Below, one piece after another: positions 1 through 64,000 of a stretch of DNA of 64,000 bases. The notes beneath the pieces were generated by a model that saw nothing but the letters and a program-made list of their open reading frames with translations, did not search any database and was not told the origin of the DNA. Each line of letters opens with the position of its first letter. Within the stretch, counting starts at the first letter, position 1. The position numbers and the translations under genes are program-made. The DNA is taken from the NCBI GenBank assembly GCA_016218045.1, contig JACRFB010000010.1:134101-198100 (forward strand). The letters are read 5' to 3'. Source of the stretch: Ignavibacteriota bacterium (lineage in GTDB: Bacteria; Bacteroidota; Ignavibacteria; SZUA-365).

Positions 1-47
1 GGGACGAATTCGTGACGATCCGCGCATTTTGACATTGGGAGGGCAGG

Positions 48-581
48 ATGTACATTCAGTGCCTCACCACACACAATAATGGGCGCGCCATGCCTGAGCT
101 TCGCAGCGACATGATACAGTGCCATGTCTGCCGTCCTTCCCCGGATGGTTCGTATGAGCATTTGGTTTTGCAGCGCTCGAGTGATGAGGAAGTGTATCCT
201 GATGTCTGGCAGGTTGTCACCGGAACGATCGATTCCGGTGAATCGGCAGTTGACACCGCCCGCCGGGAATTGATGGAAGAAACAGGACTGGTGCCGCTAT
301 CGCTCCATGTAGCACCTACAACCGCCACGTTTTACTCGATGCGAACAGACACCGTGCACATCATTCCCGTCTTCGCGGCAATTGTCACCCGCGACGCGCG
401 CATCCGTCTTTCATCGGAACATCAGGCGGGCGAGTGGCTCGCAGCGGATGACGCGGCCTCCCGCCTGTTGATCCCGTCACATCGAGAGTCGCTGCGCATT
501 GTTCGCGAACACATACTCGGCAACCCCGTACTTGCTGATCTACTCACCATCCCCGTCGTGATACCACCGGTCACACCTTAG
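48..581 (+). CDS. NUDIX hydrolase, NudB-like
   Basis: This 177-residue protein should hydrolyse a nucleoside diphosphate linked to another group, most likely a (deoxy)nucleoside triphosphate or dihydroneopterin triphosphate. A complete Nudix box runs from Gly59 to Leu81 and fits GX5EX7REUXEEXGU exactly, with Glu65, Arg73, Glu74, Glu77 and Glu78 supplying the metal-binding helix. The overall pattern (LVLQR, DVWQVVTG, then the box) resembles NudB-type enzymes, but substrate cannot be read from sequence. The start at 48 follows a GGGAGGG Shine-Dalgarno site; an internal ATG at 90 is possible and would remove a poorly conserved leader. The lipoprotein gene begins 9 bases after the stop, so the two are probably co-transcribed. 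Bases 1-32 may be the tail of a preceding gene (reading DEFVTIRAF and a stop), but that cannot be confirmed. Confidence 0.9.
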   Translation: MYIQCLTTHNNGRAMPELRSDMIQCHVCRPSPDGSYEHLVLQRSSDEEVYPDVWQVVTGTIDSGESAVDTARRELMEETGLVPLSLHVAPTTATFYSMRTDTVHIIPVFAAIVTRDARIRLSSEHQAGEWLAADDAASRLLIPSHRESLRIVREHILGNPVLADLLTIPVVIPPVTP

Positions 582-590
582 GAGGAAACC

Positions 591-1361
591 ATGCGCTTGC
601 GCCAGCATTACTTCTCATTCATCGCCGCACTCATCGTTTTGGTCAGCGGTATTTCAGGTTGTTCATTTACCACCGCTCATTTCGAGGAGGCCACGCTCGC
701 CCGCAGCATCGGCGAGAACAAGGAGCCGATCGAACGGGTTCAGAGCTTTCATCGTTGCGACCGTACGATGTATTGCACCGTGAAAATGGCAAACACGCCG
801 CAGGACACCAAGGTCAAGGCCGTCTGGCGCCATTTACCCGAGGGCGGCTCAGCGGAAATCCTCGACTCGTCCGAGGTCACAGTGGCGTCCGATGTATGGA
901 TCGCTTTCCATCTCGCGATTTCCCGCGACGGCTGGGTGTACGGCAAGTACAGCGTCGAACTTTTCATTGATGGGAAATCCGCGCAGACCCTGTCCTTCAA
1001 TGTCGAACCCATGTTCAAGGACGGCCTGATCCGCGAGGCAACCATCGCATCTGCTGTTGGCGAGGACCAGTATCCGCAGGACCGCACGGCGACATTCGCG
1101 ACAACACCCGCGGTGGTGTATGCCGTGATCAATACGGCGGATGCTCCCGAAGGCAGTGTCTTTTCCGCGCGCTGGTATGCAAAGGATGCCGCGGGAACAC
1201 AGCAGGACATTGTATCGACGGACTTCCCTTTCGCGGGTTCGGGATGGATCGCCTTTTCGCTGCGGCCCTCGGGCAATTTTCCACCCGGCACGTATTATTG
1301 CGATATTGCGGTGAACGGCACGACCGCTAACACACAATCTTTCACCATCGGCACACCATGA
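591..1361 (+). CDS. Lipoprotein with two tandem homologous domains
   Basis: This 256-residue protein has a lipoprotein signal peptide ending in a clear lipobox (ISGC, Cys24), so it should be lipidated and envelope-anchored. The mature part is an internal duplication: one unit begins ATLARSIGENKEP and the second begins ATIASAVGEDQYP, each followed by a stretch with aromatic and threonine residues typical of a beta-sandwich. The start is supported by an AGGAGG site six bases upstream. I do not recognise a named family and assign no function. The stop overlaps the ATG of the next gene (ATGA), implying translational coupling to the receiver-like protein. Confidence 0.75.
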   Translation: MRLRQHYFSFIAALIVLVSGISGCSFTTAHFEEATLARSIGENKEPIERVQSFHRCDRTMYCTVKMANTPQDTKVKAVWRHLPEGGSAEILDSSEVTVASDVWIAFHLAISRDGWVYGKYSVELFIDGKSAQTLSFNVEPMFKDGLIREATIASAVGEDQYPQDRTATFATTPAVVYAVINTADAPEGSVFSARWYAKDAAGTQQDIVSTDFPFAGSGWIAFSLRPSGNFPPGTYYCDIAVNGTTANTQSFTIGTP

Positions 1362-1729
1362 GCACCTCCGTATTAATCGGTATTCCGGATCTTCTCTTCA
1401 GTTCCAAAGTAAACGCGGTGGCGCGGCAACAGGGCATCCCTGTTGTCGCCACCTTTACAAAGCATGATCTCCTCTCGAAGGCGCACGGCGAAACTCCGTC
1501 GATGTTGATTCTGGATCTTAATGCCGACGCCCTCGCACCGCTGGAATCCGTCGCCGCGATGAAGAGTGATCCGCATACCCGCGGTATCGCAGTGGTCGGC
1601 TTCCAAACCCGCATTGACGAAACCCTGCGCACGTCGGCTGAAGAAGCGGGTTGTGATCTCGTACTCAGCCGGAGCCAATTCATTGAAGCGCTGCCCGATA
1701 TATTGAGCGGGAAACTGCTCAAACGCTGA
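1358..1729 (+). CDS. Receiver-like (degenerate response-regulator) protein
   Basis: This stand-alone 123-residue protein has the alternating beta/alpha pattern of a CheY-like receiver. Asp53 sits in the position of the phosphoacceptor (MLILDLN). The usual acidic pair after strand 1 is largely missing (VLIGIPD) and the conserved Lys near the end of strand 5 appears as Arg (LVLSRS), so normal phosphotransfer chemistry is doubtful. There is no output domain. It starts by ATGA overlap with the lipoprotein gene upstream and ends about 60 bases before the CIRCE element, so it belongs to the upstream operon, not the heat-shock operon. It could equally be a diverged receiver-fold protein with a scaffolding role. 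Confidence 0.6.
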   Translation: MSTSVLIGIPDLLFSSKVNAVARQQGIPVVATFTKHDLLSKAHGETPSMLILDLNADALAPLESVAAMKSDPHTRGIAVVGFQTRIDETLRTSAEEAGCDLVLSRSQFIEALPDILSGKLLKR

Positions 1730-1792
1730 TCGCGTTTCACCCACACCATCCGGGAACCGAAGGTTGCCCGTATCTTGTTGCCCATCAGAGTG

Positions 1793-1819
1793 TTAGCACT
1801 CGATGCCGACGAGTGCCAT
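1793..1819 (+). promoter_or_regulatory. CIRCE operator (HrcA binding site)
   Basis: The left arm TTAGCACTC (1793-1801) is a perfect half of the CIRCE consensus. It is followed by exactly 9 bases and the right arm GAGTGCCAT (1811-1819), which differs from GAGTGCTAA at two or three positions at its end. CIRCE is the binding site of the HrcA repressor, and hrcA is the next gene. The element ends one base before the TTG of the predicted promoter. Confidence 0.92.
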
Positions 1820-1820
1820 C

Positions 1821-1850
1821 TTGACGCACTTTGTGTATTTCCCTATTTTG
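1821..1850 (+). promoter_or_regulatory. Promoter of hrcA-grpE-dnaJ
   Basis: TTGAC at 1821 is followed, 20 bases after the TTG, by TATTTTG at 1844-1850. This matches the architecture seen at the tRNA and SRP RNA genes in this window. The CIRCE element lies directly upstream, so bound HrcA would cover the polymerase contact region. The leader to the hrcA start is about 60 bases. Confidence 0.6.
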
Positions 1851-1917
1851 CCCCGTGCTGTGTGTACGTCACACAGTGCGCAATGATGAATGAGAGAGCG
1901 GAACGAATCGCAATACC

Positions 1918-2970
1918 ATGACTGAGCAGGACCAGAGAGATCACTACGGATTGAACTCGCGCGAGCGTCTCGTGCTGCAGCATATTATCCGTCAGTACAT
2001 TTCGACGGCTAATCCTGTCGGCTCACGTACCGTCTCAAAGCAGGTGGAATTGAATCTGAGTCCGGCCTCGATCCGGAATATCATGTCAGATCTCGAGGAC
2101 AAGGGGCTCATCGGTCATCCGCACACATCCGCGGGCCGGATCCCGACAGACACAGGCTACCGCTGCTATGTCGATTCGATCATGCAGCAGGAATCCCTGA
2201 GCGCTCTGGAGATCGACATGATCGAAGCGCGGCTGGATGAGTCGCGCGGCTCGGTCGAGGATATTATCCGCGAGAGTTCACGGCTCTTGAGCCAGATATC
2301 GCATCAGCTTGCCATTGTCTCCGCGCCCGATGTCGGAAGCGGCCGCCTGGAACACATCGAACTGCTCTCCGTATCGAGCACGCGTATCATGGCGGTACTG
2401 TCCATCAGTTCCGGTTTTGTGAAAACGATCGTGATGGAAATCGCCGCCGAAGTGCCCCGCCATACCCTGCAGCAGTTGTCCTCGCTTCTGAACGAGCGGC
2501 TCGGAGGACTGACACTGCGGCAGATCCGCGAAACCTTCACCGACCGCATCCGCGATTCCCACATAGGGGAGCCCTCGCTCATTGAACTCTTTGTGCAATG
2601 GAGCGACCGCGTGTTTTCGGACTCACTCAACGACACGCGCCTCTATATCGAGGGAGTAGGCCTGATCTCGCAACAGCCGGAATTCGGCGACGCCGAACGG
2701 CTGCGCAACATCATCGAATTGGTGGAAAACAGAAACATCATCGTGCATGTCCTCGATAGCTGCACCGATGACACGGCATTGACGATACGTATCGGCCGCG
2801 AACTGGAAGACGAAAAACTTCGCGATTACAGCATCGTTGCCGCGCCCTACCGGGTGGGGCAGGTCGGCGGCACCATCAGCGTCGTCGGACCGAGGCGGAT
2901 GGATTATCCGCGCATGATCAGCGCCGTCGACGTTATTGCGCGCTGCATCTCCACATCTTTTCAGGAATGA
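1918..2970 (+). CDS. hrcA: Heat-inducible transcription repressor HrcA
   Basis: HrcA (350 residues, normal length) represses class I heat-shock genes by binding CIRCE and is kept active by the GroE chaperonin. The N-terminal winged helix is clear: LNSRERLVLQHIIRQYI, then NPVGSRTVSKQ and LSPASIRNIMSDLEDKGLI, followed by the conserved HPHTSAGRIPTDTGYR wing at about residues 65-80. The C-terminal GAF-like part is also conserved. It heads an operon with grpE and dnaJ and has a CIRCE element upstream, so it should be autoregulated. Its stop overlaps the grpE start. Confidence 0.97.
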   Translation: MTEQDQRDHYGLNSRERLVLQHIIRQYISTANPVGSRTVSKQVELNLSPASIRNIMSDLEDKGLIGHPHTSAGRIPTDTGYRCYVDSIMQQESLSALEIDMIEARLDESRGSVEDIIRESSRLLSQISHQLAIVSAPDVGSGRLEHIELLSVSSTRIMAVLSISSGFVKTIVMEIAAEVPRHTLQQLSSLLNERLGGLTLRQIRETFTDRIRDSHIGEPSLIELFVQWSDRVFSDSLNDTRLYIEGVGLISQQPEFGDAERLRNIIELVENRNIIVHVLDSCTDDTALTIRIGRELEDEKLRDYSIVAAPYRVGQVGGTISVVGPRRMDYPRMISAVDVIARCISTSFQE

Positions 2971-3518
2971 AAGTTTCCATGGACACCACACAATCATCCG
3001 ATCATGCTCCGGACGAAAACGAGGACCGCCTCGACGCACAGCAGGCCGACGACACGACGGCACAGCTCGCCGAGGCACAAACCTCCATCGATGCGCTGAA
3101 GGATCAATTGCTCCGCCGCGCGGCGGAATTCGAAAACTACAAACGCCGGACGCGCGAAGAGCAGCAGGCACTTGTCAAATACGGGAACGAGGGCCTTGTG
3201 CTCGAACTGCTCGCCGTGCTCGACGACTTCGAACGATCGATGAGGGCCGGCAAGGAGCATCCCGACTTCGACTCCTTCTACGCGGGAGTGGAACTCGTCC
3301 AAACGAAACTCCTCAAGACACTGGAGGCACGGGGGTTGAAGCGCATGCAGGCAGCAGGTCTGCCCTTCGATGTGGATTACCACGACGCGCTTCTGCAAGT
3401 ACCTTCGACCGAAGTCGAGCCGGGCACCATCCTCGATGAAATAGAGCCGGGATACATGTTGCACGAACGCGTGATTCGACACGCAAAAGTTACCGTCGCC
3501 TCGGCGCCGGCAGAATAA
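2967..3518 (+). CDS. grpE: Nucleotide exchange factor GrpE
   Basis: GrpE releases ADP from DnaK. The 183-residue protein has the usual acidic, variable N-terminus, a long coiled-coil (about residues 30-90, with [12 protein letters not shown] as the family hallmark) and the C-terminal beta domain containing GLKRM and FDVDYHDAL. The ATG at 2967 overlaps the hrcA stop; an ATG at 2979 (MDTTQSS) is an equally plausible start. dnaJ follows after 26 bases. dnaK is not in the window, so it must be encoded elsewhere. Confidence 0.95.
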
Positions 3519-3544
3519 CGAGCCATCAAAGCCGGGCGAAAAAC

Positions 3545-4702
3545 ATGAAACGAGATTATTACGAGGTGCTCGGCGTAGGCCGCTCTGCATCGATAGACGA
3601 GATTAAAAAGGCATACCGAAAACTGGCCATGCAATATCATCCGGACCGCAATCCGGATAATGCTGAAGCCGAGGAGAAGTTCAAAGAGGCCGCGGAGGCG
3701 TACGAGGTTCTGGGCAACGATGAAACCAGACGGCGCTACGATCAATTCGGGCATGAGGGCTTGCGAGGCGGCGGCCCGCAGGGATTCAACGACATCAATG
3801 ACATCTTCAGCCGCTTCGGCGACATTTTCGGCGGTGCATTCGGCGGCGGAATTTTTGAGGAGATGTTTGGTGGTGGAGCGCGATCCGGACGGCGCCGCGG
3901 ACAGACCGGCACGCCCGGCTCGGATCTTAAAATGCAGATTCAACTCACTCTCGAGGAAATCGCCGACGGCGTCGAGAAGACCATCAAGGTCAAGAAACAG
4001 AAGACCTGCGATACCTGTACGGGCAGCGGCGCGAAACCGGGAAGCTCGAAGAGCACATGCACATCGTGCAACGGCAGCGGCGTGCTGCGACAGATTTCAC
4101 GCTCCATCTTCGGGCAGATAGTATCAGAAGTTGCCTGTACAAATTGTGGTGGCGACGGGCAGATCATCCGAGATCTCTGCCCCGACTGTTCAGGTGAAGG
4201 ACGCGTGCAGGGTGATCAGACGCTGAAAATACGCGTGCCCGCGGGCGTGCACGAGGGGAATTACATCACACTGCAAGGCCAAGGAAATGCGGGGCGCCGC
4301 GGCGGTCAGGCGGGCGACATTCTCGTGTATATCCGCGAGGAGGAACACGAGTATTTCGTACGTGAAGAGGACGACGTGATCTACGAACTGCTGATTAGTT
4401 TTCCCGACGCAGTCCTGGGAACAGAGGTCGAGATCCCGACATTAAAAGGAAAATCGCGATTGAAAATTCCGGCCGGGACCAGCGCGGGACAGATTCTCCG
4501 CATGCGTGAGAAAGGCATCGCTCACCTGCAGGCGCGCGGTCGCGGTGATCTGCTCGTGCGGATTCACATTCATGTCCCGACGAATCTTTCCGGCAAGGCA
4601 AAGGATAAGATTCGGGAACTGAATTCCGTTTCAGGCGTACAACCTTCTGAGGCGCGCTCAAAGAAGGGTCTCTTCGGGTCCGTGTTCGACGCGTTCTCGT
4701 AA
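3545..4702 (+). CDS. dnaJ: Chaperone protein DnaJ
   Basis: This 385-residue type I Hsp40 stimulates DnaK ATPase activity and delivers unfolded substrates. In order it has a J domain (residues 1-70, HPD at 32-34), a Gly/Phe-rich linker, a zinc-binding domain with four complete CxxCxGxG repeats ([32 protein letters not shown]) and the C-terminal substrate-binding domains. All expected key residues are present. It is the third gene of the hrcA operon; the comEA-like gene starts about 50 bases downstream with no terminator between. Confidence 0.97.
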
Positions 4703-4754
4703 GAATCCGGGATAGGGCGTGCACCGCAGGCGCTCACAACGGGAGACACGTGTC

Positions 4755-5237
4755 ATGATGCAGAAATTTTTCGCGACAAGCCGACGCTTTGGTTTCACTC
4801 GGAACGAAGCGGTTGTTGTTTTATTCCTATCGATTACGGCCATGTGTGGCGGTCTCGTGCGGCTTTTCACACCGGCGGCGGAGAAACACTCACTAGCCGA
4901 TGCCTACAAACGGCACGATTCGGTATTTGCTGCGCGAAGCGCCGCGCTCGTGCCTCGAGAGAGTGATGGCGCAGTGACCACGCATCCCTCCTCGAGAGGA
5001 ACGGCACACGCTTCGGAGACACCCGCTGAGGCCTCCATCAATCTGAACACGGCCAGCGCGGAGAACCTTGCCACGCTCCCGGGTGTCGGGCCTTCAATTG
5101 CGCGGCGTATCATCGAATACCGCGATTCGCAGGGAATCTTCCAGGCGGTTGAAGACCTGATGAATGTAAAAGGTATCGGCCCCAAAAAATTTGAACGCAT
5201 AAAACCGTATCTTTCCACGGCTCTGACTCCAAAATAA
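4755..5237 (+). CDS. ComEA-like helix-hairpin-helix membrane protein
   Basis: This protein of about 160 residues has one N-terminal membrane helix (about residues 16-36) and a C-terminal tandem helix-hairpin-helix domain: INLNTASAENLATLPGVG, then AVEDLMNVKGIGPKKFERI. This is the ComEA arrangement, which binds double-stranded DNA outside the cytoplasmic membrane during natural transformation; related proteins exist with no proven uptake role. I chose the ATG at 4755 (the ATG at 4758 is equivalent), preceded by a GGGAGA site, over an upstream GTG at 4719. It lies between dnaJ and a PilM-like gene. Confidence 0.8.
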   Translation: MMQKFFATSRRFGFTRNEAVVVLFLSITAMCGGLVRLFTPAAEKHSLADAYKRHDSVFAARSAALVPRESDGAVTTHPSSRGTAHASETPAEASINLNTASAENLATLPGVGPSIARRIIEYRDSQGIFQAVEDLMNVKGIGPKKFERIKPYLSTALTPK

Positions 5238-5273
5238 CGGACACAACGCTGACAGCGCAGGCCCCATTCCCGC

Positions 5274-6197
5274 ATGGCATTGAGACATCATATCGGCATC
5301 GAGATAACGCGCGCGGAGTTCCGACTCGTCGAAATTCGCATGAACGACGGCCTCGTGGTCGTGCTGCGTTGCGGCGTCTATCCGACCACACACGCGTTTG
5401 GATCCTCTTTGCTGCATCAGGTTCCCTTCGATCACGCGCTCGCGAAGAGTTTTGTACACGACGCGTCGATCATGTTCCATGAACGAGCCCTGTTTGCATC
5501 CCACATGTCGATAGTCGTACCGGACCACGCGGCTGTGCTCACGGTCCTGCCCGTGGAAGAACGATTCCCGGAAGCGGATCTGCAGGAACATCTCCAGTGG
5601 GAATGCGCAACGTTGTCAGGCCTGCCCGAGGGGACAAGATTCCGGGTCCGTACACGGGAGGCGGGCAGAAGCGGCGACCAGCGCCTCAGGTTGCTTGCGG
5701 GCATGCCGCAGACAACGATCGATTTCCTGACGGCCACTTTCTCGCATTTGACCTTTGCCGTTCACGCGATCGAAGTCGAACACCTCCTGTTTGAATCGAT
5801 GCTTCCGGCGCCCGCAGATGGCGCCACACCCGCACGTGCCGTGCTCGGCATGCACGAACATCTCTGCACCTCGAGCATTGTATCGGATGCACATCCGGCC
5901 GGACTCAGGTCGGTAGCCGTCGACACTTCAGAGACACGGATCCGCACGGCCCTGCATTCATTGCGCGCGGTGTTGCAGAACACGGACGCCACCATCGACG
6001 AGGCCTTTGTCTTCGGTCAACACGGAGACGAACGGGCCCGCGCCGAGCTTGCTTCGGTGACAGGCATTCCCGTTCGCACCTTCAATCCGATGCGGGCTGT
6101 CACCTTTCTTTCGGGCGCCGAAGCGGCACACGCGGGCGCATTTCCACCGCATACGTTCAATTCCGCCTTGCTTGCCGCGGTGAAGGGCGCGTCATGA
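5274..6197 (+). CDS. PilM-like (actin-fold) protein, tentative
   Basis: This 307-residue soluble protein has an N-terminal HHIGIEIT strand followed by FRLVEIRMNDG, reminiscent of the first phosphate-binding strand of actin-like PilM/EpsL pilus-assembly proteins. The central part (VPDHAAVLTVLPVE, then LQEHLQWE) also resembles the PilM arrangement of a catalytic-side loop followed by a helix. No Walker motifs are visible. Its position after a ComEA-like gene would suit a role in a type IV pilus or DNA-uptake machine, but other pilus genes are absent. The stop overlaps the rsmD start by 4 bases. The assignment is by pattern only. Confidence 0.45.
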   Translation: MALRHHIGIEITRAEFRLVEIRMNDGLVVVLRCGVYPTTHAFGSSLLHQVPFDHALAKSFVHDASIMFHERALFASHMSIVVPDHAAVLTVLPVEERFPEADLQEHLQWECATLSGLPEGTRFRVRTREAGRSGDQRLRLLAGMPQTTIDFLTATFSHLTFAVHAIEVEHLLFESMLPAPADGATPARAVLGMHEHLCTSSIVSDAHPAGLRSVAVDTSETRIRTALHSLRAVLQNTDATIDEAFVFGQHGDERARAELASVTGIPVRTFNPMRAVTFLSGAEAAHAGAFPPHTFNSALLAAVKGAS

Positions 6198-6763
6198 GAG
6201 TCATCGCCGGAGATTATGGCGGACGCACTCTCCATCCGCCTCGTGGACGCGACTTTCGTCCCACCACCGATCGTGTGAAAGAGACTATGTTCAACATCCT
6301 ATCCAATCGCGTTTCGTGGGAGGATGCACGCGTCTGCGATCTGTTCGCTGGTTCGGGAAGTCTCGGCATCGAGGCGTTGAGCCGTGGCGCTGGATCGGCG
6401 GTATTTGTGGAAAAGGACAGGGATTCGCTCGCTGTTTTAAAAGCGAATATCGCCGCACTTCATCTTGAGGACCGCTGCACGGTGGTGCCGGTGCCGGTGG
6501 AGCGATGGCTCACAAGCAACACCACCGTGTTCGATGTTGTGTTCGCCGATCCGCCCTATAATTACAGCGCGTATGACGCCCTGCTCCTGCCTGTTGCTGA
6601 AGGCCGCTGCCTGGTGGAAGACGGCGTCCTTTGCATCGAGCATGCACGCGGGACGCAGTTTGACGATGCCGTGTCCGGAGTCCGGCTCGACAGTCGTATC
6701 ATCGGCGATACCGCGCTTACGTTTGTTTCTCGTTCAGACAGCAGCCCGGAGGAAACACGATGA
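6194..6763 (+). CDS. rsmD: 16S rRNA (guanine966-N2)-methyltransferase RsmD
   Basis: RsmD methylates the N2 position of G966 in 16S rRNA using S-adenosylmethionine. The 189-residue protein begins with the family signature MRVIAGDYGGR and RPTTDRVKETMFNIL. It carries the SAM-binding loop DLFAGSGSLGIEALSRGA (about residues 46-63) and the catalytic DPPY motif at about residue 118. Length and architecture are standard. It is coupled by ATGA overlaps to the genes on both sides; the rsmD-coaD pairing is common in bacteria. Confidence 0.96.
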   Translation: MRVIAGDYGGRTLHPPRGRDFRPTTDRVKETMFNILSNRVSWEDARVCDLFAGSGSLGIEALSRGAGSAVFVEKDRDSLAVLKANIAALHLEDRCTVVPVPVERWLTSNTTVFDVVFADPPYNYSAYDALLLPVAEGRCLVEDGVLCIEHARGTQFDDAVSGVRLDSRIIGDTALTFVSRSDSSPEETR

Positions 6764-7242
6764 AGACGGCCGTCTATCCCGGCTCCTTCGATCCCGTCAC
6801 AAACGGACACATCGATGTGCTTGAACGCGCGCTCGAGATCTTTGATACAGTCATCGTGACAGTAGCGGTCAACTCCTCGAAAAGTACGCTGTTCACGATC
6901 GACGAACGTGTAGGCCTGCTTGAAGAAGCGGTGGCCGGATATGATCGGGTGAAAGTGGACCGCTTCGAGGGGCTTATAGTCGACTACGCAACACGACAGG
7001 GTGCCGTGGCGCTGGTGCGTGGATTGCGGGCGGTTTCGGATTTTGAATACGAATTCCAAATCGCCCTGATGAACAGAAAAATCGCGGGCAATCTCGAAAC
7101 TGTCTTCCTGATGCCGAATGAAAAATATACATACCTGAATTCGTCCATCATTCGTGAACTCGCGCGGCTTCATACCGACGTATCGGATTTTGTTCCCCCT
7201 AATGTCCGTGATGCGTTGATCGGGCGATTCCGCGAAACCTGA
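6760..7242 (+). CDS. coaD: Phosphopantetheine adenylyltransferase CoaD
   Basis: CoaD transfers AMP from ATP to 4'-phosphopantetheine, the penultimate step of coenzyme A synthesis. The 160-residue protein has the nucleotidyltransferase signature YPGSFDPVTNGHID (a TxGH motif) at residues 5-18 and the second ATP-binding motif NSSIIRELA near residue 128. It starts with an ATGA overlap of the rsmD stop. There is no obvious terminator after it; the fmdB-like gene follows after about 70 bases. Confidence 0.97.
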   Translation: MKTAVYPGSFDPVTNGHIDVLERALEIFDTVIVTVAVNSSKSTLFTIDERVGLLEEAVAGYDRVKVDRFEGLIVDYATRQGAVALVRGLRAVSDFEYEFQIALMNRKIAGNLETVFLMPNEKYTYLNSSIIRELARLHTDVSDFVPPNVRDALIGRFRET

Positions 7243-7315
7243 TCGGTGCCCGGCTCATCATATCAGGTACCATTGATTCACCCGTACCACCTTGTAGCGA
7301 AAGAAGGATACACCA

Positions 7316-7630
7316 ATGCCAACGTACGAATACAGATGCGACTCCTGCGGACACCTCTTCGAGAAGTTCCAGACCATGAAGGATGATCCTCTGAAGGATT
7401 GTCCATCATGCGGAGCACCCGCATTGCAACGTCTCATCGGCGCGGGTGCGGGACTCCTTTTCAAGGGGACGGGATTTTACCTCACCGATTATCGTAAATC
7501 GGCGACGCAGCCCGCGTCCGCATCTTCATCGTCGACATCGGAAAAAAAGGAAACCCATTCATCTTCCTCGAACTCCGCATCCAGCGCTCCGTCATCATCA
7601 ACACCACCCGCGGCATCGGAGAAATCGTAA
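7316..7630 (+). CDS. FmdB-family zinc-ribbon protein
   Basis: This small 104-residue protein has an N-terminal FmdB/CxxC regulatory-type zinc ribbon: MPTYEYRCDSCGH, then CPSCGAP, giving two CxxC knuckles, followed by GAGLLFKGTGFYLTDYR as in other family members. The rest is a low-complexity Ser/Pro/Ala tail. The role of the family is poorly defined; it was first noted near formamidase genes. The start is supported by a GAAGGA site. The gene converges on the minus-strand heptosyltransferase gene only 31 bases away; a short CCGGC/GCCGG hairpin lies between them. Confidence 0.85.
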   Translation: MPTYEYRCDSCGHLFEKFQTMKDDPLKDCPSCGAPALQRLIGAGAGLLFKGTGFYLTDYRKSATQPASASSSSTSEKKETHSSSSNSASSAPSSSTPPAASEKS

Positions 7631-7661
7631 CACCGCATTCCGGCTCAATGCCGGCAGGCAT

Positions 7662-8681
7662 TCAGGGTGACGTGCCCGCGGCGAGCAACCGTCTCGCTGC
7701 AGCGACGACACGGTCGGATCCCAGCAATTCCATACATTCAAACGTGCCTATGGGGCAGCGGTTCCCACCGTGTATTGCACAAGGCCTGCAGGAAAGATCG
7801 GTCCGCTCGACAATTTCGTGTGATACTCCGTACGGCGCGAAACCGAATCGTGGTGCGGTGGGTCCGTAAATGTCGACGACGGGGGTGCCGACCGCAACGG
7901 CAATGTGTACGGGAGCGCTGTCATTGCTGACAAGAAGACGCGCACGCGCAATGAGAGCGGCGGTGGACTGGAAGCGCAGCACCCCGGCTGCATTGACGCA
8001 GACGCCGGGTCCCGCGGCCGCCTCGACAGCAACACAGACGGCAGCGTCATCGGGTCCACCTATCAGTATAACAGCGTGCTCTATTGAGAGCGCTATTGCC
8101 GTTTCCGCGAAGCCGCGGATGGTCCATCTTTTTGTCGCCCACACGGATCCGGGTGCAAGACACACGTAGGGCGTATCACCTACGGTGTCGCTCACAAAAC
8201 GCGCAGCGTCTTCCACGTCTCTGGGCGAGGGAGCGAGCAGCGGCTGCGCGTTCCTGTCGACGCGAGCATCTATACATGCGAGCAAATCAAGGTTTCGCTG
8301 CACCTCATGCGCATCCTTCCGGTAGGGCACGGCATCGGTAAACAGCCAACTGCCGGCCGAGCGGTCGAACGCCACACGCCGCGGGGCACCCGTGGCAAAC
8401 GCGAGCAGCGCACTGCGCACCGATCGATGCGGGCACAATACCAGCGAATAGCCGGTTGCGCGTAGCCGTCGGGCAAGCGCCGTCATGCTTTCGCGTCCGC
8501 GTTTGTTATAGACGATCACCTGGTGCACATCCGGGTGTCCTTCAACGAGTGCTGCTGTCGCCGGGATGCACAGGAGATCGATTCGTGCGCCGGGGAGGAG
8601 CCGCGCGGCCTCCTGAACAAGCGGGAGCGCGAGGATCAGATCACCCGCAAATGCGGTCTGTATTACAAGGACACGAGTCAC
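7662..8681 (-). CDS. Glycosyltransferase family 9 (ADP-heptose:LPS heptosyltransferase-like)
   Basis: This 339-residue protein belongs to the WaaF/WaaC family, which adds heptose to the LPS inner core on the cytoplasmic face. The start region VTRVLVIQTAFAGDLILALP is the family's N-terminal acceptor-site strand. The C-terminal half has the donor-binding segments LAPGSVWATKRW and LLVSNDSAPVHIAVAVGTP. I chose the GTG at 8681 because it overlaps the stop of the upstream acyltransferase gene (GTGA) and directly precedes the conserved start; the frame stays open further upstream but there overlaps that gene. The sugar donor cannot be confirmed from sequence. Confidence 0.88.
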   Translation of the reverse strand: MTRVLVIQTAFAGDLILALPLVQEAARLLPGARIDLLCIPATAALVEGHPDVHQVIVYNKRGRESMTALARRLRATGYSLVLCPHRSVRSALLAFATGAPRRVAFDRSAGSWLFTDAVPYRKDAHEVQRNLDLLACIDARVDRNAQPLLAPSPRDVEDAARFVSDTVGDTPYVCLAPGSVWATKRWTIRGFAETAIALSIEHAVILIGGPDDAAVCVAVEAAAGPGVCVNAAGVLRFQSTAALIARARLLVSNDSAPVHIAVAVGTPVVDIYGPTAPRFGFAPYGVSHEIVERTDLSCRPCAIHGGNRCPIGTFECMELLGSDRVVAAARRLLAAGTSP

Positions 8682-9607
8682 CTGGACAGTTGCTCTTCTC
8701 TCGTTTCGGCGACCGGATTCGCTGTGGCTGCCGCCGGGGGAGTATGTTTCCAACGTCGGTGCTGCCACAGCCAGTGCCCGGGATTTGCACGTATGCCCTG
8801 CTCCAATACTTTGACATGCCTCTCCGTAAAGATGCGGATGTTTTCGTCCGTCGCGCCGGAGAGGTCGTCGCTTGGAATCGACTCGAGCTTCACATCGTAC
8901 GCTCCATCGTCGCGTCGCACTCCCAAGCCCATCAGCACGGGCGCCCCGTATTTCAAGGCGAAGATTGCAGGGCCCTCGTATGTTGCGGCTGGCCTGCCGA
9001 AAAAGTCCACAAAAAGTCCTCCGCCGGGTCCGCTTTGATCGGCAAGAATCGCGACGATACCCCGCTCACGGAGTGTGCGCACAACATCCCTGACGGCAAC
9101 CCCCATCGGGACGGTCCTGTTGCCCATCGACGTGCGCCATCGGTCGATCAGCGCGGCCACGCGTGGATTGTGTGGCGGATGCACGATCACCGTGTACTTT
9201 TTTTCCAAAGCGAGGGCGCTGCCGATGGAGAGCCACTCCCAGTTTCCGAAATGGCCCGACATCAGCACCAGACCTCTGCCACGTTTTAATGCGTCCTCAA
9301 TGGCCTCGGGATTGACAATTCGCACCTCCCGCGAGAAACGCTCTCGCGTCATGCGCGGAGTCCACATGAGTTCAAAAATTGCGGTGACCAGGTTCCTGTG
9401 CGCCTCGCGCGCGATGCCTCGCAGCTTCCGCTCCGGAAAATCCGGGAATGATGCGTGGAGATTGTCCAGAGTAAGCTTTTTTCGCACGGGCACAAGTGTA
9501 AACAGGAAATCAGCCGTCGCCCGGGCGGTAGAACGCACCAGAGACAGGGGAAGCAGCCGGAGTATGCGTCCGACACCGGAAAATGCCCAGTACTCTATCG
9601 TGTGCAT
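8678..9607 (-). CDS. LpxL/HtrB-type lipid A acyltransferase
   Basis: This 309-residue protein matches bacterial lysophospholipid/lipid A acyltransferases, which add secondary acyl chains to lipid A at the inner membrane. The catalytic HX4E motif is present as HFGNWE (about residues 117-122), followed by DQSGPGGG and the conserved FFGRPAATYEGPAIFALKYGAPV region. A hydrophobic N-terminal segment could anchor it. Coupling to the heptosyltransferase gene supports a shared role in LPS synthesis. No clear Shine-Dalgarno site precedes the ATG. The acyl donor and position are unknown. Confidence 0.88.
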   Translation of the reverse strand: MHTIEYWAFSGVGRILRLLPLSLVRSTARATADFLFTLVPVRKKLTLDNLHASFPDFPERKLRGIAREAHRNLVTAIFELMWTPRMTRERFSREVRIVNPEAIEDALKRGRGLVLMSGHFGNWEWLSIGSALALEKKYTVIVHPPHNPRVAALIDRWRTSMGNRTVPMGVAVRDVVRTLRERGIVAILADQSGPGGGLFVDFFGRPAATYEGPAIFALKYGAPVLMGLGVRRDDGAYDVKLESIPSDDLSGATDENIRIFTERHVKVLEQGIRANPGHWLWQHRRWKHTPPAAATANPVAETREEQLSR

Positions 9608-9628
9608 TGTTGAAGCCGTACTATCGGA

Positions 9629-10996
9629 TCAGCGGGTCCGAATATGGCTTTGCCAGCTTGGATTGCTGATCTCGTCGCGCATGGTTGAGTGCACGAGTTC
9701 CAATTCGTTGAAACCGCCCTTGTCCACAAACACAAACTCCACGCCGCTCTGTATGCTGTCGTAGGTCCACACTTCATAGGGTTTGGTGTCGCTTTCCACC
9801 TGATTGCGCTGTACGTAGTCCGGAGGCCCGTACATGATGTACACGCGTCCCCTGTCGGTCTTCCATCCCTGCCGGTAGGAGGTCCGATAATGCTGGTTCG
9901 TGTATTGGACACGCGCCTGATAATCGATGTACGCCTCGTTGACGGGAGTCATCGTGTCGGGATCACGCGTATTCCAGAACTGTGTCAGGAACTTCCGTTT
10001 CGGTTCAGCACCGGACAAAGAGGACCACAATTTCTTTTCATCGCTCGTCGCGATGTATATGGCCGACGAAAACTGCGCGTCGAGTTCATCCTCGGCAAGC
10101 GAGGCAAACTCATAGGCGATGCTCGCGACCGCGCGGCGAATGACGCTGCTGTCGGCGGCGACGGATGGATTGTACACATAGAAGCGCTTGCTCTGCGATA
10201 CGCGCATTGCGCCCGTCGTGTCTCCATACGAGAGAATCAGCGTGTACACTCCCGTGGGAAGCGTGCCTGCCGCGTGTCCGCCCGTCTCGACGCGAGAAGG
10301 ATGCCGTCCCGTTTTTCTCTGCACCTTGGCGGCCACAGTGTTGCCGTACGAGCTCACTATCTCACTGCGAATGGAATAGACGTCAAGATCCGGATTGTAC
10401 AGCTCCGCGTAATACATGACAGCCGGAAGCGAACCGCCGAAAATGAGCGGAGGATTCGGGACCACTTCCAGGGTGTTCTTGTAGAACATGTTTGTGGTGT
10501 CGCCGCTCGCTCGTTGAACGGAGCTGCACAGTTCAATGTCGCTGAACCGCACGCCACGCGCGGAGAAAGGCCGCACTTCGAGCGGGAATTTAATGGTATC
10601 ACCGCGGGAAGGAAGGTCCTCCTGCCGGCCATAGACCGTGACCGCGTACCGCCCCGGGGCAAGTGTAAACTGGATCTTGCCAATCAGCAGACGCGCGTCG
10701 CTGGCGGATGTGTCCCCTGTCTGCACCGGTACGCGCCAGATCCGCGAGAGCGGTTCGCTTCCCGCCTGCTCACGGCTCACAATCGCCGTCATCATCACCG
10801 ACGCGCGGTAGGCGCCCTGTTCATTTCTATAGGCGAGGGCGCTGCGCGGGAAGGCGTACCACAGTTCCACATAGGATTTTTCTTCGTCATAACGGAATGC
10901 TCCGGCGTCGGCCCAGACCTGGAAGCGCGTTTGAGCCACACAGGACAGGGCGGAGCAGCAGAGCAGCGTGATGACGAGAGAGGTGCGGACGAACAT
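9629..10996 (-). CDS. GWxTD domain-containing exported protein
   Basis: This 455-residue protein has a signal peptide (cleavage after CVAQ, about residue 22), beta-rich central segments, and a C-terminal GWxTD domain with the defining motif QGWKTDRGRVYIMYGPPD near residue 400. The family is found in Chlorobi, Ignavibacteria and Bacteroidota and has no established function. The ATG at 10996 has a GGAGG site seven bases upstream. It lies 21 bases upstream of the LPS gene pair on the same strand, so it may share their transcript, and downstream of a strong terminator that closes the PorV operon. Confidence 0.85.
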   Translation of the reverse strand: MFVRTSLVITLLCCSALSCVAQTRFQVWADAGAFRYDEEKSYVELWYAFPRSALAYRNEQGAYRASVMMTAIVSREQAGSEPLSRIWRVPVQTGDTSASDARLLIGKIQFTLAPGRYAVTVYGRQEDLPSRGDTIKFPLEVRPFSARGVRFSDIELCSSVQRASGDTTNMFYKNTLEVVPNPPLIFGGSLPAVMYYAELYNPDLDVYSIRSEIVSSYGNTVAAKVQRKTGRHPSRVETGGHAAGTLPTGVYTLILSYGDTTGAMRVSQSKRFYVYNPSVAADSSVIRRAVASIAYEFASLAEDELDAQFSSAIYIATSDEKKLWSSLSGAEPKRKFLTQFWNTRDPDTMTPVNEAYIDYQARVQYTNQHYRTSYRQGWKTDRGRVYIMYGPPDYVQRNQVESDTKPYEVWTYDSIQSGVEFVFVDKGGFNELELVHSTMRDEISNPSWQSHIRTR

Positions 10997-11132
10997 GATG
11001 TGCCTCCAGATTGATACACGGCAAAATACTCAGGTGCCCTCATGGAAACCAGACGGCGCGGACCTGACGGCGTTTACATTTCTCCGGTAAAACACGGGAT
11101 GGCGGAAAAGGTGACACCTTATGGAGCGCAAT

Positions 11133-11161
11133 AAAAAGGGCCGGTCCACCCGGACCGGCCC
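11133..11161 (-). terminator. Intrinsic terminator of the PorV operon
   Basis: GGGCCGGTCC (11138-11147) and GGACCGGCCC (11152-11161) form a perfect 10-bp stem with a 4-base loop. On the minus strand the stem is followed by a run of five T. It lies 20 bases after the PorV-like stop codon. Confidence 0.92.
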
Positions 11162-11181
11162 TTGTGCAAATCAGTGCGTTG

Positions 11182-12231
11182 TCAGAATCCGACGTTCACG
11201 GTGAACACGTGGCTGCCGTCGAACACGCGGCTGATACGATAGGCGTAGTCCAGACCGAGCGAAATGTCGCCGGCGGAATAATTCACGCCTGCACCAAGCG
11301 CGCCACCATACAGGTAAGCGGGATCCGCGAATTCATCTTCCGCTGCGTCACCCGGCACATTGAAGGAGCCGCGGACGAAGAACAGGTTGTTGAATCCGTA
11401 CTCGAGACCGATCCTGTACTGGTCGCTCTGGAAGTTGTTGTTCTCGAAGGCGCCTGACACGGTGAGCGAGTGCATCTCTGCAAGCGCCTGCGTGTAGGCC
11501 ACTCCGAGTTCCAACGAGGTCGGCATGCCGAAACCCGCGGCGTCGATTTTCAGAAGCTGCGCGTCGCGCTTTGCCGACGATTCCTTCGCCGAACGATAGA
11601 GGCCCGGACCATCATACGCCATGTTGCCGCCGAGGTGACGAAGCGTCACGCCGAGCTGCAGACCGCGCACGCCGGCCAGACCGGTGTACTGCACGCCGAC
11701 GTCGAAGGCAACACCCGCCGCGGAAACGCGGTCGATGGTCTCCGACACGATGTTTGCCGTCACACCGGCGCGGATGCGATCCGTGAGCGCACGCGAGTAC
11801 GTCAGACCAATGGTGACAAAGGTCGGCGAGTACGTCGCGTTCGAGCCGTCAGGATTGCGTTCGTCGGTGAGTTTGATATCGCCGAACGACATCGATTTGA
11901 TTGTGAATCCGAGGTGACCGAAGCCCGAGAAATTGGCCCCGATACCGACGTACGAGACGTCGATGCCGCCGATGTGCGACATCTGCGAGAAAGTGGCTTC
12001 CGCACGGGCTGTCGAAGCGGAAAGACCCGCGGGATTGTAGTAGATCGCATTGACGCCGGTTATGCCGGCGGTATACGAACTGCCCAGCGCGACTCCGCGG
12101 GCGCCCACCGGAATCAGGAGCTGTTCCGCTCCCGCGGTGCCCACGCGATTGCCGCCACCAGCCAGTGCCGTCGCGCACGCAACCGCGAGCACAACAACAA
12201 CCGCGGTGAGTGATGTGAGCATTGTACGCAT
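11182..12231 (-). CDS. PorV/PorQ family outer-membrane barrel protein
   Basis: This 349-residue protein has a signal peptide (ending ATALAGG) and the family hallmark VGARGVALGSSYTAGITGVNAIYYNPAGL, after which amphipathic beta strands run to the C-terminal Phe (VFTVNVGF). PorV-family proteins are FadL-like barrels; PorV itself shuttles T9SS substrates to the attachment complex, while many paralogues have unknown roles. The ATG at 12231 was chosen because AAGGAG lies ten bases upstream and the signal peptide then has normal length. It is the last gene of the operon starting at 19420, next to a T9SS-sorted protein, and is followed by a strong terminator. Confidence 0.85.
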   Translation of the reverse strand: MRTMLTSLTAVVVVLAVACATALAGGGNRVGTAGAEQLLIPVGARGVALGSSYTAGITGVNAIYYNPAGLSASTARAEATFSQMSHIGGIDVSYVGIGANFSGFGHLGFTIKSMSFGDIKLTDERNPDGSNATYSPTFVTIGLTYSRALTDRIRAGVTANIVSETIDRVSAAGVAFDVGVQYTGLAGVRGLQLGVTLRHLGGNMAYDGPGLYRSAKESSAKRDAQLLKIDAAGFGMPTSLELGVAYTQALAEMHSLTVSGAFENNNFQSDQYRIGLEYGFNNLFFVRGSFNVPGDAAEDEFADPAYLYGGALGAGVNYSAGDISLGLDYAYRISRVFDGSHVFTVNVGF

Positions 12232-12309
12232 AGTGTGGTTCTCCTTCATTCTTGTCAATTCAATCTTCCATTTGTGGTTCGCGGGTGTCGTCATTCCCGT
12301 CCTCGCTCG

Positions 12310-15300
12310 CTAGATGCGATCGAGGTACTGGGTTTCAGACACGACGCTGAGCTTCAGAATCTTCTCGGTGCCGAGGTCCGGCATCTCGATGTGGATGATG
12401 TACACACCGCTGGCCACAGGGAGATTGTTCTCGTTCTGGAGATCCCAGTTGAAGATCTGGCTGGGGCTGTCCTTCTTGAAGGACTTCACCAGCGTTCCGG
12501 AGAGCGTGTAGACCCGGAAGTTTGCTTTTACCGGCAAATGGTTGAAGGTGACGAACCGCTGGTACTTGTTCAGTTCCTGCGCGTTGGCGCCATAGTACGG
12601 GTTCGGGAACACGTTGATGTTGTCCACATCCTTCGTGGCGTTTTCCGTCGTGAAGGATGCTTTCTTGGTCGTGAAGGAATACACATCTTCCTTGGTGAAA
12701 GGCACCTTCGGCACGATGGTCCACGTGTCGCCTTCGCGCCAGGGCATCGTGGTCGGGTAATTCTGGTTCGCGATATGCTGGAACCAGCCGGCATACATGA
12801 GCGGCATGGTCGCCGCGCCGTTCGGGAAGATCGGGGTTGCTGTGTACGCGGGATTCGGATTGCCGTCGTACACTTCGTCGAGAATGAAGAGATACTCGCG
12901 GTCGCCCTGAAGGACAGGATCCCACGTCTGGTTCATGCGCGGTCCGGCGTTCTGCTCGACAAACGCAAAAGCGAGCTGCTTCTGCTTTGCAGGATCCGAA
13001 CTCGAGACGTCCCATACCTGGAACGGACACGCGAAGTACCCCTGATACGCGTAGTTCGGGGACGCGCCACGGCGGTAGTTGTATCCCTTTTGCCACTTGG
13101 CCTGATCCTTCGTGAAACGGATCTCGACCGTCTTTTTCACTTCGTACCACGGGATGGTTGTTCCCCAGCCCCATGTCTCACCATTTTCCCAATCAACGGT
13201 CGCTTCGTACACCTGCGGTCCGCCGTTCCAGGAGATGCTCTGGATCGGGTTATCGTAGTCGGGGATGCCCGAACCGTTCGCGCCGATGATGAAGCCGTCG
13301 ATGGAGAAATAGTCGGACTCAAGACCGTTGTACGCGGTGGCCTTGTCCACAAGACGCACGCCCTTGACCTTGTTGGTCACATTCCATGCGTACGAGGGGA
13401 AGTACAGCGTATCCGGATCGACGATGATCTCGACAACGCCCACCGAATCAAACGTCACTTCATACGTGTCGCCTGTCAGGAGCATCGGGTCGATGACCTT
13501 CACCTCAATCTCGCCAGTCGAGAAGCCCTGGTCGTGATTGGCACGGATCGCATCATTGTACAGGATGCCCGCACGGTAGCCGGGATCCAGGGTCTGCGGA
13601 CGGACCTCGATGATACGCGGCGTCGATTCGAGCTGATGCGGAGGCGGAGCTTCCTCGTCCGGATTGTACGAGTAAGCCGTGACCGCGTAGTAGTACGGCT
13701 GATTGTTCACGAGCGGACGATCGGTAAGAAAGTCGCGTGTGATTTCGATCGAACGGGCTAGACCCGCGTCGGAACCGAACTGCACCGGCAGGCGCACAAC
13801 GGCACCGCTGCGATCGTCGATGACCTCATCGAAAATAGTGGCGATATTGTCGACCACATCGAACGTCGCGACACGTTTGGCATCGGCGAGTGTCGAACTC
13901 TTGGTCGGGAACTGATACACGTTGTAGCCCTGGAACTTGTATCCGCGATCGATGAAATTCTCGGACGCAAGAGCACTCGGAGCATCGCCCCAGTGGAGCA
14001 CGATCGTCTGGTGCTGCAGCGACGCCTTGAGATTCGGCGCCGGCGGAGCTTTCGGAAGATCGAAATTGTTGTCGAACGCGAGCTGGGCAAAACGATCGTA
14101 ATACTTGAGAACCTGGAGACTCGACAGGCGATCGGAGCCGCGGCCGACGATGGTCGCAACAACAACTTCCTGCGTGTCACCCTTCGCAAGCGTGAACGGT
14201 CCGGTGCTCATCAGGATGCGGCGGTCGCCCGGCGAGTGCACGAGGCCGTCGATCCATCCGGTCTTGGTGATCGGATCGCCCGCGAGACAGAACTTCGACT
14301 GGAGTCCCGTGGTGGGATCCGTGATCGGGTTGCCGGAGTACAGACGGCTGCCCATGTAGTTGTACATCTGCGTGGCACCAGCCGCAAGACCGAGCTGTGG
14401 ATCGCGATAGATACCGTCGGAATTGATGTAGAATGCAAACGACGAGACGCCGAGATTCTTGTATCCTTCGCGAAGACCAAAATTGTAGCGTGCGACATCG
14501 GAGGGATCGCCCTGTACAATGGGACCTTGGAAGAAGTCGTATCCCGCTGCCGGTGGGACGCCGTAGATGCCGTCTTTCGCGAAGCCGTTGTACACGTAAC
14601 CGAGCACGAGGGTGGTGTCGATACCGACAAAGTCGTCGTTCGCGTCGCCGAGATCAGGATCCGACCACTTCGAGAAATAGACATTGTCAAAATCGTTGGT
14701 GCCCTTGTTGATGACCGTGTACTTCGTGAAAATCATGTTGCCGAGAGGACCGGTCTGCTCATAACCCCAGACCATGGTCTGCACTTCGAGACCAACACCG
14801 GCGGTGCCGTAGAGATTGAGCGCGCGGCTGTCGTCGAGATCGTTCGACACAAACCACAACACCTCGTCTCCGATAAACCATGGCGTGTCGAACGTCGTGG
14901 CATCGCCCTTGGAAAGCCAATCGTAGAAGTTCGGCTCATAGATGCCGTTCTTATTCTTGTCGACGAAAGGCGCGCCGTCTGCAGTCGGCCATTTTTCGAA
15001 ATCATTGTGCAGGCGGGTGGAGTCGTCGTTACTCATGCGAGCGTACGATTCCGGGGTCGCCTTGCGGACTTTGTAGATAGTGTAGCGGGGATCCGATGCA
15101 TCAGCACGGGTTCCGTCGGCCTTGATCGGACCGGCGGCGAGACCGTAGCGATACGTGGCGCCGCCGACGCGAATTTCACCACTCACCGTGCCGCCCCAGA
15201 TGAGACCGTCGGTGAAGATGGAGTACTTCGCGCTGCCGCGCGGCCATTCCAATCCCGATGCGTCGTTGCGCGGGTTGTGCGCAGTGGCGCCGTTATTGGA

Positions 15301-15468
15301 GATCCACATCAGGATGTTGTTGATCGAGATGAAGTCCCAAATATCGTTGTCGGTAGTTTTGGACATTCCTTTCTGCGACTTGTCACCGCCGGGCAATTCG
15401 CCCGCGGCCAACGGGGCAGCGAGCCCCAGGAGCGCCAGCAGCAGGAATGCGTTGCGGAGTTGTTTCAT
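12310..15468 (-). CDS. Large exported protein with T9SS-type C-terminal sorting domain
   Basis: This 1052-residue protein has a signal peptide (about residues 1-22, ending PLAAG) and a long secreted body with FN3-like segments (for example PPAPNLKASLQHQTIVLHWGD). The last 90 residues form a type A sorting domain: NVFPNPYYG, then FRVYTLSGTLVKSF and GVYIIHI, ending in LKLSVVSE. T9SS removes such domains and attaches or releases the cargo at the surface. The ATG at 15468 follows AAGGAG. It lies 62 bases after the TonB receptor gene and 78 bases before the PorV-like gene, consistent with a surface complex. I recognise no enzymatic domain. Confidence 0.85.
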   Translation of the reverse strand: MKQLRNAFLLLALLGLAAPLAAGELPGGDKSQKGMSKTTDNDIWDFISINNILMWISNNGATAHNPRNDASGLEWPRGSAKYSIFTDGLIWGGTVSGEIRVGGATYRYGLAAGPIKADGTRADASDPRYTIYKVRKATPESYARMSNDDSTRLHNDFEKWPTADGAPFVDKNKNGIYEPNFYDWLSKGDATTFDTPWFIGDEVLWFVSNDLDDSRALNLYGTAGVGLEVQTMVWGYEQTGPLGNMIFTKYTVINKGTNDFDNVYFSKWSDPDLGDANDDFVGIDTTLVLGYVYNGFAKDGIYGVPPAAGYDFFQGPIVQGDPSDVARYNFGLREGYKNLGVSSFAFYINSDGIYRDPQLGLAAGATQMYNYMGSRLYSGNPITDPTTGLQSKFCLAGDPITKTGWIDGLVHSPGDRRILMSTGPFTLAKGDTQEVVVATIVGRGSDRLSSLQVLKYYDRFAQLAFDNNFDLPKAPPAPNLKASLQHQTIVLHWGDAPSALASENFIDRGYKFQGYNVYQFPTKSSTLADAKRVATFDVVDNIATIFDEVIDDRSGAVVRLPVQFGSDAGLARSIEITRDFLTDRPLVNNQPYYYAVTAYSYNPDEEAPPPHQLESTPRIIEVRPQTLDPGYRAGILYNDAIRANHDQGFSTGEIEVKVIDPMLLTGDTYEVTFDSVGVVEIIVDPDTLYFPSYAWNVTNKVKGVRLVDKATAYNGLESDYFSIDGFIIGANGSGIPDYDNPIQSISWNGGPQVYEATVDWENGETWGWGTTIPWYEVKKTVEIRFTKDQAKWQKGYNYRRGASPNYAYQGYFACPFQVWDVSSSDPAKQKQLAFAFVEQNAGPRMNQTWDPVLQGDREYLFILDEVYDGNPNPAYTATPIFPNGAATMPLMYAGWFQHIANQNYPTTMPWREGDTWTIVPKVPFTKEDVYSFTTKKASFTTENATKDVDNINVFPNPYYGANAQELNKYQRFVTFNHLPVKANFRVYTLSGTLVKSFKKDSPSQIFNWDLQNENNLPVASGVYIIHIEMPDLGTEKILKLSVVSETQYLDRI

Positions 15469-15530
15469 GCCTACTCTCCTTTGTATGAACAAAATTTCGT
15501 CTTCACAGGGTGTGTGTGCCTGCAGCCGCA

Positions 15531-18500
15531 TCAGAAGTCCACACGGAGGCCGAGGAAGATCTGCCGGGGACCGGCGTAGGTTCCTGCGTTCAGTATGTTC
15601 ATCTGATAGTAATAGTCCTGATACATCTGACGGAAGAGCTGACCTTCCGCCGCGGCATTCGCGGAACCGTTCTCGCGCGCTACGCGCTCGGCCGCTTCCT
15701 GAATGCCTTTCAGACGCGACTGGCCTTCCTCGGTGGCGAGGTACCCGTCGTCGTCCGCCGCGCCCGACGTCGAGAAGACGCCTGTCGCGCTGCGGATGTT
15801 CAGGAGATTGATCACGCGGAGGTACACGTTGAAATCCAGACCGGCGACGGAGAACGACTTGTCGAGGCGGCCGTCAACGGAGAACACCCACGGCGTGTGC
15901 GAGCTGTTGATAGACTCCACAGGCTGACGACGGTTGCCGAAGCTGAATTCGTCGACGCGCGTGTAGGGGCTACCACTGTGGAATGCGAACACCACGTTCA
16001 AACCCGTGCGCTCAAGGAACTTCGCGCCGCCGATTGCAGGACCGTCGTCCTTGCCGAAACGGTAGTCGATGTTCACCGAACCGCGATGGGTCTGGTCAAA
16101 GTCGAGAGGCATGGTGTACTTCGGCAGGTACGGCGTTTCCGTCGGCGACTGCCAGATGGCGTAGAAGGATTCCGAAGGCGAGGAACCGGTGCCGCGCGCG
16201 TCGGAGTACGTGTAATCGAGGGAGGCCTGCATGCGCTCGACGCGACGCAGGTCGAGTTTCAGGGAGACGCCCGAGGTGGTGGCGAAGTCGCCGTTCACCC
16301 AGGAATAGTAGGCCGAATGCTGCGCGCCGGCGGCCGCGGTGATCTGCTGCATCTGGATCTGATCGCGGATGTCCTTGTAGAACGCGCCGATGTCGAAGGC
16401 CATGTATTCGCCGATCTGCTGACGGAAACCGAAGTCGTACTGCGTGGTGCGCTCGGGCTTCAGGCCGTAACCGACCGGGGTCTGGATCGCGTAACCGCCG
16501 CGGATATTCGACGCGCTCACGGAATTGCCGAGATACACGTCGCGGAGGCGCGACTGCTGCACGAACTTGCCGTACTGTGCATAAAACACGGTCTGATCCG
16601 TCACCGGGAACGAGAAGCCGAGACGCGGGCTCACTGTTTCGGAGGCGGGCACGTCTTCCATGCCGGCGGGATCGATGTTTCCATTGTCATCAAACAGGAC
16701 CTTGCGCGGATCCTTGAACTGCTTCGACGCGGTGTTGATATAATCGTAGCGGAGACCGACGTTGATGACGAGGTCCTCGAGTTCGATTTTATCAAGTGCG
16801 TAGAACGCAGCAAACACGGGCTCTTTCGGACCGTCGAATTCCGTATCGTCGGTCGCGCCATACATGTCATACCCGTAGTAGTTGGAACGCGCTGTAACCG
16901 CGAGCTGCTCGGCGGAAATGTCGGGCGTCACGCGGATGTTGCGCCACAGGTTGATGGCGTCGATACCGTAGCTGCGGATCGTGTACTTTGTCGCCTCGCC
17001 GCCCACCTTGATTTCGTGGGTACGGCCGATCTGGTGCACGAAGTTGATCTTACCACCGATCGAATTGTAACGGGTCTTCGCGTAATTGGTCATCGGATAA
17101 CCGAACGGCGTGAAGCTGCCGTCGAACAGGGCGGTCGTCAACGGAAGGTTGTCGCCCGCGCGATACGTGTATCCGAAAGCGGCGTTGGCAATGGAATCGC
17201 CGTACGCGAAGATGTTGTGCTTGTGATCGGGATCGTAGGTGATGCCGAAGCTGCCGAAGTAATTCAAGTAGATTTCATAGAACGTACTGTTGTTCAGGAG
17301 ATGCGTCATCTTGAGGTTACCCGCGTAGTTCTCACCCTCATTCAGACTAGCGCGTCGCTCGTTTGCCAGCGCGCCGATTCCCACGCCACCACGGCTGGTG
17401 CTGTAAGAATACGATCCACCGAGACGGAAATTGATCGGGCTGAGATCGATGGTCAGGTTACCATTGCTGGCCCAGTTCTGACCCGCCTGATTCGGGATAT
17501 ACGCGGCCGGGAAGCTCACGTTCACTTTCTCGGCATTCTGGCCATTGGACGGATCGAAGATGCCGATCTTGTTCCTCTCGGACTCCGGAAGGAGACTGTG
17601 CGCCGCGGTGCTACGAAGCGCCGCGTCGTACATCTGCGTGAGGTTGATCGCGCGGCGGTTAATACCGCCTGTGCGCGCGAACGAATTCTCGCCGGCAACA
17701 AAGAATTTCACCGGGCCCCACAGCGGGCCGCCGACCGTCATCGTATAGACGCTCGTACCAGTGCTGTATGTGCCAAGTGCTGATTCGCGATCGGGGATCG
17801 CGGCATTGAGTTTGCTCAGATCGTATTTACCGGTGGCGGCATCATAATAGCCGGGCACATCAGACAGCGTCACGGGACGCTTGCTGTAATCCCAACCGGT
17901 CCAGTAAAATCCGTCGGTGAACGCTTCAAAACCGACCTGCAGACGACGACCGCCCGAACGGGTGGTGGTGCTGATCAGACCGCCGTTGGCGCCGCCGAAT
18001 TCAGCGGAGTAACCGCCGGCCTGGAAGTTTACTTCCGCGATGGAATTCTGAATCACGGTCAGGGCGCGTCCGCCGGCGAGCGGGTTGTTCACAACCACGC
18101 CGTCAACCACGTACCCCGTCGCGTCGCCGCGGCTGCCGCGGACGAACAGTGTGCCACCAGACGAAACAACACCGGCCTGAAGGGCCGCGATGCTTTCGAC
18201 ACCGCGGACCGGCAGGTTCTCGATATCTTCCTGCGTGACGGTGCTCTTGCTGTTCGTCACGTTTTTATCGACGAGCGGGCGCTCGGCGATAATCTCCACT
18301 TCGCCGACCTTGTAGGCCTCGGACGGAAGCTGGAAATCTTTCTGCGTCGTTTCCTGGCTGCGAACCAGCACGTCGCGGATGGTGATATTCTGATAGCCCA
18401 CATATGTGGCGACCAGAGTGACTTTACCGATGGGTACGTTCAGAATTACGTACTCACCATTGATGTTGGTGGTCGCGCCGCGCGATGTGCCGTCGATCTT

Positions 18501-18632
18501 GACGTTCGCGCCGATCAACGGTTCGCCCGTCTCGCGATCCATTACCTTTCCTGCTATTTTGCCCGTCTGCGCGAACAGCGCTGCTGGGATGAACACAAAA
18601 CAGAGGATGGCAATCAGCATCCTTTTGTGCAT
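15531..18632 (-). CDS. TonB-dependent outer-membrane receptor
   Basis: This 1033-residue protein has a signal peptide (cleavage after LFAQ, about residue 22), an N-terminal carboxypeptidase-regulatory-like beta domain (GKIAGKVMDRETGEPLIGANV, residues 25-110), then a plug domain (IENLPVRGVESIAALQAGV and GYVVDGVVVNNPLAGG) and a beta barrel ending in the aromatic FLGLRVDF. This is the SusC/Ignavibacteria-type architecture. No SusD-type lipoprotein follows; the neighbours are a T9SS-sorted protein and a DUF4397 lipoprotein instead. The ATG is preceded by AGGAGG. The ligand is unknown. Confidence 0.93.
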   Translation of the reverse strand: MHKRMLIAILCFVFIPAALFAQTGKIAGKVMDRETGEPLIGANVKIDGTSRGATTNINGEYVILNVPIGKVTLVATYVGYQNITIRDVLVRSQETTQKDFQLPSEAYKVGEVEIIAERPLVDKNVTNSKSTVTQEDIENLPVRGVESIAALQAGVVSSGGTLFVRGSRGDATGYVVDGVVVNNPLAGGRALTVIQNSIAEVNFQAGGYSAEFGGANGGLISTTTRSGGRRLQVGFEAFTDGFYWTGWDYSKRPVTLSDVPGYYDAATGKYDLSKLNAAIPDRESALGTYSTGTSVYTMTVGGPLWGPVKFFVAGENSFARTGGINRRAINLTQMYDAALRSTAAHSLLPESERNKIGIFDPSNGQNAEKVNVSFPAAYIPNQAGQNWASNGNLTIDLSPINFRLGGSYSYSTSRGGVGIGALANERRASLNEGENYAGNLKMTHLLNNSTFYEIYLNYFGSFGITYDPDHKHNIFAYGDSIANAAFGYTYRAGDNLPLTTALFDGSFTPFGYPMTNYAKTRYNSIGGKINFVHQIGRTHEIKVGGEATKYTIRSYGIDAINLWRNIRVTPDISAEQLAVTARSNYYGYDMYGATDDTEFDGPKEPVFAAFYALDKIELEDLVINVGLRYDYINTASKQFKDPRKVLFDDNGNIDPAGMEDVPASETVSPRLGFSFPVTDQTVFYAQYGKFVQQSRLRDVYLGNSVSASNIRGGYAIQTPVGYGLKPERTTQYDFGFRQQIGEYMAFDIGAFYKDIRDQIQMQQITAAAGAQHSAYYSWVNGDFATTSGVSLKLDLRRVERMQASLDYTYSDARGTGSSPSESFYAIWQSPTETPYLPKYTMPLDFDQTHRGSVNIDYRFGKDDGPAIGGAKFLERTGLNVVFAFHSGSPYTRVDEFSFGNRRQPVESINSSHTPWVFSVDGRLDKSFSVAGLDFNVYLRVINLLNIRSATGVFSTSGAADDDGYLATEEGQSRLKGIQEAAERVARENGSANAAAEGQLFRQMYQDYYYQMNILNAGTYAGPRQIFLGLRVDF

Positions 18633-18706
18633 AATATCCTCCTAAGAACTGTGTGTTTCAGTACAGTCGAAAGCCGAAGATGGACGTGAGCATCCTATCC
18701 GGGAAC

Positions 18707-19420
18707 TCAGTCCTTGTCATCCTCCAGTGTCAGTACCTGGGGGGAAGCCAGGTCGCCAACAAGAATGAATGTGTAACGTGTCTTGCCGGTCAGGGTAATG
18801 TTCACTTCCTTTACTTCTTCATCGGCCGCTGTGACGACGTAAAACTTGTACGCGCCACCAAGCACGTTCGTGTACGATGACGGTGCGAAGGCGTTAACTG
18901 CGCCAATCACCGTCGGACCCGTCACTGCATCCTTCACCATCTTGACCGGGCTTCCGACGAGGTAGGTGTTGATTAATTTCACCTGCGCGGTGTCTGCCAG
19001 TTTCTTCGTTTCGTTGGAATACGTGAAACGTTCCTGCGTCAGGAGGAGTCCCATGTCGGTTACATCGCCGACAAACACCGCGGTCATCTTCGTGAATGAG
19101 CGGATGCTGACCAGTTGACGGAACACGGCAGAGGCGGTGTCGCTGCCGGCGGGCACGAGGCGGATGAACCGATTACCCGATTTGACGTCCGTTTTGTACG
19201 GCGTGTTCTGCGAATAAGACACATTCGAGTAGACCTTCAGGCTGTCAACCCAGATGTCCACAGCAGGTGCGCCGACCACCGCGTGCACGAAGCGCACGGA
19301 ACTTGTGACGGGCGGGGCCACCGGCGGTGTGGGCTCGTCCACGCAGCCTGCAATGAAAAAGCCGAGGGCAGTCGCGACGACCCCGAGCAACCCAGCCTTT
19401 CGTAGCAGCTTTTGTTGCAT
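18707..19420 (-). CDS. DUF4397-domain lipoprotein
   Basis: This 237-residue protein has a lipoprotein signal peptide with lipobox IAGC (Cys25) followed by a Pro-rich linker. DUF4397 begins VRFVHAVVGAPAVDIWVDSLKV and continues to the C-terminus. The family is exported and widespread in Bacteroidota, with no defined role. The start at 19420 follows a perfect AAGGAGG site; the open frame extends upstream but that part lacks conservation. It is the first gene of the four-gene minus-strand operon, with the TonB receptor 74 bases downstream, so it may be its surface partner in place of SusD. Confidence 0.85.
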   Translation of the reverse strand: MQQKLLRKAGLLGVVATALGFFIAGCVDEPTPPVAPPVTSSVRFVHAVVGAPAVDIWVDSLKVYSNVSYSQNTPYKTDVKSGNRFIRLVPAGSDTASAVFRQLVSIRSFTKMTAVFVGDVTDMGLLLTQERFTYSNETKKLADTAQVKLINTYLVGSPVKMVKDAVTGPTVIGAVNAFAPSSYTNVLGGAYKFYVVTAADEEVKEVNITLTGKTRYTFILVGDLASPQVLTLEDDKD

Positions 19421-19819
19421 ATCGTCCTCCTTGTAAGTGAGATATGGAAGGAAAGTATGAACAATTATTGCGGAAGGGCGTGATGCAGGCGGGAGCACAA
19501 GCTTCCGCCGACGAGGCGGATCCTTCCTGTTCATAAGGTTCAAGTACGTTGTGTGGGGGGGGCGGAGTTTTTGAAAACACCGTCGATCAGTTCGAGGAAC
19601 ATACAATGACATGAAGCAAAATGCAACCGATTGGAAGCAGTTCCTCCGTATCACCAAAAGTGCCGTGGTGAATCCGGGTTTCTAAGTTCCGGGACAAAAT
19701 AGCCCGCTTTCTCTGGGGACACGCGAGAAGCGAATCGGTAACCGAAGAAAGCGATGTTTCGTCCACCGAAACCCCGCCGCTTCGAGGGAAACAGGGCAAG
19801 GAAAAAATGGCCGGTGAAC
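19421..19819. other. Intergenic region upstream of the DUF4397 operon
   Basis: About 400 bases hold no convincing gene. The minus-strand promoter of the surface operon must lie here, but I could not place it. The visible structures are a small hairpin (TCCGCC/GGCGGA at 19504-19520, no T run) and a run of eight G at 19555-19562. Confidence 0.5.
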
Positions 19820-19850
19820 TTGACTTCGTATGCGGCCGTGGCTATTTTTG
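19820..19850 (+). promoter_or_regulatory. Promoter of tRNA-Asn
   Basis: TTGAC begins at 19820. Exactly 20 bases after the TTG comes TATTTTTG (19843-19850), a full match to the Bacteroidota-type TAnnTTTG. The mature tRNA begins 13 bases further on. Confidence 0.65.
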
Positions 19851-19862
19851 TAGTCCTTATAT

Positions 19863-19935
19863 TCCTCGATAGCTCAATAGGTAGAGCATGCGGCTGTTAA
19901 CCGCAGGGTTGTAGGTTCGAGTCCTACTCGAGGAG
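19863..19935 (+). tRNA. tRNA-Asn (anticodon GTT)
   Basis: A full cloverleaf is present. The acceptor TCCTCGA pairs with TCGAGGA, the D arm is GCTC...GAGC, and the anticodon stem TGCGG/CCGCA carries loop CTGTTAA. The T arm contains GTTCGAGTC. The discriminator is G and CCA is not encoded. Confidence 0.97.
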
Positions 19936-19938
19936 CAC

Positions 19939-19965
19939 GGTCCGCCACAGGCGGACCTTTTTTTT
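19939..19965 (+). terminator. Terminator of tRNA-Asn
   Basis: GGTCCGCC, loop ACA and GGCGGACC form a perfect 8-bp hairpin followed by eight T. It starts four bases after the tRNA and ends 15 bases before the next start codon. Confidence 0.93.
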
Positions 19966-19980
19966 CGCATCCACACAGCC

Positions 19981-20649
19981 ATGATTTCCCGCTACCAGCA
20001 TTCATACGCCGAAGTACTCGCTCTCCCGCGTGGTCCTCTCGACACCATTTCTTACATCGTACGCGATCCGAACGCCGGCGCCGCTCTTATCATCGACGCT
20101 CCGCTCGCGAGCGCCACGGACCTCCGTCTGCAGTGCACCGGATTCGACACTCGGGCGTTGGTCTTGACCCACGGTCATTGGGACCACACGGGTGACGCCG
20201 ACGAACTCGCCGAAACTCTTGGAATCCCCGTGTATTTAGGCGCGGAAGACGCCGCGATGCTGGAGACGCCGGACTTGCTCGGCTACCCGCTTCCATACCC
20301 GCTCCGCGCACATGTTCCGGAGCGACTCCTGCGGGAAAACGACATCATCGAATGCGGCACGCTGCGTTTTCGCGTGTTGTGCGTGCCTGGTCACACTCCC
20401 GGACATATTGCGCTCCACGAAGCGGGGCTGGGGATACTCTTCGCGGGCGACGTTCTGTTCCGCGGAGGCATCGGCCGAAGCGATCTCCCCGGCGGATCAT
20501 ACGACCAACTTCTGGAATCCATCGTCGAGGTTTTGCTGCCATTGCCGGACGAGACCACCGTGTATCCGGGTCACGGTCCGTTCACAACTATTGGCAGCGA
20601 GCGTCGAGATAATCCTTTCATCTCGGACTACCTCGATCACTTTGGATAA
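19981..20649 (+). CDS. MBL-fold metallo-hydrolase (glyoxalase II-like)
   Basis: This 222-residue soluble enzyme has the metallo-beta-lactamase HxHxDH motif (His64, His66, Asp68, His69 in THGHWDH), then the third-site histidine in VPGHTPGHI, the bridging Asp in FAGDVLF, and a final His in YPGHGP. The compact form without the glyoxalase II C-terminal domain is the common hydroxyacylglutathione-hydrolase-like group; the thioester substrate is unknown. The ATG lies only 15 bases after the tRNA-Asn terminator and has no Shine-Dalgarno site, so how it is transcribed and initiated is unclear. The stop is followed by about 170 bases before the tRNA-Arg promoter, where I see nothing. Confidence 0.9.
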   Translation: MISRYQHSYAEVLALPRGPLDTISYIVRDPNAGAALIIDAPLASATDLRLQCTGFDTRALVLTHGHWDHTGDADELAETLGIPVYLGAEDAAMLETPDLLGYPLPYPLRAHVPERLLRENDIIECGTLRFRVLCVPGHTPGHIALHEAGLGILFAGDVLFRGGIGRSDLPGGSYDQLLESIVEVLLPLPDETTVYPGHGPFTTIGSERRDNPFISDYLDHFG

Positions 20650-20817
20650 CCGTCCGGAATATTTCACGCGCAGGGTTTTACTGAATTGCAGCTCGTGTGA
20701 CGCGGGATTTTTCGCGGACGATTCATCTTCACGTGTAACAGCGGACATCCTCACACACCTATCTCTTGTCGGCATCCAGGAAAAAGATTCGGCTCGCTGT
20801 CGAACGAACACCACTGA

Positions 20818-20848
20818 TTGTTTTTCCCGCAGATTCTATCTATCTTTG
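20818..20848 (+). promoter_or_regulatory. Promoter of tRNA-Arg
   Basis: TTG at 20818-20820, then exactly 20 bases, then TATCTTTG (20841-20848), a full TAnnTTTG match. The tRNA begins ten bases later. Confidence 0.65.
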
Positions 20849-20857
20849 TGATTCGAT

Positions 20858-20934
<77 letters not shown>

Positions 20935-20972
20935 CTTACGAGCACGCATACAATACCGATACTGGAGAGGCA

Positions 20973-21674
20973 GTGTTAACCGCGAAAAAGAAAATTTCCG
21001 TCCGCGAAGTGGTCCCGACGTCCGAAATGGCAACGACGATGGATCGCGCCAAGTCGTTTTATGCGCAGTACAGCCGGTTCATCATCGGCGGTGTTGTGCT
21101 TGTCGCCGCAATCATCGTGTTCGCGTACATCTATTCTGCCGGCAAGGCCGAGGAAGAAGCTGATGCGGGTATGCAGTTGCGCAAAGTGCAGGTGCTCATT
21201 CAGCAACAGCAGTTCAAGCTTGCCATCGACGGCGATCCTGCACAGGGTATCACGGGCCTGAAAAGTATTGCCGACACGTACAGCGGTACCACGTCCGGTG
21301 AAACAGCCTCGCTGCTTCTCGGCACCTGTTATCTGAACACGGAGCAGTACGATCTGGCGATTGACGCCTTCGATAAGGCCTCCCCCTCTGGTGATCTGCT
21401 GAAGTCGAACGCAGTGGCGGGCAAGGCGGCAGGCTACGAGGGTAAAAAACAATTCGCAGAAGCAGCAGCCCTCTTTGAAGATGCGGCCGGGATGTTTACC
21501 AATGATTTCCTCACGGCGAGTCGCTATTTCAGCGCAGCACGCGCATGGGCGCTCTCCGGTAACAAGGAAAAGGCCCTCGCCGCCATTGAGAAGGTGCGGG
21601 AAGCAAAAACACCGCGCTTCGAAAAAGATGTGGAGCGACTGGTCAGCCAGTACGATCTCGAGCCGGAACAGTAG
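20973..21674 (+). CDS. Membrane-anchored TPR protein (YfgM-like topology)
   Basis: This 233-residue protein has a short cytoplasmic N-terminus, one membrane helix (about residues 30-50, FIIGGVVLVAAIIVFAYIY) and a C-terminal tetratricopeptide domain (LLLGTCYLNTEQYDLAIDAFDKA, then AAGYEGKKQFAEAAALFEDAA). This resembles YfgM, an ancillary subunit of the Sec translocon and periplasmic chaperone network, but such a topology is common and orthology is not shown. The GTG start follows GGAGAGG; an ATG at 21030 is less well placed. It sits 38 bases after tRNA-Arg with no terminator between, so the tRNA and this gene may share a transcript. A strong terminator follows. Confidence 0.75.
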   Translation: MLTAKKKISVREVVPTSEMATTMDRAKSFYAQYSRFIIGGVVLVAAIIVFAYIYSAGKAEEEADAGMQLRKVQVLIQQQQFKLAIDGDPAQGITGLKSIADTYSGTTSGETASLLLGTCYLNTEQYDLAIDAFDKASPSGDLLKSNAVAGKAAGYEGKKQFAEAAALFEDAAGMFTNDFLTASRYFSAARAWALSGNKEKALAAIEKVREAKTPRFEKDVERLVSQYDLEPEQ

Positions 21675-21696
21675 ACCTTTTTCATAAAAGTCTGTG

Positions 21697-21724
21697 AAGC
21701 CACCCGAATGGGTGGCTTTTTTTT
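21697..21724 (+). terminator. Intrinsic terminator after the TPR gene
   Basis: AAGCCACCC, loop GAAT and GGGTGGCTT form a perfect 9-bp stem followed by a run of T ending at 21724. Confidence 0.93.
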
Positions 21725-22129
21725 GAATCACTGCTGACGGCAGCCTGGGACCGTCGACGGTTCGATGTCGGTTACTGCAAATTCCGCATCGGCACCGATA
21801 TAACACCCTCAAATTGGCGCAAACGAGGGGAATCTGGGATTCTCTCAGGTCAGACTTCGACGGAAATTGCATTAAAATACTCGCAAACGAATCGATTTAT
21901 GCAATTCTCGCACCCCGACTTGCATTACGGCTGCGAGAATAGACCCGCGCATTGCAGTAATTACACGGATCGAGGGGTAATCCGCCACCGAATGGCAAGA
22001 ACTGCAGCCGTTATATCTTTAATTATCAACGACTTTGGTAAACGTGTGTGACTTGAATGGAGGTTTGGCCCGTCAAATGTATAAGGGGTGTGTGAGGTTA
22101 GAAACTTGAACCAAGCACCGAGAATCCCC
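21725..22129. other. Intergenic region upstream of the TIGR03790 gene
   Basis: About 400 bases hold no gene I can support. There is a perfect 9-bp inverted repeat, ATTCTCGCA (21904-21912) and TGCGAGAAT (21932-21940), with a 19-base spacer and no T run. A TATCTTTA box lies at 22014-22021 but has no TTG 20 bases upstream, so I do not call a promoter. Confidence 0.5.
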
Positions 22130-23830
22130 ATGAACAGAACGACACTCTTCGCCCTCCTGACCCTTTGCGCTCTTGCTTATGCAACCGTTCGTGCGCAAGG
22201 ATATTCCGATGTACTTGTGGTGGTGAATTCCAACAGCACGATCTCACAGGATGTCGCAACATATTTCAAGACACAGCGCTCGATACCGACACAGAACATC
22301 TGTTCGATATCGATGCCAACAACCGAGGAAATCGATTCCACCACGTATGCTGGCATTCTGCAGCAGATCAAAGTCTACATGCAGTCGAACAGCTTGACCA
22401 CGTCCATCAAGTACATCGTGACGACACAGGGCGTGCCTTTGAAGGTGCGTCGGTCATCGGGCGTTTTCAGTCTTCAGTCCAATGCGGGATCCTTCGACAG
22501 CGATCTGTGCCTCTTGAACAGTTCCCTTGAAGCACAGATCGGGAAAAACGGTCCCGTGTCCAATCCGTACGGATTTGCAAATGCACACTTCACGAGGAGT
22601 TCCACGTACTCGAACGTGTATCTGGTCACACGACTTGCGGGTTACTCATACAGTGACATCGTCGGACTTATCGACCGCGCGCGCCAACCGTACAAATCGG
22701 CCGGTACTTTTGTGTTCGATATCGATATCACGCGTGGAAGCGCGCTCCTGAACCAGAACATGATCACTGCACGCAACCTGCTCCGCAATCGCGGATACAA
22801 TACCTACCTCGATTCCACCACCACCTTCGTCACCAACCAGACGAACGTGCTCGGCTACGTCAGTTGGGGCAGCAACGACGCCAACTGGTCGTCGTACACC
22901 TCCGAAGCAAAACCGTGCTTCAACTGGTCGGCCAAGGCGCTGGGTGACACATACGTCAGCTCGAGCGGGCGCTCCTTTGCGGACTCGACTTTTGTCGAAC
23001 CGACAATCGGATGGCAGTCGATGGTCGCCGACCTCATTCACGAGCAGGGCGTGACAGGCACAAAGGGATACGTGTGGGAGCCGTACAGCGGCGCCATGAC
23101 GCGCGTCGATTATCTGTACGAGCGTTGGACCAACGCGCAGAGCTACAACCTTGCCGAGACCTATTACATGGCCTCCGCATACATGGGTTGGATGGACGTC
23201 ATTATCGGCGATCCGAAAGCGACGTTTGCGGGTGACGGTCACATGCCCGTCGAACTGGTTTCGTTCAGCGGCGCACTGCGTGGCGGAGAAATCGTGCTTT
23301 CGTGGAAGACAGCGACTGAATCAAACAATCACGGATTCGACGTGCAGAAGCGCGTCGGCGGCGTGTGGAAGTCGCTCGGTTTCGTTCAGGGCATGGGCAC
23401 TGTCAGCACCCCGCAGTATTACCGCTTCAACGACCGCGATGTCCGCGGCGACAACACCTATCGTCTCATGCAGATCGATCGTGACGGCACAGTGTCGTCG
23501 AGCGCAGTCATCAATGTCGCCGGCCAGGTGCAGAACGGATTTGTGCTGACACAGAATTATCCCAATCCCTGTATGAATACGACGTCCGTGGCATACACTC
23601 TTCCCGAGGAAGGCGCGGTTTCGATCAGCGTCTATTCCGTCACGGGGCAGGAAATAGCACGGCTGGTCCCGGGCGAGACACGCGGCACCGGCACACACGT
23701 GGCATTCTGGAATGGAACCGATCTCAGCGGAGCACCGGTTGCCGCCGGCCGCTACATCTATCGGATGCAGGTGACGCGCGGCGAGGATCAGATATTTGCC
23801 GAGAGCAAAATCCTCACCGTCGTGCGGTAA
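22130..23830 (+). CDS. TIGR03790-family exported protein with T9SS sorting domain
   Basis: This 566-residue protein has a signal peptide (about residues 1-23, ending ATVRAQ) and a TIGR03790-like region of about 350 residues that includes VLVVVNSNS, YIVTTQGVPLKV and MGWMDVIIGDPKATF. That family is of unknown function. A beta domain (ELVSFSGALRGGEIVLSWKTATESNNHGFDVQ) follows, then a type A sorting domain beginning LTQNYPNPCMNTTSVAYTLP and ending ESKILTVV, so it should be exported by T9SS. I preferred the ATG at 22130 over a GTG at 22088 because the signal peptide then starts directly. It is monocistronic and followed by a terminator. Confidence 0.88.
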   Translation: MNRTTLFALLTLCALAYATVRAQGYSDVLVVVNSNSTISQDVATYFKTQRSIPTQNICSISMPTTEEIDSTTYAGILQQIKVYMQSNSLTTSIKYIVTTQGVPLKVRRSSGVFSLQSNAGSFDSDLCLLNSSLEAQIGKNGPVSNPYGFANAHFTRSSTYSNVYLVTRLAGYSYSDIVGLIDRARQPYKSAGTFVFDIDITRGSALLNQNMITARNLLRNRGYNTYLDSTTTFVTNQTNVLGYVSWGSNDANWSSYTSEAKPCFNWSAKALGDTYVSSSGRSFADSTFVEPTIGWQSMVADLIHEQGVTGTKGYVWEPYSGAMTRVDYLYERWTNAQSYNLAETYYMASAYMGWMDVIIGDPKATFAGDGHMPVELVSFSGALRGGEIVLSWKTATESNNHGFDVQKRVGGVWKSLGFVQGMGTVSTPQYYRFNDRDVRGDNTYRLMQIDRDGTVSSSAVINVAGQVQNGFVLTQNYPNPCMNTTSVAYTLPEEGAVSISVYSVTGQEIARLVPGETRGTGTHVAFWNGTDLSGAPVAAGRYIYRMQVTRGEDQIFAESKILTVVR

Positions 23831-23864
23831 TCACGAACACAATCACCGGCTCTATTCAGGGCAC

Positions 23865-23895
23865 AAGCCGGCTCCTTCGAGAGCCGGCTTTTTTT
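23865..23895 (+). terminator. Intrinsic terminator after the TIGR03790 gene
   Basis: AAGCCGGCTC, loop CTTCGA and GAGCCGGCTT form a perfect 10-bp stem followed by a run of T ending at 23895. Confidence 0.94.
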
Positions 23896-24053
23896 ATGTC
23901 CCGCAGGACGCATGCGTCCATTTTCCACGACACACCCAAGACACTCGTGCAACGAAAGCGCGGAATTCGCGTCAAAGGATCAACACCGGTCGCAATGAAA
24001 CTGGCATCGAAATTGCCGCATACACTCAAGAACCGCACAAGCAGGAGCCAATC

Positions 24054-24872
24054 ATGAAACGCCTCGTCACTCTTTCCATCGTCCTTCCGATCCTCTTGTT
24101 GTCGGCCTGCGATGAGGGGCACGGTCCCGACTACGACGTCGTCCCGCCCCTTCCGCCCGTCGGCATCACGAGCACCTCGCTCGACCGCGCGGTGGAGCTG
24201 CGCTGGATCGAGAACCAGGAGGGGGACATCGCGGGGTACAACGTGTACGTGAGCAGCAGCTATCGCGGGCGCTACGATTTGATCGGAAACACACGCACTG
24301 CATCATTCGTTGACCTCGATGCAGTGAACGGCGTCACCTACTACTACGCGGTTGCGGCTTACGATATCAACGGCAACGAAAGCGATCTGAGCCGCGACGT
24401 CGTGTACGACACGCCCCGGCCGGAAGGACGCAATGTTGTGATGACCGACCGTTTCCGTGATCCCGGGCGCGGCGGGTACGATTTTTCCGATTACCGGATC
24501 GTCCACTACGACACAGACAACACGGATCTGTATCTCGAAATTGACACGAAGAACGTGCCCTACTTCGTCGTATGGGACGACGGAGAGATTCAAGACATGG
24601 GATACACACGCAACATCGACGAGATTTCGGCCGCGCCTGAGGCCGGCTGGAATCCGACAAAAGATGCGGCCATCGTGCGCGGCCACACATATGTCGTGAA
24701 GACATTCGACAACCATTTCGCCAAGGTTCGCGTCGTGGATGTGGGAGCGACAGCGATAACATTCGATTGGGCATACCAGACGGCGACGGGCAATCCCGAG
24801 CTCTTCCATCGCGGCAAGGGTTCCCTCAGCAAACGCGCACGCGGCTCGGCGTCGGCGCGGGCGGGCCACTAA
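24054..24872 (+). CDS. Fibronectin type III-like lipoprotein
   Basis: This 272-residue protein has a lipoprotein signal peptide with lipobox LSAC (Cys19) and a Pro-rich linker. One FN3-like domain follows (about residues 35-125: RAVELRWIENQEGDIAGYNV, then YYAVAAYDINGNES). The remaining 140 residues are rich in Asp and Tyr and match no family I recognise. The start follows CAGGAG at eight bases. The DUF4384 gene begins about 40 bases after the stop, so the two are probably co-transcribed. It is an envelope protein of unknown function. Confidence 0.8.
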   Translation: MKRLVTLSIVLPILLLSACDEGHGPDYDVVPPLPPVGITSTSLDRAVELRWIENQEGDIAGYNVYVSSSYRGRYDLIGNTRTASFVDLDAVNGVTYYYAVAAYDINGNESDLSRDVVYDTPRPEGRNVVMTDRFRDPGRGGYDFSDYRIVHYDTDNTDLYLEIDTKNVPYFVVWDDGEIQDMGYTRNIDEISAAPEAGWNPTKDAAIVRGHTYVVKTFDNHFAKVRVVDVGATAITFDWAYQTATGNPELFHRGKGSLSKRARGSASARAGH

Positions 24873-24915
24873 GCACAACGACACGACTCATTCGCATCCC
24901 ATGACGGAGGCAGCC

Positions 24916-26595
24916 ATGAAAACGATCGGACATATCTGCGTACTGCTAGCTCTTGCGCTCGCCCTCCCGCTCGCGGCGGCGCCACCCCGCCCCATCCCCG
25001 GCTCGGGCATGGATCTCGACGTCGACGTCTGGACCGACCGGGGCGAGGGCGCCGTGTACCGCGACGGCGATCCTCTGTCAATCTACTTCCGCGCAAGCGA
25101 CGACTGCCATGTCACCATCTATTCCATCTCGACGGAAGGTGATGTGCGCATCCTCTTCCCGCGCTATCCCGACGATGGCTTCGTGTACGGAGGGATCACG
25201 TATCGTTTGCCCGAGTATTATGAGGTCGAAGACCTGCGCGTGTCGGGACCGCGCGGCGTCGAATACATTCACGCCATCGCGACCTCGCGTTGGGACGGAC
25301 TGCGCTACGGAGTCCGCGGTCGCAGCTATCACCTCGGCATATCCCCCATCACAGGCGACCCCTTCGTGGCCATCAACTCCATCAACGAGCGTATCGCGCA
25401 TCCGCACGTTATCCGCGCGTCCGCGACCACCTGGTATTTTGTGGACGGCCTGGTCTGGTATCCCCGCTACATGTGTGGAAGCTGTCACCACAATGCGCGA
25501 GGTTTCGATCCCTACAACTCCTCATGCGGCAGATACGATGTGGTTGTAACGCACGGATACGATTACTGGTGGGGGTACGATTACTATCCCGCGCGTGTAC
25601 ACCTGCGTTTCGACGGCCCGTTCTGGCGCTTCGAACTCCGCGGACCCGGCGTGCGCAGACCGCATAGACACGGCTACCTCAATTGCGCGTGGGGATTCGG
25701 AAATTACCGGCCGCACGTCGTGCCGATCCGCCCGCACACACGCATCGTGCGTGTGGATCCGCGCATCGAAACACGTCGTGGATACGTCCGGAACTACGAA
25801 CCCGTCACATACAGACAGACGCGCAGCCGCGATTACGGCACCACACGTTCGCGGAACGAGCGGATCCGCGACGAGGTGCCGGGAAGCGGTCGCGATCGTG
25901 ACGGCAGTGGCGTCTCTACCCCCGGGAATACACGCGACCGTGTGCGCAGCGACGGGACAACGCGCGACCGCGTCGACCGCGCCGGCACCGAAAACGACCG
26001 CGCACGCGTTCAGGATGAACAAATACGGACTGAGACCGACCGTTCCCGCACGAACGATGGACAGTTGCAAAGTGAGAGAGAGCGCGTCCGGGAAGAACAG
26101 GCACGGCAGGAAAGTGCGAGAGCGCGCGACGAGCAGCTCCGCACCGAGAGAGAACGGACGCGTGCCCGCGAAGAGCAGACACGTCTCGAGAACGAACGGG
26201 CGCGTGCTCGCACGGAGGAAGTGCGTATCCAAAACGAACGGGCGCGCGAGGAACGCGTACGCGAGGAACGGGTGCGTGAGGAACGGGTGCGTGAGGAAAG
26301 GGCACGTGAGGAACGGGTGCGCGAGGAACGGGCACGCCAGGAACGGGCACGCGAGGAGAGGGCACGTGAGGAACGGGTGCGCGAGGAGAGGGCACGTGAG
26401 GAAAGGGTGCGCGAGGAACGGGCACGCCAGGAACGGGCAAGAGCCGAATCAGTCGATGTCCCCTCCTCGCGAGGCAGAGACGAGTCTGTGCGAGACAGAA
26501 GCTCCTCGCCCCGTGTCGAGGCGCCTGCGTCGAACACCAACACACGCACACGCGACGACGGCGCCCCGGGCGGACGTTCGCAGAGAAGCAGATGA
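24916..26595 (+). CDS. DUF4384-like exported protein with Arg/Glu repeat tail
   Basis: This 559-residue protein has a signal peptide (residues 1-22, ending PLAAA) and a DUF4384-like domain (about residues 30-160: GDPLSIYFRASDDCHVTIYS, then VRILFP). A middle part rich in Tyr, Trp, His and Arg follows (for example YDYWWGYDYYPARVHLRF), with a CGSCHH motif that could bind haem or metal. The C-terminal 250 residues are almost wholly Arg, Glu, Asp and Ala, with a tandem five-residue repeat at residues 443-507. Such composition favours a long charged single helix. The ATG at 24916 has GGAGG six bases upstream and is preferred over 24901. DUF4384 proteins elsewhere often associate with regulators or caspase-like proteins, but none is nearby. 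Confidence 0.75.
   Translation: MKTIGHICVLLALALALPLAAAPPRPIPGSGMDLDVDVWTDRGEGAVYRDGDPLSIYFRASDDCHVTIYSISTEGDVRILFPRYPDDGFVYGGITYRLPEYYEVEDLRVSGPRGVEYIHAIATSRWDGLRYGVRGRSYHLGISPITGDPFVAINSINERIAHPHVIRASATTWYFVDGLVWYPRYMCGSCHHNARGFDPYNSSCGRYDVVVTHGYDYWWGYDYYPARVHLRFDGPFWRFELRGPGVRRPHRHGYLNCAWGFGNYRPHVVPIRPHTRIVRVDPRIETRRGYVRNYEPVTYRQTRSRDYGTTRSRNERIRDEVPGSGRDRDGSGVSTPGNTRDRVRSDGTTRDRVDRAGTENDRARVQDEQIRTETDRSRTNDGQLQSERERVREEQARQESARARDEQLRTERERTRAREEQTRLENERARARTEEVRIQNERAREERVREERVREERVREERAREERVREERARQERAREERAREERVREERAREERVREERARQERARAESVDVPSSRGRDESVRDRSSSPRVEAPASNTNTRTRDDGAPGGRSQRSR
26242..26436 (+). repeat. 15-bp tandem repeat encoding (A/V)REER units
   Basis: Thirteen in-frame 15-bp units encode AREER, VREER or ARQER pentapeptides. 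Units differ mainly by third-base changes and Ala/Val swaps, which suggests recent expansion by slippage or unequal exchange. The array remains in frame with the DUF4384-like gene. Confidence 0.9.
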
Positions 26596-26649
26596 CAACG
26601 ATAGATGCACTCGGTGCTCCGGCCTGCCCGACGGAGCGCTGAGACCGGG

Positions 26650-26692
26650 CGGGACCGGCGTCGTGACGTTCTTACGCGCAACGCCGGTCCCG
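26650..26692. repeat. 12-bp inverted repeat, possible terminator
   Basis: CGGGACCGGCGT (26650-26661) pairs perfectly with ACGCCGGTCCCG (26681-26692) across a 19-base loop. It lies 55 bases after the DUF4384 gene. No real T run follows, so it is at best a weak or factor-assisted terminator. Confidence 0.5.
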
Positions 26693-26763
26693 GCTCGTTT
26701 CGGTGCCGGGAATTGATTTTACGGACGAGATGGAAGTAAGTTGGCAGGCATGAGGACAGCAGG

Positions 26764-27231
26764 ATGAGGATTCGATGGACGATAGCGCCACTCTTGCTCG
26801 TGTACCTGTGGACACAGGCCACCGTTGGCATGGCAAGCGGCACGGGCTCTGATTCGCTCCGCATCTTCCAGGCCGTCGACGAACAGGGAGCCCGACAATC
26901 TCTGACCGCGATCGGGGAAGCATTGGCACATGGCGACACAAAGGGATTGCAGCGATATTTTTCGGGCAAAGTATTCCTGACGCTCCCCACCGGTGAAAAC
27001 GGATATTACAGCGGCGAGCAGAGCTTCTTCATCCTCAGGAATTTCCTCTCCGTTCACATGCCGTTTGCTTTCGAATTCACAACCACCAACGTGTCGTCGG
27101 AGAGTGTGTACGGCGTCGGTGCGCTGAAATACACGAAGCGCGGACAACGCGGCACGGCGCAGGTGTTTGTGTCACTTGCCGCCTCCGATCGCGGCTGGCG
27201 GATCAACCAGATCACAATCGCGCAGCGCTGA
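26764..27231 (+). CDS. DUF4783-like exported protein
   Basis: This 155-residue protein has a signal peptide (about residues 1-25, ending VGMASG) and a single NTF2-like domain matching the DUF4783 pattern: IGEALAHGDTKGLQRYFSGKVFLTLP, then FRNFL-like and GVGALKYTKRG segments, ending with GWRINQITIAQR. Proteins of this group are common and uncharacterised in Bacteroidota and Chlorobi. The sensor kinase gene begins 19 bases after the stop, so the two probably form an operon, and this protein could be its periplasmic ligand-binding partner (inference from spacing only). Confidence 0.75.
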   Translation: MRIRWTIAPLLLVYLWTQATVGMASGTGSDSLRIFQAVDEQGARQSLTAIGEALAHGDTKGLQRYFSGKVFLTLPTGENGYYSGEQSFFILRNFLSVHMPFAFEFTTTNVSSESVYGVGALKYTKRGQRGTAQVFVSLAASDRGWRINQITIAQR

Positions 27232-27250
27232 GACGCGGCGCGGCTCACCC

Positions 27251-30200
27251 ATGGCGCATTTCCTTCCGGGCGGCGAAAGGCAACTGGCGGCTGCGACGCT
27301 CACCGCGGCCGTGTGCCTGGTTCTAGTCCTGGGCGGCAGGGAGATCTTTGTATCGCGCGTATCCGCGTCATGGCCGAAACTGTCGGCCGAATTGGACAGC
27401 GCCACGGTGGCACGAGTACAGAGTCGCAGTGCGGAGTATCTGCGCGAAACCACGGACGTGCTGCGCGAACTGCGCGCAACCCCGGCCTTCGCGGCGATCG
27501 ACCCGCGGAATCGAACAACACGGGTTGCGGCCATGACAGCCCTGCTGGCCGCAAAACTCCCTGACGGTGTGTCGATCGAAGCGCGGGACTCGTCGGGACG
27601 CCTGCTCGTGTACCGCGGGCGCGCGCTTCCGGGGCCGTTCCCGGCACCCGGCGTCAACAGCGTCTGGGTCGCGCACGATGGTGCGCGCGTGCTCTTCATG
27701 GCCTCGGCTCCGCTGCAGTGCGGAGGTGCGCTGATAGCGGGCCGGGCCTTGATCGCGCCTCCGCCGGTGTCGGATCGGATAACGCGGGAGTTGTCGTTGC
27801 AGGGGTATCTGCACGATGAAGACATATCGGATGTTTCACTCCTTTTTTATCCCGACGCCCCGTTGTTGAAGGATGGGCGCTACCTGTCCGCACCCGTTGA
27901 ACACAACGGTGTTCTCATCGCGCGCGCAGCGGTACTGCGCGCGCGCGCCGACGTGCATGCACAGTCGATCAACGCATCGTTCGCGCGGGTTGTCGGCTTC
28001 CTCGCCCTCGCCGTTTCGTTCCTCGCGCTCGTGCTCCTCATACGTCTGACGCGCGACATGCATCCTGCGGCGCGTGTGGCGGTGATCAGCGTCGCATTCT
28101 GGAGCGCACGCGCGCTGCTGCTCGCTCTCGACGCCGCGGGATCCCTGTTGCCCGACAGCATGCTGAATCCCGCCGTGTTCGCCTCGTCATTCGGATTTGG
28201 AATCGCAAGCTCGTTGGGTGAGCTGACGGTCACTCTCCTCCTCTTTGTGTGGAACATCGCCGCGGCCGTTGTGATACTCACTCGCGACGCGACACGGCCG
28301 CCGATGTCGCGTGCAGCGGCATCCGGAATTATCACAGGTCTGGCCCTGGCGTTCCCATTCCTCGTCCGGGCGTTGGCTGCAAGTCTCCAGAGCTTTGTTG
28401 CAGATTCGTCGTTGAACTACGACACCGTCGCGCCCCTGTTCTCGGATCCGCTGTATGTGATCATGACCGCGAACGTGTTTTTACTCGCAGGCGGTTGTGT
28501 GGCCGCATGGGGTCTGCTGCTCGGTCTTGCACGCCGCGCCATGCTTGGCTTGCACATTCGTTTGTCGGCACAAATCCTGTTGGTGGTGCTGCTCACTGCG
28601 GCTGGCATCGCGCTCTACGCAGGAACAACACAGCGGTTGCTGCTCCCGCTGTCAATCACAGCGGCCTTGAGTTTTGTTTTTCTCCTGTTGAGCGTCGACG
28701 CGGAACATGTGCGCCGTCTTCATCAACGGGGGTGGTTTACACGATCGATCCTCCTATTGCTCATCGCGACGCTGTGCAGCGCAACAATGCTCGACATGTT
28801 CATGCGCGAGCGACGACATAGCGACATGGAGGCGATGGGCGAACAGCTTGCGCGTCCGGTGGATGGTTGGGCCGGTGCGCTCGTCGCGCAGACACTTTTC
28901 GACATTGGGGGCCGCGCGGCATTCGCCTCAGCGGACGACCGGCGCATCCTCGAAGGGAGCGCGCTCGCGTACTCACTCTGGGCCACGTCGCCACTCAGCG
29001 CACAGCGCAACAACAGCGCCATCATCTTACGCGACGCGCGCGGCGGGACTGTGTCGGAATTCAGCGCGGGCATTCATCCGCGCGTACTGCGCGATGAACG
29101 TCTGCACGCGGCGCTTCTGCGCGCGCGCGACACGAGTTTTGTCATACAGCAGAGCGACGATCCTCTGCGGCGCAATTTCTCGCTCGGCATCACACGCGGC
29201 GGCTCGGGATGGATCGCGGCGGTGCTGGTTGAACGGCTCGATCCGCTCGCGCTGTCGCAGCAGGGCGTCGAAGTCCTGCGCAACACGGCTGCCCCGTCCA
29301 CATCCGTCCCTGAAGACAGGTTTGTCATATCCACGTTCCGCGGTGGGCGGCTCTCGGCCTCATCAGACGCAGCTTTCCCGCGCGGAGCAAAACTGCCGGA
29401 GGTCGTGCGGCACGCCTTCTCCTCCGGCAGCGACCGGATCTGGGCGGATTTTAGCGCGCCGGACGGGGCGCGGCTCTCGCTCTTCATCGCCGTGGACGAC
29501 GGCGTCATCTGCCTCGCGCCCGGTCGTGGGGAATTCCTGTTCAGCGTATATCGGTGGGTTCGATCCGCGCTGGTACATGCGAGTGTGCTCGCCCTCATCT
29601 TCGCCGCGGCGGCGTTGTGCTGCAGACGGATTCGAGTCCCGCGATCATTACGCTTTTCCACACGACTGCGCATCGCGTTTCTCGCTGTTGCCGCCATCCC
29701 CGTCCTCCTCGTATGGATTTTTGCCAAGGGATTTTTCGCGGAAAGCCAGAGGCGTGTCGCCGAGGCACAGCTCCGGGAAGGACTCTCCGCATTGCGCGTC
29801 ACCCTTTCGCCACGCGGCTCAAGCGCGGCCACTGCTCTTGACACGTTACGCGACGACGCGTGTATTGACATTGCGGCGCGAGCAGGACGCGAGATAACCG
29901 TTTTCCGCGGCCCCGATCTGCGCGCATCAAGCCGGCCAGAATTGTACACAGCCGGCCTGTTGCCACGACGGGCGAATCCCGAGGCATACCGCGCGGTCTT
30001 TCTCGATGGTGCGGATTTTTATCTCAGCACCGAACGCATCGGCCGTTTCTCGTATTTCGTGGGGTATGTCGCCTTGCGTGACGCGGGCGGTGAAGCGCTC
30101 GGTTTGCTGGCCTCGCCCACACTCTTCGAGAGCGATCGGGCCGAGGAGGCGACAATCCGTTCCTCGGCCGCAATACTGCTCGGCAGCGCGTTCATCATGC

Positions 30201-31069
30201 TGCTGGTCGGCATTGCCAGTCTGGCCCTTGCGCGGCAGATTTCACGGCCATTGGGCGCACTTACAGCCGCCACCCGCGATATCGCCGCGGGTAATCTGGA
30301 CAAGCGGGTGTCCGTCGCCTCGTCGCCCGAGATCAGTGAGCTTGTATCGTCCTTTAACACGATGACGGACCAACTGCGGCAGAGCCGCGAAGAACTTGCA
30401 GCAGCCGAGCGCGATCTCGCCTGGAAGGAGATGGCGAAACAGGTCGCGCACGAAATCCGGAATCCGCTCACGCCGATGAAACTGGCGGCGCAACATCTCC
30501 AGAGGGCGCAGCACGACGGTGCAAAAAATCTCGACGAGATCATCACGAAAGTGACTCACGCGATAATCGATCAGATCGAATCGCTCTCCCGTATCGCCGA
30601 CGAATTCTCGCGCTTCGCGCGCATGCCACGCCGCGCGATCGTGCGGCTCGACATCGCCGCTATCCTCGCGGAGACGGTCGACCTGTTCCGGCATCATGAA
30701 TCCATCGAGTGGCGGCTCGCGCTTTCTACTCCCCTCCCCGCCGTGGCCGGGGATCGCGAGGAATTTTCCCGCGCCGTGACAAACGTCCTGCGCAATGCCG
30801 TCCAAGCGATAAACGGAGCCGGACGCATCGATGTTGAAGCCAGGCTGGAAGGTGACGCGCTGACCGTCCTTGTGCGCGATACCGGCATCGGCATCCCGGC
30901 CGAAGCGTTGCCTCGGATTTTCGAACCGAACTTTTCGACAAAGACAGAAGGCATGGGACTGGGCCTCGCGATCGTAAAAAAAATACTCGACGACATGGGC
31001 GGCAGCATTACGATCGACAGCGAACCGGGACACGGCACCACGGTCGTCATTCTACTGCCTGTACGCTGA
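27251..31069 (+). CDS. Large NtrY-like sensor histidine kinase
   Basis: This 1272-residue kinase has about twelve predicted membrane helices. A first helix and an extracytoplasmic loop (to about residue 235) are followed by a block of some eight helices (about 240-530), a second extracytoplasmic region, two helices near 780-830, a third loop and a last helix (about 970-995). A HAMP domain (ISRPLGALTAATRDIAAGNLD) leads to the dimerisation helix, with the phosphoacceptor His1067 in QVAHEIRNPLTPMKL as in NtrY. The catalytic domain has NAVQAI (N box), DTGIGIP (G1) and GMGLGLAIVKKI (G2). All catalytic motifs are intact. Typical NtrY has four helices and about 750 residues. No response regulator is adjacent; maf follows. 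Confidence 0.92.
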   Translation: MAHFLPGGERQLAAATLTAAVCLVLVLGGREIFVSRVSASWPKLSAELDSATVARVQSRSAEYLRETTDVLRELRATPAFAAIDPRNRTTRVAAMTALLAAKLPDGVSIEARDSSGRLLVYRGRALPGPFPAPGVNSVWVAHDGARVLFMASAPLQCGGALIAGRALIAPPPVSDRITRELSLQGYLHDEDISDVSLLFYPDAPLLKDGRYLSAPVEHNGVLIARAAVLRARADVHAQSINASFARVVGFLALAVSFLALVLLIRLTRDMHPAARVAVISVAFWSARALLLALDAAGSLLPDSMLNPAVFASSFGFGIASSLGELTVTLLLFVWNIAAAVVILTRDATRPPMSRAAASGIITGLALAFPFLVRALAASLQSFVADSSLNYDTVAPLFSDPLYVIMTANVFLLAGGCVAAWGLLLGLARRAMLGLHIRLSAQILLVVLLTAAGIALYAGTTQRLLLPLSITAALSFVFLLLSVDAEHVRRLHQRGWFTRSILLLLIATLCSATMLDMFMRERRHSDMEAMGEQLARPVDGWAGALVAQTLFDIGGRAAFASADDRRILEGSALAYSLWATSPLSAQRNNSAIILRDARGGTVSEFSAGIHPRVLRDERLHAALLRARDTSFVIQQSDDPLRRNFSLGITRGGSGWIAAVLVERLDPLALSQQGVEVLRNTAAPSTSVPEDRFVISTFRGGRLSASSDAAFPRGAKLPEVVRHAFSSGSDRIWADFSAPDGARLSLFIAVDDGVICLAPGRGEFLFSVYRWVRSALVHASVLALIFAAAALCCRRIRVPRSLRFSTRLRIAFLAVAAIPVLLVWIFAKGFFAESQRRVAEAQLREGLSALRVTLSPRGSSAATALDTLRDDACIDIAARAGREITVFRGPDLRASSRPELYTAGLLPRRANPEAYRAVFLDGADFYLSTERIGRFSYFVGYVALRDAGGEALGLLASPTLFESDRAEEATIRSSAAILLGSAFIMLLVGIASLALARQISRPLGALTAATRDIAAGNLDKRVSVASSPEISELVSSFNTMTDQLRQSREELAAAERDLAWKEMAKQVAHEIRNPLTPMKLAAQHLQRAQHDGAKNLDEIITKVTHAIIDQIESLSRIADEFSRFARMPRRAIVRLDIAAILAETVDLFRHHESIEWRLALSTPLPAVAGDREEFSRAVTNVLRNAVQAINGAGRIDVEARLEGDALTVLVRDTGIGIPAEALPRIFEPNFSTKTEGMGLGLAIVKKILDDMGGSITIDSEPGHGTTVVILLPVR

Positions 31070-31138
31070 CCGTCCCGATTTGTGCGGGTCTCGCCCGCGT
31101 GTTGGGCGCCCCGACTTGCGACATGAGGCGTTGATCGA

Positions 31139-31150
31139 GGGGGGGGGGGG
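31139..31150. repeat. Run of twelve G
   Basis: An uninterrupted G12 tract lies between the kinase gene and maf, about 95 bases upstream of the maf start. Such tracts are prone to slippage in replication and in sequencing. Confidence 0.85.
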
Positions 31151-31244
31151 CGTAGCAGGACCGTATTATACCGGACAGGCCCTGCCCTTTCGGATGAAGT
31201 CTCTTTTTCGTACTATGGTAAATTGGAGTGAATCGAATCGAGAC

Positions 31245-31850
31245 ATGCAACCATCAGGCCTCATACTCGCGTCCCAATCGCCCCGCCGAAAGGAACTGCT
31301 ACGCCAGATCGGACTGAAATTCCATATCATTCCGAGTTCCACCGACGAGACCATCGTTGACGACGTGCCGCCGGCGGACCATGTCCGGATCCTCGCCGAG
31401 CGCAAAGCGCGTGACGTGGCCTTCCATCTTCCATCCGGCATTGTGCTCGGGGCCGACACGATTGTAGTGATCGACGGTGAAATCCTGCAAAAGCCGGTGA
31501 GCAAGGATGATGCCGTGCGCATGCTGCAACGGCTCAGCGGCCAGCGCCATGAAGTGTACACCGGGTATTCTCTGCTCGAAATTCCCACCTGGCGCCGTGC
31601 CACCGAATTCGTAAAAACAGAAGTCTGGTTCCGGAAACTCTCCACCGAAGAAATCCTCGCATACGTGAACAGCGGAAGCCCGATGGACAAGGCCGGCGGA
31701 TATGGGATACAGGACGATTTCGGCGCGGTGTTCGTGGAGCGCATCAACGGTGATTATTACAACGTCGTCGGGCTCCCACTCTCGCATTTCTATTGCACCT
31801 TCATGAAATTCATCAAGAACGGGAGTCCGCAGGGTGAGGAAGAAATTTAA
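31245..31850 (+). CDS. maf: Maf-family nucleoside triphosphate pyrophosphatase
   Basis: Maf proteins hydrolyse non-canonical or modified (d)NTPs and have been linked to septum inhibition. The 201-residue protein begins LILASQSPRRKELLRQIGL, the family signature, followed by ADTIVVIDGEILQKP and the C-terminal segment SGSPMDKAGGYGIQDDFGAVFVERINGDYYNVVGLPL. Length is normal. I chose the ATG at 31245 because it places the signature at residue 5 as in the family; ATGs at 31194 and 31215 are possible. The stop overlaps the next gene by 17 bases. Confidence 0.95.
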   Translation: MQPSGLILASQSPRRKELLRQIGLKFHIIPSSTDETIVDDVPPADHVRILAERKARDVAFHLPSGIVLGADTIVVIDGEILQKPVSKDDAVRMLQRLSGQRHEVYTGYSLLEIPTWRRATEFVKTEVWFRKLSTEEILAYVNSGSPMDKAGGYGIQDDFGAVFVERINGDYYNVVGLPLSHFYCTFMKFIKNGSPQGEEEI

Positions 31851-32808
31851 GCAGCGGCTGCTGCTGTCCCTCGCCTTCGGCGCACTCGTCTTCTTCGGGT
31901 TTACGGTTTTCGCCGACGCGGAAAAACTCGCGTCCGCGTTCGGCCGCTTCTCCCTCACGGTCGTCCCGCTGCTACTTCTCTGCACAAGCGCGAACTACAC
32001 GTTCCGATACCTCAAATGGGATTACTACACGCGCCTCCTTGGGGTGCGTCCGGCACTCGGCGAAAATATCATCATTTTTTTTGCGGCCTTTGTGATGGCG
32101 GTGACACCCGGTAAACTCGGCGAGGTGTTAAAGTCGTATCTGCTCAAGGAAGTGAACAACACGCCTATCGCGATCTCGGCACCGATCATACTCGCGGAGC
32201 GGTTGACGGATTTTATCGGCCTGATGGTCATCATCATCGCGGGGGCTTCGGTGTTCGGATACGCCCGTGGTGTGGTGGCGGCGTTTGCGGTGTTTTTTGC
32301 CGGCGTTACTGTGCTGTTGAGCTGGCGGAAGGGTTCCCTGGGTATCATAGCCGCACTTGAACGCGTGAAGCGGCTTCGCACACTTACCGCTCACGCGCGC
32401 ACGGCATACGAAAGCATGTACGCCCTTGTGCGTCCTCGTGCTCTTGTTGTTGCAGTGCTGCTCAGCGTCGTTGCCTGGGCGTTCGAGTGTTTCGGTTACT
32501 GGCTTGTTCTTCACGAATTCCAGGCGCCGCCCACGGTCCTGAAAGCGGCCTTCATCTACGCGTTCTCGACCATAGTCGGCGCGGTGACGATGCTGCCCGG
32601 CGGACTCGGAACAACCGAGGGCAGTCTGACCGGCCTCACCATGCTTGCGGGCGCATCGAAGGACGTTGCCGTTGCGTCCACCTTCATAATCCGGGTCGCC
32701 ACGCTGTGGTTCGCGGTTCTTATAGGCATTGTCGTCACCTTCGGTTTTCAGCACCGCCTGCGCGTGCGTATCACCGATTTAGAACTCGACGCCGTCAAGG
32801 AGCGCTGA
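31834..32808 (+). CDS. Lysylphosphatidylglycerol synthase TM-region (UPF0104/YbhN-like) protein
   Basis: This 324-residue integral membrane protein has about eight helices. It carries the family motifs SANYTFRYLKWDYYTRLLG, then VTPGKLGEVLKSYLL and AERLTDFIGLM, and near the end the conserved MLPGGLGTTEGSLTGL. It corresponds to the flippase-like membrane half of MprF without the synthase half; stand-alone members are thought to move lipids or lipid-linked sugars, but the substrate here is unknown. The GTG start lies inside the end of maf and is preceded by CGGGAGT, indicating translational coupling. Confidence 0.88.
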   Translation: MRKKFKQRLLLSLAFGALVFFGFTVFADAEKLASAFGRFSLTVVPLLLLCTSANYTFRYLKWDYYTRLLGVRPALGENIIIFFAAFVMAVTPGKLGEVLKSYLLKEVNNTPIAISAPIILAERLTDFIGLMVIIIAGASVFGYARGVVAAFAVFFAGVTVLLSWRKGSLGIIAALERVKRLRTLTAHARTAYESMYALVRPRALVVAVLLSVVAWAFECFGYWLVLHEFQAPPTVLKAAFIYAFSTIVGAVTMLPGGLGTTEGSLTGLTMLAGASKDVAVASTFIIRVATLWFAVLIGIVVTFGFQHRLRVRITDLELDAVKER

Positions 32809-32871
32809 AGCCCGTTCCGCAGGAAACGCGGAGCGTCACCGGTTTATCCTCACAGTCTTGGAGAGTATTCC

Positions 32872-34677
32872 ATGCGATGGTACTTCGCGCTGGCGGCCTG
32901 CATCATTGCTGCAGCATTCACCGAATCGCCCGCACAGGGGTTGGACTGGCGCACCGATTTCGAGAAATCGGGCGGCAAGTCCTCGCCCGACTTTGCCGCG
33001 ACGATGTCATACGCCCGGCGGCTTGAGAAGGCATCGCCCTGGATACGCGTGACGGACTTCGGCACAACTCCGCAGGGACGCCGCCTGCCTCTGATCATCG
33101 TGTCGAAAGACCGTGTTTTTACTCCCGATCGCGCGCGTGCATCGGGCAAGCCCGTGGTGCTCGTGCAAAGCGGCATACATGCAGGGGAAATCGACGGGAA
33201 AGATGCGAGTCTCATGCTGTTGCGCGAGATTGCCGTCACTAAATCACTTGCCCATCTCGCCGACGGCGTCACTCTTCTCATCATGCCCATCTTCAATCTG
33301 GACGGGCACGAGCGGCGCAGTCCGACAAACCGTATCAACCAGAATGGTCCCGATATTCAGGGCTGGCGCACAACGGCGCAAAACCTGAATCTGAATCGCG
33401 ACTATATAAAAGCCGACGCGCCCGAGATGCGCGCCTGGCTCCGTTGCTACAACGTTTGGCAACCGGAATTGCTGATCGACTGCCACGTGACCGACGGCAT
33501 CGACTTCCAGTACAATCTGACATATTCGATGGAGCTGTTCGAGAACTGCCCTCCTTCAGTAGTTGCATGGCAGAAGGGATTACGGGAGGCCTTTGTGCGC
33601 GGCATGGCTGCGCTCGGTGATCCGGTATGTCCGTATGTATTCCCGCGTGAGGACCTCGACCTCTCGAAGGGCCTGCTGAATTATGCGGCGCCTCCCCGCT
33701 TCAGCACGGGCTACGCGGCGGTGCGCAACCGCGCGGCGGTGCTTGTGGAAACACACATGCTCAAGCCGTACGCGACACGCGTGACGTCCACCTACCGCCT
33801 GCTCGTTGAAATACTCGGGCACATCCATGCCGATCCATCGGCGTTGCGGCGCGCAATCGACGAGGCCGACCGCGAAACGATACGGCTGTTCTCCTCGCCA
33901 CGCGACAGCGCCTGGTTTCCCGTTGATTTCCAGCAGACGGAATTCACGCGTCCGATCGACTTTCTCGGCTATCAGAGCGCCATCCGGACAAGCGACATCA
34001 GCGGTGGTACGTACGTGCAGTGGGACAGAAACGCACCGATGAAGGTCACTGTGCCCTTCTTCGACGAGGTCACACCCACAAGGCGTGTGCGTACACCGCG
34101 GGCGTATATGATCCCGCAGGAATGGTCCGATGTGATCGTCGTGCTCCAAGCGCACGGCCTGCACATGACGCGGCTGTCGCGCGAACAGCGGCTTCCTGTT
34201 GCTGGCACTGTATTCTCCAAACCAAAGTGGCGGGAACAGCCATACGAAGGTCGGCACACAGTGAGGGCAACGTCCTCGACGCGTCTCGACACTGTGACCT
34301 ACCCCGCGGGAACGTGGATCGTGCGCCTCGATCAGCCTGGAGCCCGCGTCGCCGTGCACCTGCTCGAACCCGACGCGCCGGACTCCTTCCTCGGTTGGGG
34401 ATTTTTCAACACCATCTTCGAGCAGAAGGAGTATTTCGAGAGTTACGTGATGGAGGGCGTTGCCCGCGACATGCTCGCAGCGGACTCGGCACTGCGAACA
34501 GAATTCTCGGCGAAGGTCGCGTCGGACAGTCTGTTCGCGAAAAATCCGCGTGCTCGGTTGAATTTTTTCTACGAACGTTCGCCGTGGTATGATTCAAAGT
34601 TGAACGTGTATCCGGTCGGTAGAGTGTTCGATCCGAGCGCGCTCAAGGCGATTGAAGACCCCGTTCGGCGGCGCTGA
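32872..34677 (+). CDS. Exported M14-family zinc carboxypeptidase
   Basis: This 601-residue protein has a signal peptide (about residues 1-22, ending SPAQG) and an M14 peptidase domain. The zinc ligands appear as HAGE in IHAGEIDGKDASLML (about residues 103-106) and a later His in LLIDCHVTDGIDFQY. NLDGHER and NLNRDY match the Asn-Arg substrate-binding region, and the VETHMLKPY segment may hold the catalytic Glu. The C-terminal 300 residues form extra domains as in large M14 members of Bacteroidota. It probably removes C-terminal residues from peptides in the periplasm or outside the cell. It stands 63 bases after the flippase-like gene. Confidence 0.88.
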   Translation: MRWYFALAACIIAAAFTESPAQGLDWRTDFEKSGGKSSPDFAATMSYARRLEKASPWIRVTDFGTTPQGRRLPLIIVSKDRVFTPDRARASGKPVVLVQSGIHAGEIDGKDASLMLLREIAVTKSLAHLADGVTLLIMPIFNLDGHERRSPTNRINQNGPDIQGWRTTAQNLNLNRDYIKADAPEMRAWLRCYNVWQPELLIDCHVTDGIDFQYNLTYSMELFENCPPSVVAWQKGLREAFVRGMAALGDPVCPYVFPREDLDLSKGLLNYAAPPRFSTGYAAVRNRAAVLVETHMLKPYATRVTSTYRLLVEILGHIHADPSALRRAIDEADRETIRLFSSPRDSAWFPVDFQQTEFTRPIDFLGYQSAIRTSDISGGTYVQWDRNAPMKVTVPFFDEVTPTRRVRTPRAYMIPQEWSDVIVVLQAHGLHMTRLSREQRLPVAGTVFSKPKWREQPYEGRHTVRATSSTRLDTVTYPAGTWIVRLDQPGARVAVHLLEPDAPDSFLGWGFFNTIFEQKEYFESYVMEGVARDMLAADSALRTEFSAKVASDSLFAKNPRARLNFFYERSPWYDSKLNVYPVGRVFDPSALKAIEDPVRRR

Positions 34678-34779
34678 AAATTCCGACATCGTCGTTGAGG
34701 CGCATGGTCAGGAATTCAGCCCTTGCGCTGTCATTCCAAGGACCCAATCCGCTGCAGGCCGGCAAATTCCCTTGGAGCC

Positions 34780-37749
34780 ATGTGTATCCCTTCTGACACA
34801 ATTCATCGACCATGCTCTACACGGGAAAGCCGTTCGTGTTCGGTCAGCAGGCGCGATGGGATACTGACAGCGACGTGTGCCGCCATATTCTGGATGTGCG
34901 TATGTGCGGTGGCGGTGACCGCACAGCCCGAGTTGCGAGTTCTGCAGACACACGTCGTCTGGCCGCGAGTCGAGATTGCATTCGAAAAATATTGCGCCGG
35001 TGTGCTCGACACATCCATGACGAAGGGGCCTGTCACCGCGCACGAATTCGGGCTCGCCGTCGATTCGTTGCATGTTTCCGCTCCGGGTGATTCCTGCCCG
35101 AACGGGATCGCGGTGGCGCTGGTGCTCGATGGGAATCGTATGCAGGGAGCAGCCCGCTTCGAGAACGTTCGCGAAGGGAGTATGCGGTTTCTCGAAGGAC
35201 TCGACGGTATCTGCGATCGTGCCTCGGTGAACCAGTATGATCAAAGCACACGCAGGAATATGTCTGCGATCACCTCGGTTGATTCGCTTCGCGGCGTGCT
35301 GTCTTCGCTGAATCTCGGAGGTGGATCCGGTGCCCGCATGGACGCGTTGTACACGGCCATCATGGATTTGTCGCAATATTCAGAAGCGCGCGCTCGCGCA
35401 ATCCTTGTAACCGCGTCTTCGACGGATGTCGGAAGCACACACAAACAGCAGGAAATCATAACACTCGCGCGGCAGCACCGTGTGCGTATTTTTGCGATCG
35501 GATCCGGGGGCGGAGCGCCTGTGACAGAATTGAGCGCCCTCTCCACACAGAGCGGCGGACAGCTCTACGCCGCCTACGACAGGGACCAATTTCTCAGTGT
35601 TTTCGCGAATGCTTTCACAGCGTTGCGTCGGTATGCTGCGTGCACCGTCCTCACATACTCGGGCATTTGCGCCGATGGCCTCGTACGGGAGGTTGTATTA
35701 CGCGCCGACAGCATGTGCGGCGGAACTGCGATCGAGCATGCCTGGTATAGCCCGTCTCTCGATGGGAACGATCTACAGACCGCCGAACTGAGGCTTTCGG
35801 AGGCAGCACCTTCAGCGGGCGGGCGCAGTGTGTTACGTGTTTCTCTCCCATCGTTGTCCAAACGCACAGTACTGCATCCCGCCGAGTTCCGCGTCGAGTT
35901 CGACACGAGTCTGGCACGACTCGACAGCATCAGCATTCCTCCGGATTCGCCGCTGGCATCGGTCGCGCTGTGGCATCGGCCGAATGATCAAGGGAGCATC
36001 GTCAGTATCATCGGGAGCACGTATCTGTCGGCCTTTTCGACTCCGTCAACGTTCGTCGACATCCATTTCACCAGCGCATCCTGTGTCGATTCGAGCCGAT
36101 CTCTTCAGGTGAAAATCTCCCGCTGGGTTTTCGAGCGGGGGTGTCTGCAGATTCGGGATGCAGCCGCGGATATACAATTGACGCGACCTGATCCGGTTCC
36201 CGTCTCGGATATGCGGGATTCGATCACGCTGGCATGGGATGCCGCCGGAGGCACGTACTCGCCCAATCCGTGCATCCTCCGCTACAGGATGAAGAACATC
36301 GGTGCTGTTCCCGCCCGCCTCGCATCCTTCCGCTTCGAATACGACAGCACTTCGTTTTTACACGCGGATAGTGATTCGGTCTGGAATGATAGCCGGGTGA
36401 TCAGTGCGGGCGGATCCGTCTACATCGAACGAAGGTTCCATGCGCGGGCATCCGCACCGTCCGGCACCTACGGTATCCGGCTGGTGCTGGTTTTCGAGCA
36501 CGATGACACGGTGTACTGCGATGCTGTGGTGCGGCTCATGCAACAAGGTCCTCTTGTGGAAGTTCATGGCACGTCGGTACGCGGGGGCCGTGTCGAACTC
36601 CGTTATCGCGCCTACTGCGACGGGATGCAGCAGACAGCCGAGGGAGCAGCGCACGTGTCCGTCAACGGCAGGCAGGCCGTGGTATCGTCAATTACATGCC
36701 AGGGTGAATCCACGGATTGTATACTTTTGTACGAGGATCCCTGTCCGGACGGCGGCACCGATACTGTCGATTTGCGTATCGATTCACTATGCGCGTCCTC
36801 CGCGAAAGTCGTGTTCGTAACCACCGGCGCAGACGTACCCTGGCGGATACAGGTGGATGGCGACCGTCACATCTGTCCGGGTGAAACGGCACAGCTCGAC
36901 ATGGGAGACGAGCCCATTGAGTACATCTGGGATACAGGCGAGCGGACACGTCGGCTGACCGTTCACACGGAAGGGTCGTACGGAGGATGGGTACGTTTCG
37001 CCGATGGCTGTCGCCTGAGAACCGAGCCGGTGCGGATAACCGCCTCGCAGAGACCGCGACTCACTCCTGGCGGAGTTATCGTACTATGCCCGAACGGCGT
37101 GGAGACCGTGGGAACCGGGGCACAAAACGCGAGCTATGTCTGGTCCACAGGCGAGACGTCGCAGGTCATCGATGTACAGAACAGCGGCATGTATCACGTG
37201 CGTGTCATCGACTCACACGGCTGCGAGATGGAGTCCGACACGCTGCGTGTCATCGCGAACGAGCCCATCGTACCACGCATTCATCCGGATGGCCCGATCC
37301 ACCTGCAACCGGGCGCAAGTCAGACACTCGTCGTCGATCCGGGTTATGCAGTATATACGTGGAATACGGGCTCCCCCTCGGATCACATCACCGTGACAAA
37401 ACCGGGCATCTACTATGCCGATGTCACACCGTGGGGCGGCGGATGCAGCGCGCGCACGCAGTATGTGCAGGTCGACATGACAACAACTATCGAGAACACG
37501 GAATCGCCCGCCCACACGCTCGTGCTGTTCCCCGATCCTGTTGCGTCGAGCCTGACCCTGCGGCTCCCCGGCAGTACAGGGACAACGTCCGCGTATCACA
37601 TCATTGATGCGCTCGGGCGCGAGGTAAAAGCCGGAGTTGTATACAAAACAGCCAGCATCGACGTGCGCTCGTGGCCGCGTGGCGTGTACACGGCGGTAGT
37701 GCGCAGTGGACGTACGATTCTGACACGGCAATTCATTGTCGTGTATTAG
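34780..37749 (+). CDS. VWA-like giant surface protein with T9SS sorting domain; degenerate MIDAS
   Basis: This protein of about 989 residues has a late signal-peptide-like helix (residues 33-48, ending VAVTAQ), so the true start may be internal. A von Willebrand A-like domain spans about residues 110-270 (IAVALVLDGNRMQ, then ARAILVTASSTD and VRIFAIGSGG). The metal site DxSxS reads DGNRM, so normal Mg binding is unlikely. Beta-rich segments follow, including Cys-containing Ig-like units with the pattern CPG/CPN...Y.W.TGE (near 36870, 37080 and 37300), then a type A sorting domain (VLFPDPVASSLTLRL, YHIIDALGREV, PRGVYTAVV). It is paralogous to the next gene, 44 bases downstream. Probably a T9SS-exported adhesin or surface-layer protein; the ligand is unknown. 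Confidence 0.78.
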   Translation: MCIPSDTIHRPCSTRESRSCSVSRRDGILTATCAAIFWMCVCAVAVTAQPELRVLQTHVVWPRVEIAFEKYCAGVLDTSMTKGPVTAHEFGLAVDSLHVSAPGDSCPNGIAVALVLDGNRMQGAARFENVREGSMRFLEGLDGICDRASVNQYDQSTRRNMSAITSVDSLRGVLSSLNLGGGSGARMDALYTAIMDLSQYSEARARAILVTASSTDVGSTHKQQEIITLARQHRVRIFAIGSGGGAPVTELSALSTQSGGQLYAAYDRDQFLSVFANAFTALRRYAACTVLTYSGICADGLVREVVLRADSMCGGTAIEHAWYSPSLDGNDLQTAELRLSEAAPSAGGRSVLRVSLPSLSKRTVLHPAEFRVEFDTSLARLDSISIPPDSPLASVALWHRPNDQGSIVSIIGSTYLSAFSTPSTFVDIHFTSASCVDSSRSLQVKISRWVFERGCLQIRDAAADIQLTRPDPVPVSDMRDSITLAWDAAGGTYSPNPCILRYRMKNIGAVPARLASFRFEYDSTSFLHADSDSVWNDSRVISAGGSVYIERRFHARASAPSGTYGIRLVLVFEHDDTVYCDAVVRLMQQGPLVEVHGTSVRGGRVELRYRAYCDGMQQTAEGAAHVSVNGRQAVVSSITCQGESTDCILLYEDPCPDGGTDTVDLRIDSLCASSAKVVFVTTGADVPWRIQVDGDRHICPGETAQLDMGDEPIEYIWDTGERTRRLTVHTEGSYGGWVRFADGCRLRTEPVRITASQRPRLTPGGVIVLCPNGVETVGTGAQNASYVWSTGETSQVIDVQNSGMYHVRVIDSHGCEMESDTLRVIANEPIVPRIHPDGPIHLQPGASQTLVVDPGYAVYTWNTGSPSDHITVTKPGIYYADVTPWGGGCSARTQYVQVDMTTTIENTESPAHTLVLFPDPVASSLTLRLPGSTGTTSAYHIIDALGREVKAGVVYKTASIDVRSWPRGVYTAVVRSGRTILTRQFIVVY

Positions 37750-37793
37750 GCCCGGAACTCATTCGAGGTCGGAAACATGCAGAAGGAGCACCT

Positions 37794-40700
37794 ATGAAGC
37801 CGTCAAAGATTCGTGGAAACAGCAATACGGCTGTATGTATCATCGCTGTATGCATATCATGGTGTGCGCTTGTTTCCACCGCCTCGGCACAACCCGTGCT
37901 CAACTTCAAACGTGTGGTGAACAACTGGCCCACGATCGAGTTGTACTTCACCGTGGCGTGCAACGGCCATCCGACCTATATCTACAACAAAGAGAAGTTT
38001 CGCGTGCGGGAAAACGGGGTTGACATCCCGGACTTCGAGCTTTGGTGTCCGGATTCGGTTATACGCTGTGCTCTTTCGCTGTCCCTGGTGTTCGATGCCA
38101 GTGCATCGATGGCGGGAGCGCCACGGACGGCTGCGATACGAGCTGGCAGAGACATGGTCAATCTCATGGATGGCGTGAATGACGAAGCGACGGTGATCTG
38201 GGGCCGCACGGATCCGCACGTCGCCCAGCCGATGACGGTGTTTCACGATGTGCTCTATCAGGCAATTGATCAGGTGCCGGCAACCGCTTCGTCGTCGATC
38301 TGGGATGCTGTGTACGAGGGACTCACCGTGTTAATCAGAGACGGAGTTAATCCTTGCCGCGGGCTTCTCGTGTTCACTGACGGCGTCGACAATAGCAGTA
38401 TTCATACACAGGACGATGTCATCGCTCTGGCGAATCGCAACCGCATCCGCATCTTCACCCTGGGTTTCGGACGAAGCATCGATGCTTCCGCACTGCAGCG
38501 AGTCGCAGATCTCACCGGAGCGAGATACTACGATAGGCCTAACGCGGCGCAGATGTCCGCGATCTATCAGGAACTGTCTGCAATCATCCTCCAAGGACTC
38601 CCGGAGTGCATCATCACCTATGAGGCGTCCTGCACGGATGGATCGTTCCGGTCGGTGGATCTTTCACTCCTGGATTTCTGCAGCGGAAGTGACAGCAGGA
38701 CGAAGTCATACAGGGCGCCACGAATGAAGGACCAACTGGAACTTGCGACAACACCAGCGCGTCTCAACAGGTCCGGTCAGGTGCTGCTCCGCCGCCGCTG
38801 GGCCGGATACTTCGCGAACGAGTCGACAGACAGTGTCCATTTCCGCTGTCTCTATGATACCGGTCAGGTTACTGTCGATTCCGTCATGCTTCCTTCGTAC
38901 AGTCCCTTTTCGGGCATGCAACTGCATTGGTCGCGCGACGAATCCGGTGTCACGGGGAGTTTGCGTGGACACGGGACCTTTCCTCAGAAACCGGGGCAGC
39001 CTCTTATTGCACTCGCATATTCACCACACATCGCTCTCAGCGACACGACACGCATCCCGCTCACATGCATTTTTGCCTCGATGGCACCGTGCGCGATGCG
39101 AGACACACTCACGACGACGCTCGAACTTCTTCCACCTTCACCACATCTCACGGCCACACTATCATTTCCGGATTCGCTGGCATGGAATCCCTCGCTGCGA
39201 ATGTACACGCCCGAACCGTTCTCCATTTCATTGCGTGTTACGAACATCGGCGAATTGCCCGCCACACCGATCCGGCAGTGGGTGGCCTGCAACGACAAGG
39301 TGGTGGGACTCATCGGTTCGGGTCCGTCGGCCGATACCACGTCCATCGAACCGGGCGCGACGCGCACATACACATGGCAGTTCCGGACCACACACATCCG
39401 CGGTGTGGACACCACGGGCATCTGTGCCGGGGTGCGTTCGTCGAATACCGCCGTGGTTGAAGCGTGTGGCACGCTGAAACTCACACGCCTCGGCCTGTCC
39501 GCCGCGATTGGTCCCGTCGTTTCGCAGAACGGCCGCACCATGGTTGGTCTTCGTGCCGTGTGCAACGGCGATGCGCTCCGTTCGCTCGCTGGCGTTGGCG
39601 TGTCCCTCGCGATCGACGGCCGGCAGATCTCCATCGACTCCATCACCTCACCGAGAACATCCGGAGACCCTGCGCTGTTTTTCGTACATGCCGCCGAACC
39701 GTGCCCTGATGGAGGGAAGCACACATATTCGCTCACCGTTCACGGAGCATGTGATACAACAATAACGGTGCACACGCAGGCGTCGTCGTCGGCCGTCCCC
39801 ATACCGGTCGACGTAGCGGGACCACGAAGGCTCTGTCCGGGCGACAGCGCCGTGCTCGATGTGGGACCCGGATACGCAACCTATTCGTGGTCAACAGGTG
39901 ATACGACACAGCGCATTGTTGTCCGACAGGGCGGGAAGTACATCGTACGTGTACGTGTATACGCCGGATGTGAGCGGTATGGGACGGTCACAATCACCGA
40001 TGTGAAAAAACCCGTTATCTGGCCGCAAGACACGCTGTTACTGTGCGCGGGTCATCGGACAATTCTCTATTCAGGCATTGAAGAGGGTGATATCCTCTGG
40101 TCCACCGGCGAGCGAACACGAGAGATCTCTGTGGCGGCTTCCGGGAAATATGCAGTCACCGCTGTCGAGCCCGGTGGGTGTACATACACATCCGATACCG
40201 TGTTTGTTCTCGTTGTCCCCTCGCTGCAACCCGTCCTGTCCGCGCGCGGACCGGTGGCATTCTGCCGCGGCGGTTCCGTCGTTCTTGAAACCCAGACGGG
40301 ATTTGCAGGATACCGTTGGAACAAGGGCGGAAGCAACGATAACCAACTCTGGGTTACGGAATCCGGCGAATACTTCGTCACCGTGTACGATGCGTCAGAC
40401 TCCTGCAGCGGCACGTCCAACAGCATCACCGTGACGGTGTACGATGCACCGCCGACACCGGTTATCACCCGCAGCGGCGATGTACTGCACACCGCGGCAG
40501 GGTACCGGCTGCAGTGGTACTATGGCAATACCGCGATTGCGGGCGCCGTCGACACAGTATACACGGCAGTACGTACAGGATCGTACAAGGTGCGTATCAC
40601 CGATGCACGCGGGTGCAGCACCGAATCCGAAAATTTCTATGTCGGCACGCTGGCGGCGGGCACCGTAGTCGCAGCACCCTCAGCATCTGTATCCATCCAC

Positions 40701-40928
40701 CCCAACCCCGCTTGCGACAGATTGTATCTAACTGTACGCGACGTGCGCGGACGTGTCACATTCCACCTGTACGATGCGCTCGGTCGTCTGGCGGCGACAC
40801 ACGAGCTCGATGTATTGGATGCACCCGCCTCCGCTACGCTGGACGTCCATGCACTCCCGAGGGGGTACTACCTCCTGCGTGTCATGCATACAAACGGGTT
40901 GGAATGGCGCTCCGTTGCGATATTTTGA
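37794..40928 (+). CDS. VWA-domain giant surface protein with T9SS sorting domain
   Basis: This 1044-residue paralogue of the preceding gene has a signal peptide (ending STASAQ, residue 33) and a VWA domain (about residues 92-275) with an intact MIDAS: Asp101, Ser103 and Ser105 in VFDASASM, plus LLVFTDGVDNSS. At least three Ig/PKD-like repeats follow near residues 675-900, each with a Cys-Pro/Ala-Gly opening and a Y-x-W-S-T-G-E-like core. The last 80 residues are a type A sorting domain (VSIHPNPACDRLYLTV, FHLYDALGRLA, GYYLLRV). The ATG is placed by AAGGAG six bases upstream. It converges with uvrB, 27 bases away. Likely a T9SS-secreted adhesive surface protein. Confidence 0.85.
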   Translation: MKPSKIRGNSNTAVCIIAVCISWCALVSTASAQPVLNFKRVVNNWPTIELYFTVACNGHPTYIYNKEKFRVRENGVDIPDFELWCPDSVIRCALSLSLVFDASASMAGAPRTAAIRAGRDMVNLMDGVNDEATVIWGRTDPHVAQPMTVFHDVLYQAIDQVPATASSSIWDAVYEGLTVLIRDGVNPCRGLLVFTDGVDNSSIHTQDDVIALANRNRIRIFTLGFGRSIDASALQRVADLTGARYYDRPNAAQMSAIYQELSAIILQGLPECIITYEASCTDGSFRSVDLSLLDFCSGSDSRTKSYRAPRMKDQLELATTPARLNRSGQVLLRRRWAGYFANESTDSVHFRCLYDTGQVTVDSVMLPSYSPFSGMQLHWSRDESGVTGSLRGHGTFPQKPGQPLIALAYSPHIALSDTTRIPLTCIFASMAPCAMRDTLTTTLELLPPSPHLTATLSFPDSLAWNPSLRMYTPEPFSISLRVTNIGELPATPIRQWVACNDKVVGLIGSGPSADTTSIEPGATRTYTWQFRTTHIRGVDTTGICAGVRSSNTAVVEACGTLKLTRLGLSAAIGPVVSQNGRTMVGLRAVCNGDALRSLAGVGVSLAIDGRQISIDSITSPRTSGDPALFFVHAAEPCPDGGKHTYSLTVHGACDTTITVHTQASSSAVPIPVDVAGPRRLCPGDSAVLDVGPGYATYSWSTGDTTQRIVVRQGGKYIVRVRVYAGCERYGTVTITDVKKPVIWPQDTLLLCAGHRTILYSGIEEGDILWSTGERTREISVAASGKYAVTAVEPGGCTYTSDTVFVLVVPSLQPVLSARGPVAFCRGGSVVLETQTGFAGYRWNKGGSNDNQLWVTESGEYFVTVYDASDSCSGTSNSITVTVYDAPPTPVITRSGDVLHTAAGYRLQWYYGNTAIAGAVDTVYTAVRTGSYKVRITDARGCSTESENFYVGTLAAGTVVAAPSASVSIHPNPACDRLYLTVRDVRGRVTFHLYDALGRLAATHELDVLDAPASATLDVHALPRGYYLLRVMHTNGLEWRSVAIF

Positions 40929-40955
40929 TTTCTCAAGCTTGCGCTTCCACGCCCG

Positions 40956-42971
40956 TTACGCCGCTTCGAGACGCGTGATTTCGTCGCGGAGTTGCGCGGC
41001 GCGTTCGAATTCGAGGTCGCGCGCGGCCTGGCGCATCTCTGTCCGCAACTGCTCGATCAGTTCGGCCTTTTGGTCCTGTGTCATGTATTTCAGGATCGGT
41101 TCAGCGACAAGACGCGGCTTTTCGCGGGCGGCGCGCTTTTCATCCTGCCGCACTTTCACATCGGCGATGGCTGTGGCGTGGAGGATGTCGTCCATCGACT
41201 TGCGGATGGTCTGCGGATTGATGTTATGCTCGGTGTTGTACTCCGATTGCACGGTGCGGCGTCGAGTTGTTTCGTCGAGCACACGCTGCATGGAATCTGT
41301 GATACGTTCGGCGTAGAGGATCACGAGCCCGTCCACATTGCGCGCTGTACGGCCGGCGATCTGCATGAGGGCAGACTCGCTTCGAAGGAAGCCCTCCTTG
41401 TCGGCGTCGAGGATCGCGACGAGTGACACCTCCGGAAGATCGAGGCCTTCGCGCAGCAGATTGACGCCGACCAGCACATCAAAATTTCCGAGACGCAGAT
41501 CGCGAAGAATCTCCATGCGCTCGAGGGATTCGATGTCGGAGTGCATGTACCGCACGCGGATGCCGATGTTTTCGAGATACTCGGTCAGATCCTCCGACAT
41601 GCGTTTTGTCAGAGTCGTGACAAGCACACGGTCGCCGCCAGCGGTGCGCTCGCGGATCTCGGCGATCAGATCGTCGATCTGATTTTTGATCGGTCGCACG
41701 GAGACGGGGGGATCGAGCAGGCCGGTGGGACGGATGATCTGTTCCACCACCACGCCGCTGCTTTTCTCCAGCTCGTATTTGGCCGGCGTCGCGCTGACGA
41801 AAATGCACTGGCGCGTCATGGCTTCGAATTCCTCGAACTTCAGAGGCCTATTGTCGAGGGCGGACGGCAGACGGAAGCCGTGTTCGACAAGTGTCTCCTT
41901 CCTCATGCGATCGCCGTTGTACATAGCCCGCACCTGCGGCAGGGTCTGATGTGATTCGTCAATGACAAGCAGGAAATCGTCGGGGAAGTAATTGATCAGG
42001 CACTCGGGCGTGTCGCCCTTCTGCCTGCCCGCCAGTTGCCGCGAATAGTTTTCAATGCCCGAGCAGTACCCGATCTCCTTCATCATTTCGATGTCGTAAC
42101 GCGTGCGCTGTTCGAGGCGCTGGGCTTCGAGCAGTTTGCCGCAGCCGCGGAAATACGAGAGCCGCGCCTCCAATTCCTCCTCGATGAGCACGATGGCGCG
42201 CTCGAGTTGATCGGGCGAGGTGAGAAAATGTTTCGCGGGAAATATCACCGCGTCGTCCACCTTCTCCCGCACCTTGCCGGTCATCCGATCTACAAGCGCG
42301 ATACTTTCGATCTCGTCACCGAAGAACTCGATACGGATGGTCTCCTCGTCCTCGTAGGCCTGGATGATTTCCACGACATCACCGCGCACGCGGAAGGTGC
42401 CGCGCGTGAAGTCGAAATCGTTGCGGACGAAGTGCAGGTCGGTGAGCGTGCGGAGGAAACGGTTGCGGTCGAGCGTGTCACCACGATGAATGACCGTCAC
42501 CTGATTTGCATATTGCTCTTTCGAACCGATGCCGTAGATGCACGAGACGGAGGCGATGACGATCACGTCGCGGCGGCCGTCCACAAGAGCGCTGGTCGCC
42601 TTCAACCGCAGACGGTCGATCTCCTCGTTAATCGACATGTCCTTCTCGATGTAGGTGTCCGTGGTCGGGATATACGCTTCCGGCTGATAATAGTCGTAAT
42701 ACGAAATGAAAAACTCGACCGCGTTGTTCGGAAAAAAGCTCTTGAATTCGCCGTACAACTGCGCGGCGAGCGTCTTGTTGTGCGAAATAACCAGGGTCGG
42801 ACGGTTGATGGCCGCGACAACATTCGAGATGGTGAAGGTCTTGCCGCTGCCCGTGACGCCGAGGAGTGTCTGGTATGCATCGCCCCTCTGCACACCCTCG
42901 ATGAGCTGCCGTATGGCCTCGGGCTGATCACCCGTCGGTTTATAGTCGGAAACGAGTTCGAATTTTTTCAT
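40956..42971 (-). CDS. uvrB: Excinuclease ABC subunit B (UvrB)
   Basis: UvrB verifies DNA damage in nucleotide excision repair and, with UvrC, positions the incisions. The 671-residue protein shows the opening [11 protein letters not shown], Walker A GVTGSGKT (about residue 40), the beta-hairpin region [12 protein letters not shown], the DESH box ([14 protein letters not shown]), helicase motif RTARN near the end of the core, and a C-terminal UVR domain ([10 protein letters not shown]) that binds UvrC. Length is normal. I chose the ATG at 42971 (MKKFELVS); an upstream TTG at 42983 is less likely. Confidence 0.97.
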
Positions 42972-43034
42972 GCGAAGTTCCAAGAGTAATCACGTAGATT
43001 ACGGAAATGAACGACGAACTCCCAACCATCACAA

Positions 43035-43064
43035 TTGTTCGGCACGCGGAAACGCGATACATTG
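43035..43064 (+). promoter_or_regulatory. Promoter of the RmlD-like gene, possibly leaderless
   Basis: TTG at 43035-43037, then exactly 20 bases, then TACATTG (43058-43064). The start codon lies six bases further on, so transcription would begin at or next to the ATG, and no Shine-Dalgarno site is present. Confidence 0.5.
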
Positions 43065-43070
43065 AGTGAC

Positions 43071-43979
43071 ATGGGTTTTCAACGTGTTCTCGTCACCGGT
43101 GCAACCGGCTTCCTCGGATGGAATTGCGCGCGCGCATTCTCCGCCCGCGGCCTCGTCGTGAGTGCCACGTATAACGCCGCTCCGCCGCCGGAGGCGCCAT
43201 GGCGCTGGCTCCCGTTGGACTTGGCGACGTCACCTACGATTCGCTTTCAGGACTACGACGCGGTGATACACTGCGCGGCTATGTCCAGCGTGCACTCCTG
43301 CCACGCCCAGCCAGCGCTCGCTATGCGCGTGAACAGAGACGGCACACGCGCGCTGGCCGAGGCCGCGGCGGCCAACGGCACCGCCTTTGTATATATTTCC
43401 ACGGACCTCGTATTCGACGGTCGCGACGGATGGTACACAGAAAACGACGTGCCACAGCCGCCGTCGGTCTATGCACAGAGCAAATACGAGGGTGAAGCGG
43501 CCGCGCTCGAATCGGGCGGACGCGTCATCGTGCTGCGCACAGCGCTGATGTACGGTCCGTCGCGAAACGGTCCGGGCGGCTTCCTGTCGTGGACGCTGCC
43601 CGCTTTACACGCGCGGGACGAACTGCGCCTGTACGCGAATCAATTCCGTACTCCGCTCTACGCACCTGATGTGCCGGCACTGCTTGTTCCCCTCCTCGAG
43701 CGCGTAGAGAACGCAGGCATCTATCACGCGGCGGGGCCCGACAGGCTCTCGCGCGAGGAAATGGGCCGTATCATTTCCGAAGAAGCGAATATTTCCGATC
43801 CGCGCATCACCTCCACCGTGTACGTTCGCGGTGTGGATGCGTATCCGATCGACGACACCAGTCTGCGAACGGAGAAGGTCCGTCTTGCGACAGGATTTCC
43901 ATTCACCGATTTTCGTACTGGCATCCGCGACACAATGCGTGACGCGCAGCCAGTGCACTCATCTCACCGTACCGCATGA
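43071..43979 (+). CDS. RmlD-like NAD(P)-dependent sugar reductase/epimerase
   Basis: This 302-residue extended short-chain dehydrogenase has the nucleotide-binding motif VTGATGFLGWNCA at residues 7-19, the catalytic YxxxK (YAQSK) and the preceding YISTDLVFDG, which together are typical of dTDP-4-dehydrorhamnose reductase (RmlD) relatives. RmlD makes dTDP-L-rhamnose, but the other rml genes are absent, so it may act on another nucleotide sugar. The ATG at 43071 gives the normal start; no Shine-Dalgarno site is visible. The stop overlaps the helicase start by 4 bases. Confidence 0.85.
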   Translation: MGFQRVLVTGATGFLGWNCARAFSARGLVVSATYNAAPPPEAPWRWLPLDLATSPTIRFQDYDAVIHCAAMSSVHSCHAQPALAMRVNRDGTRALAEAAAANGTAFVYISTDLVFDGRDGWYTENDVPQPPSVYAQSKYEGEAAALESGGRVIVLRTALMYGPSRNGPGGFLSWTLPALHARDELRLYANQFRTPLYAPDVPALLVPLLERVENAGIYHAAGPDRLSREEMGRIISEEANISDPRITSTVYVRGVDAYPIDDTSLRTEKVRLATGFPFTDFRTGIRDTMRDAQPVHSSHRTA

Positions 43980-45472
43980 ACGATTCCATCTCCATGACCG
44001 AAGACCAGCCCATTCCCGAATTCGACGATGCCGCCCAGGGCGACATGACGCCGCTGGCATCCGACTTCTCCTTCAACGACCTCCCCGAAACGCTGCGCTC
44101 GATCGTCGCATCCATTGGCTGGACCGATCCCACACCCGTGCAGAGCGCCGCGATTCCGACGCTCATGTCCGGACGTGACCTGATCGTCCAGGCCAAAACA
44201 GGAAGCGGCAAGACCGCGGCGTACCTCCTGCCGATGATACAGACCGTCGTGCCGGAGAACGAGTGGAGCCAGGCGCTTGTGCTTGTACCGACACGCGAAC
44301 TCGCGCGGCAGGTGTACGAGGTGCTGATGCAGCTCATCGAGGGACTGCCTCTTCGTGGCGCGCTCGTGTACGGCGGTGTCGGATACGGCGAGCAAAACGC
44401 CGCGCTGCGCGGTGGTGCGCACATAGTGGTGGGCACGCCCGGACGTATACTCGATCACATCTATCGCGGAACGTTTTCGGTGCAGCGCATCACGTGGCTG
44501 GTGCTCGACGAGGCCGACGAACTGCTCTCGATGGGCTTCCTTCCCGCATTACGCAAGCTGCGCGCGCAGTTGCCGAAGGACAGGCAGACCTGCCTCTGTT
44601 CCGCCACCATACCCTACCATGTCGAAGACCTCGCCCATTCCTTCCTTCACAATCCTGAACGCCTGATCCTCAGCCGGGGCCAGGAAGTGGTCTCGACGCT
44701 CGAGCACATGTACTACGTGGTGCCCGCGCTGCAAAAGGACAGGATGCTCCTCCGGCTCATCGAAATGGAGAACCCCGATTCCGCCATCGTGTTCTGCAAC
44801 ACAAAACGCGAAGTGGAATACTTGTCGCAGGTTCTCAAGAACAACGGATACGACGCGCGCCATCTCACCGGCGATGTGGCGCAAAACGCCCGCGAACGCA
44901 CAGTGCAGCAGTTGCGCGATGGCACGCTCCGTTTTATTGTCGCAACCGATGTTATCGCGCGCGGCATCGACATCAGCGACCTGAGTCACGTGTTCCTCTA
45001 CGATATTCCCGAGAACATCGCCGTGTACGTCCATCGCTCTGGACGCACAGCGCGCGCGGGAAAAACCGGCATAGCGATCACGCTGTGCGAGGATTTCGAA
45101 GAAGGCCGTCTCCTCGCGATTGCGCGGCAGTATCACTTCGATATAGCGAAACGTGAACTGCCAACCCCCGAAGATGTTGCCGCGCGCACAGGCGAGCGAC
45201 TGCTGGTTCTGCTTGAGACAGAGATGACAGGTCTCGCGCTGCAGGATCGCGAACGTCTCGAGCGCTACGGTCCACTCGTCGAGACACTGCGAGAGGATGA
45301 AGACGGCAAGAAGCTTCTGGCGATGCTACTCGATCGGGCGTACACCCGTGGTCTGCAGATGCCGGTGTTTACACCCGAACCGCCCCCACCTGTTGCGCAG
45401 CAGGGACCTTCCGCTTCCGGAAAGGGACCAAAGCGCCGGCGCGGTGGAGGAGGCGGTGGCGGCAGACGTTGA
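43976..45472 (+). CDS. DEAD-box ATP-dependent RNA helicase
   Basis: This 498-residue helicase carries the full motif set: a Q-motif region (SFNDLPETLR, then PTPVQSAAIP), I AKTGSGKT, Ia PTRELA, Ib TPGR, II DEAD, III SAT, V ARGIDI and VI HRSGRTARAG. The C-terminus is a short Gly/Arg-rich tail (RRRGGGGGGGRR), which can bind RNA non-specifically. Such proteins remodel RNA in ribosome assembly, decay or cold adaptation; the specific paralogue (CsdA-, RhlE- or CshA-like) cannot be assigned. The ATG overlaps the previous stop. It converges with clpX, leaving only 9 bases between stops. Confidence 0.95.
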   Translation: MNDSISMTEDQPIPEFDDAAQGDMTPLASDFSFNDLPETLRSIVASIGWTDPTPVQSAAIPTLMSGRDLIVQAKTGSGKTAAYLLPMIQTVVPENEWSQALVLVPTRELARQVYEVLMQLIEGLPLRGALVYGGVGYGEQNAALRGGAHIVVGTPGRILDHIYRGTFSVQRITWLVLDEADELLSMGFLPALRKLRAQLPKDRQTCLCSATIPYHVEDLAHSFLHNPERLILSRGQEVVSTLEHMYYVVPALQKDRMLLRLIEMENPDSAIVFCNTKREVEYLSQVLKNNGYDARHLTGDVAQNARERTVQQLRDGTLRFIVATDVIARGIDISDLSHVFLYDIPENIAVYVHRSGRTARAGKTGIAITLCEDFEEGRLLAIARQYHFDIAKRELPTPEDVAARTGERLLVLLETEMTGLALQDRERLERYGPLVETLREDEDGKKLLAMLLDRAYTRGLQMPVFTPEPPPPVAQQGPSASGKGPKRRRGGGGGGGRR

Positions 45473-45481
45473 GATCAGGCG

Positions 45482-46729
45482 TCAGGCCGTCTTTTTTCTC
45501 TCGTTGAACGAATACAAGGGCTCGCTGCCGGATTCCACCGTCTCACGTGTGATAAAGCAGCGGCTCACATCGGCGAGCGATGGAAGTTGATACATAATAT
45601 CGAGCATCACCCGCTCGGTGATGGAACGCAACGCGCGCGCGCCGGTGCCACGTTCAAGCGCCTTGTCAACAATCGCGTCAAGAGCTGCCTGATCAAATTC
45701 CAGCGTCACATTCTCCATCTCGAACAATTTCTTGAACTGTTTCACCAACGCGTTACGCGGCCGCGTCAGGATGCTCATCAGACCTTCCCGTGTCATGGGA
45801 TGGAGGACGGACACCACAGGGAGGCGGCCGATCAATTCTGGGATGAGTCCGTATTTCAGCAGATCATCCGGCTCGAGGAAAGGTACATAATAGTCGGATG
45901 ACGCGGTCCGCGCATCCACATCCGCTCCGAATCCCACCGGATTTCTGCCGATGCGGCGCGCGACAACAGTATTCAAACCTTCGAACGCTCCGCCGCAGAT
46001 GAAGAGAATATCACGCGTGTTGATGTTGATCAACGGCTGTTCGGGATGTTTTCGTCCGCCTTTGGGGGGCACACCCACGACCGATCCTTCAAGAATTTTC
46101 AACAGCGCCTGCTGCACTCCCTCGCCTGAAACATCGCGCGTAATCGACACGTTGTCGCTTTTCCGGGCGATCTTGTCTATCTCGTCGATGTACACGATAC
46201 CGCGTTCGGCGCGCTGAACATTATAGTCGGAATTCTGCAGGAGGTGCACGAGAATCGTCTCGACATCGTCGCCCACATATCCCGCCTCTGTGAGCGTGGT
46301 CGCATCCGCAATGGCAAAGGGAACGTCGAGCACACGCGCGAGCGTGCGCGCCAGCAGCGTCTTGCCCGTGCCTGTCGGACCGACCAAAAGCACGTTGCTC
46401 TTTTCTATCTCGACATCCTCCGCGCCGGCAAGCTGTTTTGCGTCGATGCGCTTGTAGTGATTATACACAGCGACAGCGAGGGTTTTTTTCGCCTCCTCCT
46501 GGCCGATCACAAACTCATCAAGCGACGCCTTTATCTGCGCGGGAGCCAGATGTTTTTTGGGTTTGGAAGACTGGGCCGAGATTGCGGCGGCGTTGTTGCG
46601 GAGTATATCGACCGAACTGAGCACACATGCATTGCAGATATATGCATCTGGTCCGGCAATGATATTTTCCACCTCGCGGGATGATTTTCCACAGAAGGAG
46701 CAGCGGATTTCTTTTTGTTGATAACTCAT
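45482..46729 (-). CDS. clpX: ATP-dependent Clp protease ATPase subunit ClpX
   Basis: ClpX unfolds tagged proteins and feeds them to ClpP. The 415-residue protein has an N-terminal C4 zinc finger (CSFCGKS, then CNACV; residues 10-37), Walker A GPTGTGKT, the pore loop GYVG, Walker B VYIDEID, and the ClpP-contacting loop with VGF (NPVGFGADV) where Escherichia coli has IGF. Length is normal. clpP and the trigger factor gene, the usual neighbours, are not in this window. A large palindrome lies directly upstream. Confidence 0.97.
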
Positions 46730-46750
46730 GCGTCGGTCGTTTACAAGACA

Positions 46751-46811
46751 CGTGCCGCCGATACCGCGTCAAGGACGCCAGGCGTCGACAGGTTCGCGGA
46801 TCGGCGGCACG
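46751..46811. repeat. Large structured palindrome between clpX and the AT-hook gene
   Basis: CGTGCCGCCGAT (46751-46762) pairs perfectly with ATCGGCGGCACG (46800-46811). Inside, CCGCG (46764-46768) pairs with CGCGG (46795-46799), and a GACGC/GCGTC hairpin forms the centre. No T run follows on either strand. It could act as a terminator-like or leader structure, or as a REP-type element. Confidence 0.7.
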
Positions 46812-46826
46812 CGTGTGAATAGGAAA

Positions 46827-47465
46827 TTATTTCTTCAGCGAATGGAATTCCGTCTCGAGTTCCTCGAGTTTCATCAAGTACGCAAGATATTTTTTTGTCG
46901 CGGCAATCTCGGCTTTCAGACGATCGCTCAAAACGAGCGGAGCCGACGCAGGAACGCTCACAGCGACTTTCTTCACCACTGTTCCGGGCTTCCGGCCGCG
47001 GCGTGCGCCCTTCTTCTTCGGCGTCGCTGTGGCAGCGGACACCGCCTTCGGCTTGCGGCCGCGACGTTTCGGAGCGGACGCAGCCGTGCCTTCCGGCGCA
47101 GATGCCCCGGCTGCAACTTTCGGAGCTGGGCCACGACGTTTCGGTGCCGCCTTCGTTGCGGAAGGAGAAACGGCCCCGGCTGTCTGCTTCTTCCCCTTTC
47201 CTTTCGCTGTCACGGGAGCGGATTTCTTTGCAGCGGATTTTACCTTGCCTGCCTTTTTCGTAACTGCAGGTGCTGCACCCGTTCCGAACGCAGCCGAGTA
47301 ATCATTAAACCGCTTGAGGACACTTGTGGAAATCCGCTGGGTCACGCCGGCCTTGATTTTTCTCAGGGTGATGTAATTGATCTTACTGCCCTTCGAAATC
47401 TGCAACAGGGAGGTGGACTTCTCCATGGCGGCAAGCCGGGTGCGTACCTCCTTAACAGTTTCCAT
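46827..47465 (-). CDS. HTH protein with histone H1-like, AT-hook tail
   Basis: This 212-residue basic protein has an N-terminal segment of about 60 residues that looks like a Cro/XRE-type helix-turn-helix (ISKGSKINYITLRKIKAG, then ISTSVLKRFNDY). A long Lys/Ala/Pro-rich region (about residues 75-175) follows with AT-hook-like cores (KRRGRKPK, RRGRKPG) and KRRGPAPK, then a C-terminal segment that could form a short coiled coil (LKAEIAATKKYLAYLMKLEEL). Such tails bind the DNA minor groove and bridge or compact DNA. I infer a nucleoid-associated regulator. The ATG at 47465 follows GGAG; it has its own promoter and ends next to the clpX palindrome. Confidence 0.7.
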   Translation of the reverse strand: METVKEVRTRLAAMEKSTSLLQISKGSKINYITLRKIKAGVTQRISTSVLKRFNDYSAAFGTGAAPAVTKKAGKVKSAAKKSAPVTAKGKGKKQTAGAVSPSATKAAPKRRGPAPKVAAGASAPEGTAASAPKRRGRKPKAVSAATATPKKKGARRGRKPGTVVKKVAVSVPASAPLVLSDRLKAEIAATKKYLAYLMKLEELETEFHSLKK

Positions 47466-47506
47466 TGATACTCCAAGATTAAATAGTGGCATTTCGGGAT
47501 ACGCCG

Positions 47507-47536
47507 CAATATACAGTATTACCCCACTGTCAACAA
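47507..47536 (-). promoter_or_regulatory. Promoter of the HTH/AT-hook gene
   Basis: On the minus strand TTG (47534-47536) is followed by 20 bases and TATATTG (47507-47513). The leader to the ATG is roughly 35 bases. The region is AT-rich relative to its surroundings. Confidence 0.5.
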
Positions 47537-47585
47537 TATCCAATACTTCGAATATCGTATTTCATTTTACATTCCGTGGAACCAG

Positions 47586-49307
47586 TCAATATCCGGCCGC
47601 CATTCCATGTCCGCGGGGATCGGATGCAGCCTCCCATCGCTTCTTGTTCGCATTATACACAATGCCTTCCACCCGGCCGAAGGGCCCGGTGAATTTGACC
47701 GCATGGCCCATTGATCTTAGTATGTCTATTGTGTTTTGCGGCAGCGCACCATTTTCAACATACAGAGTATCGGGTATCCACTGGTGGTGCATACGTCCGC
47801 GTGCGACTGCCGAATCGATTCTCAGTCCCTTGTCGATGACCGAAATCATCACTTGCAGAACAGAGGTAATAATCCGTGAGCCGCCCGGACTGCCGAGCAG
47901 CATAACGGGCTTGCCGTCACGGATGATGATGGTTGGGACCATCGAACTCAGCATACGTTTCCGTGGTTCAATGACATTAGCCACGCTGCCGGGGAGGCCG
48001 AATTGATTCAGAACTCCGGGAGCGGTGCTGAAGTCATCCATCTCGTTGTTAAGAAGAAAACCCGCGCCCGGCACAACAGACTTATTACCACACACATCGT
48101 TTAACGTTGTTGTAACGGAGACGGTATTCCCCCAGCGATCAACAACGCAGTAATGTGTTGTATTCTCCCCTTCATGCGGCAGCCCGCCACCCGGCGCAAG
48201 TGTTCTGCTATCCGTGGCACTTTCATCGGTAATTGTTTCGCGAAGCCGTCCTGCAGTTTCTTTCGATATCAACGAATCAACCGGCATGGATACAAAGGCC
48301 GGATCACCGAGGAAGCGCCACCTGTCGCGATACACCCGGCGCATCGCTTCGGCCGCACGATGCAGTGTGCGCGGTTCCAGGTCCTGCATGTCCTGCCGGG
48401 CATATCCTTCGAGAATATTCAGCAACTGCAACAGCGCCATACCGCCTCCGCTGGGAGGGGGCGGTACAAGAATCGTGTATCCACGATAGCCGCCGGAAAG
48501 AGGCCGTCGTTCCACGGCCACGTATTCGCGCAGATCCTCGTGGGTTATGATACCTCCGTCCCGCCGCATATGCGCGACTATCGAATCCGCGGTCACACCC
48601 TCGTAGAAACCGGCTCGTCCCAAGCGCGCGATGCGATCGAGTGTCGCGGCCAATTCCGTCTGACGGAACAGGTCGCCTTCGCGATACACCTTCCCGTTTT
48701 TTGTGTATACATGCATCGATGCCGGGTATTGTTCGAAATACGGGAGTTGCCGCTCGAGAAAATTCGCCTCGTATTTTTTCAACCTGAAACCATCACGCGC
48801 CAGAGCAAGAGCCGGTTGCATGACACGGACGCGTCCCCACGTGCCATACCTACGCAACGCGAGAAGCAAGCCATCGACGGCTCCTGGAACACCGGAGGCG
48901 AGCGGACCGCGCAATGAGGCCAGCGGCACCGGCCGGCCCGCGGCATCGAGATACATGTTTTTCCGCGCGGCGATCGGCGCGGTTTCGCGAGCATCGATGA
49001 CGCTCGCGCGTCCGTCCGCCATGCGAACCAGAATAAACGAACCGCCTCCGATATTTCCCGCGGACGGATACGTGACGGCGAGAGCAAATCCGATGGCGAC
49101 CGCCGCATCAACGGCATTTCCTCCCTCTTTCAGAACCGCGAGACCGGCGCGTGTTGCGCGCTCCTCGGCCGACACGACCATCGCGTGTTTCGATACAGCC
49201 AGGCGGCCCGCATTCTGCGCCTCCATGCACTGAACCACCAGAAGCGGGAGGAGACAAAATACACACTTGAAACGCAGAGGGTTTCGCAGTACTTTTTTAT
49301 TCAGCAT
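47586..49307 (-). CDS. ggt: Gamma-glutamyltransferase
   Basis: This 573-residue enzyme cleaves or transfers the gamma-glutamyl group of glutathione in the periplasm. It has a signal peptide (ending CMEAQ) and the large-subunit N-terminus (KHAMVVSAEERATRAGLAVLKEGGNAVDAAVA). The autocleavage site is GENTTHYCVVD at about residue 380, where the first Thr of TTH becomes the N-terminal nucleophile of the small subunit. The PSAGNIGGGSF and SSMVPTIIIRDGKP motifs are intact. The ATG at 49307 (or the adjacent one at 49310) follows GAGGTG. It is divergent from the third VWA gene, whose promoter overlaps the ggt 5' end. Confidence 0.95.
   Translation of the reverse strand: MLNKKVLRNPLRFKCVFCLLPLLVVQCMEAQNAGRLAVSKHAMVVSAEERATRAGLAVLKEGGNAVDAAVAIGFALAVTYPSAGNIGGGSFILVRMADGRASVIDARETAPIAARKNMYLDAAGRPVPLASLRGPLASGVPGAVDGLLLALRRYGTWGRVRVMQPALALARDGFRLKKYEANFLERQLPYFEQYPASMHVYTKNGKVYREGDLFRQTELAATLDRIARLGRAGFYEGVTADSIVAHMRRDGGIITHEDLREYVAVERRPLSGGYRGYTILVPPPPSGGGMALLQLLNILEGYARQDMQDLEPRTLHRAAEAMRRVYRDRWRFLGDPAFVSMPVDSLISKETAGRLRETITDESATDSRTLAPGGGLPHEGENTTHYCVVDRWGNTVSVTTTLNDVCGNKSVVPGAGFLLNNEMDDFSTAPGVLNQFGLPGSVANVIEPRKRMLSSMVPTIIIRDGKPVMLLGSPGGSRIITSVLQVMISVIDKGLRIDSAVARGRMHHQWIPDTLYVENGALPQNTIDILRSMGHAVKFTGPFGRVEGIVYNANKKRWEAASDPRGHGMAAGY
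49267..49297 (+). promoter_or_regulatory. Promoter of the third VWA gene
   Basis: TTG at 49267-49269, then exactly 20 bases, then TACTTTTT (49290-49297), a near match to TAnnTTTG. It lies inside the ggt 5' end on the opposite strand, about 57 bases upstream of the VWA start. Confidence 0.45.
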
Positions 49308-49353
49308 CATCACCTCGAGTTTCAACTACCGAGAAATCCCGCGCGGGGCCGCC

Positions 49354-50994
49354 ATGATTCGTCATTTCCGATTTATCCTTCAGTCTGTCGCGGCCCTGCT
49401 GTGCGCCTTCGCGCTGTTTGCAGAGACAGCGCAGGCCCAGCTCAGCATCTCGATCGACACACTGGACGCGTCGCAATTTCCGACCATCCGCGCGAAAGTA
49501 AAAGTGCGCTCCGGTTCGTCGGCGCTCACCGGATTAAGCGTGGCCAATTTTACCGTGTTCGAGGACGGTCTCATTCAGGCCCCGGTGACAGGCGGCTGCG
49601 ATGATACGGCACAGTCCGGTCCGGTCTCAGTGATGCTCATCATCGACAAAAGCAACAGCATGGGCCCGATTATCGGGAGCAACGCTATTGTGGACGCCAA
49701 AAGCGCCGCAACTAAATTTGTTGACCGGCTGGGTGCAGGCGACGAGGCGGCTCTCCTGTCCTTCAACGACAGCCCCTCGTACGATCAAAATTGGACCGCG
49801 GACAAAACACTGCTTAAAAACCGGATCAACGCGATACGGACGAGCGGCGGCACCGCCGTGTGGGACGCCATCATCACCGGCGCGATTTACATGCGCGGCC
49901 GTGTCAATCGAAAAGTCATGATTGTGCTCACCGACGGCGTCGACACAGAATCGAACAGTTCGTTCAACGCTGCGCGCGATTCGGTGCAGAAGAACAACGT
50001 CCGTGTTTACAGTATAGGGCTGGGAAACAATATCAACACCAGCGAACTGCGGAGTCTCGCAACCGCGACAGGCGGACGCTACTACAACGCTCCGAGCGGC
50101 GCCGATCTCGATCAGATTTACCAGGATATCACAAATCAGATCACTCCCACCGGGATCTGTGAACTGCGGTATCAGTCGCGGCTCACCTGTCTCGACGGCT
50201 CGCTGCACCGTGTGGAGATAGAGGTCCGTCATTCAAACATGGACGACCGCGACAACAGAAATTATACACTGCCTTACGACAGCACGTCCTTTTCGTACAT
50301 TACTCTCGCATCGGATGCGGACCTTGCCGTGGATGCGGGAGCATCGATCACGGTTCCTCTGCAACTGACTCGTGTGAGCAGCAACCGTCCGCCGCGCCTG
50401 TTTCGATTCGATGTAATCTACGACACCACACTCGTGCGACTCGATTCCGTGACACGCAGCAGACTCACCACCGGATACTCCATCACCACGGCGGCTCTGG
50501 CGCTGGGTCGACGTATCACTTTGAATGGATCGACGGCTGTACGCGACACGGGCATCCTCGCCTTTGCACATTTCTCCGCCCACGACAGAACAGAAAGCGT
50601 CAAAACACCCTTTGTGATTCAGGCGGTGGAAGTCGATCCCGCTTGTACGATCACCGCCGGCAACAACTCGTCCATCACGATCAACGGGGTGTGCCGACAG
50701 GCAGTGCAGCGCGCACCGATCCGCAGCACACAGAAGAGCGTGCTGCTCGCCGTCAGTCCGAATCCCTTCAATCCCGTTGCACGGATCCGGTACAGACTGG
50801 CCTTGGACGGTCCCGCTGTCCTTCGGTTGTACGATACGTTTGGACGACTTGTGCGTGAGACCGCCGTCGCGAGCACAACAGCCGGCGAACACCAGACCGT
50901 CGTCGACGGCGGCGGATTGGCCAGCGGCTCCTACCTCCTCGAATTTATCGCACCCGATTCGCGGGATACCAGGCGTATTTCCCTTCTCAAATAG
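49354..50994 (+). CDS. VWA-domain exported protein with T9SS sorting domain
   Basis: This 546-residue protein has a signal peptide (ending TAQAQ, residue 29) and a VWA domain (about residues 90-270) with intact MIDAS residues Asp98, Ser100 and Ser102 (IIDKSNSM) plus IVLTDGVDTES. A cohesin-like beta domain follows (about residues 325-450: PLQLTRVSSNRPPRLFRFDVIYD), then a type A sorting domain (LLAVSPNPFNPVARIRYRL, LRLYDTFGRLV, GSYLLEF). The VWA part resembles those at 35.1 and 38.1 kb but the rest is shorter. Likely a T9SS-exported surface protein. SRP RNA lies just downstream in the opposite orientation. Confidence 0.87.
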   Translation: MIRHFRFILQSVAALLCAFALFAETAQAQLSISIDTLDASQFPTIRAKVKVRSGSSALTGLSVANFTVFEDGLIQAPVTGGCDDTAQSGPVSVMLIIDKSNSMGPIIGSNAIVDAKSAATKFVDRLGAGDEAALLSFNDSPSYDQNWTADKTLLKNRINAIRTSGGTAVWDAIITGAIYMRGRVNRKVMIVLTDGVDTESNSSFNAARDSVQKNNVRVYSIGLGNNINTSELRSLATATGGRYYNAPSGADLDQIYQDITNQITPTGICELRYQSRLTCLDGSLHRVEIEVRHSNMDDRDNRNYTLPYDSTSFSYITLASDADLAVDAGASITVPLQLTRVSSNRPPRLFRFDVIYDTTLVRLDSVTRSRLTTGYSITTAALALGRRITLNGSTAVRDTGILAFAHFSAHDRTESVKTPFVIQAVEVDPACTITAGNNSSITINGVCRQAVQRAPIRSTQKSVLLAVSPNPFNPVARIRYRLALDGPAVLRLYDTFGRLVRETAVASTTAGEHQTVVDGGGLASGSYLLEFIAPDSRDTRRISLLK

Positions 50995-51010
50995 GCTCGC
51001 GGCAAATAAA

Positions 51011-51112
51011 GAAGGCCAAGCTCCCCTTCGTCACATGAACGAGTGCTGGCCGTTGCTTCCTTCCGGACCTGGCGGGGTTGAGCATCATTGCATTGCGAAG
51101 GACTTGGCCTTC
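51011..51112 (-). ncRNA. ffs: Signal recognition particle RNA (small, 4.5S type)
   Basis: On the minus strand the conserved SRP core GGTCCGGAAGGAAGCA is exact, covering the Ffh-binding symmetric and asymmetric loops with a GGAA tetraloop. The ends GAAGGCCAAG and CTTGGCCTTC pair over 10 bp, giving a hairpin RNA of about 102 bases. Downstream on that strand the sequence becomes T-rich (TTCTTTATTT). Its promoter matches the tRNA promoters in this window. Confidence 0.96.
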
Positions 51113-51122
51113 AATGGGTCAA

Positions 51123-51153
51123 TAAATGTACGTGTTTCGTGGATGAGGAGCAA
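51123..51153 (-). promoter_or_regulatory. Promoter of SRP RNA
   Basis: On the minus strand TTG (51151-51153) is followed by exactly 20 bases and TACATTTA (51123-51130). The RNA 5' end lies ten bases further on, the same spacing as at the tRNA-Arg gene. Confidence 0.6.
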
Positions 51154-51160
51154 GGAATCG

Positions 51161-51293
51161 GGAACTAGGAACTAGGAACTAGGAACTAGGAACTAGGAAC
51201 TAGGAACTAGGAACTAGGAGCTAGGAGCTAGGAGCTAGGAACTGGGAACTGGGAACTGGGGAGTGGGAACTAGGAACTGGGGACTGGAGAGTG
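51161..51293. repeat. Heptamer tandem repeat array (GGAACTA family)
   Basis: Nineteen 7-bp units lie in perfect phase: eight GGAACTA, three GGAGCTA, three GGAACTG, then GGGAGTG, GGAACTA, GGAACTG, GGGACTG and a degenerate GAGAGTG. The array fills the space between the SRP RNA promoter and the cytochrome promoter. The order of variants suggests stepwise expansion from the right side. Confidence 0.95.
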
Positions 51294-51294
51294 C

Positions 51295-51325
51295 CTGTGT
51301 CAATTCGTAACGGGCACTATATTTG
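51295..51325 (+). promoter_or_regulatory. Promoter of the cytochrome/rhodanese operon
   Basis: TATATTTG (51318-51325) matches TAnnTTTG fully; 20 bases upstream the usual TTG is CTG (51295-51297). The leader to the cytochrome start is about 125 bases and shows no obvious riboswitch. Confidence 0.5.
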
Positions 51326-51456
51326 CTTATATTAAATAATCGTCAGAGCAAGATATGCGCCGATTACGCGATTTCGGCGATTTCGTGTCCCTCTGCACGT
51401 CGAAATGCGACATTGATACCCGCACTTTTCTCACATCCAAGAATGGATACGCACCT

Positions 51457-52788
51457 ATGAAACTGACCGTGCTCCCCATGCTGCTTTTTGCAGCTCTTGT
51501 GTTCTTCCAGGGATGTTCGAAGGACGACGAGACTCCCGCACCGACGGATCCGACAGCGGGTCCGATGACCTGCCTTGAATGTCACAGCAGCGAAGCGACA
51601 CTGAAGAAAGTCGCTGCACCGAATCCACCGCCACCTCCCGGTGAAGGCGGCTGCGGCGGCACGCTCCCCGAGATGGAGGCCTGGCAGAAGGTCTATATCG
51701 GCGGGCCGAACGGACAGAAATTCCTGGCATCCACACATGGGAAAATGAAATGTGTTGCCTGCCACGGCGGCGTTGAGCCGGCGGCCGATAAAAATGCGGC
51801 TCATGCCGGCGGATTTATCGCCGCTCCTTCGAAGGACGCGCAAAACGCCTGCGGCAATTGCCATCCCGCGATTGCATCGAAAGATCTCACCAGTCTCCAC
51901 ACTCAGGGCTTTGGTCAGAAACACATGGTCGCGTTGCGCGGAGGATTTCCGGATTATGCATCATTCCCGGAGATGCTCAAGACAGGATATGATAAGAACT
52001 GCGGGAAATGCCATGCATCCTGCGGCGAATGTCATGTGATGCGTCCGCGTCAGGCGCTCGGCGGTTTTCTCGCCGCCCACGATTTCAAACGCATACCGGA
52101 TATGCGTGAGAACTGCACCGCCTGCCACTCGGCCCGCGTCGCGAACGCGTATTTCGGCGAGGCGTTCGGAACTCGCCCGGATGTGCACTACTCGAAATTC
52201 CCGGGTGGCCATTGCATCAACTGCCACAAGGGACAGGAAATGCACGGCGACGGGAAGATATACAATCAGCGGTATAAAATGGTCGACATGCCCCAGTGCG
52301 AGGATTGCCACGCCGAGAAGGCAAGCGCCAACCCGTATCATTCAAAACACTGGAACGACATAAGCTGCTACACATGCCATTCGCAGGAATACCAGAATTG
52401 CGGCTCCTGCCATGTGGGCACCGGCGTCCGCAACGGCCCGTATTTCGCGTTCAAGATCGGCCGCAACGCGATGCCGCAGACGAAACGCTTCAAATACGTC
52501 GTCGTTCGCAACGCGCCGTTTGCACCGGATACTTGGAGCAATTACGGCATCCCGCTCATAGCCAACTTCGACGCAGCGCCGACCTTCAAACTCGCATCCC
52601 CGCACAATATTCAACGTTGGACAGACAGGACCAAGATCGAGTCCGGAAAACCCTGCTTCGACGCCTGTCATATTCAGAACGGCCGCAACAAGAACTGGTT
52701 CCTGTTCGAAGCGGATCTCAAATCCTGGGAAGTCATGGCCAACAAACCCGTCGTTGTAGACGGAACACTCCCGGCCGGTTGGAATTAG
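51457..52788 (+). CDS. Decaheme c-type cytochrome lipoprotein
   Basis: This 443-residue exported protein has a signal peptide with a lipobox-like FQGC (Cys20) and ten CxxCH haem-binding motifs (CLECH, CVACH, CGNCH, CGKCH, CGECH, CTACH, CINCH, CEDCH, CYTCH, CGSCH). An additional C-terminal CFDACH, a CX3CH spacing, may bind an eleventh haem. Many further His residues could serve as distal ligands. It should carry electrons in the periplasm or at the outer membrane. I do not recognise it as MtrA, octaheme tetrathionate reductase or another named type. The ATG at 51457 opens the signal peptide; upstream in-frame sequence is not conserved-looking. A tandem rhodanese lipoprotein gene follows after 55 bases. 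Confidence 0.93.
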   Translation: MKLTVLPMLLFAALVFFQGCSKDDETPAPTDPTAGPMTCLECHSSEATLKKVAAPNPPPPPGEGGCGGTLPEMEAWQKVYIGGPNGQKFLASTHGKMKCVACHGGVEPAADKNAAHAGGFIAAPSKDAQNACGNCHPAIASKDLTSLHTQGFGQKHMVALRGGFPDYASFPEMLKTGYDKNCGKCHASCGECHVMRPRQALGGFLAAHDFKRIPDMRENCTACHSARVANAYFGEAFGTRPDVHYSKFPGGHCINCHKGQEMHGDGKIYNQRYKMVDMPQCEDCHAEKASANPYHSKHWNDISCYTCHSQEYQNCGSCHVGTGVRNGPYFAFKIGRNAMPQTKRFKYVVVRNAPFAPDTWSNYGIPLIANFDAAPTFKLASPHNIQRWTDRTKIESGKPCFDACHIQNGRNKNWFLFEADLKSWEVMANKPVVVDGTLPAGWN

Positions 52789-52843
52789 CACTCGTTCAAC
52801 ACCCAATAATACACCCCATCACTCATCAGTATCGGAGTACCTC

Positions 52844-53836
52844 ATGAATCGTTACACAAAGCTGTTCGCACTTCTTATCCCCGTCATGCTCTTTGTGAGC
52901 GCCTGCTCCAAGGATGACGATCCCGTCGTTCCGCCCGCAATAGACGAGGCGGATCTTCTCGTGAAAGAGCTGCTTGCCGGCGGTGATGCAGGATATCTGA
53001 ACACGGATTGTCCCGCCATCGTCACAGCGCAGATGGTGAAGGAAGATCTCGACGGCGTAAAGAAGTTTCATCTGATCGACGTGCGCGCGAAGGCCGACTA
53101 TGACAAGGGCCATGTGGCAGGCGCCGTGAATGTCGCCATCGCCGACATCCTCACGTATATGAAGACCATCACTCCCGCCTCGTACGACAAAATCGTTGTT
53201 ATTTGTTACTCGGGCCAGTCGGCTGCATGGACCACGGCAGTCCTTCGCATGAGCGGCTACAACACTGTGTTCTCGATGAAATTCGGCATGTCGTCATGGC
53301 ACGCGGATTTCGACAAGATTACCGCCAACATCAACAGCCAATATGCCACCCAGTTCACCGATGCAGTCACCGCAAAGGCGGCCGCAGGCACGATGCCGAC
53401 CATCAACACCGGCAAAACCACAGGCGCCGAAATTCTGAAGGTGCGCCTCGATTCCCTCCTCGCGGGTGGTTACTCGAAGTGCTCCATCGCGGCCTCCACT
53501 GTTATGCAGGATCCGACCCAGTACTACATCGTCAACTACTGGACGCTTGCGGATTATACAAGCATGAAACACATCCCGGGCGCCATCCAGTATACACCGA
53601 AGGCCGACCTGAAACTCTCGACCTTCCTCAAGACCCTTCCGACGAACAAGACCATCGTGGTGTACTGTTACACCGGTCAGACCAGCGCGAACGTGGCCGC
53701 CATTCTGCGCGTCCTCGGCTACGATGCAAAATCACTCAGCTTCGGCACACAGGCGCTCATCCACCAGCAGATGGTTGATGCGAAAAAGACCGCCTTCATT
53801 CCGACGGACTGCATGAATTTCCCGTACGTAAAATAA
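52844..53836 (+). CDS. Tandem rhodanese-domain lipoprotein
   Basis: This 330-residue protein has a lipoprotein signal peptide with lipobox VSAC (Cys21) and two rhodanese domains. The first (about residues 55-160) has LIDVRAKADYDKGHVAGAVNV and active-site loop CYSGQS with Cys121. The second (about 225-325) keeps GHIPGAI as KHIPGAI and active-site loop CYTGQT with Cys275, but its DVR motif is replaced by NYW. Both catalytic cysteines are present, so transfer of sulfane sulfur outside the cytoplasm is plausible. The residue after Cys21 (SKDDD) resembles that of the cytochrome (SKDDE), which suggests the same sorting signal. A terminator follows. Confidence 0.93.
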   Translation: MNRYTKLFALLIPVMLFVSACSKDDDPVVPPAIDEADLLVKELLAGGDAGYLNTDCPAIVTAQMVKEDLDGVKKFHLIDVRAKADYDKGHVAGAVNVAIADILTYMKTITPASYDKIVVICYSGQSAAWTTAVLRMSGYNTVFSMKFGMSSWHADFDKITANINSQYATQFTDAVTAKAAAGTMPTINTGKTTGAEILKVRLDSLLAGGYSKCSIAASTVMQDPTQYYIVNYWTLADYTSMKHIPGAIQYTPKADLKLSTFLKTLPTNKTIVVYCYTGQTSANVAAILRVLGYDAKSLSFGTQALIHQQMVDAKKTAFIPTDCMNFPYVK

Positions 53837-53858
53837 GACTCGCTGATCCGTTTATTTG

Positions 53859-53894
53859 AACAGCCGCGGCGTCTCGCCGCGGCTGTTTCATTTT
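53859..53894 (+). terminator. Intrinsic terminator of the cytochrome/rhodanese operon
   Basis: AACAGCCGCGGC (53859-53870) and GCCGCGGCTGTT (53876-53887) form a perfect 12-bp stem with a 5-base loop, followed by TTCATTTT. The flanking A/T residues may let it also serve the convergent redoxin gene. Confidence 0.9.
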
Positions 53895-53922
53895 ATGCCG
53901 ACCGCATGCGTCTGCCGGAGGG

Positions 53923-54612
53923 CTATCGTCGGATCGCGCAGCCGCGCGCGGGCTTCTCGGACGCGGCCAGCGCCGTTCCCATGAGAAGGGTGTCCAGCGC
54001 GAGGGCGAGCGAACGCTCCTCGACGAGAATGCCGCTTTTGTCGTCGTCGATACGGCCATGGTAGACGAGAGTCCAGTCCGGCCTGAATACAAAGACTTCC
54101 GGCGTCACCGTTGCACCCATCGAATCCGCGGCGGCCTGCAATTCGTCGCGATACATCGTGAGCGGGTATTTTTTCGCCGTGACATAGCGTTTTATCTGAT
54201 CGATGGATTCATCCGTATTTGCATCGATGGCGGCAAAACCCACACCCTTCGGCGCGTACATATCCAACAGCTCCTTCAGGCGGCCCGTGTACCCGTCGGA
54301 ACACGGGCAGGTGGCGGATGCAAAGACGAGCACTGTTAGCGAGGGTCCTGCGAGCGACCGTATCGAAACTGGCGTGCCATCGAGCGCTGACAACGCAAGA
54401 TCAGGGAGAGCGCTACGGAACAAGCGCGACGTCCGTGATGTACTGTCGGTTTCACACACCATGGGTGATGCCGGAGCATCCTCGCCGCCTTTTATAACGT
54501 AGATGGCCGCAACCGTACCGAGCACGAGGAAGGCGGCAATGGACGTGAGGAGCAATACGCGGACCTTCCGCGCGTTCCGATCCATACCGGCAGTATCCGG
54601 AGGCGCACTCAC
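53923..54612 (-). CDS. Membrane-anchored redoxin (AhpC/TSA-like)
   Basis: This 229-residue protein has one N-terminal membrane helix (about residues 18-40) and an exported thioredoxin-fold domain of the redoxin type: LPDLALSALDGTPVSIRSLAG, then VLVFASATCPCSDGY. The active-site region has closely spaced cysteines (CPC) instead of a CxxC, similar to the peroxiredoxin-like redoxin group. The cis-Pro loop is VTPEVFVF. It probably reduces or oxidises thiols outside the membrane. The GTG start overlaps the stop of the DUF192 gene (GTGA); an ATG at 54585 is possible. Confidence 0.82.
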   Translation of the reverse strand: MSAPPDTAGMDRNARKVRVLLLTSIAAFLVLGTVAAIYVIKGGEDAPASPMVCETDSTSRTSRLFRSALPDLALSALDGTPVSIRSLAGPSLTVLVFASATCPCSDGYTGRLKELLDMYAPKGVGFAAIDANTDESIDQIKRYVTAKKYPLTMYRDELQAAADSMGATVTPEVFVFRPDWTLVYHGRIDDDKSGILVEERSLALALDTLLMGTALAASEKPARGCAIRR

Positions 54613-55181
54613 TTCGCACCGTTCATTGTAAAACGAATCTTGTCGCCTTCAACGATACCATGCCGCGCACAATACCCGGCATTGGTCTCCACCACGTATT
54701 TCGCCGGGGCGCCGGATTCAAGAGACGCATCGGAATACGGCGTTGTGTTCTGGTGAATCTTCACGATCGACATATCTTCACCAACAAACATAATATCCAG
54801 AGAAAGCGGCGTATTCACCATCCAGAAGGACCGGACGTCCGTATCCTCAAAAATGAACAGCATGCCCTGATCCTCGCTCATGGAAGTGCGTCCCATCAAA
54901 CCACGCGTACGTGAGGCATCGTCATTTGCCACTTCCACCTGCACCGACGACTTCCCGGCACCATCGGCACCGGCGAAGGTGAGGGATGCATCGGCACGAA
55001 GCGGCGACTGTACCGGATTGTATGATTCGCTTCGTTCCACGGTACTTTCCTGTCTATTTGGAGAAAAGATTGTCCGTCCGATATAAAGCAGGGCTGCAAC
55101 CGCAAGGATGCCCACGGCAATCAAGAGGCGTGTGCGCAGCGGATTGCCGCCGCTTTGTTGTGACTTTCGTGTTTTTTGCAT
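54609..55181 (-). CDS. DUF192-domain exported protein
   Basis: This 190-residue protein has an N-terminal membrane helix (about residues 17-36) and a DUF192 domain in the second half: VEVANDDASRTRGLMGRTSM, then GMLFIFEDTDVRSFWMVNT and DIMFVGEDMSIVKIHQNTTPY, ending with YVVETNAGYCARHGIVEGD. DUF192 proteins are conserved and exported, but their function is not established. It is translationally coupled to the redoxin gene downstream. Whether they work with the neighbouring convergent cytochrome and rhodanese genes is unknown. Confidence 0.88.
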   Translation of the reverse strand: MQKTRKSQQSGGNPLRTRLLIAVGILAVAALLYIGRTIFSPNRQESTVERSESYNPVQSPLRADASLTFAGADGAGKSSVQVEVANDDASRTRGLMGRTSMSEDQGMLFIFEDTDVRSFWMVNTPLSLDIMFVGEDMSIVKIHQNTTPYSDASLESGAPAKYVVETNAGYCARHGIVEGDKIRFTMNGAK

Positions 55182-55336
55182 GATTTTCCTGATCCAGTTT
55201 CACCGCCGGGCCGGCGGAGCACAAACATGCCATTTCATGAGGAGAAAATCCAAGCAGGGGGTGCGTACTGCACTAAACTTCTACTTACACGAAACGATTC
55301 CAATCTCCTGAATGCACGCGTTTTCCCCCGAAACCA

Positions 55337-55367
55337 TTGAGATGCAAGGATTTCCGGTGTAACTTTC
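55337..55367 (+). promoter_or_regulatory. Promoter of the sigma-factor operon (two readings)
   Basis: TTG (55337-55339), then exactly 20 bases, then TAACTTTC (55360-55367) fits the housekeeping pattern. The same bases also read as an ECF-type promoter, TGTAAC with TGTC 20 bases downstream, which would mean autoregulation. The rest of the gap (55182-55336) shows nothing clear. Confidence 0.4.
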
Positions 55368-55467
55368 GACTTCAGGACTTTGTCTTTTTACCGTTGTCCC
55401 AGATTGTCGAGGGCAACGGAGAGAACAGTGTTCACCCGCGAAGAACAGGATCTCAATACCAGACCGC

Positions 55468-55992
55468 ATGACGGAAGCCGACCGCAGGAGGGTCTTCAAC
55501 CAGCTCTACGCCGACCATGATCGGCGTGTATTCGCGTATTGCCTCTACGTGATCGGCGATCGTGACAAGGCAAACGACGTATTTCAGGAGGTTTTTGTCA
55601 AGGCATTCAAATCGCTACACACCGTACGTGACACCGACAAACTCACGAACTGGCTATTCCGGATCGCGAGAAACGAGTGTCTGAACGCGATGAAGGCGAC
55701 ACAAAGAGTAGACAACCGCTCGGTGCGTATAGACGAAAACGAACATCCGTCATTGGAACTTGCAGCCGAGTCATCACAGTACAGCGACGAAATCGAACAT
55801 CTCCACTGGGGGATCAGCCAACTGTCTCCCGAACATCGCGAAGCACTCATCCTGGCCGAATTCGAAGGATACTCCCTGAAAGAAATCGCCGAATTGACCG
55901 GTACCAGCCTCTCGAACGTCAAGGTCCGGATCTTCCGCGCAAAACAGAAATTACATCATCTCCTTCAGCCCATATTGAACGACTATGAATGA
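55468..55992 (+). CDS. ECF RNA polymerase sigma factor
   Basis: This 174-residue sigma factor has region 2 (about residues 12-85: AYCLYVIGDRDKANDVFQEVFVKAF, then LTNWLFRIARNECL) and region 4 (about 115-170: LSPEHREALILAEFEGYSLKEIAE, then SLSNVKVRIFRAKQKL), with no region 3. This is the ECF (group 4) layout. It directs transcription of a small regulon, normally in response to an envelope signal relayed by an anti-sigma factor. The next gene overlaps its end by 8 bases and encodes a membrane protein with the expected anti-sigma topology. Confidence 0.95.
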   Translation: MTEADRRRVFNQLYADHDRRVFAYCLYVIGDRDKANDVFQEVFVKAFKSLHTVRDTDKLTNWLFRIARNECLNAMKATQRVDNRSVRIDENEHPSLELAAESSQYSDEIEHLHWGISQLSPEHREALILAEFEGYSLKEIAELTGTSLSNVKVRIFRAKQKLHHLLQPILNDYE

Positions 55993-56734
55993 TCGCATCG
56001 AAGAACTGATCGTCTCGTACCTGCACCGCGGAAGCACTCCGGAGCAGGAACGCGAACTGTTCGAGGCGTGCAAGAACAACAGTGACGTCGCCGCGTTGCT
56101 GCGCCGACATGTGACGATGTCCCTCAAACTGCGCGGTCTGCGCGATGCGACGGCCGTGCCGCTCGAGACGCGCAACGCCCTGCTGGAGCGCATAAACAGC
56201 ATTCCCGTCGCGCAGCTACCCGGACATTCCGCTCCGGTCCTGCCTGCGCGTCCGCGTGGTTTCGGATGGGCGCATCTCTTCGGCACCGCGCTCGCGGGCG
56301 TGGCGGCCACAGTTATCCTTTTCCTGCTCTTCCGGCCCGCCGGTTCCGGCAACCAGGGCTCCGAGACATTTTCGGCCGCGCGGATCGACACTGTTGTTGT
56401 CACTCGCACGGAGACCATCACCGAGTACCGCGATGTCATCAAGCCGGTGTACATAACCAAACGCGAGGCCACCCCGGTTGTTTCGGAACCGACACCCGAT
56501 CCCGCCGCGAACCACGCCCCGGCCGTGGATGTTGCCGAGACCATCGTGGTCCCTCCCACGCATAACGACGAGACTGTGCCGACAGTCAGCGAAGGTGTGG
56601 CGCAGGACGAGACTCCCGCCGCCCCGATCGAAACACGTATTGCCGACGCGCACCCGTACCTCCAGCAATACAACGTCATGCTGGCCTCGCTTGAAAAAGT
56701 GCGCCTGACACCGAGCGACCGCATCAGGAACTGA
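55985..56734 (+). CDS. Probable membrane anti-sigma factor
   Basis: This 249-residue protein has a cytoplasmic domain of about 90 residues (IEELIVSYLHRGSTPEQERE), one membrane helix (about residues 95-117) and an extracytoplasmic Pro/Glu/Thr-rich part of 130 residues. Overlap with the sigma gene and the topology make it the likely anti-sigma factor. The zinc motif HxxxCxxC of the ZAS family is absent; only one Cys (in FEACKNN) lies in the cytoplasmic part. Its sensor domain is low-complexity, so the signal might come from the envelope proteins encoded next. It ends 3 bases before the following gene. Confidence 0.7.
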   Translation: MNDRIEELIVSYLHRGSTPEQERELFEACKNNSDVAALLRRHVTMSLKLRGLRDATAVPLETRNALLERINSIPVAQLPGHSAPVLPARPRGFGWAHLFGTALAGVAATVILFLLFRPAGSGNQGSETFSAARIDTVVVTRTETITEYRDVIKPVYITKREATPVVSEPTPDPAANHAPAVDVAETIVVPPTHNDETVPTVSEGVAQDETPAAPIETRIADAHPYLQQYNVMLASLEKVRLTPSDRIRN

Positions 56735-56737
56735 CAC

Positions 56738-58225
56738 ATGAACCGACCCGGCATCCTTCCCGTCGCGCTCGTTCTCGCAACGCTCGCGTTTGCCGTTCCC
56801 ATTTTCATGGGGGGAGTTGCGCGCGGACAGGACGTCAACGGGTACGACATCATTGCCCCGAACGATATTTTCATGCGCGAGACCGTGCAGGCATTGGGCA
56901 GCACATCCACTGAAGTCCTTCCCCTGCTCGATTGCGCGGTAGAATACATTCGGCGATTCGAGGGCCGTGACATCACGTACCGCCGTGGCCCCATCCCGCT
57001 GCATCAGGCGAATCCGCTCGCCTTCGCGAAGGAAATACCGGTGGAAGGCACACAGCCCGTCTCCGAGGCCGATCTTCAGAAGAAGTTTTTCATCGGCGGG
57101 CTCGTGGTGGACGTGCCGCGCGCCGGCGAGGCAGCAGGTCACGTGTCGTCGAGCGACGATCGCACCAAATACATGATCCGCGCCTCCATCGCACCGCTCG
57201 CATATGCGGGCCGCTCCCTCCGCGCGCGCATACTCCTGGAGCGCGCGGTGGTGACCCTCGACGGTACCATTCTGACAGTGCAGCAGAGCGAAGTCTTTTC
57301 ACGGATCGTGGACATCGTCGGGAACGAACCGTTGCATTTCGCACTCCCCACCTGGGAACCGCTCAAGAACTCAACTGATGAGGTCGTCCCTTCCTCACTC
57401 GATGAAGCGTTGATCATCACGCTCGAAACGCCGCGTCACTTTGGTTTCTCGCGGAATTCACCTGAGCCCTTTTCCGCCAGCACACGGCTTTCGTACGCCG
57501 TTCCCGCAACATCCGTCGTCACCCTCTCGGTGGTAGTGAACGGCAGCACGCGTGTGCTGGATCAGGGGCGACGTGAGGCCGGTGTATACCAAATTCCGTG
57601 GGACGCGGCCAGCGTCCCCGACGGCAAGTACACGGCCACGCTTCACGCCATCGACTCCGCCGGCGGGCCGCTGTTCACAGGCACGCTCGACGTCACGAAG
57701 GATAAATCCGCGGGATCCTATACGCCGACACGGCCTCCCGCGATAACCGTCAGCTCAACCGGCCGCATCACCATTTCCACCGAGAGCGGTTTTGCGTATC
57801 AATTCCCCGTGGATCAGAAAAAATCCCTGCGGCACATGTTCACACATATCGGCATACGTGTGGGGTACCGTATTTCTCACGCCCTCGAACTCGGAATCAT
57901 GGGGGGGCAGGACTCGTTCCACGAGACGCCCGGGCCGCAGGTGGACGTCGACCGTATCAACGAATACGGCGGGGTCGTGGCTTATACCTACGGATATGTG
58001 GGTCCATACGCCCGGCTCACATTGGGCGGCAGCACCGTGCAACCGATCATTCATGCCTCCGCGGCCTTTTCGAATGTTTCGACGATCACGGAAATCGGCA
58101 TCGGTGTGCGCGTGATGCTCTTCCATAACATCGGCGTCTTCGCTGTCCCATCGGCTGTGTCGCATCTCAAGTCCGAGGTCAGCACCAAGATCGGCGTTCA
58201 TTACGGAATCGGAGTAGTTTTTTGA
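56738..58225 (+). CDS. Exported protein with FlgD-like Ig segment and barrel-like C-terminus
   Basis: This 495-residue protein has a signal peptide (about residues 1-31, ending VARGQ). A unique N-terminal part follows, then a FlgD-like Ig segment (about residues 250-325: VVTLSVVVNGSTRVLDQGRRE, then YQIPWDAASVPDGKYTATLHA) and a C-terminal 140 residues of alternating hydrophobic strands (for example VGYRISHALELGIMGG) ending in GIGVVF, which suggests a small outer-membrane barrel. I do not recognise the family as a whole. It is the third gene of the sigma operon and a candidate regulon member or sensor. Confidence 0.65.
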   Translation: MNRPGILPVALVLATLAFAVPIFMGGVARGQDVNGYDIIAPNDIFMRETVQALGSTSTEVLPLLDCAVEYIRRFEGRDITYRRGPIPLHQANPLAFAKEIPVEGTQPVSEADLQKKFFIGGLVVDVPRAGEAAGHVSSSDDRTKYMIRASIAPLAYAGRSLRARILLERAVVTLDGTILTVQQSEVFSRIVDIVGNEPLHFALPTWEPLKNSTDEVVPSSLDEALIITLETPRHFGFSRNSPEPFSASTRLSYAVPATSVVTLSVVVNGSTRVLDQGRREAGVYQIPWDAASVPDGKYTATLHAIDSAGGPLFTGTLDVTKDKSAGSYTPTRPPAITVSSTGRITISTESGFAYQFPVDQKKSLRHMFTHIGIRVGYRISHALELGIMGGQDSFHETPGPQVDVDRINEYGGVVAYTYGYVGPYARLTLGGSTVQPIIHASAAFSNVSTITEIGIGVRVMLFHNIGVFAVPSAVSHLKSEVSTKIGVHYGIGVVF

Positions 58226-58893
58226 ACAGGCGCCTCGCGACAGTTTCAGTGATTCTGGCACTCGCAGGGCTGCTCTGCGTGCAGGGATGTGATTTTCCTG
58301 ACGATCCGCCGCTGAAGCCGATAGTGCCTCCCGTGGTGACAGAACCGAGCCGCATCGACAGTGCGCAGTCGCTTCTGGAATTGAAACGCGGCATAAGCTG
58401 GGTGTACATGGCTGTGCCGCGCGGCGAACAGCCGCAGACCTATGTGCTGAATCCCTCCGATGTCACCATCGCCGGAACCCGGTACTTCCGTGCTCCTTTC
58501 GGGTACACTCCCGATGCACCCTCACGATTCGGCGTGACCATGCCGTTACTGCTCCGCCAAGTCGACAGAAGCATCGCCTTCTACGAATTTCCTCTCGACA
58601 CCTTGCGTGAGCCCGGACGATCACCGCGATACGCGTTTATTCTTCCGTATCCCGCTCAAGTGGGTTCGCGCACCGCCGAGACAAACGGTCCGACCGGTAA
58701 CGTGTCAGTCCTTGTGGCTGCAAAAGACACGGTGATCGAGGACCATACCGGCGCGATGAGACGCGTGTACCGGTACGACGTCACAGGATACAGGAACGGC
58801 AAGCTGGTTATCTACGCTCTTCCAGGCAAGGCGCTTCTCCGCATCGATCAGGACGATGTCACGTATCACACTCTCACCTGGATCGGACTCTGA
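58222..58893 (+). CDS. Lipoprotein, CDFPDDPPL paralogue 1
   Basis: This 223-residue protein has a lipoprotein signal peptide with lipobox VQGC (Cys23), followed at once by DFPDDPPLKP. The body shows RIDSAQSLLELKRGISWVYMAV and YDVTGYRNGKLVIYALPGKALL, segments shared with the next gene, so the two are paralogues. No known family is recognised. The start is a TTG overlapping the stop of the preceding gene, which indicates coupling. Expressed with an ECF sigma factor, it is an envelope component of unknown role. Confidence 0.75.
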   Translation: MNRRLATVSVILALAGLLCVQGCDFPDDPPLKPIVPPVVTEPSRIDSAQSLLELKRGISWVYMAVPRGEQPQTYVLNPSDVTIAGTRYFRAPFGYTPDAPSRFGVTMPLLLRQVDRSIAFYEFPLDTLREPGRSPRYAFILPYPAQVGSRTAETNGPTGNVSVLVAAKDTVIEDHTGAMRRVYRYDVTGYRNGKLVIYALPGKALLRIDQDDVTYHTLTWIGL

Positions 58894-58967
58894 GTATATT
58901 TGCAGTACCGGCCTCCCCGCACCGGACGTTCGGCAATTGCATCAATCGAAATTTGAAGCTCACCAAC

Positions 58968-59633
58968 ATGAAACGGACCGCGCGCTTTTTCTCGCTGCTC
59001 GCCTTGGCACTGGCGCTGATTTCCGGCTGCGACTTCCCTGACGATCCGCCGCTGCGTCGCGGTGAGCCGAAAGTGGTGGTCGAGATCGACTCCGCGCGTT
59101 CATTGCTGCCCTTGCGAACCGGCAACATATGGCAGTATATCGCCGTCCCTGAATCCGGCAGGCCTCAGTCGCCCTCGGCAGTCACAGCACTGCAGCAGAC
59201 TTTCAGCGGGCTGGTGTACTGGGAACTTCCGTACCTGTATTTCCATCCGAAAGGCACACATCCCGGGAATCCCATCGTGGCGGCTTTCCCGGCATTGATA
59301 CGTCCCGAAGGAAAGGGGCTGACCTTTTACGAGCGCAACCTGATCCTCGATTCGAACGGGACGAGATATCCGAAAATGATGTTCACACTGCCATACCCGG
59401 CGCGTGTCGATTCGGTGTGCACCTTTCCGCGCAGCGAATACACCGTGCGTGTCGTGAGCAAGAGCTGTGTCGTACAGCACTACGATTCCACCAGCGCGTA
59501 CACGTGTTATCAGTACGAGGTCGAGTACGAGGGCAAGGAACGTACGCAGATTTACGTGATTCCCGGCACGGCGATCTTCAAGGTGTCCATGCGCGACCTG
59601 ACCTTCTACACGGTGGAATGGAAGGTGGAGTAG
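58968..59633 (+). CDS. Lipoprotein, CDFPDDPPL paralogue 2
   Basis: This 221-residue protein has lipobox ISGC (Cys21) and the same DFPDDPPL stretch after the lipidated Cys as its neighbour. The shared framework IDSARSLLPLRTGNIWQYIAV and KERTQIYVIPGTAIFKV confirms a tandem duplication. It differs by several extra cysteines in the middle (VCTFPRSEY, SCVVQHY, YTCYQYE). A TATATTTG box at 58895-58902 could drive it separately, but lacks a TTG at the usual spacing. The ATG at 58968 is preferred over a TTG at 58953. No function is known. Confidence 0.75.
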   Translation: MKRTARFFSLLALALALISGCDFPDDPPLRRGEPKVVVEIDSARSLLPLRTGNIWQYIAVPESGRPQSPSAVTALQQTFSGLVYWELPYLYFHPKGTHPGNPIVAAFPALIRPEGKGLTFYERNLILDSNGTRYPKMMFTLPYPARVDSVCTFPRSEYTVRVVSKSCVVQHYDSTSAYTCYQYEVEYEGKERTQIYVIPGTAIFKVSMRDLTFYTVEWKVE

Positions 59634-59676
59634 GCAGCCGGGTGAGATACCGGCCCGCGCGCACACCCGGAGCAGC

Positions 59677-60786
59677 ATGATCGGCGATCGGCCGCGCATC
59701 GGGTTTTTGACATCGTCGAACGCTGCCGGAGGCGCAGAACTCATGGCGCACCGGCTCGCACAGTGGATGGCCGAGCGCGGCTGGCCGGTGTACCTGTTTG
59801 CCGGTAGCACTCATCCGCTCTGGGAAGCAACGAGCGGGGATCGCCTCACAGTCATCGACGCGGCATCCGTGCGCAACTATGCGCGGAGAATAGAGGACGA
59901 ACACATCCGATGTATGTTCGTGAATTCCTCGCGCGACCTGCGACTTGCCGTGCGAGGAGCATGGCTGTGCAGACCCGCATGCCCGCTGGTGATGTTGCAG
60001 CACATGCAGCCCGGACGACGCAAGCGGGATCCGCTGCACGTATGGATGTTTTCGAAGCTGAGCTATTGGGTATCACCTCTGCAGGGTCTTGCCGACCTGA
60101 CACATCAGGCCACAGGCATCCCACGCGAGAAGATCCGCGTCATTCCTCACGGGATCGAGCTGCGGAGATTCATCCAACCTGCCATCGACCGCGTGACTGC
60201 GCGGACGGTGTTCGGACTGCCCTCCGATGTCGTCGTCATTGGCAACGTCGGGCGGCTCGACTACGGGAAGGGCCAGGTGCACCTCCTCGAAGCACTCGCC
60301 ATCCTGCGCCGCCGCGGCAGGAACGTCGTAGCACTGATCGTGGGCGACGAAACTGCCGGCGAATCACAAAACACGGCCGCACACCTGCGAGCGCGTGCGA
60401 AGGCGCTCGGCATATCGGACGCCACATTCTTTCACGCAGCACGGCCTGATGTTGAAACAGCGTTCAGGGCGATGGACATCTTCGCGTTGACGAGTCTCTC
60501 CGAAACCTATGGGCTTGTGACGATCGAGGCGATGGCATCGGGGCTACCGGTCATCGGCACACGCAGCGCCGGCACGCCGGAGCTGCTTGATGACGGACGG
60601 ACTGGTTTGCTCGTCCCGCCCGCGGACAGTGCAGCGCTCGCATCGGCAATCGAAGAACTGCTCGAAAATTCCGTCCTCGCCCGCACCCTGTCCGACGCGG
60701 CGCGGCACGAGGCCATGCTGCGCTTTTCACACTCGGCGCAATGCGAGGCGCTTGAAGTGCTGATCTCTGATGCGCTGAAGTCGTAA
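59677..60786 (+). CDS. GT4-family glycosyltransferase
   Basis: This 369-residue GT-B enzyme has the N-terminal acceptor domain start IGFLTSSNAAGGAELMAHRLA and the C-terminal donor domain (VIGNVGRLDYGKGQ, then SETYGLVTIEAMASGLPVIGT). The EX7E motif (Glu in SETYG and the second Glu in TIEAM) is intact. It should transfer a nucleotide-activated sugar to an acceptor in a surface polysaccharide or glycolipid. Donor and acceptor are unknown. It lies 43 bases after the lipoprotein gene on the same strand, so transcription may continue from the sigma operon. No clear Shine-Dalgarno site is seen. Confidence 0.88.
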   Translation: MIGDRPRIGFLTSSNAAGGAELMAHRLAQWMAERGWPVYLFAGSTHPLWEATSGDRLTVIDAASVRNYARRIEDEHIRCMFVNSSRDLRLAVRGAWLCRPACPLVMLQHMQPGRRKRDPLHVWMFSKLSYWVSPLQGLADLTHQATGIPREKIRVIPHGIELRRFIQPAIDRVTARTVFGLPSDVVVIGNVGRLDYGKGQVHLLEALAILRRRGRNVVALIVGDETAGESQNTAAHLRARAKALGISDATFFHAARPDVETAFRAMDIFALTSLSETYGLVTIEAMASGLPVIGTRSAGTPELLDDGRTGLLVPPADSAALASAIEELLENSVLARTLSDAARHEAMLRFSHSAQCEALEVLISDALKS

Positions 60787-60884
60787 ATCCCGACTGATAC
60801 GCCAAATCGGAGAACTTTTGGCCGGTTGATACTGTTTGTTTCGGAGAGAGAGAGCCACGTTTCAACACGAAAAAGGAAATTCCG

Positions 60885-61340
60885 ATGACCAAGTTCATCA
60901 CCGCCGCCATCGTTGTACTTCTGCTCGCATCCTGCGGCAAGGAACCCGCAGCTAAGACCGACACGCCCGCGGGCGGCACAAAGCCATCGTCGGCCACCCC
61001 GCCTCCCGCCGCACAGGACATCTCGAACGAGGCCCTTGTAAAGATCGATCCGGAGATACAGAAATACCAGGATGCCGTCGACAAAGCGAAGTCGGTGTAC
61101 GACGCGAAGAACAACGAGAAAACGCGCGACGCGCTCGTTGAGGCATATACGGCATTCGGCAATTACATGGTGTACGACAGCCCCGTCACACCGCGCAAGG
61201 GCAAATACCGCCGCGCTCTGGTGGAATACCGCCGCGCACTTGCCTTGCAACCAAACAACGAAAAGGTCAAGGCCGAAGTGAATCAGATCGAGATGATTTA
61301 TCGCGACATGGGAAGGCCCGTACCGCAGGACGCGCTGTAG
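60885..61340 (+). CDS. Small lipoprotein with TPR-like helices
   Basis: This 151-residue protein has a lipoprotein signal peptide with lipobox LASC (Cys17), an Ala/Pro/Thr-rich linker, and a helical C-terminal part resembling a TPR pair (DALVEAYTAFGNYMVY, then YRRALVEYRRALALQPNNEKVKAEV). The function is unknown; envelope TPR lipoproteins often serve as scaffolds. The start follows AAAGGAAA. Its 3' end overlaps the convergent glycosyltransferase gene by 43 bases. Confidence 0.8.
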   Translation: MTKFITAAIVVLLLASCGKEPAAKTDTPAGGTKPSSATPPPAAQDISNEALVKIDPEIQKYQDAVDKAKSVYDAKNNEKTRDALVEAYTAFGNYMVYDSPVTPRKGKYRRALVEYRRALALQPNNEKVKAEVNQIEMIYRDMGRPVPQDAL

Positions 61341-62404
61341 ACGTCGAGCGTCTGCTCGAGCATCGTTTCGTATGAATGACGCGCACGCACTTCCGCGTGC
61401 GCGTTTTCCATTTGCGGGGTGAACGCTGCGGGATCGCGCAGCACCCGTTCCATGCCCGCGGCAAGCGCGTCCGCATTGCCGGGCTCGACGAGTAATCCGC
61501 GCCGGCCGTCCGCGAGTAGCTCTCGGAGGGGCGGAATATCGCTCGCCAGCACCGGACAGCGTGCGGCCATCGCTTCGAGCACCGACATGGGCGCGGCCTC
61601 AAGTTCCGTGGACGGAAATACGAGGGCTGCCGCGTGCTGCAGGAAGGGCCGCGGATCATCGACAGCGCCGACAAAATGCACCAGACTTTTGATACCACTC
61701 AAACGCGTACGCCTTTCCCATGCGTCCCGATCCGGTCCATCCCCCACAACAACAATCCTGAATGCGTCGACATCACGCAGCGCGAGGCGTCCCGCCGCAT
61801 CGATAAGCGTTTCGCCCCCTTTGCCCGCGGCGAGGCGACCAAGAAACACAAAAGACGGGATTGACGATGGAAGCTCCCTGGGGCGCGCGACGCGGATTCC
61901 GGAGTCGGCCACTCCGTGCGGAATAATGGAGAGCACGCAGCGCGCGGCCTGACGCACATGCGCACGGAATGCCTCAGCGGCACTTTCGGACGGACAGATG
62001 ATATGCCGTGGATACCACGGTAAGAAACCCAGGTCTGAAAAGCTGCTGTGGGCGGTGTACACTCGCGCCGCTTTGGTGCCGCGCACCGCGAGGGCGGCAA
62101 GAGGCAACGTATAGCGGCTATGTGTGTGCACAATGACGGGGCCTTCCTCGGAAAGGATCACGCGGCGCAGCCGATCGGCAGAAGCAAAAAAGCCGCGCAG
62201 GGATTTATGCCGGCCACCCTTGCCGTAGAGACGCAGAGCAAGGAAGCGCACGTCCTTCGGCCGCGACGCACCCCCATCCCACGCAGCGATCGCAACATCC
62301 GCTCCGCGCTGTTTCAAACCCTCGGCGAGGTCCATGATATGCGTGCGCACACCTCCGATTTCCCATCGATTGGTGAGCAAATAAACGGTAATTCGGGATT
62401 TCAT
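61298..62404 (-). CDS. GT4-family glycosyltransferase
   Basis: This 368-residue GT-B enzyme begins ITVYLLTNRWEIGGVRTHIMDLAEGL, the typical Gly-Gly acceptor-domain start. Its donor domain contains FLGRLAAGKGGETLIDAA and STELEAAPMSVLEAMAARCPVL, which holds the EX7E motif. It is related to the glycosyltransferase at 59.7 kb but is not a recent duplicate. The sugar and acceptor are unknown. It is a single gene on the minus strand, and its last 14 codons overlap the lipoprotein gene tail to tail. The 182 bases upstream (62405-62586) show nothing I can name. Confidence 0.87.
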   Translation of the reverse strand: MKSRITVYLLTNRWEIGGVRTHIMDLAEGLKQRGADVAIAAWDGGASRPKDVRFLALRLYGKGGRHKSLRGFFASADRLRRVILSEEGPVIVHTHSRYTLPLAALAVRGTKAARVYTAHSSFSDLGFLPWYPRHIICPSESAAEAFRAHVRQAARCVLSIIPHGVADSGIRVARPRELPSSIPSFVFLGRLAAGKGGETLIDAAGRLALRDVDAFRIVVVGDGPDRDAWERRTRLSGIKSLVHFVGAVDDPRPFLQHAAALVFPSTELEAAPMSVLEAMAARCPVLASDIPPLRELLADGRRGLLVEPGNADALAAGMERVLRDPAAFTPQMENAHAEVRARHSYETMLEQTLDVYSASCGTGLPMSR

Positions 62405-62586
62405 GGCGGTGTGCGGGCGAACCGCATCAATCTACCTGCCGGGGGCTGCAAATCAAACACAACGTCATGAAACCTTTGTCGGGGAATCGCATCTTACAGA
62501 GATATACGCACGCACATCACACACCACGCACCTCCATCACTGATGAACATCCCTCCACGTGTCTTCGACACACAGCACGTCCGCGG

Positions 62587-64000
62587 ATGAGCATGAGCCG
62601 ATCAGGTTTACGAGGGGTGTTTACACGACTGCGTGACACCTTCCGAGCGAGCAAGCATACGCGTCGGACCTTCCTGGGGATAGTGCTGCTCGGTGTGATC
62701 ATGCTTGGTGTTGCTGCGATTGAGTGGAAGGAATCGCGCGACGAATTGCTGGGCGCCCTCGAATCGGAGGCATCAACTCTTGTCACAACCGTGAACCGTG
62801 CGGGCGAGACCATTGCCGAATCGTCGGCGCGCCTCGAGGAACTGCTGCTCGAACGCCTCACAGCTACGGGGAGACTCGTCGCACATCTTGAAGAACACGG
62901 TGCGCTGACGAATGCGCGACTCGCGGCGCTGGCACGCGAGAACGATATCGGATTTCTCGCAGTTGCCGACGTTCAGGGACGGCTTATGGCATCCTCCTCC
63001 CCCGATGTCGCACCCGCAATTGCCGACGCCGCTCTCGAAGGTATCGCCGCTGTCGGACGCGGCGAGTACACCTGGATTTCATTGGGGAGCATCGCGCTCC
63101 CACCACGCAGTTCCATGCTGCTCGTGGCCCACGAACGCCGGAGAGGACAGGGCGTGATTCTGGCGGGTATCGACGACGGTGTGGTGCTGGATTTTCGCCG
63201 ACGCACCGGCATCGGTCGTCTGCTTCGGGAGGCGGGACGCACACAAGGCATCGAGTACGCGGCAGTGCAGGATCACGACGGCATCCTGAGCGCAAGCGAG
63301 GCGGTCACCGAACTCACGGAAATTGCGACCGACACATTTCTGCTCGCGGCGTTGACGAGCGGGGAACCGCGGACACGCCTCCTCGACTTGCCCGAGGGAC
63401 GTGTCCTTGAAGTCGCCCAGCGTATCAACCTGCCGGACAATCACCAGGCGCTTACCAGAGTAGGCCTCTCCCTCGCCGATGTCCGCGCGATACAGCAGCG
63501 CGCGATGCGGCGAATACTATTTATCGCGCTGGGCGTGTTTGTCGCGGGTGGTTTCCTCATCGGCTTCCTGCTTGCGCAGGAACGTTACGGCCTACTGCGC
63601 GAAGAACATCGACGTGTCACAACGTCCACTGATCTGGTGCTCGACAATATCGCCGATGCCGTCGTGGCCATTGATTCGGCGGGAGCGGTGACTGTATACA
63701 ACAGTGCCGCGCGTCGCCTGTTCGGACACGCGGAAGATAAGGCGCCTGGCGCCGCATACGCCGACCTATTTCCGGACGATCCGTTGCAGCTCCATTCGGC
63801 AATACGGTCGGGATCCGGGAACAATTTCGAAGAAGCATTGACAGGATCCGCGGGGGAGACCATGTTCCTGGCCGTAAGCACCTCGGTGATCCACGCCGCA
63901 AACGGCTTCCCCGAGCTTGCAATCGCCGTTGCGCGCGATCTGACGGAGGAGCGGCGCCTGCGCGAACAGTTGCGCCGCCGCGAGCAATTGAGCGCCATGG
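62587..64000 (+). CDS. PAS-domain sensor histidine kinase, N-terminal part (cut by window edge)
   Basis: An open frame of 471 codons runs off the end of the window. It encodes a first membrane helix (about residues 27-47), an extracytoplasmic sensor domain starting with a coiled coil (ETIAESSARLEELLLERL) that resembles a Cache-type sensor, a second helix (about residues 308-328), and a PAS domain (TSTDLVLDNIADAVVAIDSAG, then VTVYNSAARRLFG). The final residues RRREQLSAM are the usual start of a HisKA dimerisation helix, so the kinase part should follow outside the window. The ATG at 62587 has no strong Shine-Dalgarno site; 62593 is an alternative. Confidence 0.82.
   Translation, partial: MSMSRSGLRGVFTRLRDTFRASKHTRRTFLGIVLLGVIMLGVAAIEWKESRDELLGALESEASTLVTTVNRAGETIAESSARLEELLLERLTATGRLVAHLEEHGALTNARLAALARENDIGFLAVADVQGRLMASSSPDVAPAIADAALEGIAAVGRGEYTWISLGSIALPPRSSMLLVAHERRRGQGVILAGIDDGVVLDFRRRTGIGRLLREAGRTQGIEYAAVQDHDGILSASEAVTELTEIATDTFLLAALTSGEPRTRLLDLPEGRVLEVAQRINLPDNHQALTRVGLSLADVRAIQQRAMRRILFIALGVFVAGGFLIGFLLAQERYGLLREEHRRVTTSTDLVLDNIADAVVAIDSAGAVTVYNSAARRLFGHAEDKAPGAAYADLFPDDPLQLHSAIRSGSGNNFEEALTGSAGETMFLAVSTSVIHAANGFPELAIAVARDLTEERRLREQLRRREQLSAM

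What the first reader, a model, noticed from the sequence alone, without database searches (positions are those of the whole stretch)
51457..53836. Decaheme cytochrome and tandem rhodanese as paired lipoproteins in one operon
Seen: a lipoprotein with ten CxxCH motifs plus a CX3CH, followed 55 bases later by a lipoprotein with two rhodanese domains, both active-site Cys present, then a strong terminator. Both mature proteins start with Cys-Ser-Lys-Asp-Asp, suggesting co-localisation. Known: rhodaneses move sulfane sulfur, and multihaem cytochromes move electrons. Inference: an envelope unit that couples electron transfer to oxidation or reduction of a sulfur compound such as polysulfide, thiosulfate or tetrathionate. 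I do not know a described system with exactly this pair, so it is my best candidate for something new.
Basis: partly seen in the sequence, partly recalled or inferred. Interest (0 to 1): 0.75.

Follow-up and report, generated by a model that had tools for sequence, protein, structure and literature searches.

The report
Surface cytochrome paired with sulfur-carrier protein
Two neighbouring genes, one for a protein with ten to eleven haems and one for a protein with two sulfur-transfer (rhodanese) domains, lie side by side in every one of 41 related bacterial genomes that carry the first; they look like a cell-surface unit linking electron transfer out of the cell to chemistry on sulfur compounds, resembling a less conserved arrangement known in Geobacter.

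Summary
In detail: a 443-aa lipoprotein cytochrome (10 CxxCH + 1 CX3CH) and a 330-aa lipoprotein with two rhodanese domains, 55 bp apart, then a hairpin. The pairing is real and strongly conserved. I found 41 genomes of the class with the cytochrome (42-69% identity). In 40 the rhodanese gene follows directly; in the other it starts and runs off the contig. No orthologous cytochrome was found alone. In three families the pair sits inside a porin-cytochrome cluster; the window's genome has that conduit elsewhere. The shared Cys-Ser-Lys-Asp-Asp N-termini match the published Bacteroidetes surface-export signal, so both proteins probably sit on the outer face. Both rhodanese cysteines are kept in 40/40 partners but replaced in 12/12 paralogues beside TonB receptors: the sulfur chemistry goes with the cytochrome. 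Best explanation: a surface module passing electrons between a porin-cytochrome conduit and sulfane sulfur held on the rhodanese. Substrate and direction are not shown. There is precedent: Geobacter ExtH is a rhodanese lipoprotein in an electron-conduit cluster. But the cytochrome misses the ExtM/ExtN models, ExtH could not be compared, and no paper found describes this pair. New variant of a known kind.

The parts
51457..52788 (+). lipoprotein multihaem c-type cytochrome, 443 aa, lipobox Cys20, ten CxxCH and one CX3CH
   Evidence: 41 orthologues, all 40 full-length ones with 10 CxxCH + 1 CX3CH
51571..52413 (+). span of the ten CxxCH haem-binding motifs (first C at residues 39, 99, 132, 182, 189, 220, 253, 281, 304, 315)
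   Evidence: sequence; each conserved in at least 40 of 41 rows
51652..51654 (+). Cys66 in a GCGG motif, invariant and outside any haem motif: candidate haem ligand or sulfur acceptor
   Evidence: 40/41 rows, the other row lacks the N-terminus
52654..52671 (+). CX3CH motif (C400-H405), probable eleventh haem site
   Evidence: 41/41 rows
52844..53836 (+). tandem-domain rhodanese lipoprotein, 330 aa, lipobox Cys21
   Evidence: directly 3' of the cytochrome in 40 of 41 genomes, cut by a contig end in the other
53027..53305 (+). rhodanese domain 1, active-site Cys121 (53204-53206), D79/R81 motif
   Evidence: PF00581 match; C121, D79, R81 in 40/40
53552..53746 (+). rhodanese domain 2, active-site Cys275 (53666-53668)
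   Evidence: PF00581 match; C275 in 40/40
53858..53888 (+). intrinsic-terminator-like hairpin, 14-bp stem

Best explanation
The two genes encode a two-protein redox module on the outer face of the outer membrane. The cytochrome carries electrons between the class's porin-cytochrome conduit and the exterior. The rhodanese binds sulfane sulfur (or a chemically similar selenium or tellurium species) from outside as a persulfide on Cys121 and Cys275 and presents it to the cytochrome for electron transfer. I think reduction (release of sulfide; extracellular respiration of polysulfide, S0, thiosulfate or a chalcogen oxyanion) is more likely than oxidation. Shown here by computation: conserved pairing, haem motifs, retention of both rhodanese cysteines, surface-export-type N-termini, and presence of the pair inside a porin-cytochrome cluster in three families. 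Inferred: physical contact, surface location, substrate, direction, and any role of Cys66.
For: Adjacency in 41/41 genomes across eight families and co-occurrence 23 both / 23 neither / 0 single. In families f6, f11 and f13 the pair is in one cluster with a ~423-aa barrel-like outer-membrane protein, a 12-14-haem cytochrome and a lipoprotein cytochrome of 5-28 haems. The window genome carries a barrel / 11-haem / 5-haem-lipoprotein set on another contig (G000:C6:66162-69423). LES-like N-termini: 18/39 cytochromes and 29/40 rhodaneses against 2/44 other lipoproteins; the published optimum is C-X-K-(D/E)2-X. C121, C275, D79 and R81 are 40/40 in the pair, while TonB-receptor-linked paralogues have Ser at 121 (12/12) and Ser/Asp/Glu at 275. 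A sister rhodanese clade in another class (f37, G204) sits beside a PhsA/PsrA-type molybdoenzyme, YeeE-type sulfur transporters, a Porin_O_P and an ExtM-like 12-haem cytochrome.
Against: No activity, expression or localisation data. The pair occurs in f21 genomes that lack the barrel protein c3, and in f1, f4, f14, f21 and f22 it is not next to the conduit genes, so the conduit link is not universal. A PsrA-type enzyme is not associated with the pair and is absent from the window genome. The structure model of the cytochrome failed (pLDDT 29), so haem ligation and an open active haem could not be tested. The LES statistic uses a small, partly noisy background set.
Confidence: 0.42

Rival explanations
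1. General extracellular electron transfer accessory: the cytochrome serves metal oxides or electrodes, and the rhodanese is a helper, for example protecting surface haems from sulfide or polysulfide.
For: In three families the pair is inside a porin-cytochrome cluster. The Geobacter extHIJKL cluster with a rhodanese lipoprotein contributes to Fe(III) and Mn(IV) reduction (PMC6148476). The pair is absent from many genomes that keep the conduit proteins, as expected for an accessory.
Against: Strict one-to-one retention of rhodanese with cytochrome, including in f21 genomes without the barrel protein, suggests the two are needed together rather than the rhodanese being an optional helper.
Confidence: 0.27
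2. Chalcogen oxyanion (selenite/tellurite) reduction or detoxification unit, functionally equivalent to Geobacter extHIJKLMN.
For: The Geobacter cluster combines a rhodanese lipoprotein, porin, 12-haem ExtM and 10-haem ExtN, and an extI mutant is impaired in selenite and tellurite reduction (PMC5877670). Weak profile matches of the cytochrome to ExtM/ExtN. A sister rhodanese clade lies near an ExtM-like cytochrome (157 bits).
Against: Matches are 22-31 bits against cut-offs of 200-800 and cover only a few haem motifs; no ExtI-like Porin_O_P was seen beside the pair.
Confidence: 0.18
3. Oxidation direction: the rhodanese takes sulfide-derived or mineral sulfur and the cytochrome passes its electrons inward or to an external acceptor.
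For: [quoted passage not shown] Distantly related 7-8-haem cytochromes lie beside genes that look like TusA, DsrE and DsrMK (L065, L066, judged from sequence starts).
Against: No recognisable sulfur oxidation gene was noticed near the pair in the neighbourhoods read, though not every neighbour was scanned.
Confidence: 0.1
4. The two genes are neighbours for assembly reasons only, for example the rhodanese supplies or protects thiols during cytochrome c maturation.
For: In f11 genes that look like haem biosynthesis genes lie downstream of the pair (L122, L124, judged from sequence starts).
Against: The rhodanese is a lipoprotein with an outer-surface type signal, and genomes with many multihaem cytochromes but not this one lack it.
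Confidence: 0.03

Closest known systems
Geobacter sulfurreducens extHIJKL(MNOPQS) electron-conduit / selenite-tellurite cluster (PMC6148476, PMC5877670)
   Same: A rhodanese-family outer-membrane lipoprotein encoded with an outer-membrane barrel protein and multihaem cytochromes, including 12-haem and 10-haem ones.
   Different: Here the rhodanese is tied to one specific decahaem lipoprotein with an eleventh CX3CH site, often without any barrel protein nearby; ExtM and ExtN models are missed by a wide margin. In Geobacter the rhodanese is variable (10 of 18 clusters carry a different one, PMC6148476), whereas this pairing is invariant. ExtH itself was not available for comparison.
Porin-cytochrome (Pcc) clusters, including Ignavibacterium album IALB_1839/1838 (PMC4245776)
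   Same: Barrel protein + multihaem cytochrome + outer-membrane multihaem lipoprotein, as in the c3-c4-c2 set next to the pair in f6, f11, f13 and elsewhere in the window genome.
   Different: The paper's text names no rhodanese and the pair is an addition to this core. That c3/c4 correspond to IALB_1839/1838 is a guess; sequences were not compared.
Dethiobacter alkaliphilus clusters of SirA/Otr-like octahaem cytochrome with rhodanese-domain proteins (PMC10376724)
   Same: Multihaem cytochrome and rhodanese genes clustered, proposed for sulfur respiration.
   Different: Octahaem, different cytochrome family, different kind of organism, no lipoprotein pair described.
Tandem-domain rhodaneses such as 6mxv (Francisella) and thiosulfate sulfurtransferases
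   Same: Two rhodanese domains; top sequence and Foldseek matches.
   Different: Surface-type lipoprotein with active-site Cys in both domains, second domain has N-Y-W where domain 1 has D-x-R, constant cytochrome partner.

Membership tests
Rhodanese superfamily (PF00581) | Pfam gathering score and active-site Cys in the rhodanese loop | tested here: met
   97.3 bits vs cut-off 22.2, two stretches; C121 and C275 in 40/40
Multihaem c-type cytochromes | multiple CxxCH motifs with an export signal | tested here: met
   10 CxxCH + CX3CH, lipobox, PF14522 37.2 bits vs 24.8
Geobacter ext cluster (selenite/tellurite operon) | equivalog match to ExtM or ExtN | tested here: not met
   ExtM 31 bits vs 800; ExtN/ExtO 22-23 bits vs 200, in a relative only
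Geobacter ext cluster (selenite/tellurite operon) | rhodanese lipoprotein homologous to ExtH | not testable with these tools
   no ExtH sequence in hand; no Ext model matched the rhodanese
Geobacter ext cluster (selenite/tellurite operon) | outer-membrane barrel protein in the same cluster | tested here: not met
   none beside the pair in the window; a barrel-like protein without Pfam match is there in relatives f6, f11, f13
Porin-cytochrome (Pcc) complex | barrel protein + periplasmic multihaem cytochrome + outer-membrane multihaem cytochrome clustered | tested here: inconclusive
   such a set lies on another contig of the window genome and in one cluster with the pair in three families; that c3 is a barrel is judged from sequence only
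DmsE/MtrA decahaem family | TIGR03508 cut-off | tested here: not met
   22 bits vs 192
Polysulfide/thiosulfate reductase (Psr/Phs) with rhodanese partner | molybdoenzyme PsrA/PhsA accompanying the rhodanese | tested here: not met
   no PsrA-type match in the window genome or family at the threshold used; present in only some pair-bearing genomes
Surface lipoproteins of Bacteroidetes (LES) | C-X-K-(D/E)2 or S-(D/E)-rich residues +2 to +6 | tested here: met
   CSKDDE and CSKDDD; enriched over other lipoproteins, 18/39 and 29/40 vs 2/44
Surface lipoproteins of Bacteroidetes (LES) | exposure on intact cells | not testable with these tools
   needs surface labelling or protease accessibility

The most novel reading that the evidence does not exclude
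A catalytic surface pair in which a rhodanese persulfide is the immediate substrate of a multihaem cytochrome: an extracellular, molybdenum-free sulfane-sulfur reductase (or oxidase) whose active site involves the invariant extra Cys66 and a haem without a distal histidine.
Probability: 0.2. Interest if true: 0.8.

Novelty: new variant of a known kind. Interest (0 to 1): 0.55.

Why it matters
Rhodanese lipoproteins have been noted beside electron conduits only as an unexplained, variable component (ExtH). Here is an invariant cytochrome-rhodanese pair with a natural control: paralogues beside TonB receptors have lost both cysteines. It gives a small two-protein target for testing whether bacteria couple extracellular electron transfer directly to sulfane sulfur, which bears on sulfur and metal cycling.

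Tried and rejected
Structure prediction of the cytochrome with four sequences failed (pLDDT 29); the rhodanese model was poor (52) and used only for a Foldseek look. A link to PsrABC, suggested by a cluster about 4 kb from the pair in G311 (L117), was tested over 62 genomes and rejected as general. Shared N-termini as a pair-specific tag: set aside in favour of the general surface-export signal, since most other pairs do not share identical N-termini. Searches for relatives on plasmids found nothing useful. Distribution outside the window's phylum could not be tested: the one scan of 84,980 species used a single sequence and found only close relatives. Weak cytochrome relatives (about 30% identity over the haem core, 7-8 haems, no rhodanese; L063-L066) were judged a different family.

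Full report
What is there. Translation confirms a 443-aa lipoprotein at 51457-52788 with ten CxxCH motifs and one CX3CH (C400-H405), and a 330-aa lipoprotein at 52844-53836 with two rhodanese domains, 55 bp apart on the same strand. Shuffling the cytochrome 20,000 times gave at most three CxxCH, so the haem motifs are not chance. A 14-bp hairpin follows at 53858-53888, with a modest T-run. No solved structure matches the cytochrome by sequence; the rhodanese matches tandem and single rhodaneses, best 6mxv.

Is the pair conserved? A search of 100 related genomes plus the window's own found 23 with a full or near-full orthologue of the cytochrome, 43-69% identical to the window's. A search of 395 genomes across the phylum added 18 more. 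In 40 of these 41 genomes the orthologous rhodanese gene lies directly 3'; in the remaining one (G052) the contig ends after the first 92 profile positions of the rhodanese. In a 46-genome check, 23 had both, 23 neither, none only one. In the 395-genome sample the rhodanese profile hit the same 27 cytochrome genomes plus four others, all of which carry more distant rhodanese subfamilies. All 40 full-length cytochromes have exactly ten CxxCH and one CX3CH.

Neighbourhood. In families f6, f11 and f13 the pair is part of a larger cluster: a tetrahaem c554-type cytochrome (c5; its place varies), a ~423-aa protein that looks like an outer-membrane barrel (c3; no Pfam or NCBIfam match), a 12-14-haem cytochrome (c4), a lipoprotein cytochrome of 5-28 haems (c2), in f11 a PAS/sigma-54 regulator, then the decahaem cytochrome and rhodanese. 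This is the layout of a porin-cytochrome conduit. c3 is present in 52 of 60 genomes examined and a c4-type match in 59 of 60, with or without the pair (the weaker c4 matches may be other cytochromes). The window genome has c3-c4-c2 on another contig (G000:C6:66162-69423). In f1 (the window's family), f4, f14, f21 and f22 the pair is not next to the conduit genes; a MarR-type regulator often adjoins it in f4, f6, f13, f14 and f21, and f21 genomes lack c3. So the pair is an accessory module that can join the conduit cluster, not a fixed part of it.

Location. Both mature proteins start C-S-K-D-D. The surface-export signal of Bacteroidetes lipoproteins has the optimum C-X-K-(D/E)2-X, with S-D-D-D-D in B. 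fragilis (PMC5080379). Orthologues keep acidic residues rather than the exact letters (CSDDDD, CDEEDD, CSEDKD), and LES-like starts are found in 18/39 cytochromes and 29/40 rhodaneses against 2/44 other lipoproteins from the same loci (the background set is small and contains some false lipoproteins). I infer that both are on the outer surface; this has not been tested.

Chemistry. The two rhodanese cysteines (C121, C275) and the D79/R81 motif are kept in 40 of 40 partners. A separate clade of paralogues, encoded after a TonB-dependent receptor and a DUF4249 lipoprotein, has Ser at 121 in 12 of 12 and Ser, Asp or Glu at 275, with the rest of the loop largely intact. So the same fold survives without the cysteines elsewhere, but not next to the cytochrome. 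Another sister clade in a different class sits, in G204, near a PhsA/PsrA-type molybdoenzyme, two YeeE-type transporters, an inner-membrane-type rhodanese, a Porin_O_P and an ExtM-like 12-haem cytochrome. The cytochrome has one invariant Cys outside haem motifs and lipobox (C66, GCGG), and ten well-conserved non-motif His for eleven haem sites; one of them, H230, is Asn in the window's own protein. An open or Cys-ligated haem is therefore possible but unproven.

Mechanism. Most likely the rhodanese captures sulfane sulfur outside the cell as persulfide and the cytochrome exchanges electrons with it, drawing on a porin-cytochrome conduit. The direction and the true substrate are open. A chalcogen oxyanion role, as inferred for Geobacter ext, and a general metal-reduction accessory role remain serious rivals. 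A dependence on PsrABC was tested and rejected.

Comparison with known systems. The nearest described arrangement is Geobacter extHIJKL(MNOPQS), with the rhodanese lipoprotein ExtH, an outer-membrane barrel ExtI and several multihaem cytochromes. The cytochrome here does not reach the ExtM or ExtN cut-offs, so it is not a member by that test, though it may work alike. Pcc clusters (PMC4245776) match the c3-c4-c2 core. Clusters of octahaem cytochromes with rhodaneses are described in Dethiobacter. Searches of the open literature found no description of this pair; most subscription papers were not covered.

Noticed in passing
window 51161-51278: Seven-base tandem repeat (GGAACTA, about 17 copies) about 180 bp upstream of the cytochrome start.
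   Followed up: no
window 53923-55181 (- strand): A redoxin/AhpC-TSA protein and a DUF192 protein directly downstream on the opposite strand.
   Followed up: no
window 49267-50994: A von Willebrand A-domain protein with weak cohesin and type IX secretion tail matches, directly upstream of the pair.
   Followed up: no
L096, L097, L098, L099, L158, L159, L160, L162: Tandem rhodanese proteins with both active-site Cys replaced, encoded after a TonB-dependent receptor and a DUF4249 lipoprotein; five copies in a row in L158.
   Followed up: partly
L156 8097-19500, L164 1022-5858: In another class (G204): rhodanese lipoproteins, Porin_O_P, a PhsA/PsrA-type operon, YeeE transporters and a 12-haem ExtM-like cytochrome in one region.
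   Followed up: partly
L117 13261-18999 and L163: PsrABC-like operon with YeeE and MobA about 4 kb from the pair in G311.
   Followed up: yes
L057 12478-15102 (- strand), L123 11920-15411: Very large cytochromes with 28 and 24 CxxCH motifs near the pair.
   Followed up: no
L065 5277-9907, L066 5293-9955: Distantly related 7-8-haem cytochromes next to genes that look like TusA, DsrE and DsrMK (judged from sequence starts, not scanned).
   Followed up: no
L100 1-1563: Second rhodanese copy in G010 within a 521-aa frame with an extra N-terminal part.
   Followed up: no
window 52144-52146 (residue 230 of the cytochrome): A near-invariant His (38 of 41) is Asn in the window's own protein; it may be a distal haem ligand lost or replaced here.
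   Followed up: no

Follow-up and report, generated by a model that had tools for sequence, protein, structure and literature searches.

The operon starting at position 55468 is probably, as sequence homology suggests, a split version of the dual membrane-spanning anti-sigma (Dma) system of Bacteroidota, with the outer-membrane barrel and a lipoprotein together forming its outer-membrane arm. It appears to serve a little-known Bacteroidota-type bacterium as an envelope-stress alarm. A chain that normally spans both membranes is divided in two, and the two parts probably work together with a motif-marked lipoprotein. What appears to be new is the division of a Dma-type protein into two genes, each of which has gained conserved parts next to the break. 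The window analysed is a stretch of 64,000 nucleotides of an Ignavibacteriota bacterium (contig JACRFB010000010.1, positions 134,101 to 198,100).

Organization of the Operon

The operon encodes an ECF sigma factor (SIG), a one-helix membrane protein (ANTI), an outer-membrane protein (BARREL) and the paralogous lipoproteins LIP1 and LIP2 (Table 1). The open reading frames bear out the preliminary description of a tight five-gene set up to 58225 and beyond: SIG and ANTI overlap by 8 nt, 3 nt separate ANTI from BARREL, and BARREL and LIP1 overlap by 4 nt. The LIP1 frame requires a TTG start. LIP2 follows after 74 nt if it starts at the ATG at 58968, or after 59 nt if it starts at the TTG at 58953, which was the earlier choice. 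The order SIG-ANTI-BARREL-LIP, with the same overlaps, is found in 11 genomes: that of the window and all 10 relatives with contig coverage. The second lipoprotein copy, on the other hand, is present in only 2 of 12 genomes, the window genome and one sister (G000 and G003). The expected five-gene order is thus kept for its first four genes, and "twin" lipoproteins, once taken as the defining feature, are the exception.

Table 1. Positions of the operon features within the window.
Feature	Position	Strand	Evidence
Predicted SIG-dependent promoter, TGTAAC (-35) ... TTGTC (-10), 27 bp	55358..55384	+	Aligned upstream regions, genome scan
SIG, ECF sigma factor, 174 aa	55468..55992	+	Pfam Sigma70_r2 8e-15, Sigma70_r4_2 2e-16
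ANTI, predicted anti-sigma, 249 aa	55985..56734	+	hhalign to fused Dma domains, hydrophobicity, alignment
Conserved C-terminal tail of ANTI, YLQQYN.ML.S.E.V.L...DRI	56657..56731	+	Kept in 11/11
BARREL, exported outer-membrane protein, 495 aa	56738..58225	+	AF2 model, pLDDT 78
8-strand barrel domain of BARREL, homologous to C-terminal barrel of fused Dma	57755..58222	+	hhalign, HMM search
LIP1, lipoprotein, TTG start, 223 aa	58222..58893	+	AF2 pLDDT 80
CDFPDDPPL from lipidated Cys of LIP1	58288..58314	+	Motif in LIP alignment
LIP2, paralogous lipoprotein, ATG start (TTG 58953 possible)	58968..59633	+	37% identical to LIP1
CDFPDDPPL from lipidated Cys of LIP2	59028..59054	+	Motif in LIP alignment
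Group 1 glycosyltransferase	59677..60786	+	PF00534 4e-36; 43 nt downstream of LIP2

Relation of ANTI and BARREL to Fused Dma Proteins

In the Dma/Das systems of Bacteroides thetaiotaomicron, the ECF sigma factor adjoins an anti-sigma factor in which one helix and a long tether link a sigma-binding domain to an outer-membrane barrel, and loss of the anti-sigma strongly induces its own operon (PMC13088901). The window operon resembles these systems in having a sigma factor, a predicted one-helix anti-sigma and an outer-membrane barrel in a member of the Bacteroidota. It differs from the systems described there in that separate genes encode anti-sigma and barrel, which are exported independently, in the roughly 300 extra residues of BARREL, in the conserved tail of ANTI and in the half-barrel lipoprotein predicted downstream (PMC13088901).

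ANTI has a predicted sigma-binding domain (residues 1–75), a membrane helix (98–116), a tether that is variable, gap-rich and of low complexity in the orthologue alignment, and a conserved periplasmic C-terminal tail. The one hydrophobic segment is present in 11 of 11 orthologues, matching the single transmembrane helix of Dma, and the ZAS zinc motif, HxxxCxxC, is absent from all 11; H14 and C29 are invariant, each standing alone. The single helix and the missing zinc motif had both been reported earlier for the window protein. The label "atypical" is apt in comparison with zinc anti-sigmas but not with Dma, whose sigma-binding domains examined also lack the motif.

The earlier reading of ANTI as an anti-sigma factor is supported by its homology to Dma anti-sigma domains (hhalign Prob 94–98%). 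The value for the sigma-binding domain is 94.1% against four fused proteins from this genome and 97.6% against six fused proteins, and the BARREL barrel scores 94.5–96.5% against fused Dma barrels (E of 8e-8 over 130 columns in the 94.5% case), all from shallow alignments with a template Neff of about 3. When 6532 ORFs were searched with an HMM of the barrel, each match listed beyond the orthologues (ranks 24–60) was either a fused Dma protein or a fragment of one, the best at 6e-6. The genome that carries the operon also encodes four fused Dma-type anti-sigmas. In Dma the C-terminal barrel is on the same polypeptide; here, in 11 of 11 cases, ANTI stops and the homologous barrel is encoded by the next gene, whose product has its own hydrophobic N-terminus. 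Three conserved regions were seen in the split form only: the ANTI tail, the ANTI juxtamembrane segment and the BARREL N domain.

Genes downstream in autoregulated ECF operons are often mere targets. SIG and ANTI could accordingly be an ordinary ECF pair that senses at the inner membrane, with BARREL and the lipoproteins simply members of a regulon that repairs the outer membrane, and a distant lipoprotein described below does resemble a pure target. We regard this reading as unlikely: relatives, and also four proteins encoded in this genome, have the same barrel covalently joined to an anti-sigma domain, which argues for BARREL as part of the sensor, one of the roles suggested earlier, and ANTI retains its conserved periplasmic tail beyond the variable tether. 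From its conservation, the tail is a candidate docking peptide; outside ANTI sequences, its best match among the 6532 ORFs had an E of only 3.8.

Among solved structures, no convincing match to the sequence of ANTI, LIP or BARREL emerged (best E 0.034). In the AF2 model, BARREL has an N domain (residues ~28–232), an Ig-like domain (233–324) and an 8-strand barrel (340–495) that ends in F, so that about 300 residues of extra domains precede the barrel. In VIA comparisons, the best structural matches of the modelled barrel are OprF (Z 14.8), NspA and OmpA, and the Ig region matches 2xwx (Z 9.5). A FecR/TonB-type surface signalling system, in which BARREL would receive and transport a ligand, would likewise place a sigma factor, a membrane regulator and an outer-membrane protein in one locus, but it is highly improbable given so small a barrel with such matches and a Pfam search that, at E up to 10, found neither a FecR domain nor a TonB-dependent receptor or plug.

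The sigma factor next to a Dma anti-sigma is of the ECF21 group. In a tree of sigma factors without ECF21 references, SIG groups with the sigmas of fused Dma operons, with support of 92/65, which is not strong; five rows were omitted, L010 and L005 as duplicates and three others as partial frames. Seven family genomes have fused Dma matches a few kb upstream of the operon, on the opposite strand. A simple recent fission of this neighbouring paralogue was dropped because its sigma falls in another fused clade, not as sister of SIG, and its promoter is different (TGTAACC...GTGTC, 26 bp).

Outside the class, the matches listed from a sample of 198 genomes cover the sigma-binding and membrane region only. 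Eight such loci of other classes (L285–L289, L291, L292 and L294) were inspected and rejected as split Dma, as they look like other anti-sigma types; some have a carbohydrate-binding-like periplasmic domain and an adjacent, larger outer-membrane-like protein. For L294, the main frame picked is the outer-membrane-like protein, and the anti-sigma was read as the preceding frame.

Promoter and Predicted Regulon

The promoter motif upstream of SIG aligns in 11 of 11 upstream regions, and a scan of 12 genomes found 52 sites, compared with 5 when the pattern was reversed. Its conservation suggests that the SIG circuit is autoregulated. The circuit had been proposed to be self-contained. This is not supported, because 11 of 12 family genomes have this motif also at another locus, upstream of a gene for a Spy/LTXXQ-like lipoprotein. 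The 27-bp motif predicts a regulon. The 12 target lipoproteins are all mutually homologous; Pfam LTXXQ (Spy/CpxP) matches 4 of the 12 at E ≤ 0.1 (the best, 6.9e-8, over the cut-off), Metal_resist matches 6, and the site is absent from 3 of 20 homologues of the target. In 9 of 12 genomes the gene for an 81-aa protein (MQNEL...) is preceded by a site that is similar except for its 26-bp spacing and its GTGTC. It was left out of the SIG regulon because this site probably belongs to the sigma of the fused paralogue.

The Lipoproteins and Their N-Terminal Motif

The DFPDDPPL noticed directly after the lipidated cysteine in both lipoproteins proves to be general: CDFP[SDA]DPPL begins 14 of the 14 LIPs of 12 genomes, and chance is not the explanation for such a count. 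A comparable start, C-x-x-P-x-D/E, is found in 26 of 43 lipoproteins beside fused Dma genes but in 0 of 46 background lipoproteins, counted with LIP2 of the window removed. Some of the 43 genes are related to one another, so they do not count as independent events; the Fisher p of 4e-8 is nominal and was computed against 27 background proteins. Under the strict predictor, 31 of 74 fused anti-sigmas are without a lipoprotein, although some have one by eye, with the starts CTSPIDIDTPR (L138) and CVSPLEPDTPR (L143). The LIP globular domain has no sequence homology to the lipoproteins of fused Dma operons, and the N-terminus alone aligns, weakly (E 1.6–8.7), a point against the split-Dma reading. 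It is possible, though we hold it only tentatively, that the stretch following the lipidated cysteine, CDFPxDPPL here and CxSPLDxDTPR where the Dma is fused, acts as a docking or trans-lumen peptide for the Dma-type barrel.

E. coli RseA-RseB-sigma E combines a membrane anti-sigma that has a periplasmic tail with a half-barrel regulator, RseB, which is periplasmic and not a lipoprotein. The window operon is similar in the periplasmic tail of ANTI and possibly in the fold of LIP, predicted to be a half barrel of the LolA/RseB/YmcC type; it differs in its outer-membrane barrel subunit and in the lipidation of LIP. In VIA comparisons the LIP1 model gave Z 8.9 to 4fvs and 8.6 to 3fzx (YmcC-type lipoproteins). 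LIP might itself exert negative control directly, by binding the ANTI tail and protecting it against proteolysis, with BARREL only positioning LIP or carrying its ligand. The model does match RseB, including 3m4w, whose title refers to the basis of negative regulation by RseB (Z 6.2, 114 residues, 4.1 Å), in a list headed by YmcC-type lipoproteins and LolA/LolB. On the other side, a Z of 6 may reflect a common arrangement alone, a Foldseek search with the model returned no match at E ≤ 0.001, and a sequence relation between LIP and RseB was not seen. Moreover, the lipoproteins of fused Dma operons are of other kinds (VWA, DUF5122) yet begin with a motif of the same sort, suggesting that the N-terminus is what matters, not the half barrel. 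Such direct regulation by LIP therefore seems to us improbable.

Proposed Mechanism and Comparison with Known Systems

Under the split-Dma reading, the N-terminal domain of ANTI would hold SIG at the inner membrane, while the tether would span the periplasm and the conserved tail dock non-covalently on the outer-membrane arm. This arm would comprise BARREL, with its periplasmic N domain, Ig domain and OmpA-like 8-strand barrel, and one or two lipoproteins attached to it through their CDFPxDPPL N-termini. Outer-membrane damage, or failed assembly of the arm, may release or expose ANTI, whose degradation by proteolysis would free SIG to transcribe its own operon, giving more sensor, and the Spy/LTXXQ-like lipoprotein chaperone.

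In Phocaeicola vulgatus, two reports describe a sigma/anti-sigma pair whose anti-sigma ends in an outer-membrane barrel, with NigD lipoprotein genes induced (PMC9308784), and a second pair, cirYZ, with which spy is co-transcribed (PMC13114119). The envelope-stress setting is the same, but the barrel fused in the first pair is a separate gene in the window, and the Spy/LTXXQ-like gene lies elsewhere under the same promoter motif. E. coli RcsF is a lipoprotein that pairs with OmpA and other barrels and reports envelope damage inward (PMC4942254). LIP is like RcsF in the special N-terminal stretch beside the lipid and in its proposed pairing with a barrel, and differs in that RcsF signals to a phosphorelay. 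By this analogy, LIP could hypothetically be threaded through BARREL.

If the stretch after the lipidated cysteine does have this docking role, Dma systems across the class would be RcsF-like barrel-lipoprotein sensors, and the window operon would show that the inner-to-outer membrane link of a Dma can be non-covalent, with a tail-to-domain dock restraining the sigma factor. The operon is of interest for the route by which an outer-membrane signal crosses the periplasm and reaches a sigma factor in Bacteroidota. The Dma2 paper calls for finding what Dma2 senses (PMC13088901). The common lipoprotein motif provides a candidate partner for Dma systems that is testable in laboratory Bacteroides. 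With a natural split, unlike a single chain, either half can be expressed or deleted on its own and the halves can be mixed.

The Downstream Glycosyltransferase Gene

The glycosyltransferase gene is possibly on the same transcript as the operon. It follows the lipoprotein gene or genes in 10 of 11 relatives, and the contig of the eleventh stops just past LIP.

Operon Organization and Conservation

The operon encodes the ECF sigma factor SIG, the predicted anti-sigma factor ANTI, the exported outer-membrane protein BARREL, and the paralogous lipoproteins LIP1 and LIP2.

Genes of the SIG operon and the two genes that follow it
Feature	Position	Strand	Pfam matches or placement
SIG, ECF sigma factor	55468-55992	+	Sigma70 regions 2 and 4
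ANTI, one-helix membrane protein	55985-56734	+	no family above its cut-off
BARREL, exported protein	56738-58225	+	Ig-like and outer-membrane-barrel models, both weakly
LIP1, lipoprotein	58222-58893	+	no family above its cut-off
LIP2, lipoprotein	58968-59633	+	no family above its cut-off
Glycosyltransferase	59677-60786		starts 43 nt past LIP2
Small TPR lipoprotein	60885-61340		downstream of the operon, after the glycosyltransferase

A search of 149 genomes, comprising this one and relatives, finds BARREL nearly full-length in this genome and 11 others of its family; in G009, the gene is partial, as the cut contig starts inside it. LIP1 has matches in 12 genomes, the same 12 that carry BARREL. 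Outside the family, the BARREL matches listed are partial and centred on the Ig-like region. The database relatives that carry names are metagenome-assembled bacteria labelled ‘Bacteroidota’, ‘Bacteroidetes’ or ‘Ignavibacteria’.

Gene order was compared at 11 loci. The preliminary description proposed a five-gene operon, of which the order SIG-ANTI-BARREL-LIP is present here and in all 10 relatives with contig coverage; the second LIP is confined to this genome (G000) and G003, sisters in the sigma tree. The SIG and ANTI genes overlap by 8 nt, and BARREL and LIP by 1 or 4 nt, each in 11/11. Because LIP1 here shares more identity with G003 LIP1 (47%) than with the LIP2 beside it (37%), the sequences indicate that the duplication probably predates the G000/G003 split. 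The order of the two genes 3′ of the operon is conserved in most relatives, and the glycosyltransferase gene may be co-transcribed with the operon.

A Probable Split Form of Dma

Judged by profile alignment, the sigma-binding domain of ANTI and the barrel of BARREL are both homologous to parts of Dma, the dual membrane-spanning anti-sigma factor of Bacteroides, whose fused form holds a sigma-binding domain and a barrel in one chain. With hhalign, the ANTI domain matches the fused domains with a probability of 94.1% (profile of four proteins) and 97.6% (six), and the BARREL barrel matches the fused barrels at 94.5% (E 8e-8, 130 columns) and 96.5%, respectively. The barrel HMM was also run against 6532 ORFs from all the loci collected, with 400 kb of arbitrarily chosen DNA from this genome among them. 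All listed matches past the orthologues (ranks 24–60; E 6e-6 to 0.44) are fused Dma proteins or fragments of such proteins; since the set is enriched in Dma loci, this result shows specificity rather than frequency. In the sigma tree, the SIG sequences form one clade (100/99), which groups with the fused-Dma sigmas, apart from eight of nine other sigmas of this genome, with moderate support (92/65); the ninth, L142, lies on a long branch within the fused group.

In this genome, where 14 other Sigma70_r2 loci were read, four ECF sigmas (L138, L143, L144, and L145) are each followed by one long protein in which a sigma-binding domain, a helix, and a long tether lead to a barrel-like C terminus. 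A profile of six fused proteins has matches in 75 of 149 class genomes, some covering only part of the profile. The lipoproteins after three of these four long proteins start CTSPIDIDTPR, CVSPLEPDTPR, and CKTPTEVDADR. Several family genomes carry, on the opposite strand and a few kb 5′ of the operon, a second ECF sigma with a fused Dma (L045, L046, L048, L049, L050, L054, and L055); its promoter, where read, is TGTAACC...GTGTC (26 bp). At some loci of other Bacteroidota classes, the anti-sigma after the ECF sigma has a carbohydrate-binding-like periplasmic part (FNNW...; L285, L286, and L289), and in L286, L289, and L294, an outer-membrane-like protein of ~400 aa follows the sigma and anti-sigma.

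ANTI is conserved at its ends, the first ~53 and the last ~25 residues; its helix (98–116) leads through a juxtamembrane stretch to a variable tether. The lack of the ZAS zinc motif, noted in the preliminary description, extends to 11/11 orthologues. Within this zinc-free sigma-binding domain, every one of the 11 nevertheless keeps a lone His (H14) and a lone Cys (C29), which may have a redox or metal role. A search of 245 class genomes with an ANTI profile returned 11 family members and six others, all six directly 3′ of a sigma gene; these six matches begin in the sigma-binding domain and stop short of the conserved tail. At L126 and L128, the chain continues, by reading, into an apparent C-terminal barrel.

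In the AF2 model of BARREL (pLDDT 78, pTM 0.56), a β-rich N domain precedes an Ig-like domain, and an eight-strand barrel with a terminal Phe follows; the barrel matches OprF (Z 14.8), NspA, and OmpA (Z 14.3). This N domain, like the juxtamembrane segment and the conserved tail of ANTI, has no relative among the 6532 ORFs outside the split system. We infer that the covalent link of Dma is replaced by docking of the ANTI tail onto BARREL or LIP.

A Motif Apparently Shared by Dma-Associated Lipoproteins

All 14 LIPs start, at the Cys, with CDFP[SDA]DPPL. Among the genes directly after 74 fused anti-sigmas, a strict predictor finds a lipoprotein in 43 cases, of which 26 start C-x-x-P-x-[DE], often as CxSPLDxDTPR. 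For background, a similar predictor run with all start codons on the window and 400 kb of this genome gave 26 lipoproteins, the one match being LIP2 itself. Another 400 kb, drawn from seven further genomes of the class (one in the same family), gave 21, none with the motif; excluding LIP2, the background is 0/46. Different domains follow the motif (L138, VWA; L150, DUF5122; L143 and L152, none in Pfam), which suggests that Dma partners have the N-terminal stretch in common and not a globular domain.

The LIP model (pLDDT 80, pTM 0.73) is nearest to the Bacteroidota lipoproteins 4fvs (Z 8.9, 160 residues, 4.6 Å) and 3fzx (Z 8.6), followed by YmcC (7.3), VioE, RseB (6.2), and LolA/LolB. Given these scores, and that Foldseek alone finds nothing at E ≤ 0.001, the modelled half barrel is likely but not certain, and the fold does not by itself indicate a function.

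The Predicted Promoter and Its Putative Targets

Upstream of SIG, TGTAAC and a GTC 17–18 nt downstream of it are invariant (11/11). The promoter scan suggested in the preliminary description, made with TGTAACYWTN{13,14}TGTC on 12 family genomes, gave 52 sites versus five for the reversed control: the SIG promoter accounts for 10, 12 lie upstream of one lipoprotein family, nine, with 26-bp GTGTC sites, upstream of an 81-aa protein, and 21 elsewhere. The 12 lipoproteins are mutually homologous (E below 1e-22) and, at E ≤ 0.1, match Pfam LTXXQ (4/12) and Metal_resist (6/12), families of the Spy/CpxP/CnrX-type group. A profile search with a promoter check, counting repeats of one gene once, found 20 long homologues in 11 of the 12 genomes, with a perfect TGTAAC/TGTC site upstream of 14, one mismatch in three, and no site in three; in every one of the 11, a perfect site occurs at least once. 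The twelfth, G009 (88% complete), yielded no homologue.

The conserved 81-aa protein (MQNEL...NPL.D.IDD) follows a TGTAACYTT...GTGTC site in 9/12 family genomes (L065, L068, L078, L083, L087, L090, L099, L107, and L109); the one member scanned has no Pfam match. In two related genomes, a 27-bp site precedes similar proteins of ~400 aa with LFY.GQ.WGSE.QY.PWTLLLNGGFD (L105 and L111), possible further targets.

A Proposed Mechanism

The analysis shows homology, synteny, and a conserved motif in both the promoter and the lipoproteins; the steps inferred are binding, threading of LIP through BARREL, a stimulus, and proteolysis. ANTI would bind and sequester SIG, and its tail would be anchored at the outer membrane, where BARREL and LIP would form a complex. 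A stimulus disturbing this complex would lead to the loss of ANTI, presumably by proteolysis, and the freed SIG would raise expression of the SIG operon and of the LTXXQ-like lipoprotein gene. In the literature searched, itself of partial coverage, no description of a split Dma or of the lipoprotein motif was found by title or abstract start.

The proposed BARREL-LIP complex has a parallel in RcsF, a lipoprotein that pairs with barrels, its lipidated N-terminal domain on the surface and its C-terminal domain in the periplasm (PMC4942254). In P. vulgatus, envelope stress is the likely trigger of one sigma pair whose anti-sigma ends in a barrel (PMC9308784), and another pair is co-transcribed with spy (PMC13114119); both agree with the role proposed for the split system.
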